From a virus: a DNA stretch of 37,092 nt. The notes below the pieces were generated by a model, which saw only the letters and a program-made list of their open reading frames with translations, was not told the DNA's origin and searched no databases. The DNA is taken from the IMG/VR virus record IMGVR_UViG_3300028590_000999, positions 1 through 37,092 of that record, one strand, 5' to 3'. Position 1 is the first letter of the stretch; each line of letters starts with the position of its first letter. Below, piece after piece: positions 1-37,092 of this stretch. A program made the position numbers and the translations under genes.

Positions 1-1503
1 ATGGGCGGGATCGGAGTCGGCGCAATCCGGCTGTCGAGCCTGACCGACAACACGTCCAGCCCAGAGCGGCAACGCGAGATCATCACGGGCGAAGCTGGGC
101 TCATCAAGGTGGATGAGCTGATCTTCACCGAGGAATTGGACATCTCGGCCACCAACGTTGCGGTCTGGGACCGGCCGGACCTCAAGTACTGGCTTGAGAA
201 CCCGCTCAAGCTCGATCACCTGATCTTTTGGAAGCTGGACCGCGTTTGCCGCAACGTCCTTGAGACCGCGTGGTTGATCGGATGGGCACTTGAGAACGGT
301 GTGAACCTCATTTGTCATAGCCCCCGCCTGGACCTGTCGTCCCCCCTCGGGCGCGGCATCGCTCTGTTCATCGGGTCCATCGCCGAGATGGAATCCGTCA
401 ACATCAAAGAGCGGATCAACGATGCCCGCGCCTACATGGCCAAAGTCGCACGGTGGCCAGCGGCCAAGCCCGCGTACGGCTACCGCAAGGCTCCCCACTC
501 AAGCGGCAAGGGCTACATGCTTGAGCCGGACCCTGAGACGGCTCCCATCGTCATCAAGTGCGTTACCGAGTATTTGGCGGGCGACTCATACGAGACCATC
601 GCGCAACGCAGAGAAACCGAGGGTGCCCTTCCACCCGCGCGGACTGCCGAGAAGGGCCGGAAGCGCCGAGAGGCCACGACGTGGCACGCCACCGCAGTAC
701 AGAAGATGCTGAACGCGGAACGCCTGCGGAACGTCGTGATCATCAACGACGAGATCCACCGTGACGAGGACGGGGCGCCGCTGCGCTACGGACCGCCGCT
801 GATTGACGATGACACGTTCTACGCCCTAAAGGCTGTGATCAAGCGTCGATCCAAGGGCGGCGGGGAGTACAAGCGTCGCCGCAAGGACGCCAGCGGCCTA
901 CTCGGAGTTGTCCGGCACGCCGTTTGCGAAGGGCCGATGTACCACGGCGGGTCACGCGAGAGGCCGTCATATTCGTGCACAGCCCGGGGCTGTCCAGACC
1001 ACGGCATCTTGGCCACCTACGTTGAGGAATACGCGGCCGAGGAGTTCCTAGCTCGGGTCGGAAGCCTTGAGTACACCTACACAGAGGAAGACCCCGGGGA
1101 AGACCACTCGGCCGAGCTGGCCGACGCCATCGCCGCGATGGAACGTCTAGAGGCTGACCGCTACGAACGCAACCTGTTTCAAGGCGAGTCGGGCAACCTA
1201 CGATTTGCCGATCTCTACGCCAAACTTGAGAAGCGTCGGACCCACCTCGCGAGTCTCCCGAGTCGACCCCCGACCAAGCGAACCATCCACACAGGAATCA
1301 CGTTCGCGGCACGCTGGGACGTCGCGGACAAGGCCGAGAAGGGCCAAATGCTCAAGGATGCCGGGGCCGTGGTGTGGGTCGGCCCTGCGGAGCGGCGCGG
1401 CTCCCCAAACTGGCGTGCCCGCGTCTCGTTTGATCTACGCGGGCCGGACTGGCTTCTAGACCAGGGCCACGACGACCCCGACGCCACCGAGAACTACGCC
1501 TAG
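1..1503 (+). CDS. int: Large serine recombinase (phage integrase)
   Basis: 500 residues. The N-terminal resolvase-type catalytic domain (about 1-135) carries R10-x-S12, with S12 the presumed nucleophile, and the conserved LDRVCRN segment at 79-85. A Recombinase domain follows (about 155-290, including KPAYGYRK), then a zinc-ribbon region (C309, C326, C331) and a charged coiled-coil stretch (about 370-420). Enzymes of this class recombine attP with attB through a phosphoserine intermediate, and need a directionality factor to reverse the reaction; a candidate lies at 23779-24462. The zinc ribbon is odd: the usual first C-x2-C knuckle has only one Cys. The start is the first base of the window, so a slightly earlier start cannot be excluded. 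A strong hairpin follows the stop. Confidence 0.95.
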   Translation: MGGIGVGAIRLSSLTDNTSSPERQREIITGEAGLIKVDELIFTEELDISATNVAVWDRPDLKYWLENPLKLDHLIFWKLDRVCRNVLETAWLIGWALENGVNLICHSPRLDLSSPLGRGIALFIGSIAEMESVNIKERINDARAYMAKVARWPAAKPAYGYRKAPHSSGKGYMLEPDPETAPIVIKCVTEYLAGDSYETIAQRRETEGALPPARTAEKGRKRREATTWHATAVQKMLNAERLRNVVIINDEIHRDEDGAPLRYGPPLIDDDTFYALKAVIKRRSKGGGEYKRRRKDASGLLGVVRHAVCEGPMYHGGSRERPSYSCTARGCPDHGILATYVEEYAAEEFLARVGSLEYTYTEEDPGEDHSAELADAIAAMERLEADRYERNLFQGESGNLRFADLYAKLEKRRTHLASLPSRPPTKRTIHTGITFAARWDVADKAEKGQMLKDAGAVVWVGPAERRGSPNWRARVSFDLRGPDWLLDQGHDDPDATENYA

Positions 1504-1515
1504 CGGGCGCCTAGG

Positions 1516-1554
1516 ACGGCCCTCGGACCCTCTTCGGAGCGGTTCGGGGGCCGT
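1516..1554 (+). terminator. Intrinsic terminator of the integrase gene
   Basis: A GC-rich stem (ACGGCCCTCGG paired with its complement, two G-U wobbles) encloses an inner CTC-TTCG-GAG hairpin with a UUCG-type tetraloop. It begins 13 bases after the integrase stop. The U-tract is poor (GTTCCC), as is common in GC-rich actinobacteria. Confidence 0.6.
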
Positions 1555-1611
1555 TCCCGTCTGCGGACGCGGTGGCGAGGCGGAAGCCCGAGGGGTGCAA
1601 TGGTGCTGAGA

Positions 1612-1681
1612 TGTAGGCGTTTCCTATTCTCCTATACATTCCTTCCTTCCTTCTAATGGCCAGAGAATAGAAATCCCTACA
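1612..1681. repeat. AT-rich imperfect inverted repeat; candidate attachment site or convergent terminator
   Basis: The left arm (1612-1631) reads TGTAGG, CG, TTTC, C, TATTCTC. The right arm (1663-1681) is its complement apart from the CG/GA difference and one missing base. A CATT block also repeats symmetrically nearer the centre, flanking CCTTCCTTCCTT. The patch is clearly richer in A+T than its surroundings. It lies between the integrase and the convergent leftward gene, where either an att site for a serine integrase (an imperfect palindrome of about 50 bp) or a bidirectional terminator would fit. Confidence 0.45.
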
Positions 1682-1706
1682 CCTCTTCATCTTCTGCACC
1701 CTGGCG

Positions 1707-2120
1707 CTACAGGCTCCGACCGTCCTCACGCGGACGTATCGCGCGACGCGGGATCAGTTGATCGTGGACCACGATCCGGTGGGGACGGCCGTCCGCATAG
1801 CCGAGTGAGTAGTTGGCCACGGCAAGCCACTGGCCCGTGGCGCTGCGGAACCACCCGGAGCGCAGCGCGCGGGCTGGCCCGGTGAGGTCCAAGCCATCCG
1901 GCACCACTGTCACGGGGTCCTCGGGGTGCTGCGGAAACAGCACGTCTAGGGAGACCCAAGCGGGTGCGAGGGCAGGCGTGCGCCCGTGGTTCTTGTCACC
2001 AGTCCAGCGGGTGTAGGGAGAGTCCAGCGTCACCGCCGCATCGTAGAACAAACGTTCGATGATCGGCAGTGGTGCGCTTGCCCGTACCCGCGTCTGTTGT
2101 GGTGCGCACCCCAAGATCAC
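1707..2120 (-). CDS. Hypothetical protein, the only leftward gene
   Basis: 137 residues from a GTG at 2118-2120 to a TAG at 1707-1709. Codon third positions are GC-rich on this strand and the product has a normal soluble composition with many W, Y and F residues (for example SGWFRSATGQWLAVANYSLG near the C-terminus). No rightward frame here is convincing. No domain was recognised. No clear ribosome-binding site precedes the GTG, so it may be leaderless or start further in. A family A palindrome lies within the first ten codons, suggesting that expression is controlled by whatever binds those sites. It converges on the integrase gene and diverges from the HNH gene. Its position fits a lysogeny-associated gene, but that is inference only. 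Confidence 0.6.
   Translation of the reverse strand: MILGCAPQQTRVRASAPLPIIERLFYDAAVTLDSPYTRWTGDKNHGRTPALAPAWVSLDVLFPQHPEDPVTVVPDGLDLTGPARALRSGWFRSATGQWLAVANYSLGYADGRPHRIVVHDQLIPRRAIRPREDGRSL
2097..2114. promoter_or_regulatory. Family A palindrome (A1)
   Basis: TTGTGGTG-CG-CACCCCAA, one mismatch from a perfect palindrome. It sits inside the first codons of the leftward gene, overlapping the region where its translation and possibly its transcription begin. It matches eight further sites in the window. Confidence 0.6.
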
Positions 2121-2233
2121 ACGTTGGTCACAGCATCCGGCAACGGCCGTTTTCGCCCCGGATCGGGTTGCGGGGCATGGGGTGTATTAGGTGAGGGGGT
2201 AGCGCAGTCCGCCCCTGCGATCGGGGGTGCGGT

Positions 2234-2566
2234 GTGGCGCGTGCCTGTCGCACTTGTCCCGGCCTAGCGGTCCCTGGTTCAAGCCAGTGTGCGCGCTGCG
2301 GGGGTCAGACTCGGCAGCCCGGTAGCGAGACAGCTCGGCGCAGGATGCGGGCCGAGGTGAATCGGGCGGGCTCGGCGATGTGTGCCACGTGCTGCACCCG
2401 CCACGCTGCCAAGCGCATCCGTGTTGACCACGTCGTCCCGCTTTCGGCGGGCGGCAGGGACCACCCCACGAACCTACAAACGCTGTGTGTCGAGTGCCAT
2501 TCGGACAAGTCCCTTGAGGACGCGGTTGCGCGGTATGCGAACCGGCTCGGCGGTAGGGCGGGGTGA
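2234..2566 (+). CDS. HNH endonuclease
   Basis: 110 residues from a GTG preceded by a G-rich site (GGGGGTGCGG). The N-terminus has paired cysteines (CRTC and CARC) typical of the zinc-knuckle class. The C-terminal half is the HNH core, with VDHVVPLSAGG, then NLQTLCVECH and DKS. Small HNH nucleases of this kind are frequent near phage packaging genes, where some assist terminase cleavage. Here it stands about 2.4 kb before the small terminase, so a packaging role is inference and a free-standing homing-type nuclease is also possible. A terminator follows. Confidence 0.85.
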   Translation: MARACRTCPGLAVPGSSQCARCGGQTRQPGSETARRRMRAEVNRAGSAMCATCCTRHAAKRIRVDHVVPLSAGGRDHPTNLQTLCVECHSDKSLEDAVARYANRLGGRAG

Positions 2567-2583
2567 AAGTTGGGGCGCCTAGG

Positions 2584-2611
2584 GGGGTCGGGACAGCCCG
2601 GCCCCTCTTCT
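2584..2611 (+). terminator. Intrinsic terminator after the HNH gene
   Basis: GGGGTCGGG and CCCGGCCCC pair over nine positions (one G-U) around an ACAG loop, followed by TCTTCT. It would insulate the late block from the HNH gene. Confidence 0.65.
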
Positions 2612-2855
2612 CACGCGCCCTGAGTGCGGCCCCGATTTTTGTGGATCATGCCGTGCCCGCTGACCAGCGGGTCAGTGGGATATGGCCCCGCAATGGGGAA
2701 TGAGAACGGCTCCATTAAGGGGTCGGTAACGGCCGCTACTGGCCCTTAAGACTGCCGAACCGGCCGGGTTGATCCGGGTAATGCGCGTCCCTCTCTCCGC
2801 GCCCTGCCCGATGTCCCCGGCCGGTTCGGCACGCCAACGCAAGGAGGTGGTCCGC
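2612..2855 (+). other. Noncoding gap before the late genes, with nested palindromes
   Basis: No convincing gene. CTGACC and GGTCAG form a short inverted repeat (2660-2675). TTAAGGG and CCCTTAA (2715-2721 and 2743-2749) flank an inner imperfect palindrome, GTAACGGCCGCTAC. A TTTTTG run lies at about 2635. The long co-directional late block starts just downstream, so a late promoter is expected here, but no standard -35/-10 pair was recognised. A packaging (cos) site is another possibility. Confidence 0.35.
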
Positions 2856-3533
2856 GTGGCCCTGCCCCCGAGCATCACGACCGGCACCGTGCGAGGTCGG
2901 TACTTCACCCCGGACGGTGGCGCTGCCGAGGGCGCCGTGTTCTTCACCGCGCTTGCCCTCATCACCGTTCCGTCCGCGGCTGACGCCGTGGTCCCGGAGC
3001 CGGTATCGGTCGCCCTTGATACTGCGGGCGCGTTCTCGATCACGCTGCCCGCTGGTGACTACCGCGCCGAGGTCCGCGTTACCGCGCACGCCACGACCAA
3101 GGTTGTCCGCGTCCTCACCGGTACCACTCTCGATCTGCCCACGGCGGCCCCGTTGGTACCGGCCGCGTCACTGCGGTATCCGGTGGCGACCGTGCTCGGC
3201 AAGTTCCCCGACGCCGTGGGCAACGTGGTCATCACGGCCGAGGACTTGAACACCACCGTCATTGGGGTTCCCGGTCCGCCTGGTCCCAAGGGCGATACCG
3301 GGGCGCCTGGCGCTCAAGGCGGTACCGGATCGGCCGGGCCGAAAGGCGATACCGGCGCGGTCGGCCCCAAGGGCGATACCGGTCCCCCTGGTGCGGTACC
3401 GACGAACGCGCTTCACGCGTACCGGTGGGATGGCTCGGGCTACGTGCCTGCGGTGAACGCGGGCCACTACGTCGGCCCCACTGATCCCGGTTCGGTACCG
3501 GATGGCTCGGTCTGGGACGACACCAGTGGGTAG
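2856..3533 (+). CDS. Collagen-like tail fibre / minor tail protein
   Basis: 225 residues. GTG 2856 was chosen because AAGGAGG lies 8 bases upstream. Residues about 1-100 look like a beta-rich domain (GTVRGRYFTPDG and an AGDYRAEVRV strand). About 14 Gly-X-Y triplets follow (residues 140-181, with GPK-GDT repeated), then a short C-terminal module (HAYRWDGSGYVP ... DGSVWDD). Gly-X-Y stretches form trimeric stalks in phage fibres and adhesins, so a host-contact role is likely. The placement before lysin and terminase, rather than after the tail genes, is unusual. The stop overlaps the start of the next gene. Confidence 0.8.
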   Translation: MALPPSITTGTVRGRYFTPDGGAAEGAVFFTALALITVPSAADAVVPEPVSVALDTAGAFSITLPAGDYRAEVRVTAHATTKVVRVLTGTTLDLPTAAPLVPAASLRYPVATVLGKFPDAVGNVVITAEDLNTTVIGVPGPPGPKGDTGAPGAQGGTGSAGPKGDTGAVGPKGDTGPPGAVPTNALHAYRWDGSGYVPAVNAGHYVGPTDPGSVPDGSVWDDTSG

Positions 3534-4131
3534 GCGTGTGCGGGTCGGTACCGCGTGGGTGCCTGTTCGCCGCAAGCTCCGTATCGGCTCGGCGTGGGTG
3601 CCGGTTCGGCCTGAGTTTCAAACGCTCATGGACGGGTTGGTACCCGCCGTGGCGAACGTCGCGGACCCGGCCACGTACACCCTCGGGACGGTATTCACCT
3701 CGGCGGTTCCGGGCTACGTCCACGGCGTCCGGTTCATGGCGTCCACGACGCTCCCGGACGGCCCGCCGATCGGACTTCTGTACCGCGTGACCGGTGCCGA
3801 GTCCGGGACCGAGTTGGCGCGCGCGACGGTCGGCGCGATGACTCCGGGCGAGTGGGCGGTGTGCCTGTTCCCCACGCCGGTCCCGATCGCGGCCGATGTC
3901 CCGCACGTCGCGGCGTACTGGGTTGCGCGCGGCTACGCGTTCACCACTGGCGGACTCGCTGCGGGCATCTCGCGCGGGGACCTCACCGCAGTCCCGGATG
4001 GATGGGCGATGCCCGGCGTCGGCCCGATTCCGAACGGCCGCTACGTCGACGTGCCCGGCCCCTCGCTGCCGTTCAAGGCAGCCAACGGAAACAACTACTT
4101 CGCGGACGTCCTGTTCAGCCGGACGCCGTGA
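3526..4131 (+). CDS. DUF4082-like beta-sandwich protein, probable fibre or virion-surface partner
   Basis: About 201 residues from a GTG at 3526 that overlaps the end of the fibre gene; GTG 3538 is an alternative. The core has the pattern I associate with DUF4082 domains: VHGVRF, a loop, then GTELARATV, an AADVPHVAAYWV strand, NGRYVDV, and a terminal NNYFADVLFS. These domains occur in secreted, carbohydrate-associated proteins. With the collagen-like gene just upstream, a receptor-binding or decoration role is plausible. No catalytic motif is visible. The family assignment is from memory of the motif pattern and is moderate. Confidence 0.6.
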   Translation: MGRRVRVGTAWVPVRRKLRIGSAWVPVRPEFQTLMDGLVPAVANVADPATYTLGTVFTSAVPGYVHGVRFMASTTLPDGPPIGLLYRVTGAESGTELARATVGAMTPGEWAVCLFPTPVPIAADVPHVAAYWVARGYAFTTGGLAAGISRGDLTAVPDGWAMPGVGPIPNGRYVDVPGPSLPFKAANGNNYFADVLFSRTP

Positions 4132-4192
4132 CTCCCCCAAGTCGTCGCGCACTGCCCGCGCGGCGGTTGCCGACGACAAAGGAGACACACCC

Positions 4193-4912
4193 ATGACATG
4201 GCGCCTTGCCAGCTCTTTGGTCAAGCTGCGGGATCAGGTCAACGCCCGGCATCCGAACCGGAGCAAGGCCAGTGACGGCACGATCGGCGACGCGGCGCAC
4301 GCGTCCCGATCCAGCGATCACAACCCGTGGGTCGGCCCCGGTGTGGTGACCGCGATCGACCTCACGCACGACCCGGTGAACGGCATCGACATCGACAAGT
4401 TCACCGATGAACTTGCCGCGTCGCGCGACCCCCGGATCAAGTACATCATCGCCAACGGCCTGATCCTGGACAGCCGCCCCGGCATGAACCCGTGGAAGTG
4501 GGTCAAGTACTACGGCCCCAACCAGCACACACGGCACGTCCACATCTCGGTCATGCCCTCGGCGAACCTGTACGACTCGAACGCGCCGTGGAACATCCCG
4601 AGCCTCGGCGCTGCGGCCCCGGCCCCGGCTCCCGCTCCCGCTCCCCCGCCTGCGCCCGCGCCTCGGCCCTCGGCACCGCCCTTCCCGCTGCCGCGTGACC
4701 ACTACTTCGGTCTGATCACCGGTCCGGCCGTGCGGCTGATTCAGCAGGCCCTACAGCGCAAGGGCTTCGCGCCGAACTACCCGGCTTGGGCGGACGGCAA
4801 GTACGAGATGCCGACCAAGAACGCAGTCGCGGCGTGGCAGCGGGCGCACATGCCGCACACCACCCGGTTCGGCGAGGTCTGGTGGGACGACTGGGCCGCG
4901 CTTCTCGCGTGA
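4193..4912 (+). CDS. Endolysin: M15-type peptidase with C-terminal peptidoglycan-binding-like domain
   Basis: 239 residues. ATG 4193 has AAAGGAGA 7 bases upstream. The N-terminal part has metal-ligand motifs of the M15/VanY-type D-Ala-D-Ala peptidases: S40-x2-H43, D56 in VVTAIDLTHD, and H115-V-H117. A Pro/Ala linker (about 140-165) leads to a C-terminal domain resembling a peptidoglycan-binding domain (AVRLIQQALQRKGF ... AVAAWQRAHM). The enzyme would cut peptide stems of the host wall, for lysis or possibly entry. Holin candidates are distant (19549 and 20443). No signal peptide is seen. Confidence 0.85.
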   Translation: MTWRLASSLVKLRDQVNARHPNRSKASDGTIGDAAHASRSSDHNPWVGPGVVTAIDLTHDPVNGIDIDKFTDELAASRDPRIKYIIANGLILDSRPGMNPWKWVKYYGPNQHTRHVHISVMPSANLYDSNAPWNIPSLGAAAPAPAPAPAPPPAPAPRPSAPPFPLPRDHYFGLITGPAVRLIQQALQRKGFAPNYPAWADGKYEMPTKNAVAAWQRAHMPHTTRFGEVWWDDWAALLA

Positions 4913-4917
4913 CCTAG

Positions 4918-4940
4918 CCACGCAAGCACACTCGCGTGAC
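4918..4940 (+). promoter_or_regulatory. Family B palindrome (B1) before terS
   Basis: CACGC-AAGCACACT-CGCGTG core in the gap between the lysin stop and the small terminase. One arm base differs from consensus (CTCGCG for CTTGCG). As RNA it would form a hairpin with a CACA loop. Confidence 0.6.
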
Positions 4941-4955
4941 TCCGAGGGGGTGGCG

Positions 4956-5417
4956 ATGTCTCGCAACGTCGCCAACCCCTCGGGGAACCCGCGCGGACCG
5001 AGCGCCAACGACGCGCCCGTGGTTCACGCTGGCCGCGCACCTCGCGTGCCCGCCTCGCTCGGCTCAGACGGCAAGGCGGTGTGGCGCAAGGTATGGGAAG
5101 CCGGACAGGGCGCATACAACCCGCGCACGGACTCTTTCGCGATCCAGCGGTACGCCGAGCTGCATGACCGCCGCGCCGAGCTGTTGGCCGTGATCGACGC
5201 GGACGGGCTCACCACCGAGGGCAGCATGGGCCAAGTCGTCATGCACCCCGCGTTGAGGTTTGTCGAGTCGACAGAGCGGGAGATGCGCGCGATTGAGGCT
5301 GTTCTTGGCCTCTCGCTTGAGGCCCGCTTGAGGCTCGGCCTTGCGGCGTCCTCTTTGGACAAGACCACGCTCGCGGATCTTCTCGGCGGCGGCGGGGACG
5401 ACGCGTACGACGAATGA
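4956..5417 (+). CDS. terS: Terminase small subunit
   Basis: 153 residues. ATG 4956 follows a G-rich ribosome-binding site (GAGGGGGTGG). The layout resembles P27-type small terminases: a flexible N-terminus with PRVPASLG, a helical centre (GKAVWRKVWE ... ELHDRRAEL), a GSMGQVVMHPALR segment and a C-terminal helix with LEARLRLGL. It recognises phage DNA and loads the large subunit. The large terminase starts 17 bases downstream, and the two are almost certainly co-translated. A family B palindrome lies just upstream. Confidence 0.85.
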   Translation: MSRNVANPSGNPRGPSANDAPVVHAGRAPRVPASLGSDGKAVWRKVWEAGQGAYNPRTDSFAIQRYAELHDRRAELLAVIDADGLTTEGSMGQVVMHPALRFVESTEREMRAIEAVLGLSLEARLRLGLAASSLDKTTLADLLGGGGDDAYDE

Positions 5418-5433
5418 CCCGGGGGTGGTCCTC

Positions 5434-6909
5434 ATGCGTTGGCGCACCGAGGGCGGCCGGGTCATCCGGTTCATCGAACACTTGACGCTCGGCGGTTCCT
5501 ACCTCGGTTTGCCGTTCCGTTTGCTGCTCTGGCAACGCGAGGTGATCCGGGACCTGTACCGGACTTACCCGGACGGCCGCCGCAAGCACCGAACCGCGGT
5601 CCTTGGCATCGCCAGAAAGAACGGCAAGACGCAGCTCGCGGCGGCTCTCGCCCTGTACCACCTGTGTGCGGACACCCGCGACGCGGCGCCCGAGGTGGTG
5701 TGTGCGGCGAACACGCGTGATCAAGCGCGCCTGTTGTTCCGCGAGGCCGCGCGCATGGTCCGCATGTCCCCGCTGCTGCGGGAGATATGCACCGTGCACC
5801 GGGACCGGATCACGTGCCACGCCACGGGCGGGACGTTCTTCACCGTGTCGGCCGATGCCGGGCTACAGCAGGGCCTCAACCCCACGTTCGTGGTCGTTGA
5901 CGAGTATGCGCAAGCCAAGCACTCGGACTTGTTCGACGCGCTCACCCTCGGCTCGGCGCAGCGCCGCGAACCGCTGTTCTTGGTGATCTCCACTGCCGGG
6001 CCGTACCCGGATGGACCGTTCGCCGCGCTGGTCGACTACGGCCACCGCGTGAACTCCGGTGAGGAAGACGACCCGTCGTTCTTCTGCAAGTGGTTCGGGG
6101 TTCAGCCGGGGGAAGAGGTCGACCACACCGACCCGGATGTGTGGCAGCGGTGTAACCCGTCCTGGGAAATCATGAACCACGCGGACTTCGCGTCCGCTGT
6201 GAAGCGCACGCCCGAGGCGAACTGGCGCATGTACCGCCTCAACCAGTTTGTTCGCGGCGGTAGCGCGTGGCTTCCGCACGGCGCGTGGGAAGGACTTCGG
6301 GCGCCCGACAACGGGTTCCGCCCGGGTGACTTGATCGTGGTCGGGCTGGACGCGGCATATCGCAACGACTCAACCGCGATCGTCGGTGTCCGGCTCTCGG
6401 ACCTTCACGTTGAGGTGTTGGGGCACTGGGAGGCCGACCCGAAAGACCCGCATTGGCGGACGCCGATCGCCGAGGTCATGGACCGGGTACGCGAGGTGTG
6501 CGCTGAATACGTGGTCGCCGAGGTTGCCTATGACCCGGCCTGGTTCGCGGTGCAAGCGCAGATGCTCACAGACGACGGCTTGCCGCTGGTCGAGTTCCCG
6601 AACTCGGTAGCGCGCATGGTCCCGGCCACGGCCGGTGCTTACACCGCCGTTGTGGATGGACTGCTGACGCACTCCGATCAGCCCGCCCTCGCGCGGCACA
6701 TCGGCAACTGCGTCCTCAAGTCCGATGCCCGGGGTGAGCGGATCACCAAAGAGTTCCCGTCTTCCAAGCGGCACATCGACCTTGCCGTTGCGTGGGTGAT
6801 GGCGCTTCACCGCGCACAACTGTTCCGCGAGGCGGACACATCGGACGACTTCCTGACGGACGGAAACGCCTACGGGGCGGACGGTTTCGAGACCGACGAC
6901 GAATGGTGA
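5434..6909 (+). CDS. terL: Terminase large subunit
   Basis: 491 residues from ATG 5434 (GGGGGTGG upstream). The ATPase domain has a Walker A-like ARKNGKT at 60-66 and a Walker B VVVDE at 153-157. The C-terminal RNase H-like nuclease begins with VGLDAAYRND (D306), and a late acidic residue lies in KRHIDLAVAW. It packages DNA into proheads and cuts it at initiation and termination. Length and motif order fit the Terminase_1 / YmfN-like group. GTG 5425 is an alternative start. It ends 10 bases before a small membrane protein gene. Confidence 0.93.
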   Translation: MRWRTEGGRVIRFIEHLTLGGSYLGLPFRLLLWQREVIRDLYRTYPDGRRKHRTAVLGIARKNGKTQLAAALALYHLCADTRDAAPEVVCAANTRDQARLLFREAARMVRMSPLLREICTVHRDRITCHATGGTFFTVSADAGLQQGLNPTFVVVDEYAQAKHSDLFDALTLGSAQRREPLFLVISTAGPYPDGPFAALVDYGHRVNSGEEDDPSFFCKWFGVQPGEEVDHTDPDVWQRCNPSWEIMNHADFASAVKRTPEANWRMYRLNQFVRGGSAWLPHGAWEGLRAPDNGFRPGDLIVVGLDAAYRNDSTAIVGVRLSDLHVEVLGHWEADPKDPHWRTPIAEVMDRVREVCAEYVVAEVAYDPAWFAVQAQMLTDDGLPLVEFPNSVARMVPATAGAYTAVVDGLLTHSDQPALARHIGNCVLKSDARGERITKEFPSSKRHIDLAVAWVMALHRAQLFREADTSDDFLTDGNAYGADGFETDDEW

Positions 6910-6919
6910 GGGGGCGGTC

Positions 6920-7147
6920 ATGCGCGAGTCACTGATGGGCTGGCTGCCAGCTTTCCTCGGCCGCATCGGTCACGGCCTAGTGTCCGCGTGGGGTGGCTTC
7001 CGAGCCGCGTTGGCCGAGTGGACCGCCGTTGCCGGTGCCGCGCTGGTCGCGTTCGGCGTGGGCGACATCTACGGGCCTGCGGGCCTGATCACGGGCGGGG
7101 CACTGCTGATCCTCGGCGCCATCGCGGCCAAGCGATCGGGGGTGTAA
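6920..7147 (+). CDS. Small membrane protein between terminase and portal
   Basis: 75 residues, ATG 6920, with GAGGGGGCGG just upstream. Two hydrophobic segments are predicted: WTAVAGAALVAFGVGDIY (about 34-51) and AGLITGGALLILGAIAA (about 54-70), with a short basic C-terminus (KRSGV). Small membrane proteins of unknown role occur between terL and portal in several actinophages. A holin function is possible but unsupported. It lies tightly inside the packaging operon. Confidence 0.7.
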   Translation: MRESLMGWLPAFLGRIGHGLVSAWGGFRAALAEWTAVAGAALVAFGVGDIYGPAGLITGGALLILGAIAAKRSGV

Positions 7148-7150
7148 CCG

Positions 7151-8488
7151 TTGGGATTCCTGGACTTCGTGGGCACCGAGTCGCGCGCCGAGCCCGTTGA
7201 CGCCACGGCGGTGACCGACACGTCCGGCCTCATGGGCTGGACCACGGGTGACGAACCCACGGCCGCGCTCACGCCCGAGGCCGCGCTTGCGCTGTCCACG
7301 GTCTACGCCTGTGTGCGCCTGATCTCCGACAGCATCGCGACCACCCCGTGGGACGTGTTCCGGCCCGGCCCGGACGACACCCGAGTTCCGGCCACTCGGC
7401 CCGCGTGGATGGACAAGCCGAACCCGGACCGGCTCAAGATCCGGTTTGTCACCGAGGTCATGACGTCGCTGTTGCTTGAGGGCAACGCCTACATCCTGGT
7501 GACCCGCAACCGTGCGACCGGGACCGTCGTCGCCTTGGACGTCCTGCCCGCGAACGCCGTTGAACCCAAGTACGTCAAGCACCGCAACGGTAAGCGTGAG
7601 CTGGTCTATGAGCTGACCGTTGTCGGCGAGGGTGGCACCGTCGAAGTGGTGGGCGCGTTCAGCTCGGCCGAGGTGTTGCACATCGCTGGTCTGACGCTGG
7701 CCGGGGAACTCAAGGGCGTGAGTCCGGTTTCGGCGCAGCGGCGGACGTTCGCGCTTAGCTTGGATGCGCAGGACTACGGCGCCGAGTTCTTCCACAATGG
7801 AGCGACCCCGGCCGCCGTGATCAGCGTGCCCGGACCGATGACCCCGGATGGCTTGGCCAATGCGCGCCGAACGTGGCGGCGCATCCACGGCGGCAAGGGC
7901 AACCGGCATGGACTCGCGATCCTCACCGAGGACGCCAAGTTTCAGAAGATCAGCGTCACCCCGGATGAGGCGCAATTCCTACAGACACGTCAGTTCCAAG
8001 TCCCCGAGGTGACTCGGATCTTCGGTGTCCCACCACATCTGGTGTCCGACGCCACGAACTCGACTTCGTGGGGCAGCGGCCTCGCCGAGCAAAACACGGC
8101 GTTCGTTCAGCACACCCTCACCACGTGGGTGGCCCGGCTTGAGGAAGCGTTCTCAACCCTGGTCGCTCCCGGCCGCGCGTTCGTCAAGTTCAACCTCGGC
8201 GCGCTCTTGCGGGGTTCGCTCAAGGAACGCCTTGAGGCGTACCGCGTGGGCCTGCAAACCGGCGTGTACTCGCGCAACGAGGTACGCGCGTGGGAAGACC
8301 TCACGCCCGATCCGAGCGGCCTCGGCGACTGGCTCATGGTGCCGATGAATCTCGCCCTGCTCACCCCGGACGGCCCTCTTGTGCTGTCCAAGAACACCGC
8401 CCCCGCAACCGATCCGGCCGAGCTGGACGCCGAGGGCACCGACGAGTCCGAGCCCCCCGAGTCCGAGGGGGATGACAAGGGGGCCTGA
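7151..8488 (+). CDS. Portal protein (HK97-type)
   Basis: 445 residues from a TTG at 7151, 3 bases after the previous stop. Typical portal segments are present: ALALSTVYACVRLISDSIA (residues about 46-64), LLLEGNAYILV, the conserved FFHNGATP region, and a run near 283-300 containing FGVPPHLVSDATNSTSWGSG. It forms the dodecameric DNA channel at one head vertex. The C-terminus is acidic. The stop overlaps the next start (TGATG). Confidence 0.92.
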   Translation: MGFLDFVGTESRAEPVDATAVTDTSGLMGWTTGDEPTAALTPEAALALSTVYACVRLISDSIATTPWDVFRPGPDDTRVPATRPAWMDKPNPDRLKIRFVTEVMTSLLLEGNAYILVTRNRATGTVVALDVLPANAVEPKYVKHRNGKRELVYELTVVGEGGTVEVVGAFSSAEVLHIAGLTLAGELKGVSPVSAQRRTFALSLDAQDYGAEFFHNGATPAAVISVPGPMTPDGLANARRTWRRIHGGKGNRHGLAILTEDAKFQKISVTPDEAQFLQTRQFQVPEVTRIFGVPPHLVSDATNSTSWGSGLAEQNTAFVQHTLTTWVARLEEAFSTLVAPGRAFVKFNLGALLRGSLKERLEAYRVGLQTGVYSRNEVRAWEDLTPDPSGLGDWLMVPMNLALLTPDGPLVLSKNTAPATDPAELDAEGTDESEPPESEGDDKGA

Positions 8489-10197
8489 TGCACACCACTG
8501 AGCGGCGCGACTTCGCGACCGCGGTTGAGGTCCGCGCCAAAGCGGATGGAACCGGCAAGACGATTCGCGGCTACGCCTACGTGTTCAACCGGTTGTCGCT
8601 GGATCTCGGCGGCTTCCGTGAGCGGATCGAGGCAGGAGCAGGCCGCGAGGACATGGAACGCGGCGAACTACTCGCCACGTTCAATCACGATTTCGGATCG
8701 CCCCTCGGCCGCACCGGATACGGGCTGCGGACCGGTGTGGACGACACCGGGGGCTGGTACGAGATCGACCTACCGGACACCACGGCCGGGCGCGACGTCG
8801 CCGAACTGGTGGACAAGGGCATCGTGCGGGGGTCGTCGTTCATGTTCATCCTTCGCGACGTCCGCGCGGACCAGGAGTGGACCCGCGACCCCGAGACCGG
8901 GGACCTCATTCGGACCGTCAAGGACTTCCGCGTCCGCGAACTCGGTCCTGTCACCAATCCGGCTTACCCGGACACCACCGTTGCCAAGCGCTCGATTCCG
9001 GCTGCGCTGGCCAATCCCGCCAAGGGGGACACCACTGTGACCGCATCCGTTACCGAGGGCACGACCACCGCCGAACAGCGGGCGCACGCTGAAAACGCCT
9101 TGCAGCGCGCAGCCGATGAGGGCCGCTCGGAGCTTGAGCGGCTGATCCTCGCGCGCCTGGACGCCATCGACGCGCGGTTTGACGCCGAGCTGGGCGAGGC
9201 CCGCGCGACCGAGACCCGTGACGCGCTGCTGGCCGCGCTCGACGAACGCGCCAACCGCGGCCCCGTGGGCGCCGAGGCCGATGACAACGCGACGCTCCGC
9301 GCGCTCGGTGAGGGCGACTCGGCGGAGTTCCGCGCCGTTCTGGGCGTGGGCATCGACGTGGACAACAAGCAGGGCGGCAAGACCGCCGCGCGGCCCTCGC
9401 TGTACTCCGAACTGCTCAAGGTCATTCAGGAGCGGTCCAGCATCATCGCGGCCGGTGCGCGAGTCATCCGCACGACCGGTGGCGGGGCGATCGACTTCCC
9501 CCGCGTCGTGCCCAAGGCACACCGGGGCAAGACCGCCGAGGGCAACGCGCTGCCGGAGAACTACCCGGCCACGGACCTGGTGCCCCTGGATGTGGCCAAG
9601 ACCGGTTACGTCTCGCACATCTCGGCCGAGCTGGTCGAGGACGACCTTGTCGACCTGATTGGTTTTCTGGTCGCGGACGCCGGTCCCAACCTCGCGGACA
9701 CCATGGGTGTGGATTTCGTCGCGGCGCTGCTGTCGACCACCACGGGCATCCTGCCCGCGCTGCGGAAGACGATCGCGGCGGCCCCGGCTGCGGACAACGG
9801 CTACACCGACGCGGTTATTGACGTGCACTACTCGATCCCGGAGTTCTACGCGGCCCGTGCCCGCTGGATCATGGGTCGCCTCACGCTGGCCCGCGCCCGC
9901 AAGTGGAAGGACGCGGACGGCCGCTACCTGCTCAAGTCGGTGGCGGACGGCGGCGCACTGACCCTCATGGATCGCCCCGTGTCCGTCGACCCGGGTTTCG
10001 GCGCCACCAACGAGGGCAAGATTGCGTTCACCGACCTCGGCGGTTTCACCGTCCGGTTCGCCGGTCCGCTGCGCGTTGCCCGGTCCACCGAGGTCAAGTT
10101 CCTTGAGGACCTGGTGTCGTACAAGTTCGTCCAGCGCTACGGCGGCGCCCTGATCGACACCTCGGGTTCGGCCCTGCTGACCCTGCCCGCCGCGTAA
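8488..10197 (+). CDS. Fused HK97-type prohead protease and major capsid protein
   Basis: 569 residues. Residues about 1-175 are an HK97-type prohead protease, with H67 in FNHD and the catalytic Ser in RGSSFMF (S116/S117). Residues about 185-290 are charged and helical and resemble the scaffolding (delta) domain. The capsid domain starts at about 310 (LYSELLKVIQERS) and runs through ENYPATDLVPLDVAKTGY to the C-terminus. The polyprotein should cleave itself so that only the C-terminal part forms the shell. The reading frame is continuous. An internal start for capsid alone was not evident. A long hairpin follows at 10205-10250. Confidence 0.92.
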   Translation: MHTTERRDFATAVEVRAKADGTGKTIRGYAYVFNRLSLDLGGFRERIEAGAGREDMERGELLATFNHDFGSPLGRTGYGLRTGVDDTGGWYEIDLPDTTAGRDVAELVDKGIVRGSSFMFILRDVRADQEWTRDPETGDLIRTVKDFRVRELGPVTNPAYPDTTVAKRSIPAALANPAKGDTTVTASVTEGTTTAEQRAHAENALQRAADEGRSELERLILARLDAIDARFDAELGEARATETRDALLAALDERANRGPVGAEADDNATLRALGEGDSAEFRAVLGVGIDVDNKQGGKTAARPSLYSELLKVIQERSSIIAAGARVIRTTGGGAIDFPRVVPKAHRGKTAEGNALPENYPATDLVPLDVAKTGYVSHISAELVEDDLVDLIGFLVADAGPNLADTMGVDFVAALLSTTTGILPALRKTIAAAPAADNGYTDAVIDVHYSIPEFYAARARWIMGRLTLARARKWKDADGRYLLKSVADGGALTLMDRPVSVDPGFGATNEGKIAFTDLGGFTVRFAGPLRVARSTEVKFLEDLVSYKFVQRYGGALIDTSGSALLTLPAA

Positions 10198-10204
10198 CCA
10201 CAAC

Positions 10205-10250
10205 GCCATGCCCGAGTCACGCAAGCACACTTGCCCGACTCGGGCATGGC
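10205..10250 (+). terminator. Long hairpin with nested family B element (B2) after the capsid gene
   Basis: GCCATGCCCGAGTC (10205-10218) pairs perfectly with 10237-10250. Inside, ACGCAAG-CACA-CTTGC forms a second stem with a CACA loop. It starts 8 bases after the capsid stop. There is no U-tract, so it may act as an attenuator or an RNA-stability hairpin, lowering connector expression relative to capsid, as well as carrying a B site. Confidence 0.6.
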
Positions 10251-10274
10251 TTCCACCTAAGGAGAGTGCGAGAG

Positions 10275-10637
10275 GTGGACCTGTTCGCCACCCTCGCCGA
10301 ACTTCGCAGGCTTGACGGGTTGGACAACACGGACCGGTTCGAGGACGCGACATTGCTTGAGGCCCGCGACTACGCGGTTGAGCGCGTCACCGAATACACC
10401 GGGCAGTCCTGGTCCATGGACAACCCGCCCCCGGTCGCCATCCGTTGGGCCGTGCGCACGATCGCGCGGCAGTGGGTCACCGACCTGGACGCGCGACTAC
10501 CGGATCGGGCTACGTCCGTCATCTCGGAGTTCGGCACACAGAACCTCGCCCAAGCGGGTGGCTCGTGGCGGCCCGTGTCGCTGCCCGAGGTCAACGCAGT
10601 CCTCAACGCGCATCGCATCCGCGCGCCGTTCGGCTAG
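10275..10637 (+). CDS. Head-tail connector protein (gp6-like)
   Basis: 120 residues. GTG 10275 has AAGGAG 10 bases upstream; GTG 10266 would lie too close to it. It is mostly helical, with LFATLAELRRLDGL, a central ARDYAVERVTEYTGQSW and a conserved-looking IRWAVRTIARQWV. Position directly after capsid and size fit adaptor proteins that dock below the portal. No enzymatic motif is present. Confidence 0.65.
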   Translation: MDLFATLAELRRLDGLDNTDRFEDATLLEARDYAVERVTEYTGQSWSMDNPPPVAIRWAVRTIARQWVTDLDARLPDRATSVISEFGTQNLAQAGGSWRPVSLPEVNAVLNAHRIRAPFG

Positions 10638-10659
10638 GGGGTGGGTCCTGGTTGACGTC

Positions 10660-11091
10660 GTGTTTGCCACCAAGGAAGCCCTTTACGCGGTGCTCAAGGC
10701 CGCGTTCGCCGGAACCAAGACCATCACGACGTGGGCCGACCCCGGGGCCGATCAGAGCCGCCGCGCGGTGTGGTTCACCGAGACGGTGGAGCCCGAGCTT
10801 GAGCCGGTCGCCATGGTCGCGGGCCGCCGCAAGCCCACCAACGTCACGGCCGAGATCACCATCCGCGCCGTGGCCGCTGAGTCCGGCGACCCGATCCACG
10901 CCGAGCGCGCCGTGACCGGCCTCAAGACGGCCGTGTGTGACGCGGTCCTGGCGTTCGAGCCGACCGCGGTTCCGGGCCTGATCGACGTCCGCCCGGTCCG
11001 CTCTCTCACCACCAACGGCGAACACGCCACCCTCGGCACCGCGTCCCAAGTGGACGTCACGGTCCGGGTGCGCGGTCGCGTCCAGTCCTAG
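10660..11091 (+). CDS. Tail completion / tail terminator-like protein
   Basis: About 143 residues if GTG 10660 is used. A CTG at 10648 fits better with the AGGGGG at 10636-10641, and no ATG, GTG or TTG lies in frame between, so the start is uncertain. The order helix (KEALYAVLKAAF), strands, then a TAEITIRAVA region with a C-terminal VDVTVRVRGR strand fits proteins that cap the tail tube. Position between connector and tail tube supports this. No catalytic motif. Confidence 0.6.
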   Translation: MFATKEALYAVLKAAFAGTKTITTWADPGADQSRRAVWFTETVEPELEPVAMVAGRRKPTNVTAEITIRAVAAESGDPIHAERAVTGLKTAVCDAVLAFEPTAVPGLIDVRPVRSLTTNGEHATLGTASQVDVTVRVRGRVQS

Positions 11092-11101
11092 GAGGTTCAC
11101 C

Positions 11102-12049
11102 GTGGCGCTTGACGCTGCAATCTCGATCGGCGCCGAGTCCGCCTATGGCGTGGCCGCGACGACCACCGAGGGGTACGAGGGGCAGGCCGACTCGTTCAAG
11201 GCCGCGCCCGAGTTCATGGAGAGCAAGGGGTTTCGCGCTGGTTTGCAGACCGTGCGGGCCGACCGTCGCCGGATCGTGGACATGGGCGGCGAGGGCGAGA
11301 TTGAGCTTGACCTACTGGACAACGGCGCACGGTCCCTGTTGCGCGCCGCGTTCGACACGATGGCCACCGCGGACGACGTCCACACCTTCACTACGTCCAC
11401 GGACTCGGCGTCGCCGAGCTACACCGTGCAAGTGGTTCGCCCCAAGGTGGACGGGGGCACGGTGCCGTACAAGCACACCGGGGCCGTCGTCACCGAGTGG
11501 GAGCTTGAACAGGAGGTTGACAGCCCGCTCAAGTTCAAGGCCACGTTCGACTTTCAGACCGTGACGCACATCGGTCCGGCCCTGCCGATCGCCTACCCCG
11601 CCGAGGCTGTGGCCTATGACTGGACCCGCGCGACGGTGTACCTGACTCGGGGTGGCGTTGAGACGGCCGTACCGGTGTCCAAGTGGTCCGCCAAGGGATC
11701 GCGGGGGTTCAAGACCGATCGGCGGTTCGTGCGGTCCTCGGCGCTCAAGGCCAAGCCGGTGCGGGCCGAGATGCCCGCGTACGAGGGTGAGATTGAAGTT
11801 GAGTTCGACTCGGCCACGCTGCCCCTGTACGAGTCATTCGTTGCCGGGGCCGTCCTCGGTTTCCGCGTCGTCTACGACGGTGTGGTGGGCGCGTCCGCGT
11901 TCGAGCTGAAATGTCCTGCGATCCAGTTCACGGGCGAGTCTCCCGAGGCAAGCCTTGACGATCTGTCGCGGATGACGCTGCCGTTCGTGGTCCTGGACCC
12001 GGGCACGCTCCCGGCTGTCACTGCCATCTACACCGAGCCGGGCGACTGA
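11102..12049 (+). CDS. Major tail tube protein
   Basis: 315 residues, GTG 11102 with AGGAGG 6 bases upstream. The N-terminus (ALDAAISIGAESAYG) is typical of actinophage tail tube subunits. Segments such as GEGEIELDLLDNGARSLLRA and a C-terminal GFRVVYDG region fit a beta-barrel ring subunit. It stacks as rings around the tape measure. It lies just before the gp10-like and chaperone genes, as expected for a siphovirus. Confidence 0.85.
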   Translation: MALDAAISIGAESAYGVAATTTEGYEGQADSFKAAPEFMESKGFRAGLQTVRADRRRIVDMGGEGEIELDLLDNGARSLLRAAFDTMATADDVHTFTTSTDSASPSYTVQVVRPKVDGGTVPYKHTGAVVTEWELEQEVDSPLKFKATFDFQTVTHIGPALPIAYPAEAVAYDWTRATVYLTRGGVETAVPVSKWSAKGSRGFKTDRRFVRSSALKAKPVRAEMPAYEGEIEVEFDSATLPLYESFVAGAVLGFRVVYDGVVGASAFELKCPAIQFTGESPEASLDDLSRMTLPFVVLDPGTLPAVTAIYTEPGD

Positions 12050-12062
12050 TCGACCCTCGCGC

Positions 12063-12080
12063 CTGTTGTGCGCACCACAA
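12063..12080. promoter_or_regulatory. Family A palindrome (A2)
   Basis: CTGTTGTG-CG-CACCACAA, two mismatches in the left arm, in the 61-base gap between the tail tube gene and the next coding start. It lies within the late block, away from any recognised terminator. Confidence 0.5.
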
Positions 12081-12110
12081 CGCAGATGGTCCGGCCTCTC
12101 GGGGGTGCGC

Positions 12111-12503
12111 GTGAAATTTCAGGTCCGGGTTGAGGGACACGCCGAGCTGCGCAAGGCGATCCGCACGGCGAAAGACAAGGACACGGCCAAGGGACTACGC
12201 GAGGCCCACAAGGAAACCGCCGCGATCGTCGTCCCCCCGGCCCGCTCATTGACTCCGCAGGTGTCCGGGGCGCTGGCGTCCTCGGTGGCCCCGTCGTCCT
12301 CGCTCAAGGGGGCCGTCGTCCGCGCTGGTTCCGGCCGAGGCCGCAGCAAGCACTACGCGGGGCCGGTGCACTTCGGGTGGCCGCGTCGCGGGATCAAGGC
12401 CGTTCCGTTCCTGTTCAAGGCCGCGTACGAGCGCCGCGAACAGTACGCAGCTCGGTTCCGCGAACTCATGTCCGCCCTTGTGGGCAAACGCATTGGTAGC
12501 TAA
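12111..12503 (+). CDS. HK97 gp10-like morphogenesis protein
   Basis: About 130 residues. GTG 12111 (MKFQVRVEGHAELRKAI) or GTG 12105 is the likely start; an upstream TTG would place the A2 palindrome inside the gene. The pattern of a short beta-strand start, a helix with AELRKAI, SLTPQVSGALASSV, an HFGWPRRG motif and a C-terminal helix is characteristic of HK97 gp10-family proteins, which help join head and tail. In most siphoviruses this gene precedes the tail tube gene; here it follows it. Confidence 0.75.
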   Translation: MKFQVRVEGHAELRKAIRTAKDKDTAKGLREAHKETAAIVVPPARSLTPQVSGALASSVAPSSSLKGAVVRAGSGRGRSKHYAGPVHFGWPRRGIKAVPFLFKAAYERREQYAARFRELMSALVGKRIGS

Positions 12504-12515
12504 GGAGAGTGGCAC

Positions 12516-12803
12516 GTGTTCGAGCTGTCCACCGACGTCAACGGTCTGACCCTCGGCGAAATCGAGAAGGTGGAAGACCTCATTGACGCAAGCATTGACA
12601 GCGTCGCGGAGAAGGGCGCCCGCAAGGGCCGGTTCCTTCGCGCGGTCGCGTTCGTCGTGATGCTGCGCGACAACCCGGATGCCACGTGGGAAGACGCGGG
12701 CAACGTCCGCTTGTCCCCGGGCAAGCCGGACGCCGAGGGAAACGCCGAGGCCGTCACGCCCAATCGGGCCGCGCGGCGCGCGCAGTCACGAAAGCCCGCC
12801 TAG
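12516..12803 (+). CDS. Tail assembly chaperone, short form (gpG-like)
   Basis: 95 residues from GTG 12516, with AAGGAG at about 12502-12507. It is acidic at the N-terminus (FELSTDVNGLTLGEIEKVEDL) and helical, with basic C-terminal residues (RAARRAQSRKPA). It immediately precedes the tape measure gene and contains a canonical -1 slippery heptamer in the correct phase at 12737-12743, which is typical of the G/GT gene pair. It binds the tape measure and recruits tail tube subunits. Confidence 0.85.
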   Translation: MFELSTDVNGLTLGEIEKVEDLIDASIDSVAEKGARKGRFLRAVAFVVMLRDNPDATWEDAGNVRLSPGKPDAEGNAEAVTPNRAARRAQSRKPA

Positions 12804-12967
12804 TCAACCACTTCCGGGGCCTCACGTGGTCCGACGTCCAGTCACTACGGCTGGACGAGTACCGCGCCCTGGTCAAGCAGATGGACGCGGACGTCAAGGC
12901 GCAGCACAAGCGCAACCAGGGCGGGCCGCGTGGTGGGAGGGACCACCGAGAACCCGTGATGAGGTAG
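12516..12967 (+). CDS. Tail assembly chaperone, long form made by -1 frameshift (gpGT-like)
   Basis: Ribosomes that slip back one base on G-GGA-AAC at 12737-12743 leave the short frame and continue to the TAG at 12965-12967, giving about 150 residues. The added part includes LVNHFRGLTWSDVQSLRLDE and QMDADVKAQHKRN, a helical extension like the T part of other GT proteins. The extension ends 12 bases before the tape measure start. No separate start codon with a ribosome-binding site was seen for this part. Frameshift-made long forms are the rule in siphoviruses. Confidence 0.8.
12737..12743 (+). promoter_or_regulatory. Programmed -1 ribosomal frameshift site
   Basis: GGGAAAC matches X-XXY-YYZ and is in phase (GAG-GGA-AAC in the short frame becomes GGG-AAA after slippage). 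It lies 58 bases before the stop of the short frame. Confidence 0.85.
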
Positions 12968-12979
12968 GGGGGTTCGACG

Positions 12980-15499
12980 GTGGCCAAGCCGATCAAGGTC
13001 ACGATCCTCGGTGACGTCAAGGATCTGATCGACAAGCTCACCGATGGTGAAAGCGGCGTTGCCGCGTTCGCATCCAAAGTGGGCGCGTCCGCAAAGGACG
13101 TTGCCGCGTCTGCGGCCGGGTTCGTGGCGGCAGGGGTGGCGGCCGGTGGCCTCGGCGGCGCGCTGGTCGAATCGCTCGACCGAGGCAAGATCCTCGGAGC
13201 GATGGAAGGCGCGCTAGGCGCCACCGCGCAGGAAGCCGAGCGCTACGGGCAGGCTGCCGGTTCGCTGTACGCCAAGGGCTACGGGGACACCTTCACCGAC
13301 GTCACGGGCACGATCGAGGCCGTGGTGTCCACGCTCGGCAAGCTGGACACCCCGACCCTTGAGTCCGCGACCGGCAAGGCCCTGGACCTCGCGCAGGCGT
13401 TCCAAGTCGACGTTCAAGGCGCGATTGCGTCCGTGGGAATCCTGCTCAAGACCGGCATGGCCAAGGACGCCAACGAAGCGTTCGACCTCATCACCAAGGG
13501 CCTACAGAACGTGCCCGCTGCCGTCCGGGGTGACTTCCTAGAGATCGCCGATGAGTACACGGTGTTCTTTCAGGCCCTCGGGTTCACCGGTCAAGAGGCG
13601 TTCGGTGTCCTCGCGACCGCTGCCAAGGGCGGCAAGATCCAGCTCGACAAGGCCGGGGACGCGCTCAAGGAATTCCGCATCCGCAGCGTGGACATGTCCG
13701 TCACATCGGTTGACGCGTACAAGGCGATCGGCCTCAACGCCAAGGACATGGCCAAGGCGATCCTCGGTGGTGGCGAGGGCGCCAAGATGGCGTTTCAGAA
13801 GATCCTTGACGGCATCGTGTCCATCAAGGACCCGATCAAGCGGGAGACCGCCGCAGTCGGCTTGTTCGGTACTCAGTTCGAGGACTTGGGCAACATCGAC
13901 GCACTCGCGGCGCTGCGCCCGATGACCAACGCACTGACCGGTGTCGGTGGCGCGGCCGATCAACTCGGCAAGTCGTTGCACGACAACGCCTCATCGAACA
14001 TCGACGCGTTCGGCCGGATGCTGTCAACGGTCTTCGTGGACTTCATCGGCGGCAAGGTCATCCCCAAGATCAACGAACTGGTGACCTACCTACAGGCCAA
14101 TTTCGGTCCCGCGCTGGACGCGGTCGGCGCGTTCGTCACGGGCGTGGTCCTGCCCGCCCTCGGCGCCATGGCCAAGTTCCTAGGCGACAACGCCGTTGAG
14201 ATCGGCATTGTGGCGGGCCTGATCGGCGCGGTCCTGCTGCCTGCCCTCATCGCGTCGGGAGTCACGGCGACGATCGCGGGCGCCAAGCAGGCCGCAGCGT
14301 GGTTCAAGGCGCAGCTCGCCGCGTCCCGCTCGGCGCTGGCACAGGTCGGCGCGGCCGGTAAGACCGTCGCGTCATGGGTGCTCATGGGCGCACGGGCCAC
14401 GGTGTCGGCAGCAACGACGGCCGCAGCGTGGGCCATGTCCGCCGCGCGCACCGTCGCCTCACTCACCCTCACCGCCGCGTCGTTCATCGCTCAAGGCGCG
14501 GTGATGGCCGGGTCCATGGCGCTCACGGCGGCCCGTGTGGTCGCGGGATGGGTCGTGATGGGTACGCAGTCCCTCATCCGGGGCGCGCAGATGGCCGCAG
14601 CGTGGGTCATGGCGATGGGGCCGGTCGGCTGGATCATCGCGGCCGTCGTGGGCCTGGTGGCGCTGATCGTGGCCAACTGGGACACCGTCGTCGCGTGGAC
14701 CCGGCAGGCGTGGGATTGGGTCGTCGGCGCGGTCAAGGGCGCGGCCGAATGGATCTGGAATCTGTTCCTGAATTGGACACTGCCCGGCTTGATCATCAAG
14801 CACTGGGACACGATCGTTGGCGCGGTCCGCGCCGCTGTCAATTGGGTCATAGACGCCGTGTCGTGGCTCGGCCAGTTGCCCGGCCGTGTCGGTGCGTGGT
14901 TCCGGGGTGTCTACGACGGGGCCGTGTCCAAACTCGGTGAACTGGTCTCTTGGCTGACCGGCTTACCGGGTCGCGTCCTAAGCGGGATCGGCGACTTCGG
15001 TTCGCTCTTGCTGAACGCTGGAAAGGATCTGCTATCGGGTCTGTGGCGCGGTATCCAGAATGCGGCCGGTTGGCTCAAGGACAAGATCCTTTCGTTCTTC
15101 GGTTCCCTGATACCAGACTGGGTCAAGGACGTTCTCGGTATCCATTCTCCCTCGCGGGTGTTCGCGGAGATCGGCCGTTGGCTGCCTCCCGGTCTCGCGG
15201 TCGGTATCGAGGACAACGCAGGTGTCGCGCTGTCGGCCGTGGGTGGTCTCGCGTCCGCGATGGCGGGCGAGATGGCCGGGGCTGACCTCGGCAAGCCTGC
15301 GGTATCAGCCCTGATCGGCAGCGGTACCGGACACACCTACGGCGCACAGGGCGGAACCGGAAGCGGTACCGCGCGCCTCGGCGGCCCCGACTCACCGGGT
15401 CCGGGAAATACCACGGTGAACGTCTACGCGAATACCAATGCCGACCCGCACGCAATCGGCGCGGAAGTGGCTTGGGCGGTTCGCACCACTGGGAGGTGA
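12980..15499 (+). CDS. Tape measure protein
   Basis: 839 residues, GTG 12980, the longest gene of the tail block. It has an Ala/Gly-rich N-terminal section, a TP901-like core (residues about 70-330), and long hydrophobic and alpha-helical parts including VGWIIAAVVGLVALIVANWD at about 551-570. Trp-rich repeats follow (WTRQAWDWVVGAVKGAAEW), and a C-terminal VLGIHSPSRVFAEIG segment that is common in actinophage tape measures. It sets tail length and may help DNA entry. At about 0.15 nm per residue this suggests a tail of roughly 125 nm. Confidence 0.92.
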   Translation: MAKPIKVTILGDVKDLIDKLTDGESGVAAFASKVGASAKDVAASAAGFVAAGVAAGGLGGALVESLDRGKILGAMEGALGATAQEAERYGQAAGSLYAKGYGDTFTDVTGTIEAVVSTLGKLDTPTLESATGKALDLAQAFQVDVQGAIASVGILLKTGMAKDANEAFDLITKGLQNVPAAVRGDFLEIADEYTVFFQALGFTGQEAFGVLATAAKGGKIQLDKAGDALKEFRIRSVDMSVTSVDAYKAIGLNAKDMAKAILGGGEGAKMAFQKILDGIVSIKDPIKRETAAVGLFGTQFEDLGNIDALAALRPMTNALTGVGGAADQLGKSLHDNASSNIDAFGRMLSTVFVDFIGGKVIPKINELVTYLQANFGPALDAVGAFVTGVVLPALGAMAKFLGDNAVEIGIVAGLIGAVLLPALIASGVTATIAGAKQAAAWFKAQLAASRSALAQVGAAGKTVASWVLMGARATVSAATTAAAWAMSAARTVASLTLTAASFIAQGAVMAGSMALTAARVVAGWVVMGTQSLIRGAQMAAAWVMAMGPVGWIIAAVVGLVALIVANWDTVVAWTRQAWDWVVGAVKGAAEWIWNLFLNWTLPGLIIKHWDTIVGAVRAAVNWVIDAVSWLGQLPGRVGAWFRGVYDGAVSKLGELVSWLTGLPGRVLSGIGDFGSLLLNAGKDLLSGLWRGIQNAAGWLKDKILSFFGSLIPDWVKDVLGIHSPSRVFAEIGRWLPPGLAVGIEDNAGVALSAVGGLASAMAGEMAGADLGKPAVSALIGSGTGHTYGAQGGTGSGTARLGGPDSPGPGNTTVNVYANTNADPHAIGAEVAWAVRTTGR

Positions 15500-15505
15500 T
15501 GACCG

Positions 15506-16414
15506 GTGTCGGTCGATACCACGGCGATGCCGGTCACTCTCTCCGTGGACTGGACGGCGGAATACCGAGGACTCACCATCGGGTCCTCGGATTCCCCGTT
15601 CACGTTCACCGAGATTGCCGGACTGTTGGACGCGCCCGCGATCCGCGCCAATGACAGGACATCGTTGCGTCGCCACGGCGAACAAAGCGGCGACGACTGG
15701 TTCGGGGCGCGCGCGATCACGCTCACAATCGAGATCAACGCAGGCGATCCCGCCGAGTTCGGCGCGGCAATGGCGGCCGTGGCTGACGCGTTCATTCCGG
15801 GGCGGATCGCCCCGTTCTCGTTCAAGTTCCCGGGTGTCGCTGGTGGCGGGCCGCGCGTCGTGTGGGGCAAGGTGCGTAAGCGCTCGGTTCCGGTGACGTG
15901 GGAGTACGCGCACGGGTATGCGACCGTCGCGGTAGAGCTGTACTGCCCGGACCCGTTCGTCTACGCGACGACCACCGGTACGGGTCGGGCGACGTTGCCA
16001 ACCAGCTCGGCTACGCCTGGCGCAGGCATCCGGTTCCCACTGCGCTTTCCCGCGAGGTTCGGTCAGTCCGAGGTGGCCGAGGTCATCCGGGTCACCAACG
16101 ACGGCAACACGCCCGTCCCGATGCGGTTCACCTTGCGTGGCCCGATCGTCAACCCGCGCATCGTCGATCTCGCGACCGGCGCGCAACTCGCCATCGCCTA
16201 CACGCTGCTGTCGGGGCAGTGGCTCGACATCAACACCGCGAACGGTGACGTCCTCATGGATGGCGTCGCACCGCGGTTCCTCACACCCGGCCGCGCCAAC
16301 ACGTGGCTCACAGCCCCACCCGGGGTGTCCGAGTTCGGCCTACGCGGTACCCGGCTTCCCGGGGCTGCGCCGGAACCCGAGCTGATCGCGCAGTGGCGCG
16401 CGGCTTGGGTCTGA
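15506..16414 (+). CDS. Distal tail protein (Dit-like)
   Basis: 302 residues, GTG 15506, with GGGAGGTGATG upstream overlapping the tape measure end region. The N-terminal half has the belt-domain style (WTAEYRGLTIGS, then RANDRTSLRRHGEQSGDDWF and ITLTIEINAGDPAEF). The second half has a galectin-like pattern with VIRVTNDGNTPVPMRFTL and a C-terminal AQWRAAWV. It would form the ring at the tail tip that joins tube to baseplate and Tal. Position right after the tape measure supports this. Confidence 0.8.
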   Translation: MSVDTTAMPVTLSVDWTAEYRGLTIGSSDSPFTFTEIAGLLDAPAIRANDRTSLRRHGEQSGDDWFGARAITLTIEINAGDPAEFGAAMAAVADAFIPGRIAPFSFKFPGVAGGGPRVVWGKVRKRSVPVTWEYAHGYATVAVELYCPDPFVYATTTGTGRATLPTSSATPGAGIRFPLRFPARFGQSEVAEVIRVTNDGNTPVPMRFTLRGPIVNPRIVDLATGAQLAIAYTLLSGQWLDINTANGDVLMDGVAPRFLTPGRANTWLTAPPGVSEFGLRGTRLPGAAPEPELIAQWRAAWV

Positions 16415-16432
16415 CCCTTCAGGAGGTGGCCC

Positions 16433-17626
16433 GTGGCCGTCCAGACGATGACCCTTCCACCGCTGTTTGTCGACAACACCGAATTCAACGCGGACCCGGT
16501 CCGCCGCGTTCTGTCCGAGCTGGTCAACGGCAAGCCCGGGTTCTTCGGGGACTCCGTGTTCGGCGCGACCGTTAACGCGGACCGCACGGTCACCGTGTCC
16601 CCGGGGGTGGTCGCCCTGCCTGCGCCTACCGAGTCTTTCAAGGGCGTGTTCCTCGCAGAGCTGGCCGCGTCGGTCACGCTGCCGATCGCGCCCCCGCACG
16701 CTACGCAAGCCCGCCGTGATGCCCTGGTGGCCTACGTCGTTCCCCCTGCGGGCGCCAACCCCGGGACCTGGGTATTGGAGGTACGGACCGGCACCCCGGC
16801 AACCTCGCCCGTGGCCCCCTCGGTTCCCGGGTCGCTACTCATTCACGAGATCGCAGTTCCGCCCGAGGCGGCTTCCACGCTGCCCACGCTCACCGACAAG
16901 CGACAGACCAACGGTCAGGTCATCCACGCGGGAACCGCGATCGTGTCCGCCGTTCGCCCCTCGGGTTTGCGGGCCGGAACGCTGTGGCTGGACGTCGTCA
17001 ACGGCAACGTGTGGTTGTGGTCGGGGACCAGGTGGGCACCGGTCGGTGTCCCCACATTCCCCACCGAGACAGCGAGAAACACCGCGTTTGACGCGCCGGT
17101 TGCCGGTCAGATGTCGCTGACCACTGCGCCCCACACGGTCTGGTGCTACACGGGAGCGGCGAAGGGATGGCTGCCGGTCGCGGACACCGACCGGGCGCAC
17201 CACCACTTCGTCTCTACCGGAAGTTCGGCCGGTGCCGGTACGGCGGTGATGAGTTCCACGGGCATGGTGACCGGGCATGACGGCGGCATCGCGACCGTGA
17301 GCGGCCAGACGTTCAAGTTGAATCGTCCCGGCCGGTGGCATATCGGCGTGATGGCGTACTCCGACTGTCTCAACGTGGGTCTCTCAAGTGTTCGTCTTGA
17401 GTGCATTGACGGTCCATTTGGTACGGCCGACATCACCAACACCGGTTGGCGCGGCGGTGGCATGAGTGGCGGTGGTCAGCTCCACCAAAACATCGCCTGG
17501 ACCGGCACTGTGAACACGGCGCAGGCCGCCCTTCCGTTCAAGCTCTATTTCGGCTGGACCCCGCAAACGGGGTCGTCCACCGTCACATACACCGCGTTCG
17601 TCGTACTCGAATACCTCGGCCGGTAA
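16433..17626 (+). CDS. Minor tail / baseplate protein, possible receptor-binding protein
   Basis: 397 residues, GTG 16433, with AGGAGGTGG 6 bases upstream. The N-terminal part (MTLPPLFVDNTEFNADPVRR, RRVLSELVNG) resembles proteins that attach to the tip. The middle is rich in small beta strands. The C-terminal domain of about 150 residues (AHHHFVSTGSSAGAG, NRPGRWHIGVMAY, FVVLEYLGR) has a compact beta-sandwich pattern seen in receptor-binding heads. No enzymatic motif. Function is inferred from position and pattern. Confidence 0.6.
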   Translation: MAVQTMTLPPLFVDNTEFNADPVRRVLSELVNGKPGFFGDSVFGATVNADRTVTVSPGVVALPAPTESFKGVFLAELAASVTLPIAPPHATQARRDALVAYVVPPAGANPGTWVLEVRTGTPATSPVAPSVPGSLLIHEIAVPPEAASTLPTLTDKRQTNGQVIHAGTAIVSAVRPSGLRAGTLWLDVVNGNVWLWSGTRWAPVGVPTFPTETARNTAFDAPVAGQMSLTTAPHTVWCYTGAAKGWLPVADTDRAHHHFVSTGSSAGAGTAVMSSTGMVTGHDGGIATVSGQTFKLNRPGRWHIGVMAYSDCLNVGLSSVRLECIDGPFGTADITNTGWRGGGMSGGGQLHQNIAWTGTVNTAQAALPFKLYFGWTPQTGSSTVTYTAFVVLEYLGR

Positions 17627-17635
17627 GGGGGTTCT

Positions 17636-18715
17636 GTGAGCGCGTCCTATCGCGTTCTGTTTCAGGATGTCCTGAGCGGTTACGTGCATGGCGAACTTCC
17701 CGCCGAGTCGGTGAGCTACACGACCACCCGCAACGCTCCCGGCTCGGCCAGCATCGTCGTTGCGCTTGAACCCGGGGTGTCGCGAGTCAACCCGCAGTCG
17801 CTCATCCCGGGCGCGGCCACGGCCGTCTACGTCGAACGCAACGGCCGGTTCGTGTGGTCGGGCCTGTACTGGGACGCGGACGTTGACTACGCGGCCGGGA
17901 CGCTCACCTTGCAGTGTGAGGGGTGGCTGTCCTACTACCGGTTGCGTGGTGTGCACACCACAAGGCAGTACGTCGGATGGGATCAGGCAGCCATTGCCCG
18001 GGACCTCTTGCAGCACGCCGCGACCTACGGGCCGGGGTCGAACCTCGGCATGATCCAGTTCGGTTCCGAGACGACCGGCGTCGTGCGGGACCGCACGTAC
18101 AAGGAATCCGACCACAAGTCCATCGGCGAGGCCGTGGAACAACTGGCCGACGTCATCGACGGATTCGACTTCTCGTTTGACGCCGAGTGGTCCGGCCCGG
18201 CCGAGGACACCCTTGCCGTGTGGTTCCGCGTTCGCTACCCGGTGACCGGCCGCAGACGTGAACTCGTCCTTGAGGACCGGGTGAACTGTGACGTCCGAAC
18301 GGCCAAGCTCGGCGGCAAGTCGGTCCGCAACTTCGTGGTCGTGACCGGTGCGGGTGACGGCCCGGAACAGTTGTGGGCCACTGCGTCCGAGCCGTCCACG
18401 GTGTTTCCTCGCCTTGAGGAAGTGGTGTCCGCGTCCGACGTCAAGGAATACGCCACCCTCAAGAGCAAGGCGGACAACGTCGTCCGCGGTCAGGCCACGC
18501 CAATCCTGCTCCCGACAGTGGAGTTGTACCCGGACGCGGCCCTTGGCGTCGCCGAGGTGGCCGTTGGGGACGTCGTCGCGGTGATCGGCGGCTACGGCCT
18601 GGTGGCCATCTCCGGTGAGTGGATGGTGACCGAGGTAGCGGTGTCGGTCGATCCGGCCGGGGCCGAGACCGTGAACGTGACGGTTGCGCCGTTGGGGGTG
18701 TTCGCCGATGCCTAG
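17636..18715 (+). CDS. Tail-tip protein (Gp37 / Tal-like)
   Basis: 359 residues, GTG 17636, 9 bases after the previous stop. It resembles the Siphovirus Gp37-like family of actinophages: an opening beta region (FQDVLSGYVHGELP ... AVYVERNGRFVWSGLYWD), a central SIGEAVEQLADVIDGFDFSF, and a C-terminal AEVAVGDVVAVIGG with VTEVAVSVDPAG. Members act at the tail tip, next to Dit. A family A palindrome (17944-17963) lies inside the coding region. The stop overlaps the next start. Confidence 0.65.
   Translation: MSASYRVLFQDVLSGYVHGELPAESVSYTTTRNAPGSASIVVALEPGVSRVNPQSLIPGAATAVYVERNGRFVWSGLYWDADVDYAAGTLTLQCEGWLSYYRLRGVHTTRQYVGWDQAAIARDLLQHAATYGPGSNLGMIQFGSETTGVVRDRTYKESDHKSIGEAVEQLADVIDGFDFSFDAEWSGPAEDTLAVWFRVRYPVTGRRRELVLEDRVNCDVRTAKLGGKSVRNFVVVTGAGDGPEQLWATASEPSTVFPRLEEVVSASDVKEYATLKSKADNVVRGQATPILLPTVELYPDAALGVAEVAVGDVVAVIGGYGLVAISGEWMVTEVAVSVDPAGAETVNVTVAPLGVFADA
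17944..17963. promoter_or_regulatory. Family A palindrome inside the tail-tip gene (A3)
   Basis: GCGTGGTG-TGCA-CACCACAA, with a 4-base spacer and a near-perfect dyad. It is intragenic, encoding RGVHTTR, so it may be coincidence or may act as a distal operator. Confidence 0.4.
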
Positions 18716-19556
18716 CAACCCGACGTTGCCGCCCTCGCTCGGCGCGCTGTTCCGCGACACCGAGGAACGCCTGAACGTCCTTGAGCGCGGCGAAAAGTCG
18801 TTGAGCTACCGGCAGATGCTCACCACCAACGACGCGTCCAACGCGCGCGAACTGCACATGACCAAGTCGGGTTCAACGTGGGTCGCCGCTGAGCGAGAGG
18901 CGTACTCGGCCGCCCTGGTCAACCCCAAGTACCCGGTCCTGGTGGCCCGATTCCACGTGATCTTGTGGCAGGGGTCTGCGTGCGAAGTGTGGTTGCGCGC
19001 GGGCATGGGCGGGTCCTCGCGCATCACGCAAAAGTGGAACGTGACCGGTGGGACCGGGGCCGCTGGCACCTACCGATGGCATCAGTTCGAGGTTGCCTGG
19101 TTGCACGGGATGCCGACCGGGCAGTGGGACGACACGATCACGCAGTCAGTAGTCAAGCGCGGCAACATTCAGTTCCTCGCGAACATCACCGCGCAGTCCG
19201 ACCGGTTCCCCCGCAACGCCGATTACGGCGCGGACGCCTCGGCGAAAGGGTTCACACCTCAGCAGGCCGAGTTCATGGCCGCGTGGTTCGAGACGTTCAG
19301 CGCCCGCAACGCGGTCAGCTTCCGCGAACCCGAATATGCGTTCCTCGCTCCGCTGTCCGCGTTCCCCACCGCGTCCGCCGAGGGAACGCTGATCCCCGGT
19401 TCGGACGTGGGCGGCTACCCGGTTACGTCCGCCCTTGCGGTCATGGGCTTTGCCGCCATGGCTGAGGAACGGGCGTCACCGGCCCCGAGTGGCGCGGACC
19501 CGCTGTGGCCCAACGAGATCGGCGAGTGGCCGGTAAGGAGACGTACGGATGACTGA
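18708..19556 (+). CDS. Minor tail protein of unknown role
   Basis: 282 residues, ATG 18708 overlapping the previous stop by 8 bases, with TTGGGGGTG upstream. The N-terminus (SLGALFRDTEERLNVLERGE) suggests a short coiled coil or attachment helix. The middle is a beta-rich domain (YPVLVARFHVILWQGSACEV, TYRWHQFEVAWLHG) and the end has a PSGADPLWPNEIGEWP segment. It sits after the Tal-like gene, where fibre or baseplate accessory proteins are usual. No domain was recognised. The end overlaps the next gene. Confidence 0.6.
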   Translation: MPSNPTLPPSLGALFRDTEERLNVLERGEKSLSYRQMLTTNDASNARELHMTKSGSTWVAAEREAYSAALVNPKYPVLVARFHVILWQGSACEVWLRAGMGGSSRITQKWNVTGGTGAAGTYRWHQFEVAWLHGMPTGQWDDTITQSVVKRGNIQFLANITAQSDRFPRNADYGADASAKGFTPQQAEFMAAWFETFSARNAVSFREPEYAFLAPLSAFPTASAEGTLIPGSDVGGYPVTSALAVMGFAAMAEERASPAPSGADPLWPNEIGEWPVRRRTDD

Positions 19557-19851
19557 CGCGGTCCTGGTGGCCCTGATCAGCTTTGGCGGTGTGCTGGTCA
19601 CCACCGGCCCCAACTACCTCGCACACCGCAAGACGCGGCGGCAGCAAGCCGAAACGGTGGACTCGGCGGTGACAGCCGCCATCGCGCCTGTGTCCAACCG
19701 CGTATCGCACATCGCCGCGCGGCTGGACGAGATGGCGGGGGACGTCGCGGACATCCGGGTTTCCGTGGCCGTCCACGAGGACCGCTGGACCAGGCCCACG
19801 ATCTTGCGGCCCGTCACCGAGGGACGCATACCGCCCGAGATCCGCGGCTGA
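19549..19851 (+). CDS. Membrane-anchored coiled-coil protein, holin candidate
   Basis: 100 residues, ATG 19549, with TAAGGAGA upstream. One N-terminal transmembrane segment (AVLVALISFGGVLVTTG, about 4-20) is followed by a basic stretch (HRKTRRQQ) and a long amphipathic helix (SNRVSHIAARLDEMAGDVAD). Proteins of this form near tail ends of actinophages are often annotated as holins or DUF2746-like. The lysin is 15 kb upstream, so partnership is by inference. Overlaps the preceding gene by 8 bases. Confidence 0.6.
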   Translation: MTDAVLVALISFGGVLVTTGPNYLAHRKTRRQQAETVDSAVTAAIAPVSNRVSHIAARLDEMAGDVADIRVSVAVHEDRWTRPTILRPVTEGRIPPEIRG

Positions 19852-19876
19852 GCGCCAGGCGCAGAGAGGCAGGCCC

Positions 19877-20446
19877 GTGCATCCCAACATCGGCATCGTC
19901 GGGCGACTTCGCACCGGCAAGGACACCATCGCCGGATACCTGACGCGGGAGCGGGGCTACGCGCGTGTTGCGCTGGCCGATCCGCTGCGCGCGCTGGCTC
20001 TCAAGCTCGATCCCATCGTCTCGGACGGCTCGGTCCGCCTATCCGCGGTCGTTGACCGGATCGGTTGGGAGCAAGCCAAGGACACCGTGCCCGAGGTACG
20101 GCGGACCTTGCAGCGCCTCGGTACCGACGTCATCCGCCACGGGATCGCCCCGGACACATGGGTGTCCCTCGCGGTCGCGCAGATCACCCGGCACAACGCC
20201 GAGGGACGACCGGTGGTCATCCCCGACGTCCGATTCCCCAACGAGGTGCGCGGCCTCGCGGAGCTGGTGGACGCCGAGATGTGGCGCGTCACCAGAGCGA
20301 GTGCACCCAAGACCACAACCCATGAGAGCGAGTCCCACGCGGACACGCTCCCGGTCACTCGAACCATCGCCAACGACGGCGAGGTCTCCGACCTGTTCCG
20401 CGCGGTTGATTCCGTGCTCATCCCCGAGAAAGTAGGTGCACTGTGA
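19877..20446 (+). CDS. Deoxynucleoside monophosphate kinase-like P-loop protein
   Basis: 189 residues, GTG 19877, with AGAGGCAGG upstream. The P-loop is GRLRTGKDT at 9-17 within GIVGRLRTGKDTIAGYL. A downstream region (RRTLQRLGTDVIRHGIAPDTW) and VVIPDVRFPNEVRGL match phage dNMP kinases of the T4 gp1 kind. It would phosphorylate dNMPs to supply DNA synthesis. Its position at the end of the late block, away from the replication genes, is odd. The stop overlaps the next start (GTGA). Confidence 0.8.
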   Translation: MHPNIGIVGRLRTGKDTIAGYLTRERGYARVALADPLRALALKLDPIVSDGSVRLSAVVDRIGWEQAKDTVPEVRRTLQRLGTDVIRHGIAPDTWVSLAVAQITRHNAEGRPVVIPDVRFPNEVRGLAELVDAEMWRVTRASAPKTTTHESESHADTLPVTRTIANDGEVSDLFRAVDSVLIPEKVGAL

Positions 20447-20661
20447 AGACCCGCATTGCCGCCCTGGTGGCCGCGTACCCCGTCCTCGCCTGGTCGCTGG
20501 TCGCCCTGGTCGCCAGTGCCGTTGTCCGCTACGTGCCCGGCCTCGCCGGTTTCGACGTGGACGCGGTCGGCGAGATCATCGCAACCGTGATCGCGGGCGC
20601 CACCGGCATCGTCATCCACCGGATGGTGACCCCGGTTCAGCCCGACCAGCGCGGCATCTAA
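20443..20661 (+). CDS. Small two-segment membrane protein, holin candidate
   Basis: 72 residues from GTG 20443, overlapping the kinase stop (GTGA) with AGTAGGTG upstream. Two hydrophobic segments are visible: VLAWSLVALVASAVVRYV (about 14-31) and IIATVIAGATGIVIH (about 45-59). Small size, two segments and position at the end of the late block make it the better of the two holin candidates. A terminator follows immediately, so this is the last gene of the block. Confidence 0.6.
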   Translation: MKTRIAALVAAYPVLAWSLVALVASAVVRYVPGLAGFDVDAVGEIIATVIAGATGIVIHRMVTPVQPDQRGI

Positions 20662-20667
20662 GCCGAC

Positions 20668-20706
20668 CGGCCCCGGCCCTGTCCCTCGCGACAGGTGTCG
20701 GGGCCG
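20668..20706 (+). terminator. Terminator ending the late block
   Basis: CGGCCCCG (20668-20675) pairs with CGGGGCCG (20699-20706), with an inner CCTGTC/GACAGG stem, followed by TTCGTC. It directly follows the last late gene. Confidence 0.6.
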
Positions 20707-20712
20707 TTCGTC

Positions 20713-20791
20713 ATGTGGTGTGCACAACAGAAGCTTGCGCAAGCACACTTGCGTCACTAAACCTTGAGTCACGCAAGCACACTTGCATGAC
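20713..20791. promoter_or_regulatory. Operator cluster A-B-B before the SprT-like gene
   Basis: Family A site ATGTGGTG-TG-CACAACAG (20713-20730, right arm degenerate) is followed by two family B sites (20735-20756 and 20766-20791), both in forward orientation. It begins 7 bases after a terminator and ends 19 bases before a start codon, where a promoter is expected. A weak TTGCGC-N17-TAAACC pair (20735-20763) overlaps the first B site. Confidence 0.6.
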
Positions 20792-20809
20792 ACCGAGGGG
20801 TAGGCACAC

Positions 20810-21559
20810 ATGACCAGCACCGGAACCGGCTCCCGCATCGTCGCCGCGATCGAAGCGGCATGGACGGTGATCCGCGAGTGCAACCCGGACGTGCCCGAGG
20901 TCGTGGTTGTCACGGGTTCGGGGTTCGCTCAGCGCGGCGGGGACCGGTGGGCGCACTTCTGGGCGGAGCGGTGGACGGTTGACACCGAGACCGAGGCGCC
21001 GCGCGTCCCTGAACTCTTTGTCGCAGGTGAATTGCTGGGCTTGCCGGGCGCCCGAATCATGCAAACCTTGTTGCACGAGGCGGCGCATGGCCTCGCCCGA
21101 ATTCGTGGCATTCAAGACACCAACGTGAATGGTCGCCACAACCTGAAGTTTGTCGAACTGGCAACGGAACTCGGGGATGAGTGGCCGGACGGAAAGACCC
21201 CGCACAAGACGCACGGATTCTCGGCCGTAGAGATCACCGAGGCCGCAAAGGTCAATTACGCGACCGTCATTGCCGAGTTGGAAACCGCGCGCCTCGCGCA
21301 CCTTCGCGACATCACCATTGCGGCCACGGGTGGCGCTGGTGGAACAGGCGATGACGGCGACGATGACGGCGAGACGATCAAGCGCGGCCGGGGCAGCCGG
21401 GGCGGCCGTACGGGCAGCAAGCGGCCGAACGCGGTGTGCGCTTGCGTGACTCCCGATCCGTTCCCGATCAGCCCGGGGCGACTCGCTAGGCGGCCGATCC
21501 TGTGCGGTGACTGCGGGAGCGAGTTCCGTCACCCGGAGGATTCCGCCTTGGCGGCTTGA
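20810..21559 (+). CDS. SprT-like zinc metallopeptidase
   Basis: 249 residues, ATG 20810, with GAGGGGTAGG upstream. Residues 89-93 are HEAAH, the HExxH zinc-protease motif, followed by ARIRGI and a NGRHNLKF segment that supplies the third ligand in SprT-like proteins. The C-terminal C-x-C ... CGDC cluster looks like a zinc ribbon, as in SprT/Spartan-type proteins. Family members cut proteins crosslinked to DNA. A role in clearing DNA-protein blocks during phage replication is inference. The gene opens the replication block. A half B site and a terminator follow the stop. Confidence 0.75.
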   Translation: MTSTGTGSRIVAAIEAAWTVIRECNPDVPEVVVVTGSGFAQRGGDRWAHFWAERWTVDTETEAPRVPELFVAGELLGLPGARIMQTLLHEAAHGLARIRGIQDTNVNGRHNLKFVELATELGDEWPDGKTPHKTHGFSAVEITEAAKVNYATVIAELETARLAHLRDITIAATGGAGGTGDDGDDDGETIKRGRGSRGGRTGSKRPNAVCACVTPDPFPISPGRLARRPILCGDCGSEFRHPEDSALAA

Positions 21560-21569
21560 GTCACGCAAG

Positions 21570-21604
21570 GGCTCCGTGTGCTACGGTCGCGCACGGAGCC
21601 TTTC
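21570..21604 (+). terminator. Terminator after the SprT-like gene
   Basis: GGCTCCGTG (21570-21578) pairs with CACGGAGCC (21592-21600), followed by TTTCG. A half family B site (GAGTCACGCAAG, 21558-21569) abuts its left arm. Confidence 0.65.
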
Positions 21605-21631
21605 GCATTGCATCGAATCGGCAAAAGGGGA

Positions 21632-22267
21632 ATGTCCGTGGCGGCAGTGCCAATCGCGAAGCGACACAAAGCGCGAACCGAGCTAGTCGACGCGTTTCGC
21701 GATCTCATGCGGTCCGATTCGACCGAGAATCGACGGGCGGTCTCGGCCGCGATTGTCGAATTTCGCCGTACGTTCCTGAACCACAAAGGTCTACCAGACC
21801 TCGCAGGCCGGTCGAAAGACTACAAGATCGAACTTGAGGAAGCGCGCGAGACTGCGGGAGCGTCCGGGTCTGCAACTGACAAGCTACTCAACTCCATCCG
21901 GTGGCACACGGCGGACGCGGTGAGGGACGCCATTCGCAAATTCGCCAAAGGCGATGATGCGGAGTACCGGCGATTGTGTCAGCAGTACGCGATCAAGCCC
22001 GAGAGGGCTACTGAACGACATGCGCAGAAGACGCGCGTTCAGCGCAGCCTTGCGGGCGGGCGCATTCACGGCGGGACGGTCCTCGCGCTCATGAGCGCGG
22101 CGCGCGATCAGGTACAGCGCGAGGCTGACGAGATGGCGGCCGGCCGTTGGCGCCCGCCGCACAACGCAACCCCGGACGTCCTAGCTGAGATGGTCGCCAC
22201 AGCCGACGCGCTAGCCGAGCTGCTGCCGCGCGTGGTTGATGGCTGGCGGAACGAACTAGCCGAGTAG
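21632..22267 (+). CDS. Hypothetical protein
   Basis: 211 residues. ATG 21632 (MSVAAVPIAKRHKA) is preceded by AAAAGGGG. It is strongly charged and mostly helical, with SENRRAVSAAIVEF-like stretches absent of membrane segments, KDYKIELEEARETAG in the centre and VDGWRNELAE at the end. No domain was recognised. It lies between two terminators, so it forms its own transcription unit between the SprT-like and exonuclease genes; a DNA-metabolism accessory role is only a guess from position. Confidence 0.6.
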   Translation: MSVAAVPIAKRHKARTELVDAFRDLMRSDSTENRRAVSAAIVEFRRTFLNHKGLPDLAGRSKDYKIELEEARETAGASGSATDKLLNSIRWHTADAVRDAIRKFAKGDDAEYRRLCQQYAIKPERATERHAQKTRVQRSLAGGRIHGGTVLALMSAARDQVQREADEMAAGRWRPPHNATPDVLAEMVATADALAELLPRVVDGWRNELAE

Positions 22268-22280
22268 AAGCATTCCGCCG

Positions 22281-22312
22281 AGTCCCCGGATTGCCGCTCA
22301 CCCGGGGACTTT
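22281..22312 (+). terminator. Intrinsic terminator
   Basis: AGTCCCCGG (22281-22289) pairs with CCGGGGACT (22302-22310), loop ATTGCCGCTCAC, followed by TTGTTGTG. It lies 14 bases after the hypothetical gene stop and runs directly into a family A site. Confidence 0.75.
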
Positions 22313-22356
22313 GTTGTGTGCACCACGACTTATCGACGCAAGCACACTTACGTGAG
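22311..22356. promoter_or_regulatory. Operator pair A-B before the exonuclease gene
   Basis: Family A site TTGTTGTG-TG-CACCACGA (22311-22328) is followed by a family B site (22335-22356, core ACGCAAGCACACTTACGT). It starts inside the tail of a terminator and lies about 80 bases before the start codon. Confidence 0.6.
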
Positions 22357-22435
22357 TGGCGTCACACGGGGTTGCGGGTGGCGCGGTCTCGGGGGGTGTC
22401 CCGGTTGTCAGCGAGGGCCGACGACGGGAGACCGG

Positions 22436-23233
22436 ATGGCGAAACTTCAAACGATCAAGCGCGGCGGTAGTCGGTACTACGTCGATCCCGAATCCCGCGT
22501 GAAGTACCCGGGCGTGACGTCCATCTTGGACATGGAACCGAAACCGTTCCTCCCGCCCTGGTACGCCAAGCAGGCGGCCGAGTGGGTGGCGGACAACGCG
22601 GGCAGCGTCGTTCAGCTCTTGATCAGTGGGCAGCGCACGGCGGCCGTGGACATGATCAAGAATGCGGCGCGGCGGTTCGTCGCCGAGGCGGCCGAGACGG
22701 GAACCGCGGTGCACGACATGTTCGAGAAGCGTGCCCTCGGGCAGCCGATCGGCCGCGTACACCCCGAGTTGGCCGAGTACCTGCGGCACATTGACGCGTT
22801 TCTGGACAAGTACCAACCGCGCTTTCTGCATGTCGAGGACGCGGTGTGGTCCGACACCCACCAGTACGCGGGATCGTTCGACTGGATCGCCGAGGTTGAC
22901 GGCGAGATCGTCATGGGCGACACCAAGTCCACCAGGTCCGGCATTCACGACACGGTGGCCTACCAACTGTCCGCCTACGCGAACGCGGACAAGATCGTCA
23001 CGCAGGCCGGGGACGCTGCTCCCATGCCCGCGATCACCGCACACGCCGTGTTCCACGTCCGGCCCGAGGGGTGGAAGTTGGTCCCCACCTCGGCCGACCC
23101 GGCCGTGTTCGCGGGCTTCCTGGATCTGCGCCGAGTCTTCCACCGCGTGGCCGAGGACCCGCCGCGCGTGATCGGCGACCCGCTTCACGACTCGGCCGCG
23201 TCCACTGGGGCGACGCGGCGCAAGTCCAAGTAG
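22436..23233 (+). CDS. PD-(D/E)XK exonuclease (Cas4/RecB-like)
   Basis: 265 residues. ATG 22436 follows GACGGGAG; an earlier in-frame start is possible but would run into the operator region. It opens with YYVDPESRVKYPGVTSIL, contains a helical AETGTAVHDMFEKRALG, and then the catalytic core GSFDWIAEVDG with D149 and D162-x-K164, and a following AYQLSAYA helix typical of RecB-family nucleases. It would process DNA ends during replication or recombination. Cys clusters typical of true Cas4 are not seen, and no annealing protein was recognised nearby. Confidence 0.85.
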   Translation: MAKLQTIKRGGSRYYVDPESRVKYPGVTSILDMEPKPFLPPWYAKQAAEWVADNAGSVVQLLISGQRTAAVDMIKNAARRFVAEAAETGTAVHDMFEKRALGQPIGRVHPELAEYLRHIDAFLDKYQPRFLHVEDAVWSDTHQYAGSFDWIAEVDGEIVMGDTKSTRSGIHDTVAYQLSAYANADKIVTQAGDAAPMPAITAHAVFHVRPEGWKLVPTSADPAVFAGFLDLRRVFHRVAEDPPRVIGDPLHDSAASTGATRRKSK

Positions 23234-23258
23234 GACAGTACTGAGAGAGGGAATCGTC

Positions 23259-23702
23259 ATGCCCAAGTGGGAAGTCAAGTACTCGACCACGAGCGAACCC
23301 AACCGGGATCTCCTGCCCAAGGACGCAGAGGTCTCGGTGGTATCGGAATACCCGCTCACCGTCCGGCGCGGTGGCGCACGCCTGGACTTGCACAAGGTGC
23401 CCGCGACGGCCGGAGCACTCGCCTCGGACCTGGTGGCGTCGATCAAGGTCGGCGGCCGGTCGGTGCATCTCGACGCGACCGAGGCGGCCGTGATCGCGGC
23501 CGAGCTGAACAGCCTTGTCCACCAGCGCAACCAGGGCAAGGCCAAGGCCGAGGCCGACCGCAAGGCCGCCGAGGACAAGCGTCGTCGCGAGGCCAGCGCG
23601 AGACAGCTCGGTGACATCTTCGCCGCGCGCCGCGTCCGCCTCGGCAACCCGTTCTTCCCCCCGGACCCCCTCGCGTCGCAGCCAGGGATGTTCGGCCTTT
23701 AG
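23259..23702 (+). CDS. Hypothetical protein
   Basis: 147 residues, ATG 23259, with GAGAGAGGGA upstream, 25 bases after the exonuclease. The N-terminal two thirds look like a beta-rich domain (WEVKYSTTSEPNRDLLPKD, SVHLDATEAAVIAAELNSL). A long charged helix follows (KAKAEADRKAAEDKRRREA), and the end (NPFFPPDPLASQPGMFGL) may be a flexible acidic-poor tail. No family was recognised. Co-transcription with the exonuclease suggests a DNA-metabolism partner. Confidence 0.6.
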   Translation: MPKWEVKYSTTSEPNRDLLPKDAEVSVVSEYPLTVRRGGARLDLHKVPATAGALASDLVASIKVGGRSVHLDATEAAVIAAELNSLVHQRNQGKAKAEADRKAAEDKRRREASARQLGDIFAARRVRLGNPFFPPDPLASQPGMFGL

Positions 23703-23708
23703 CCGTGC

Positions 23709-23740
23709 CCGAGTCACGCAAGCACACTTGCGCTACTCGG
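23709..23740 (+). promoter_or_regulatory. Family B palindrome in an extended hairpin (B7)
   Basis: CCGAGT and ACTCGG flank CGCAAG-CACA-CTTGCG with a two-base mismatch between stems. It begins 6 bases after a stop codon and lies about 38 bases before the next start. It may serve as a terminator, an operator, or both. Confidence 0.6.
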
Positions 23741-23778
23741 TCCCTCGGTATTCATCGCCACTGATCGGAGGATCACCC

Positions 23779-24462
23779 TTGGCACTGCGCATTTTCGACA
23801 CCGACCCCGACGCCAAACCCCGTCCGCGCAACCCGTTTCTGAACGATGTCGTCGGCAAATTCAAGGGCGGCAAGGTGATTGGCCGTCGCCCCTTGGCACT
23901 CTCGGAATGGCGCGTCGTCTCCGACGATGAGGACGTGGCCGATCGCATCGCCGGTCTGTACGGCGGCGAGGTGGTGACCAACGCCGATGAGGAAGCGCGC
24001 GACCGGTTCGACGTCGAGACCACCACGGCTTCGGTCGGCATCGTGATCGAGCGGGCGGGCGATCTGCGGTCCCGCATGGCCCTGTACGGCAACAACGGCC
24101 CGATCCACGTGTGCGATGGCGCGTACTTCGTGTCCGGGCACCCGGCAGAGGACAAGGTTGGCGCCGAGTGCGGGTGCCCGATGTCGCTGGCCGACCGCAA
24201 GGCCGAGGCCAAGGCGGGGACCGGCCCCAAGCCGGACATCACCCTCAAGTTCCGCCTCGCCGATGAACCGGATCTCGGGTACTTCCTGTTCACCACGGGT
24301 TCGTGGTCGCTGGTCAACGACCTCGGCGAGATCGAGAAGGCCCTTGAGGACGCTCCGGTGACCGCGGAGCTGCGCCTTGAGCTGGTCGAGTACACGACCA
24401 AGAAGGGTAAGGACGTCTCGTACACCCGGCCCGTGATCGACGTGACCGGCAAGCCTGCCTGA
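23779..24462 (+). CDS. Recombination directionality factor candidate (phiC31 gp3-like)
   Basis: 227 residues. TTG 23779 was chosen for the GGAGGATCACCC just upstream and for the family-like N-terminus MALRIFDTDPDAKPRPRNP. Further family-like segments are GRRPLALSEWRVV, GPIHVCDGAYF, ECGCPMSLADRKAEAKAG and a LGYFLFTTGSWSLVNDLG stretch, ending with a YTRPVIDVTG strand. As I recall them, these match the Gp3-like proteins of actinobacterial phages, which bind the serine integrase and switch it to excision. Pairing with the integrase at position 1 supports the call. Homology was not searched, so certainty is moderate. Confidence 0.65.
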   Translation: MALRIFDTDPDAKPRPRNPFLNDVVGKFKGGKVIGRRPLALSEWRVVSDDEDVADRIAGLYGGEVVTNADEEARDRFDVETTTASVGIVIERAGDLRSRMALYGNNGPIHVCDGAYFVSGHPAEDKVGAECGCPMSLADRKAEAKAGTGPKPDITLKFRLADEPDLGYFLFTTGSWSLVNDLGEIEKALEDAPVTAELRLELVEYTTKKGKDVSYTRPVIDVTGKPA

Positions 24463-24471
24463 GCTGACATC

Positions 24472-24504
24472 CCCCGCCGCTGTCCTGTGTGGATGGCGGC
24501 GGGG
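24472..24504 (+). terminator. Hairpin terminator after the RDF gene
   Basis: CCCCGCCGC (24472-24480) pairs with GCGGCGGGG (24496-24504), followed by TCGTTGTCGT. The T-tract is weak. Confidence 0.5.
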
Positions 24505-24532
24505 TCGTTGTCGTGATCGGAGGAACGACGGA

Positions 24533-24634
24533 TTGAATCCGCGTGATCAGTTGTACGTGATCTTGGCGTTCGCGGCGGTGTTGGCCGTTCTGGCTTACGG
24601 CCTGGTGGTCTTTCTCGCGGCGGTGTACGGGTGA
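24533..24634 (+). CDS. Small membrane protein
   Basis: 33 residues from a TTG at 24533, with GGAGGA 8 bases upstream. After NPRDQLY, the rest is one hydrophobic segment (VILAFAAVLAVLAYGLVVFL) ending in AAVYG. Its stop overlaps the methyltransferase start (GTGA), which implies translational coupling. No family was recognised; it could be a small single-span membrane protein of any kind. Confidence 0.55.
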   Translation: MNPRDQLYVILAFAAVLAVLAYGLVVFLAAVYG

Positions 24635-25635
24635 CCGCCCGGCTTGGTTCCCTGTGTTCCGGTTACGGCGGTTTGGACATGGCCGTTGCCGAGGTGCTGG
24701 ACGTGGAACAGCGCTGGTTCGCCGATGTCGAGCCCGCCGCAATCGCCACGCACGCGCACCACTGGCCGGGTCTGGTCAACCTCGGCGACATCACCACGGC
24801 CGCGTGGTCGTCCGCCGAACCAGTCGACATCATGACCGCAGGCTACCCGTGTCAGCCGTTTTCTCTTGCAGGGCAACGAATGGGGGCCGACGATTCACGT
24901 CACCTGTGGCCGCACGTCGCTGCGGCCGTTCGCCATCTACGACCCGGACTCGTCATCCTGGAAAACGTCGCGGGCCACCGGTCCAAAGGGTTCGGCGCCG
25001 TTCTCGCGGACTTGGCCGCGTTGGGGTATCGCACAGCGTGGGGAAGCGTTCGAGCTTCCGACGTCGGCGCTCCCCACGCACGCGAACGTGTATTCGTCGC
25101 TGCTACCGACGCCCGACACGGGTGTGTCCCCGAATGGGCACGGTGTGCGCGGGGGAAGGTGGGGCAACGGCAGGCAGTCGGGGAAGACGTTGCACGCTGC
25201 GGCCAAGTACCTAGCGGCGGACTGACCCTGTTGCCGACCCCGGCCGCCCGCGACTACCGGTCCGGCCGGTCGCACCTGATCGGGCAGAACGCTCGCCCGT
25301 TGAACGAAATTGCCGTGATGCGGCTGACCGGCGACGGTGACCCATGGCGGGAGTTCGGCCCCGCCGTGCGGCACTGGGAACGCCTGAGCGGACGTCTGGC
25401 ACCCGCCCCGGCAGTACAGGGCGCGCGGGGTGCGCGGGTGCTGAATCCGGCGCTGCCCGAGTGGATGATGGGGCTGCCCTTGGGGTTCGTGACCGCGGTT
25501 CCCGGCCTGACCCGCACTGATCAAATCAAGTTGCTCGGCAACGGCGTGTGTCCGCCCCAAGGCGCTTGGGCTGTGCGCGCGTTGCTGTCGATCCTGGTCC
25601 CGAGGAGGTGCCCGAGTTGCACATTGACGCATTGA
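24631..25635 (+). CDS. C5 cytosine DNA methyltransferase
   Basis: 334 residues, GTG 24631 overlapping the upstream stop. Motif I is GSLCSGYGGLD (6-16), motif IV is GYPCQPFS with catalytic C74, motif VI is ENV (111-113) and motif VIII is RERVF (151-155). The C-terminus has EWMMGLPLGF and LLGNGVCPPQ (301 onward), fitting motifs IX-X. It would methylate cytosine in phage DNA, most likely for protection from host restriction. No restriction enzyme is nearby. Between about residues 160 and 200 the sequence is unlike the family, while another frame there looks conserved (see 24866-25225). Confidence 0.88.
   Translation: MTARLGSLCSGYGGLDMAVAEVLDVEQRWFADVEPAAIATHAHHWPGLVNLGDITTAAWSSAEPVDIMTAGYPCQPFSLAGQRMGADDSRHLWPHVAAAVRHLRPGLVILENVAGHRSKGFGAVLADLAALGYRTAWGSVRASDVGAPHARERVFVAATDARHGCVPEWARCARGKVGQRQAVGEDVARCGQVPSGGLTLLPTPAARDYRSGRSHLIGQNARPLNEIAVMRLTGDGDPWREFGPAVRHWERLSGRLAPAPAVQGARGARVLNPALPEWMMGLPLGFVTAVPGLTRTDQIKLLGNGVCPPQGAWAVRALLSILVPRRCPSCTLTH
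24866..25225 (+). CDS. Alternate-frame open reading frame inside the methyltransferase gene
   Basis: 119 codons in the next frame, fully inside the methyltransferase gene. The translation has a pattern I recall from a phage protein family of unknown role: DPDSSSWKTS, then FSRTWPRWG, then ELPTSALPTH and SSLLPTPDT. In the same family a LLPTPAARDYR segment usually follows; here that segment lies in the methyltransferase frame just past the stop. No good ribosome-binding site is seen, and the first possible start is TTG. It may be an overprinted gene, a frameshifted remnant, or coincidence. Confidence 0.3.
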   Translation: MQGNEWGPTIHVTCGRTSLRPFAIYDPDSSSWKTSRATGPKGSAPFSRTWPRWGIAQRGEAFELPTSALPTHANVYSSLLPTPDTGVSPNGHGVRGGRWGNGRQSGKTLHAAAKYLAAD

Positions 25636-28037
25636 TTGCCCGGCTCGGCGGCGGCCCGGTCATCGACGAGCGCGGCGGGGTGCTGGTCGGTTGCCCCGCG
25701 CACAACGACGGCAAGCCGTCCCTGTTCGTCTCGCTCAAGCCGGACGGCCGGGCGCTGCTCTACTGCCGGGCCGGGTGCGCCACGCCGGACGTGCTCACCG
25801 CCGCGAACCTGACCGAGGCCGAGCTGTTCGGCGTCACCGGGACACCAACGTTGTCCTCGGCCCCGGTCGCCGAGCTGAGCCCCGGGGACCTCGCGGCCCT
25901 CGGCCTGTACGTGCGCGCGGCGGCCGAGCGGTTCGCCGGATCTCGGGCAGCGGTCTATGCGGCCGAGCGGTTCGGCGTCACCGAGGACGTGGGCCGGGCG
26001 CTTCACCTCGGCGATGATGACGGGACCGTGGATGTCGGCAAGGCCCGCGACTTCCGCACGTCGGGCTATCTGGCGCATCCCCGGTTGGTGGTGCCGTTCC
26101 TGGACACGGCGGGCCGCCCGCACGGCTTGCAGGGCCGCGACCTCGGCAACGGGTGTCCGGCCCGGTGGCTGACGCTGGCCAATCCCGAGGGTTCACGGTG
26201 GGGTGCGACCGCTGTCATGCGGACGGCGGACAGCTTCACCACGGTCATCGTGACCGAGGGGCCGGGCGATGGGCTGACCGTGGTTGCGGCCGGGTACACG
26301 GCGGTTGTCGTGCGTGGGTCCGGTCTCGCGCGGGCCGAGCGGACGGCGGCCGAGATCGCCGAGTTGGTGGCGCAGACGGGCGGGGACGTCGTCCTTGCCG
26401 GGGACAACGACGTGTCCGGCCGGGCGTTCAACGCGGCGCTCGGCGCGAACCTCGCGGCCCTCGGCGTGACCGCGCGGGTGCTGGTGATCCCGCCCGATGC
26501 CGAGGACGTGGCCGACTGGCGCAAGCGGGCCGGGGACCTGTTCGCAGCGGCGTTGCACCGCGCCGTTCGGGATTCCCCGGCATGGGTTCCCGCGGTCGCA
26601 CCGACCGACCCGGACGCACCTGCCGAGCCGCCCCGACCCAAGGTCAAGGCCACGGCCGGGACGGACATCGAGAACGCCCGGTTGGCGTTGACGATCGTCG
26701 GGGAGGACACCGCGCACGTGGACGGGGTCGGGTTCCTGACGTGGGACGGCCGGGTGTGGCGCGTGCTGTCTCCGACCCAGGAACGCGCCATCGGCCACCG
26801 GGTTGCCGACGCGATGGCACGGGAGCTGGCCGAGTTGCCGCGCGGGGACAAGGACGGTTCCCGGGAGGAACAGCGGCAGGCCGAGGCGTACACCGAGGCG
26901 GTCAAGCGGACGCGGCGGATGCACATGGACGCCGGGATTCGCGCCGCGTTGGAACATCTGCGGACGATCACCGGGGCCGAGGTGGATGCGTTCGACGTCC
27001 GGCACGACCTGTTGACGTTCCGCAACGGCACGGTCGATCTCCGCACGGGCATCCTCGGGGAGCACCGACGCGGGGACCGGCTGACTCGGTACGTGGACCT
27101 GGACTACGACCCGGACGCGCGGTGTCCGCGTTGGGAACGGTTCCTCGCCGAGGTGTTCCCGCACGACCCGGACATGCCCGCGTTCATGGCCCGGCTGATC
27201 GGCTACGGCATCACGGGCGAGACCAGAGAACACGTCTTCGCACTGTTCTACGGCCACGGGAGCAACGGCAAGTCCGTGCTGTTGAACACGCTCGGCGAGG
27301 TGTTCAAGGGGATCACCGGGCACATGAGTCAGGCCGCGATTGCACAGGCCCGAACGTTCGACCCGGGCGCGGCCAACCCGGCTCTCGCGGCGCTGCGGGG
27401 TGTGCGCCTGGCGGTCCTGTCCGAGCTGTCTGACGGGTTGCGCCTCAATGAGGCCCTGTTGAAACAGCTCACGGCGGGCGATCCGGTGGTGGCCCGCGAA
27501 CTCTACAAGGGACAGTTCACGTTCTCCCCGACCGCGCTCATGCTCATGGCCACCAACTACAAACCCGACGTCCGTGGGCAGGATGACGGATTCTGGCGGC
27601 GGACCCGGCTGGTTCCGTTCATTCGTGAGTTCAGCGGCGCGGACAAGGACCCGAGACTCCCCGGGGTGTTGCTCGGCGAGGCCACTGGTATTGCCGCTTG
27701 GGCGGTCCGAGGGGCAGTCGAGTGGTACGCGGAAGGGCTGCGGGAACCGGACTCGGTCCGCGCGGCGGTGGACGAGTACAGGCGGTCCTCGGACATCCTT
27801 GACGGCTTCCTGCCGGGCGTCCTGGTCCGCGATCCGGGCGCGCGGATGACACTTGAGGACGCGTTCCGTTCCTATGAGGACTGGGCAGACGTCGAACTCG
27901 GCGGCACGACCAAGCCGTGGGGCAAGATCACGTTCCGCAAGCAACTGGAGAACCGCAAGATCAGCGCGGTTCGGACCAAGGCGGGCATGGTGTTGCGCGG
28001 GCTGCGCAAGGCCACCGCGGACGACCTAGCGAACTAG
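25617..28037 (+). CDS. Primase-helicase fusion (zinc finger, TOPRIM, D5/P4-type helicase)
   Basis: 806 residues. TTG 25617 has AGGAGG 8 bases upstream; a GTG at 25608 is too close to that site. The N-terminal zinc finger is C26-x2-H29 with C50-x3-C54. A TOPRIM-like region follows (TVIVTEGPGDGL, then VVLAGDNDVSGR). A helical linker leads to a superfamily 3-type helicase with Walker A GHGSNGKS at 546-553, a VLSELSDG segment and a DDGFWRRTRLVPF arginine-finger-like stretch. It would prime and unwind at the phage origin. It overlaps the methyltransferase end. A terminator follows. Confidence 0.92.
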   Translation: MHIDALIARLGGGPVIDERGGVLVGCPAHNDGKPSLFVSLKPDGRALLYCRAGCATPDVLTAANLTEAELFGVTGTPTLSSAPVAELSPGDLAALGLYVRAAAERFAGSRAAVYAAERFGVTEDVGRALHLGDDDGTVDVGKARDFRTSGYLAHPRLVVPFLDTAGRPHGLQGRDLGNGCPARWLTLANPEGSRWGATAVMRTADSFTTVIVTEGPGDGLTVVAAGYTAVVVRGSGLARAERTAAEIAELVAQTGGDVVLAGDNDVSGRAFNAALGANLAALGVTARVLVIPPDAEDVADWRKRAGDLFAAALHRAVRDSPAWVPAVAPTDPDAPAEPPRPKVKATAGTDIENARLALTIVGEDTAHVDGVGFLTWDGRVWRVLSPTQERAIGHRVADAMARELAELPRGDKDGSREEQRQAEAYTEAVKRTRRMHMDAGIRAALEHLRTITGAEVDAFDVRHDLLTFRNGTVDLRTGILGEHRRGDRLTRYVDLDYDPDARCPRWERFLAEVFPHDPDMPAFMARLIGYGITGETREHVFALFYGHGSNGKSVLLNTLGEVFKGITGHMSQAAIAQARTFDPGAANPALAALRGVRLAVLSELSDGLRLNEALLKQLTAGDPVVARELYKGQFTFSPTALMLMATNYKPDVRGQDDGFWRRTRLVPFIREFSGADKDPRLPGVLLGEATGIAAWAVRGAVEWYAEGLREPDSVRAAVDEYRRSSDILDGFLPGVLVRDPGARMTLEDAFRSYEDWADVELGGTTKPWGKITFRKQLENRKISAVRTKAGMVLRGLRKATADDLAN

Positions 28038-28049
28038 CGCAAGACACAA

Positions 28050-28083
28050 GGCCGTACCGGGACAGCCCGGTACGGCCTCTTTG
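28050..28083 (+). terminator. Intrinsic terminator
   Basis: GGCCGTACCGGG (28050-28061) and its perfect complement (28066-28077) form a 12-bp stem with an ACAG loop, followed by TCTTTG. The upstream helicase transcript should end here, so the polymerase needs a promoter or read-through. Confidence 0.85.
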
Positions 28084-28113
28084 TGCTGCCCGACAACGGA
28101 AAGAGGTGGATGG

Positions 28114-29982
28114 GTGCGGCAGATGTTCCACCGCGTCGCGGGCGAACGCGTCACGGTCAACATCGTTCAGACCGCCGAGGATCTGGCCGAGTTCCGCGAG
28201 TGGATGCGGGAGCAAGGCAACCGGGTCGTCGCGTTCGACACCGAGGCGACGGGCCTTGATTGGTACTCCGACGCGTTCCGGCTGCGCGTTGCCCAGTTCG
28301 GCAACAGGGACACCGCCTACGTGATCCCCGTGGACACCGAGGGCCAAGACCTACGGCAGGCCAACCGCGCCCGCTCGGCGACCCGGTGGGCCTTGCAGTC
28401 ACATCCTGCGTTCACCGTGCACAACGCCACTTATGACGCGCTGGTGGTCAACCGGCATCTCAACGTCGGGTTGACCGATCTGTGGATGCGGACCACGGAC
28501 ACGACGGTGTTGGTCCACCTGTGCGACCCGCGCGGCCCCGAGGACGGCGGCACCGGGCAGGGCCTCAAGGCGAACAGCACGCGGTACGTGGACCCCGAGG
28601 CGGCCGACACGGCGGCGGGCCTGTACGCGGCGTTCCGCGAGATCGGGCACACCAAGGCCACCGGATGGGCCGCGATCCCGCTGGATCACCCGTTGTATCT
28701 GCTATACGCGGGCCTGGACGTCATCTACGCGTCGCGCCTGTATGAGGTCTTGGCGGCCGAGGTAGCCGAGCGCGGGTTCACGCGGTTGGCCGAGTTCGAG
28801 CGGGCCGTTGCCCTGGTGTGCGCCAAGATGCAACGCAAGGGGATGCGGGTCGATCCCGAGTACCTGGACCAGTTGCGGGCCGAGCTGGTGACGGACGCCC
28901 TGTATTGGACGGGGCAGGCCGCGATGTTCGGCGTCGGCTCGGTCAACGCTCCGGCACAGGTGTCGGCCGCGTTGCTCGGCATGGGCGAGGAACTGACCGA
29001 GACCACCGACAGCGGCGCGCTGAAGGTGGACAAGGAAGTCCTCATGCCGCTTGCGGACCTGGATCGGGACTGGGAACGCATCGGCGCCCGCGATCCGAAC
29101 CCGCTTGCGGCGGCGGTTCTGCGGGCCAAGCGCGCGGGCAAATGGCAGACGTCCTATGTGGACGCAATGATCAGAGGGCAGGACTCGGCGGGGTTCATCC
29201 ACCCGAGTATCGCCGCGCTCAAGGCCCGGACCGCGCGAATGTCGATCTCCGGGCCACCGCTGCAACAGCTTCCGTCCAAGGAATGGCGCATCCGGCGCGC
29301 GATGGTGGCCGATCACCTCGGATGGGTTGTCGGGTCGGTCGACTACCAGGCCGTGGAGATGCGCGTCATTGCCGCGCTGTCCAAGGACCCGGTCATGATC
29401 GCGGCAATCCTGGCGGGCCACGACTTGCACGGCTACACGGCGGAACTGGTCTACGGCCCGGACTTCACCAAGCGACAGCGCAACCTGATGAAAGGCGTCG
29501 GGTTCGGCAAGTTGTTCGGCGGCGGCCCGACCACTCTCGCCCGGCAGACCGGCGCACCGATCGCTCAGGTTCGGCACGCGATCAAGCAGTACGACCGGGT
29601 GTACCGGGGCATCGTCCGGTTCTCGCGTCGCCTTGAGGAACGCGCGCAGTACGGGCGCAAGGAAGTGACCACTCCCTCGGGCCGCGTGATCCCCCTGGAC
29701 CGTAGGCGGCTGTACGCGGCCACGAACTATGTCGTTCAGTCCACGGCGCGGGATGTCCTCGCCGAGTCGCTGCTACGGCTGGATGAGGCGGGGCTGACCG
29801 AGTTCCTGCGGCTGCCCGTGCATGACGAGGTGGTGTTCACCGCGCCCAAGGCAGACGCCGAGGACGTGGGCCGCGAGGTGGCGCGACTGATGGCGGTTGA
29901 CGACTTCTTCGGCGTTCCGCTGGCCACCGATCTTGAGGTTGGCGGCTGGTCTTGGGGATCGCTCTACGGCGCTGCGGCATAA
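28114..29982 (+). CDS. Family A DNA polymerase with 3'-5' exonuclease domain
   Basis: 622 residues if GTG 28114 is used, behind AAGAGGTGG; ATG 28123 is an alternative. The exonuclease motif I is FDTEATGL with D42 and E44. The polymerase palm has motif A SVDYQAVEMR (D410), a motif B region RNLMKGVGFGKLFGG and motif C LPVHDEVVF with H570-D571-E572. It replicates phage DNA. The order exonuclease then polymerase is standard for this family. No 5' nuclease domain is present. A short zinc-protein gene follows 15 bases downstream. Confidence 0.93.
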   Translation: MRQMFHRVAGERVTVNIVQTAEDLAEFREWMREQGNRVVAFDTEATGLDWYSDAFRLRVAQFGNRDTAYVIPVDTEGQDLRQANRARSATRWALQSHPAFTVHNATYDALVVNRHLNVGLTDLWMRTTDTTVLVHLCDPRGPEDGGTGQGLKANSTRYVDPEAADTAAGLYAAFREIGHTKATGWAAIPLDHPLYLLYAGLDVIYASRLYEVLAAEVAERGFTRLAEFERAVALVCAKMQRKGMRVDPEYLDQLRAELVTDALYWTGQAAMFGVGSVNAPAQVSAALLGMGEELTETTDSGALKVDKEVLMPLADLDRDWERIGARDPNPLAAAVLRAKRAGKWQTSYVDAMIRGQDSAGFIHPSIAALKARTARMSISGPPLQQLPSKEWRIRRAMVADHLGWVVGSVDYQAVEMRVIAALSKDPVMIAAILAGHDLHGYTAELVYGPDFTKRQRNLMKGVGFGKLFGGGPTTLARQTGAPIAQVRHAIKQYDRVYRGIVRFSRRLEERAQYGRKEVTTPSGRVIPLDRRRLYAATNYVVQSTARDVLAESLLRLDEAGLTEFLRLPVHDEVVFTAPKADAEDVGREVARLMAVDDFFGVPLATDLEVGGWSWGSLYGAAA

Positions 29983-29997
29983 GGAAAGGGGACACAG

Positions 29998-30210
29998 ATG
30001 GCATGGGTCGAGATGGTGCACGACTGTCCGACGCCGAGCACGGAGGAGATACGGCGGGCCGAGGCACACAAGGGCTCGGTGTGGGAGTGCGACAACTGCC
30101 GCACACGGTGGCGCCTGCGTCAGGTCCGCGACCACGGCGCGTGGATGGCCGAACCGCGGTGGGACCGCGCGATCCCTGGACCGCGGACGGGGGCCGCCGA
30201 TGCGCTGTAG
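29998..30210 (+). CDS. Small CxxC zinc-ribbon-like protein
   Basis: 70 residues, ATG 29998, with AAGGAAAGGGG upstream, 15 bases after the polymerase. It has a single C-x2-C pair (WECDNCRTRWRLRQV) and an acidic N-terminus with EEIRRAE. No family was recognised. Overlaps the start of the following HNH gene by 11 bases, so the two are probably co-translated. Confidence 0.6.
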   Translation: MAWVEMVHDCPTPSTEEIRRAEAHKGSVWECDNCRTRWRLRQVRDHGAWMAEPRWDRAIPGPRTGAADAL

Positions 30211-30868
30211 CCGATGCGGCACGACCACCGGGGTCCGGCCCTACATCGTTCAGTGGCCGCGCAAGGCGTTTCTCTGCCGGACGCACGCGGCGGCCCACTT
30301 CAAGGCCACTCGGCGGGATGCCTTGGCCCGGACGCGCGCGCAGTACGGAGACCTGGCGGCGCGAGAGGACCAGGCGCACGCGCATCACATCGCGTTGCGG
30401 GCAGACACGATCGGGCGGTTGGCCATCGCTGATGTTGGTGTGCGCACCACAACCGGGCGTCTCTTGGACGTACTTGCCCGGACGTCACGTCGCTACTTCG
30501 CCGAGTGGGACGACCAAGCCCACCGGGCGTTCGGCTCTGCGCGGGAACGGTCTCGGGCAGCCGGGCACAAGATCCGGGCTGCCGATCGGCACGCGCACGC
30601 CATACCGGTGGACACTCCGTGGCTGCGACGCGTCTACCGGGACCGGTGCATCTACTGCGGTGACCGTGTGGCCCACATTGATCACGTGTGGCCGCTGGTC
30701 GCTGGCGGGGACGACGCGCCGTGGAACCTCGCGCCGAGCTGCGCGCGGTGCAACCTGAGCAAGGGCGGCAAGTCACTGGCCGAGTGGTGGCCGGGTCACT
30801 GGGCTGCACTGAATGAGATTGAGCGTGTGCGCGCGGGTGCGCTCTGGGACTCGCTGCTGACCGGATGA
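30200..30868 (+). CDS. HNH endonuclease with N-terminal CxxC
   Basis: 222 residues, ATG 30200, overlapping the previous gene. The N-terminus has MRCSRCGTT. A long charged helical region follows (ARTRAQYGDLAARE). The HNH core is near the C-terminus: RCIYCGDRVAHIDHVWPLVA, then APSCARCNLSKGGK, giving two CxxC zinc pairs and the histidine catalytic region. Such phage HNH enzymes may act in recombination or as mobile elements. A family A palindrome (30433-30452) lies inside. Overlaps the next gene by four bases (ATGA). Confidence 0.85.
   Translation: MRCSRCGTTTGVRPYIVQWPRKAFLCRTHAAAHFKATRRDALARTRAQYGDLAAREDQAHAHHIALRADTIGRLAIADVGVRTTTGRLLDVLARTSRRYFAEWDDQAHRAFGSARERSRAAGHKIRAADRHAHAIPVDTPWLRRVYRDRCIYCGDRVAHIDHVWPLVAGGDDAPWNLAPSCARCNLSKGGKSLAEWWPGHWAALNEIERVRAGALWDSLLTG
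30433..30452. promoter_or_regulatory. Family A palindrome inside the HNH gene (A6)
   Basis: TGTTGGTG-TGCG-CACCACAA, 4-base spacer, one left-arm mismatch. Like the copy at 17944 it is intragenic. Confidence 0.4.
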
Positions 30869-31335
30869 GGCGCTGCGGCAAGTGCGGCGACGAGCTGCGG
30901 GTGGCCGAGTTCCACCGCGACCACTCCCGGCCGGACGGGTTGCACCCCTACTGCAAGGCGTGTCGCGCGGGCTACCACCTCGCCAACCGTGACCAGGCTT
31001 TAGCGCGGATGGCTCGCCGAGCCGTCCTCAACCGCGAGTCCGAGCGCGACCGGCGACTACGCGCGCGATACGGAGTGTCGGCCGCCGAGGTGGACCAGAT
31101 GCGCCGCGCACAGGGATATCGGTGCGCCATCTGCGGCCAACACGAGGACCAGCTACCGCGTGGACTGTTTGTCGACCACGACCACGGGACCGGCTTGGTG
31201 CGGGGCCTGCTGTGCCATTCGTGCAACGCCGGAATCGGCCTGTTCGAGGACAGCCCGACCAAGCTGTGGGCTGCCATTCAATACCTGCACATGGCCGATG
31301 AATTGTTGGCCATAGCACACGACGAATACCGATAG
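30865..31335 (+). CDS. Endonuclease VII-like nuclease
   Basis: 156 residues, ATG 30865, overlapping the previous stop (ATGA). The N-terminus has CGKCGDELRVAEFHRD and CKACR, a zinc knuckle. The core has YRCAICGQHE, FVDHDHGTGLVRGLLC and NAGIGLFEDSP, matching the recombination endonuclease VII family, which cuts branched DNA. It would resolve junctions before packaging. It lies beside the polymerase group, as is usual. The gene ends 14 bases before the next start. Confidence 0.88.
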   Translation: MRRCGKCGDELRVAEFHRDHSRPDGLHPYCKACRAGYHLANRDQALARMARRAVLNRESERDRRLRARYGVSAAEVDQMRRAQGYRCAICGQHEDQLPRGLFVDHDHGTGLVRGLLCHSCNAGIGLFEDSPTKLWAAIQYLHMADELLAIAHDEYR

Positions 31336-31349
31336 GGAGGAATTGAGAT

Positions 31350-31739
31350 ATGGGTATGCGTTCTCAGGATTTCGCCACGGTCGCGGCGCGGTTGCGGCAG
31401 GCGGCCGACGCGTTCGGTCGATGGGCGCCGGTCGCGGACGCGGTGGCGACCGAGAAGCCGGGGCACGTCCCGCCTGTGATCACCAACGGGGCGCCGCGTC
31501 CGACCGAGGCCGTGGTGTTCGCGCGGATCGACTCGGGCGTGGCCGATGAGCTGGACCTTGCACGTAGCGCCGCGATTCAGGCGGTCCTCAACGCCGAGCT
31601 TGCGTCGTCGGCCGTCCGTTCGGCGGAGCGCGCCTACAGCGGGGTTCATCCAGACACCGTGGACACAACACAACCGACAACCCGCTGTGAAATGAGTCAC
31701 CCCCTGACTGCGGTTACGCACACCCCTACTGGTGCGTAG
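31350..31739 (+). CDS. Hypothetical protein
   Basis: 129 residues, ATG 31350, with AGGGAGGAA upstream. It has a helical, Ala-rich N-terminus (FATVAARLRQAADAFGRWA), a VARIDSGVADELDLARS-like centre and a Thr-rich C-terminus (TVDTTQPTTRCEMSH). No domain and no membrane segment were recognised. It may be the last gene of the replication block, because a noncoding, AT-richer regulatory gap follows. Confidence 0.6.
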   Translation: MGMRSQDFATVAARLRQAADAFGRWAPVADAVATEKPGHVPPVITNGAPRPTEAVVFARIDSGVADELDLARSAAIQAVLNAELASSAVRSAERAYSGVHPDTVDTTQPTTRCEMSHPLTAVTHTPTGA

Positions 31740-31993
31740 GCCGTCATTTACCCCGCCCTTCGCCCGGTTGTTGATCTTGGTTTCGGCGGGTGTTGGCGGT
31801 GACGTGGCGATCCATTGCCGGAGGGCGCGTTACGGGCCGCAAAGGTCCGTTATCAAACCGAGATACACGAATGGCCTAGCAGCGAGATCGCTGCGGATAG
31901 GTGCACGCATACGCATGATCACTTGCGTATGTTCGAGGTTGGCGACACGTCTGCTCGAACATACGTTCTAACGGAGGATGGTGCTTACTTTCT
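31740..31993 (+). other. Regulatory gap before the sigma-like gene, with nested inverted repeats
   Basis: This gap is less GC-rich than its flanks. GCAGCGA/TCGCTGC form a dyad (31879-31894). CATACGCA (31908-31915) is complementary to 31924-31931. CGTATGTTCGAG (31926-31937) is complementary to 31954-31965. The last two share 31926-31931, so they cannot form together. A possible 60-codon frame (31815-31997, TTG start) would overlap the next gene by GTGA, but it lacks a ribosome-binding site and has AT-rich third positions. Confidence 0.6.
31939..31967 (+). promoter_or_regulatory. Candidate promoter of the sigma-like gene
   Basis: TTGGCG (31939-31944) and TACGTT (31962-31967) are 17 bases apart. 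The right arm of the 12-bp inverted repeat overlaps the -10 box and the left arm lies just before the -35 box, so a repressor binding the repeat would block it. GGAGG (31974-31978) follows at about the predicted start of transcription. Confidence 0.4.
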
Positions 31994-32902
31994 GTGACCG
32001 TTTTGGTGGACTGTTCGCCAGTTGTGCGCACATTCAGTGATGAGTTTCGGCGCGGCTTGGACGTGGGGAAGCAAGCCGCGTTTAGGGGTGCCGCGCTGCG
32101 GGAGATGCTGGGCGCGCTTGCCCGCAACACCTGCGCCGCTGCCGCGTGGGCCGACCCGCGTGACGTCACCGAGCTGGTGGCGGCCGTGGCCAACGGCGAC
32201 CGCACCGCCGAGGGGCCGCTGTACGTCCGGGCTGCGGCTGACCTGGATCGGGTGGCCGGTCGGGCGGTGGGGTCCTCGGCGATGGACCGCGACGACCTTC
32301 ACCAAGAGGGCGCGGTACGCCTGATCACCGACGCGCGCTCAGGCAAGATCGCGGACGATTTCGGGTGCAACCTCGGCGCGTACATCGGCAAGGCCGTGTT
32401 CGCGCACTGCCTCAACGTCGCGTGCACGCAGGCGCCCGGGAAGCCAACCGACCCGACCCGGCTGACGCAGAAGCTCAGGCAGGCGCTGCGAGTCACGGCG
32501 GACGCGGACGGCGAGTACGACCTGATCGCGGCTGCGACGTTCGCCCGAGAGCGGCACGGCTGGACGCTGGCCACGTTCTGGGACGTTCACAAGATCATGT
32601 TCTCCGCGACGGACGATCTGTACTCGGTTGACCGCGAGGGCTACCCGCTGGCCGACACGCTTGGCGACTCGGCCGCGGTGGACGCGTTTGAACGTGTGGA
32701 GGTGATCGAGACCGTTCGCGCGCTGCTTAAGGCAGGCGAACTCGCTCCGCGCGAACGTGAGGTGATCGACCTTCTGTTCGGCGTTGACGGTCCGATGCTG
32801 GCCGAGGATGAGGCCGCGCGCGTCCTTGGCGTCACCCGGCAGAGCGTGAACAAGTCCAAGCGGACCGCGCTGGCCAAGCTCGGCGCCCTCATCGGCAATT
32901 GA
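31994..32902 (+). CDS. Sigma-70-like factor
   Basis: 302 residues from GTG 31994. The middle holds a region 2-like segment (MDRDDLHQEGAVRLITDARS, then GAYIGKAVFAHCLN). The C-terminal third has region 4: LAPREREVIDLLF, then an HTH with AARVLGVTRQSVNKSKRTAL. GGAGG (31974-31978) is 15 bases upstream, which is long, so the start is not certain. It may direct phage transcription, perhaps of the late block, by analogy with other phage sigma factors. Regions 1 and 3 were not evident. Confidence 0.78.
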   Translation: MTVLVDCSPVVRTFSDEFRRGLDVGKQAAFRGAALREMLGALARNTCAAAAWADPRDVTELVAAVANGDRTAEGPLYVRAAADLDRVAGRAVGSSAMDRDDLHQEGAVRLITDARSGKIADDFGCNLGAYIGKAVFAHCLNVACTQAPGKPTDPTRLTQKLRQALRVTADADGEYDLIAAATFARERHGWTLATFWDVHKIMFSATDDLYSVDREGYPLADTLGDSAAVDAFERVEVIETVRALLKAGELAPREREVIDLLFGVDGPMLAEDEAARVLGVTRQSVNKSKRTALAKLGALIGN

Positions 32903-32925
32903 CCAATTCTCTGGGGAGAGAGCGA

Positions 32926-33444
32926 ATGTATGTCTATGCCTGCCAGGAAGAACCTGACGACACCGTGGCCGTGTCCGCCATCGGCGTCGGTGTCCTGGTC
33001 GTCATCAAGTCCGGGGACAGCGGCCAAGGGGCTGAGCTTGAGATGCGGCCGAGCGAGGCCCGCGAGGCAGCGGCCGAGATCCGTGAACTGATCGTCGACC
33101 CCGAGGGCCGGGAGGCGGGAACGTTCGGACCACTGTTCGTCGCCGAGGGGTCCGAGGACCACACGGTGTACGTCGCCGAGAACCCGGCAGACGGCGCGCG
33201 GTACTCCGTACTGCTGTCCCACGCGGACGCCGAGGGCTTGGCAACCAGCCTGACCCGGGCCGCCGATGACTGCGACATGTTGCGGCTCGGCGGGGACCTC
33301 GCACCGAGCGCCACGCCATTGACGCCCGAGCAAGCCGAGCGCGCTGCGGCCGTGCGGATCGCGGCACAGGCACTCGGCGGCCGGGGGCACCGCTACGTGT
33401 CCGAGGTGGCGGACTACATCCTGACCGGCAGTGTCCTGTCGTGA
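32926..33444 (+). CDS. Hypothetical protein
   Basis: 172 residues. ATG 32926 has GGGGAGAG upstream. It starts with YVYACQEEPDDTVAV, has a beta pattern (DHTVYVAENPADGARYSVLL) and an HADAEGLATSLTRAADDCD helix, and ends with a helical segment (PEQAERAAAVRIAAQAL). It is acidic throughout and lacks membrane segments. No family was recognised. The stop overlaps the next start (GTGA), so the two are coupled. Confidence 0.65.
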   Translation: MYVYACQEEPDDTVAVSAIGVGVLVVIKSGDSGQGAELEMRPSEAREAAAEIRELIVDPEGREAGTFGPLFVAEGSEDHTVYVAENPADGARYSVLLSHADAEGLATSLTRAADDCDMLRLGGDLAPSATPLTPEQAERAAAVRIAAQALGGRGHRYVSEVADYILTGSVLS

Positions 33445-33683
33445 GGCGTGAAGTCGGGCGCCTGGTCCTCACAGTCGGCGGCCCGCGCGACCGCTACCTA
33501 TTTCGGATCGACCCCATGCATGAGTTCCGGGTACCCGTACCGAACCCGGTCCCAGCCTTCGATGTCGCGGGGAACCAGCTCGCGCCTTTCCGCGTGGCGC
33601 GCTACCTGGACACAGGCACGTTCGTCCATGACCCGTGGCTTGGTCATCTTCGCGTGTACACCTATGGCGGCACAGTGCACTAG
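33441..33683 (+). CDS. Small hypothetical protein
   Basis: 80 residues from GTG 33441, overlapping the previous stop by GTGA. It is strand-rich, with RDRYLFRIDPMHEFRVPVPN, a central PFRVARYLDTGTFVHDP and LRVYTYGGTVH at the end. The first part suits a small beta protein. No family was recognised. A terminator lies 18 bases after the stop, closing the sigma-to-33683 unit. Confidence 0.5.
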   Translation: MRREVGRLVLTVGGPRDRYLFRIDPMHEFRVPVPNPVPAFDVAGNQLAPFRVARYLDTGTFVHDPWLGHLRVYTYGGTVH

Positions 33684-33701
33684 CGCCGCGCACCACCTGA
33701 C

Positions 33702-33736
33702 ATGGCCCTGCCCTCAGTCCGAGGGTGGGGCCATTT
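33702..33736 (+). terminator. Intrinsic terminator
   Basis: ATGGCCCTGCCCTC (33702-33715) pairs with 33721-33734 over 14 positions including two G-U wobbles, loop AGTCC, then TTTG. It precedes an operator cluster. Confidence 0.75.
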
Positions 33737-33741
33737 GTCGT

Positions 33742-33812
33742 TACGCAAGCACACTTGCGTATGTGGTGCGCACCACAACTGAGTGACGCAAGTGTGCTTG
33801 CGTGACTAACTT
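33742..33812 (+). promoter_or_regulatory. Composite element B-forward / A / B-reverse with embedded promoter
   Basis: Forward B core ACGCAAGCACACTTGCGT (33743-33760) is followed by a perfect A palindrome TGTGGTG-CG-CACCACA (33762-33777) and an inverted B copy (33783-33806). A -35-like GTGACG (33783-33788) and -10-like TAACTT (33807-33812) flank the inverted B with an 18-bp spacer. The next gene starts 40 bases downstream. The same arrangement recurs at 34598-34672. Confidence 0.65.
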
Positions 33813-33851
33813 GTGCCTTGCCACCCGACACCCCCCCGAGAGGACTTCCCG

Positions 33852-34595
33852 ATGCACACGACGGTGACCGAGCTGGACGCCAAGCGCCGTGCCCTCATGC
33901 CGTGGCTGTGGGCCGCCACCGTGCTTGCCATGCTCACATCGTTGGGCGAGGGCACCAAACTCCTGATCGACCTTGGCACCGCGTGGTACGTGGCAGTGCT
34001 GTTCCCCCTCGCATCCGACGTTGGTCTTGTGGCCTCACTGCGCGGGACGGCCGCCCTGTCTGACGCGGGCCTGGACTCCCGGGCCGCCCGGCCGCTGCGG
34101 TGGTTCGCCTCGCTGTTCTGCCTCGCGCTCAACACTGCGGGGTCGGTGATCGCCGGTCACTGGGTCGCGGCGCTGTTCCACGCGGGCATCCCCGCCTTGG
34201 TGATCACCCTTGCCACATTCGAGGAACGGTATTCAGCCGAGTTCGCCGCACTGATACGCCAGCAACGCGAGGCCGACCGGTTGGCGGCCGAGGCTGAGCG
34301 GGCGCGGATCAACGCCGAGGCTGCCGCCGAGACCGTGACCCCGGAATCAGCCCCCGCGATCGAGACGACCAAGCCGACACCACCGCGCAAGCCCGCGACC
34401 GCGGTCACCCGGCCCCGACGCAGTGACGCCGAACTGGTGGCCGAGCTGCGCAAGATGATCGCTGCCAACAACGGCAAGACCCCGCCACGCCGAGAGATCA
34501 CGGCGACGCTTGGCGTCAGCCCCAACCGCGCGGGTCGACTGGTCGCCGCACTCGACAGCGCGAATTCAGAAGACACGAGAAGGGCCTACCTTTGA
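33852..34595 (+). CDS. DUF2637-like membrane protein with C-terminal HTH
   Basis: 247 residues, ATG 33852, behind GAGAGGACTT. The N-terminal half has about four hydrophobic segments (LMPWLWAATVLAML, WYVAVLFPLASDVGLVASL, FASLFCLALNTAGSVIAGHW, AGIPALVITLATF). FPLASDVGLV resembles the DUF2637 pattern in actinobacterial plasmid Spd-type proteins. A charged helix (READRLAAEAERARINAEA) and a Pro-rich linker lead to a winged-helix-like HTH (AELVAELRKMIAANNG ... EITATLGVSPNRAGRLVAAL). This couples membrane and DNA binding; role unknown. Confidence 0.65.
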   Translation: MHTTVTELDAKRRALMPWLWAATVLAMLTSLGEGTKLLIDLGTAWYVAVLFPLASDVGLVASLRGTAALSDAGLDSRAARPLRWFASLFCLALNTAGSVIAGHWVAALFHAGIPALVITLATFEERYSAEFAALIRQQREADRLAAEAERARINAEAAAETVTPESAPAIETTKPTPPRKPATAVTRPRRSDAELVAELRKMIAANNGKTPPRREITATLGVSPNRAGRLVAALDSANSEDTRRAYL

Positions 34596-34597
34596 CC

Positions 34598-34672
34598 GAG
34601 TCACGCAAGCACACTTGCGTCTGTGGTGCACACCACAACCGAGTGACACAAGTGTGCTTGCGTGGATAACCT
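34598..34672 (+). promoter_or_regulatory. Second composite element B-forward / A / B-reverse with embedded promoter
   Basis: Forward B (34598-34620), A palindrome CTGTGGTG-CA-CACCACAA (34621-34638) and inverted B (34642-34665). A -35-like GTGACA (34643-34648) and -10-like TAACCT (34667-34672) are 18 bp apart. It starts 3 bases after the previous gene and lies 34 bases before the next start codon. Confidence 0.65.
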
Positions 34673-34706
34673 CTGGACAGCAAGCCAAAACCGGGAGAGG
34701 AACCCC

Positions 34707-35273
34707 ATGGACGACAACACCGCCCGCACGTTCACCGCCCGCTGGGACGCGCTGGTGTCCGACGCACTCGACCCCAAGGGCTCGGCGTGGTGGGTCGCCT
34801 CGGCCGAGTCCATCGTTGAGGCCGCGCGTGTGTTCACGGCCGAGGTCATGGCGGCCGAGGGACACCCGGTCACCGAGTGGTGGGGCGACGTCCACGTGGG
34901 ATGGGAGCCGGTCGGCGATGAGTACGGCTCGGACTCCTCCGACCACCCCGCGCATGAGCGCTACGCCGAGGTAGCGGTGACCGTGTTCGAGGCGATGCGC
35001 GCGGCAGACCCGGGTGACGCGATCGTCCTTGAGGTGTCGCTGTGCTCCGACCGCCGTTCGATGCGGGTCAGCTTCGCTTCCGAGGCACAGGCCGTGACCT
35101 ACATCGAACGCCACTCGTCTACCCGCGCGTTCCACGACTGGAACCCCGACGCGCCCACCGTGGACCCCGAGCGACACCCACGCCTCTCGGACCTGCTGTA
35201 CCCCACCTGTGACCACGGCTTGTCCGCGTCGAACTGCTACGGCCCGGGGCACTACCCGCCCGACTGGTCCTGA
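34707..35273 (+). CDS. Hypothetical acidic protein
   Basis: 188 residues, ATG 34707, with GGGAGAGG upstream. It is acidic and Trp-rich (FTARWDALVSDAL, EWWGDVHVGWEPVGDEYG), with a helix (HERYAEVAVTVFEAMRAAD) and a strand region (SMRVSFASEAQAVTYIERH), and ends with a CDHGLSASNCYGPGHYP segment that could bind metal. No family was recognised. It is the first gene after the second composite operator, so it is likely regulated by it. Confidence 0.6.
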   Translation: MDDNTARTFTARWDALVSDALDPKGSAWWVASAESIVEAARVFTAEVMAAEGHPVTEWWGDVHVGWEPVGDEYGSDSSDHPAHERYAEVAVTVFEAMRAADPGDAIVLEVSLCSDRRSMRVSFASEAQAVTYIERHSSTRAFHDWNPDAPTVDPERHPRLSDLLYPTCDHGLSASNCYGPGHYPPDWS

Positions 35274-35354
35274 GTCGGTGCCGATTCGGTGCGGCTTGCG
35301 GTCCCGCCTCAAGCCTCGCCGTGTCGACACGAGACAACCGAGAGGACACAGCCA

Positions 35355-35756
35355 ATGACCCCCAACACCGTTACTGGCCTCGCCGTGAACGTGGACGGCA
35401 CCGTGACCGAGGTGACCGCGCCCGCCGAGCTGTTCACGTCGCTCAAAGCCACCAAGCCCGAGGGCGCGGACGCGTGGACCTTCCTGCCGGGTCAGGTCTG
35501 GGAGTACCCCACGGTGTTCTACTCCAACCCGATCGCGCCGCTTCTCGGTGGCGTGATCAACGACATTGCCACCTCGGTGATGCACGACGCCGTGTTCGAC
35601 TTCGCGGACAAGTACGTGATCGGCACTGCGGTCATCCTCGGATGGGACGCGGACCGCACCGCCCCGGCCGATCTTCACCCCGAGGTTCAGGCGCACATCC
35701 GCGATCTCGCGGCCACCTACGCGCCGAGCATGTTCGACACCCGGGAGGGCAAGTGA
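35355..35756 (+). CDS. Hypothetical protein
   Basis: 133 residues, ATG 35355, with GAGAGGACA upstream. It opens with GLAVNVDGTVTEVTAP, a two-strand pattern, and has WTFLPGQVWEYPTVFYSNP and a helix (MHDAVFDFADKYVIG). It ends with PSMFDTREGK. No family was recognised. Its stop overlaps the next start (GTGA), so the two form a coupled pair. Confidence 0.6.
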   Translation: MTPNTVTGLAVNVDGTVTEVTAPAELFTSLKATKPEGADAWTFLPGQVWEYPTVFYSNPIAPLLGGVINDIATSVMHDAVFDFADKYVIGTAVILGWDADRTAPADLHPEVQAHIRDLAATYAPSMFDTREGK

Positions 35757-35962
35757 GCGCGCCCAAGCCGCTACGCGTGACAGTGGCGTTCACAGTCACC
35801 CTGGCAGACCCGAGCGATTGGGCCGGGACGTTCGGCGCCAAGACGCGCGCCGAGATCACCAACGATGTCCGGCGCTACATCATCGGTGACATAGGCGACT
35901 ATGGCGTGTTCGGCTCAGGTGAAGTCGATGCGAGGGTTGAGCACCGTTACAAGGATTTCTGA
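35753..35962 (+). CDS. Small hypothetical protein
   Basis: 69 residues from GTG 35753, overlapping the upstream stop by GTGA. It has a strand (LRVTVAFTVTLADPSDWAG), a helix (TRAEITNDVRRYIIGDIG) and a terminal VDARVEHRYKDF. No domain was recognised. A strong terminator follows 14 bases later. Confidence 0.55.
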   Translation: MSAPKPLRVTVAFTVTLADPSDWAGTFGAKTRAEITNDVRRYIIGDIGDYGVFGSGEVDARVEHRYKDF

Positions 35963-35976
35963 ACAAGTTTCACGAC

Positions 35977-36030
35977 AAGCGGCCACCCGTGAATCCCGCC
36001 AATCGGGACAGGGTGGCCGCTTTTCCCTTT
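35977..36030 (+). terminator. Strong intrinsic terminator
   Basis: AAGCGGCCACCC (35977-35988) pairs with GGGTGGCCGCTT (36011-36022), with an inner CCCG/CGGG stem, followed by TTCCCTTT. It separates the accessory genes from lsr2. Confidence 0.85.
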
Positions 36031-36061
36031 GTTGCGCGGTATTTCGCAAGATCCTAACCGC

Positions 36062-36091
36062 TTGCCTTGAGGCCCCCACCTCTGTACTAAT
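36062..36091 (+). promoter_or_regulatory. Candidate promoter of lsr2
   Basis: TTGCCT (36062-36067) and TACTAA (36085-36090) are 17 bp apart; GTACTAAT surrounds the -10 box. It lies after a strong terminator and about 37 bases before the start codon. Confidence 0.4.
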
Positions 36092-36126
36092 GGGATGGTA
36101 GAGACATCAACAACTGGGGATTTGAC

Positions 36127-36552
36127 ATGGCACAACTTGTAACGACAGCACTGGTTGACGACCTGGACGGGGCCGAGGCGGCCGAGTCCGTGGCGTTCGC
36201 ATTGGACGGTGCGGAATACGAGATCGACCTGTCCGAGGCGAACGCGGCCAAGCTCCGCGATGCCCTCGGCGGCTACGTGAGCAGGGCGCGGCGCACGGGC
36301 GGCAGGCTCAAGCGTGGCCTCGGCAACGGCACGCCCGACCTCGCCAACCGCGAACAGAACCAAGCGATCCGCGAGTGGGCGCAGAAGCAAGGCCACCCGG
36401 TAAGCGACCGAGGCCGAATCCCGAGCGCGATTCAAGAGGCGTTCCACACCGCGCACGCGGTACCGGCCGAGACGCCCAAGCGGACACGCAAGGCCACCGC
36501 CAAGCGCACACCATCGCTCCCCGCATTCGCCGCAGCAGGCAAACGCGCGTAG
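36127..36552 (+). CDS. lsr2: Lsr2-family nucleoid-associated protein
   Basis: 141 residues, ATG 36127, with TGGGGA upstream. The N-terminal dimer domain has VTTALVDDLDGAEAAESVAF and a strand pair (GAEYEIDLSEANAAKLRDAL). The C-terminal DNA-binding domain has IREWAQKQGHPVSDRGRIP, with the minor-groove RGR at 95-97, followed by a basic tail (KRTRKATAKR). Lsr2 proteins bind AT-rich DNA and silence transferred genes. A phage copy could keep lysogenic genes or host genes quiet, or interfere with host Lsr2. It is a single-gene unit between terminators. Confidence 0.93.
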   Translation: MAQLVTTALVDDLDGAEAAESVAFALDGAEYEIDLSEANAAKLRDALGGYVSRARRTGGRLKRGLGNGTPDLANREQNQAIREWAQKQGHPVSDRGRIPSAIQEAFHTAHAVPAETPKRTRKATAKRTPSLPAFAAAGKRA

Positions 36553-36563
36553 CCAAATGACGC

Positions 36564-36598
36564 AGACCCCTCGCCCCGATACCGGGCGGGGGGTCTTT
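36564..36598 (+). terminator. Intrinsic terminator after lsr2
   Basis: AGACCCCTCGCCC (36564-36576) pairs with 36584-36596 over 13 positions (one G-U), loop CGATACC, followed by TTTG. Confidence 0.8.
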
Positions 36599-36603
36599 GC
36601 CGT

Positions 36604-36621
36604 TTGTGGTGCGCACACCAA
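36604..36621. promoter_or_regulatory. Family A palindrome (A9)
   Basis: TTGTGGTG-CG-CACACCAA, in the gap between the lsr2 terminator and the lipoprotein gene. The right arm is shifted by two bases relative to other copies. Confidence 0.5.
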
Positions 36622-36687
36622 GTAACAGGTCAATACCGACATCCGATAACCACGCGGACCACCCGCGACGGAAGGACCCCGATACCG

Positions 36688-37092
36688 ATGCGCGCGTTAC
36701 TCGCCCCTGTGCTCGCCGCTGTGGCCCTCACAGTGGTCGGCTGCGGTGATACCACCCCGGCATCGTCATCCGCCGCGACCAGCTCAACCACCGCACCCGC
36801 CGAGGGAAACACGGCACCGTCAGGATTCGGCGACGCGTTCAAGGCCGCACACGGATCGGCGCCGTGGTACTCGGCGGTCTCCGCAGCCGAGTTGTCCGGC
36901 CAAGCCGTGATCGTCCGCACCACTCTCGAAAAGGACCAAGGGGCCGACGCCGTACCGATCTGCGACGCAGCACGCGAGGTAGCGACAAAGATGGGCGTGG
37001 ACTTCGTGAGCGTCACCGTCAGGTCATCCCGGGACTACTCGATAGCCGCGTTCAACAAGCTCCGCAACCAATCCGCCTGCGCGGCTGTCTAG
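36688..37092 (+). CDS. Secreted lipoprotein, possible lysogenic conversion or exclusion gene
   Basis: 134 residues, ATG 36688, with GGAAGGA upstream. The signal sequence (MRALLAPVLAAVALTVVGC) ends at a lipobox VVGC with C19, followed by a Ser/Thr/Ala-rich linker. The mature part has SAVSAAELSGQAVIVRTTLE, ICDAAREVATKMGVDFV and a VRSSRDYSIAAF strand. It would be anchored outside the cell membrane. Small phage lipoproteins beside lysogeny genes can block superinfection. That role is inference. A family A site lies upstream. The stop is the last base of the window. Confidence 0.8.
   Translation: MRALLAPVLAAVALTVVGCGDTTPASSSAATSSTTAPAEGNTAPSGFGDAFKAAHGSAPWYSAVSAAELSGQAVIVRTTLEKDQGADAVPICDAAREVATKMGVDFVSVTVRSSRDYSIAAFNKLRNQSACAAV

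Follow-up and report, generated by a model that had tools for sequence, protein, structure and literature searches.

The closest described system is the repressor-CIR system of the Streptomyces phages phiC31 and TG1, in which one palindrome (CCTACTCACGTGAGTAGG in phiC31) is dispersed over gene borders, terminators, and early promoters, and in which the repressor gene, with sites at its own promoter, lies between the genes for a dNMP kinase and an exonuclease. We derived the phiC31 CIRs from the genome, where the detection used below for B returned 15 exact copies. Stoperators of L5 and R4 are likewise repressor sites found both in promoters and genome-wide (PMC6550527, PMC10276819). Those of L5 are asymmetric 13-mers, mostly in one orientation, and the R4 repressor is annotated as L5-gp71-like. 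Repeated sites are also described in the cluster K mycobacteriophages, where the SAS, an asymmetric 13-bp sequence (GGGATAGGAGCCC), is found at start codons and the ESAS, paired repeats of about 17 bp, upstream of gene starts, with unknown function (PMC3203893).

The DNA analyzed here, which we call the window, is a viral contig of 37,092 bases that opens with the first codon of a serine integrase gene and closes with a stop codon. It is a phiC31-type actinobacterial prophage of a soil bacterium, sharing with phiC31 and TG1 the serine integrase, the gp3-like recombination directionality factor (RDF), and the gene order. This order is integrase, terminase, late genes, and dNMP kinase (19877-20446). 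These are followed by a two-gene block (20810-22267), exonuclease, RDF, methylase, primase, DNA polymerase, HNH nuclease, endonuclease VII, a sigma-like gene (31994-32902), accessory genes, Lsr2, and a lipoprotein-like gene. An Rfam search of the window gave no match. Related prophages are present in Allokutzneria (L012) and in 3 more genomes of the same family; the promoters compared below are labeled G001, G138, G156, and G159. The Lsr2-like phage nucleoid protein (36127-36552) is also encoded in G159, G138, and G156 and was not found in Allokutzneria.

Two composite elements, at 33742-33812 and 34598-34672, are built from palindromes that we call A (TGTGG-N6-CCACA) and B, which has 7-bp inverted arms and a 4-base center, CACA or TGTG, in all 10 good copies (Table 1). 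We give a probability of about 0.6 to the reading that these composites are repressible modular phage promoters, in which a lineage-conserved A, bound by a phage-encoded factor, is joined to the B operator of the phage's own immunity repressor, most likely the product of gene 21578. Judged by sequence comparison, the most fitting reading is an operator/CIR system like that of phiC31 to which a further conserved element has been added. A conserved palindrome at a fixed distance from the -10 box and the pair of B sites flanking A in the composites both set the window apart from phiC31 and TG1.

Table 1. Features of the window (coordinates in bases from its first letter) and the corresponding promoters of related prophages; boxes are given in alignment at +44, counted from the first position of A.
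Feature	Position	Strand	Remarks
Dispersed B	4920-4937	+	gene junction before terminase small subunit
Dispersed B	10219-10236	+	loop of perfect inverted repeat after 8488-10197 gene
A-like site	12064-12079	+	gene junction at which relatives also have A copies
Third promoter of the class	20714-20763	+	A 20714-20729, B 20737-20754, -10-like TAAACC 20758; upstream of 20810 gene; box TAAACCTTGA
Second B of 20810 promoter	20771-20788	+	
SprT-like protein P0001	20810-21559	+	HEAAH, zinc ribbon; constant neighbor of 21578
Candidate immunity repressor P0002	21578-22267	+	229 residues; at position of phiC31 c
A and B before exonuclease gene	22312-22353	+	A with 3 mismatches; B from 22336
Dispersed B	23716-23733	+	before RDF (gp3-like) gene
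Phage sigma-factor-like protein P0003	31994-32902	+	phiC31 gene-12 position
Intrinsic-terminator-like hairpin	33702-33734	+	just 5' of element 1
Element 1, upstream putative operator B	33743-33760	+	ACGCAAGCACACTTGCGT; exact palindrome arms
Element 1, A	33762-33777	+	TGTGGTGCGCACCACA; perfect 16-bp palindrome; box CTAACTTGTG
Element 1, GTGACG	33783-33788		
Element 1, inverted B	33786-33803	-	ACGCAAGTGTGCTTGCGT; over putative core promoter
Element 1, -10-like TAACTT	33807-33812	+	45 bp from A start
Accessory gene after element 1	33852-34595	+	membrane segment, C-terminal HTH-like tail (PHROG 25954, unknown)
Element 2, upstream putative operator B	34603-34620	+	
Element 2, A	34622-34637	+	1 mismatch; box ATAACCTCTG
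Element 2, GTGACA	34643-34648		
Element 2, inverted B	34646-34663	-	1 mismatch; over putative core promoter
Element 2, -10-like TAACCT	34667-34672	+	45 bp from A start
Accessory gene after element 2	34707-35273	+	unknown function
A-like site without B	36605-36620	+	upstream of lipoprotein-like gene; counterpart in the prophage of Allokutzneria (L012 17829)
G001 promoter			box TATACCTTGA
G159 promoter			box CTAACATTGT
G138 promoter			box TTAGGTTTGT
G156 promoter			box TTAAGTTGGT

The initial annotation described the layout of the composites correctly: in both gaps the order is forward B, A, inverted B, 18 bases separate GTGAC(A/G) from TAAC(C/T)T, and a gene starts 34-40 bases later (39 bases to the ATG of the first accessory gene, 34 to that of the second). 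It also took the 2 gaps to be independent, which they are not, as both elements belong to one 93-bp direct repeat with 82% identity and thus have to be counted once. This identity, together with the position of both copies before accessory genes that were found in none of the 4 related prophages, would fit a recent duplication that does nothing special apart from carrying copied operators. We consider this highly improbable, since the likeness ends at TAAC, in the -10-like box, with unrelated flanks beyond, and the A-to--10 spacing is kept in 4 other phages with different operators. The B/A/inverted-B order does not appear to be the functional unit that had been proposed, because A is followed by a forward B at 20714/20737 and 22312/22336, so that inversion is not required, and because relatives do without any upstream B.

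The further proposal of a regulated promoter with A upstream and B over the core is supported by the relatives, since A and a -10-like box keep a fixed distance in 5 phages, rather than by the -35-like box GTGAC. This box shares 3 bases with the inverted B and is therefore inseparable from the operator flank. No hexamer is kept at its position in other promoters of the class, the 7 aligned promoters share no -35 hexamer, and a standard sigma-70 consensus scan of 33600-34800 (a TTGACA-16-18-TATAAT-like pair) gave no match, only a -10-like box. In the compared promoters A lies 44-45 bp upstream of this -10-like box. TANNNT stands at exactly +45 from the start of A in 5 of the 7 A-plus-operator promoters and at +46 in a sixth (chance rate 0.018 per position locally, 0.0009 genome-wide), the 7 being partly dependent, as the 2 composites are a repeat and G138 and G156 are kin, with at least 3 lineages in agreement.

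Upstream of the homolog of gene 20810, A reads TGTGGTGTGCACCACA in all 4 related prophages and TGTGGTGTGCACAACA in the window. The palindrome between A and the -10 box is ACGCAAG-CACA-CTTGCGT in the window and CAAGGNNCCTTG, GTGCGTGAACATGTTCACGTAC, or TGCGTTACCATGGTAACGCA in the relatives, 4 different sequences including that of the window, with G138 and G156 having the same operator. As A is near-invariant while the palindrome varies by phage, A has the look of a promoter element common to these phages, and B that of an operator specific to each. In Allokutzneria the operator center lies about 5 bp nearer the -10 box at an unchanged A-to--10 distance, so that the position of A follows the -10 box rather than B.

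B is strongly overrepresented in the window, with 11 matches within 3 mismatches where 2.25 are expected and none of 100 shuffles reaching 11. Only the copies at 33786 and 34646 among the 10 in Table 1 are in the opposite orientation, and the use of promoter B in both orientations (20737 versus 33786) fits a symmetric dimer. B is unrelated in sequence to the phiC31 palindrome and, unlike the L5 sites, is palindromic and occurs in both orientations. Neither the exact B pattern nor the exact B-plus-A pattern was found in IMG/VR. The variable palindrome has 2 sites each in G159, G138, and G156 and 4 in G001, versus 10 in the window, and in these relatives it never strays far from the 20810/21578 genes. 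In G159, G138, and G156 one site precedes gene 20810 and the other is at the gene border that follows, while in G001 2 of the 4 sites precede the exonuclease. Several borders that hold B in the window hold A in relatives (10219 versus 8878-8926 in G159; 4920 versus 2966 in G138).

The dispersed copies of B are placed like phiC31 CIRs or stoperators, standing at gene borders and, at 10219, within a hairpin loop; CIRs of phiC31 and TG1 also lie within hairpins. The inverted repeat at 10219 has a predicted RNA fold of -37 kcal/mol, and both composites fold at about -40 kcal/mol. If the composites acted in RNA, the 18-bp hairpin of B and inverted B would end or insulate transcription from upstream genes, and the B copy at 10219, within a perfect stem, agrees with this. 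However, no T run follows the composites, a separate terminator is already present 5' of element 1, B at 20737 is in forward orientation, and the promoters of G159, G138, and G156 have one operator each, which together make an RNA function very improbable.

A is found 9 times in the window versus 0.34 expected, a count that 0 of 100 shuffles reached, and the exact sequence occurs in only 2 IMG/VR records, related to G138 and G159. CRP/GlxR sites have a half-site layout and spacing like those of A, and TGTGG-N6-CCACA resembles TGTGA-N6-TCACA, which could make A the site of a CRP-type host regulator. In 4 host genomes, however, nearly all A matches (within 1 mismatch) are inside the prophage and the chromosomes are essentially without A, so that we regard a host regulator as decidedly unlikely.

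In G159, G138, and G156, A is further present as 16-20 dispersed copies, mostly in pairs with starts 36-37 or 46-49 bp apart, 2 spacing classes that differ by about one helical turn. Another motif, X (GCCGGCCGCGG), which neither the window nor Allokutzneria contains, occurs at 7-10 places in each of these 3 phages, mostly between the A pairs and just before gene starts. Since the A-X-A pairs have no -10 box downstream, A would not be only a promoter element. They resemble the ESAS pairs of cluster K mycobacteriophages, but the ESAS sequence differs from A, its spacer is 4-13 bp versus 20-33 bp between the A repeats, and A additionally has a fixed promoter position beside an operator. A-X-A units were seen at gene junctions in the G156, G159, and G138 prophages (L049/L050 and L045-L048). 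An A-like site at 30436-30451 lies within the HNH gene and has a counterpart at nearly the same place in Allokutzneria (L012 14616), which may reflect codon conservation.

The relative L007 is 63-76% identical to the window in the replication genes and the sigma-like gene (63% for the latter). Its 30-kb record, possibly a fragment, is without genes 20810 and 21578, and neither A nor B was found in it within 2 mismatches; gene 20810 is present in the A-bearing phages. In the compared stretch these 2 genes are the ones that accompany A and are missing in L007, which, for one loss in one record that may be a fragment, makes the genes or their products candidate partners of A and B. The 20810 product was rejected as the operator-binding protein, since it is 82% identical between G159 and G138, whose operators differ, and 58% identical between G138 and G156, which share an operator. 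A more speculative proposal, possible though doubtful, is that A is the site of a phage activator common to an entire lineage of phiC31-type prophages, whose promoters would join a fixed activation half to an operator half that can be exchanged. The SprT-like product of gene 20810 would be the activator or its partner, and immunity specificity would evolve by swapping the operator and the repressor DNA-binding block alone.

The B-binder is likely the product of gene 21578, to judge from its locus and a possible distant homology. The gene occupies the place that c has in phiC31, flanked by dNMP kinase and exonuclease, and the 20810/21578 genes have A, B, and B upstream, from which we infer that it encodes the repressor. 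Proteins of its class had been annotated only as hypothetical; it has no assignment in NCBIfam or Pfam and gave no BLASTP match to phiC31 c, a protein of 683 residues. A family profile ranks c first of all phiC31 proteins (hhalign E = 0.0011, probability 20%) and TG1 c first of all TG1 proteins, and a larger profile compared with the phiC31, TG1, and Nesbitt repressors together gave E = 5.9e-5 and probability 65%. These probabilities are low, and a similarity in the repressor core would be distant. The AlphaFold model (mean pLDDT 71.7) has a confident helical core at residues ~30-140. A fold search with this model gave no significant PDB match, the top rows being designed or helical proteins, and in Foldseek its best viral neighbor, weak and not significant alone, was the "immunity repressor" of the Streptomyces phage Nesbitt. 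This protein, gp26, of 358 residues and a repressor by annotation, is encoded at the same locus and aligns with weak similarity over the conserved block of the candidate.

Relatives of the 21578 product include Ashes gp25, Floof gp25, Percival gp26, Honk gp24, Barnstormer gp25, and Attoomi gp25, and others are encoded in more genomes of the host family. In annotated phages these genes lie at or beside the dNMP-kinase/exonuclease border, and Attoomi gp25 has a GntR DNA-binding domain (PF00392, 8e-8). Across columns 27-102 of the family, G138 is 72% identical to G156, with which it shares its operator, versus 61% to G159, while in the tail the values are 34% and 70%. In the alignment of these 3 proteins, columns 24-100 contain 20 sites that unite the equal-operator pair and 10 that unite G138 with G159, versus 9 and 35 outside them. 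Among the 3 phages compared, the N-terminal block thus tracks operator type.

We infer the assignment of proteins to sites, the repression, and the direction of the effect of A as follows. A phage-encoded factor would bind A, at its fixed place 44-45 bp before the -10 box, and help to start transcription or at least mark the promoters. In the lysogen, repressor dimers would occupy the core-promoter B and the upstream B, which are separated by 43 bp or about four helical turns, flanking A and keeping RNA polymerase off. The same repressor would sit on the dispersed B copies at gene borders and at the terminator-like hairpin, as that of phiC31 does on CIRs and those of L5 and R4 on stoperators. 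Upon induction, loss of the repressor would open the promoters, and accessory genes 33852 and 34707 would be expressed.

No repressor gene had been identified in the published description of Floof and Percival, temperate Microbacterium phages of cluster EH (PMC7302621). B-like sites number 13 in Floof when 3 mismatches are allowed, where 1.6 are expected, and 4 within 1 mismatch where none is, and the full CGCAAG-N4-CTTGCG is present in Floof, Percival, and Barnstormer. Repeated CTTGCG-containing promoters occur together with a homolog of the candidate repressor in Floof, Percival, Barnstormer, and Honk (L054, L070, L071, and L072). GRSxDY is common to the homologs in these 4 phages and the window's protein, with A, V, L, or E before Y in others. 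In all 4 a TATAGT-like box places the CTTGCG arm where a -35 box would be, so that B might in part serve as a promoter element. The window's 20737 promoter likewise has TTGCGC 17 bp from TAAACC, and the phage encodes a sigma-like protein, which might read B as a promoter element with A as an accessory site, B then being no repressor operator. Against this, the palindrome is wholly replaced between phages with -10 box and A staying, its center moves in Allokutzneria, B is found at gene borders and in a hairpin loop as well, and L007 has the sigma-like gene yet no A or B, so that we judge recognition by sigma unlikely. With B as a repressor operator, the family to which window gene 21578, Floof gp25, Percival gp26, and Ashes gp25 belong is now proposed as the repressor, and both the family and its probable operators are open to direct testing. 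The phages also form a natural series in which the operator varies in an otherwise constant promoter, so that immunity specificity can be studied apart from promoter activity.

The sigma-like protein itself was considered as a distant phiC31 repressor or gp12 and rejected, as BLASTP gave short chance matches only. Its gene is preceded by a B-like palindrome, ACGCATGATCACTTGCGT, at 31911-31928. Shortly 5' of the gene, at 31955-31970, is an SOS-box-like sequence, TCGAACATACGTTCTA, one mismatch from TCGAAC-N4-GTTCGA, through which a link of induction to LexA is possible. Another SOS-box-like sequence, TAGAACAAACGTTCGA, is found at 2044 (region 2044-2113), downstream of the integrase gene and near an A-like site at 2098.
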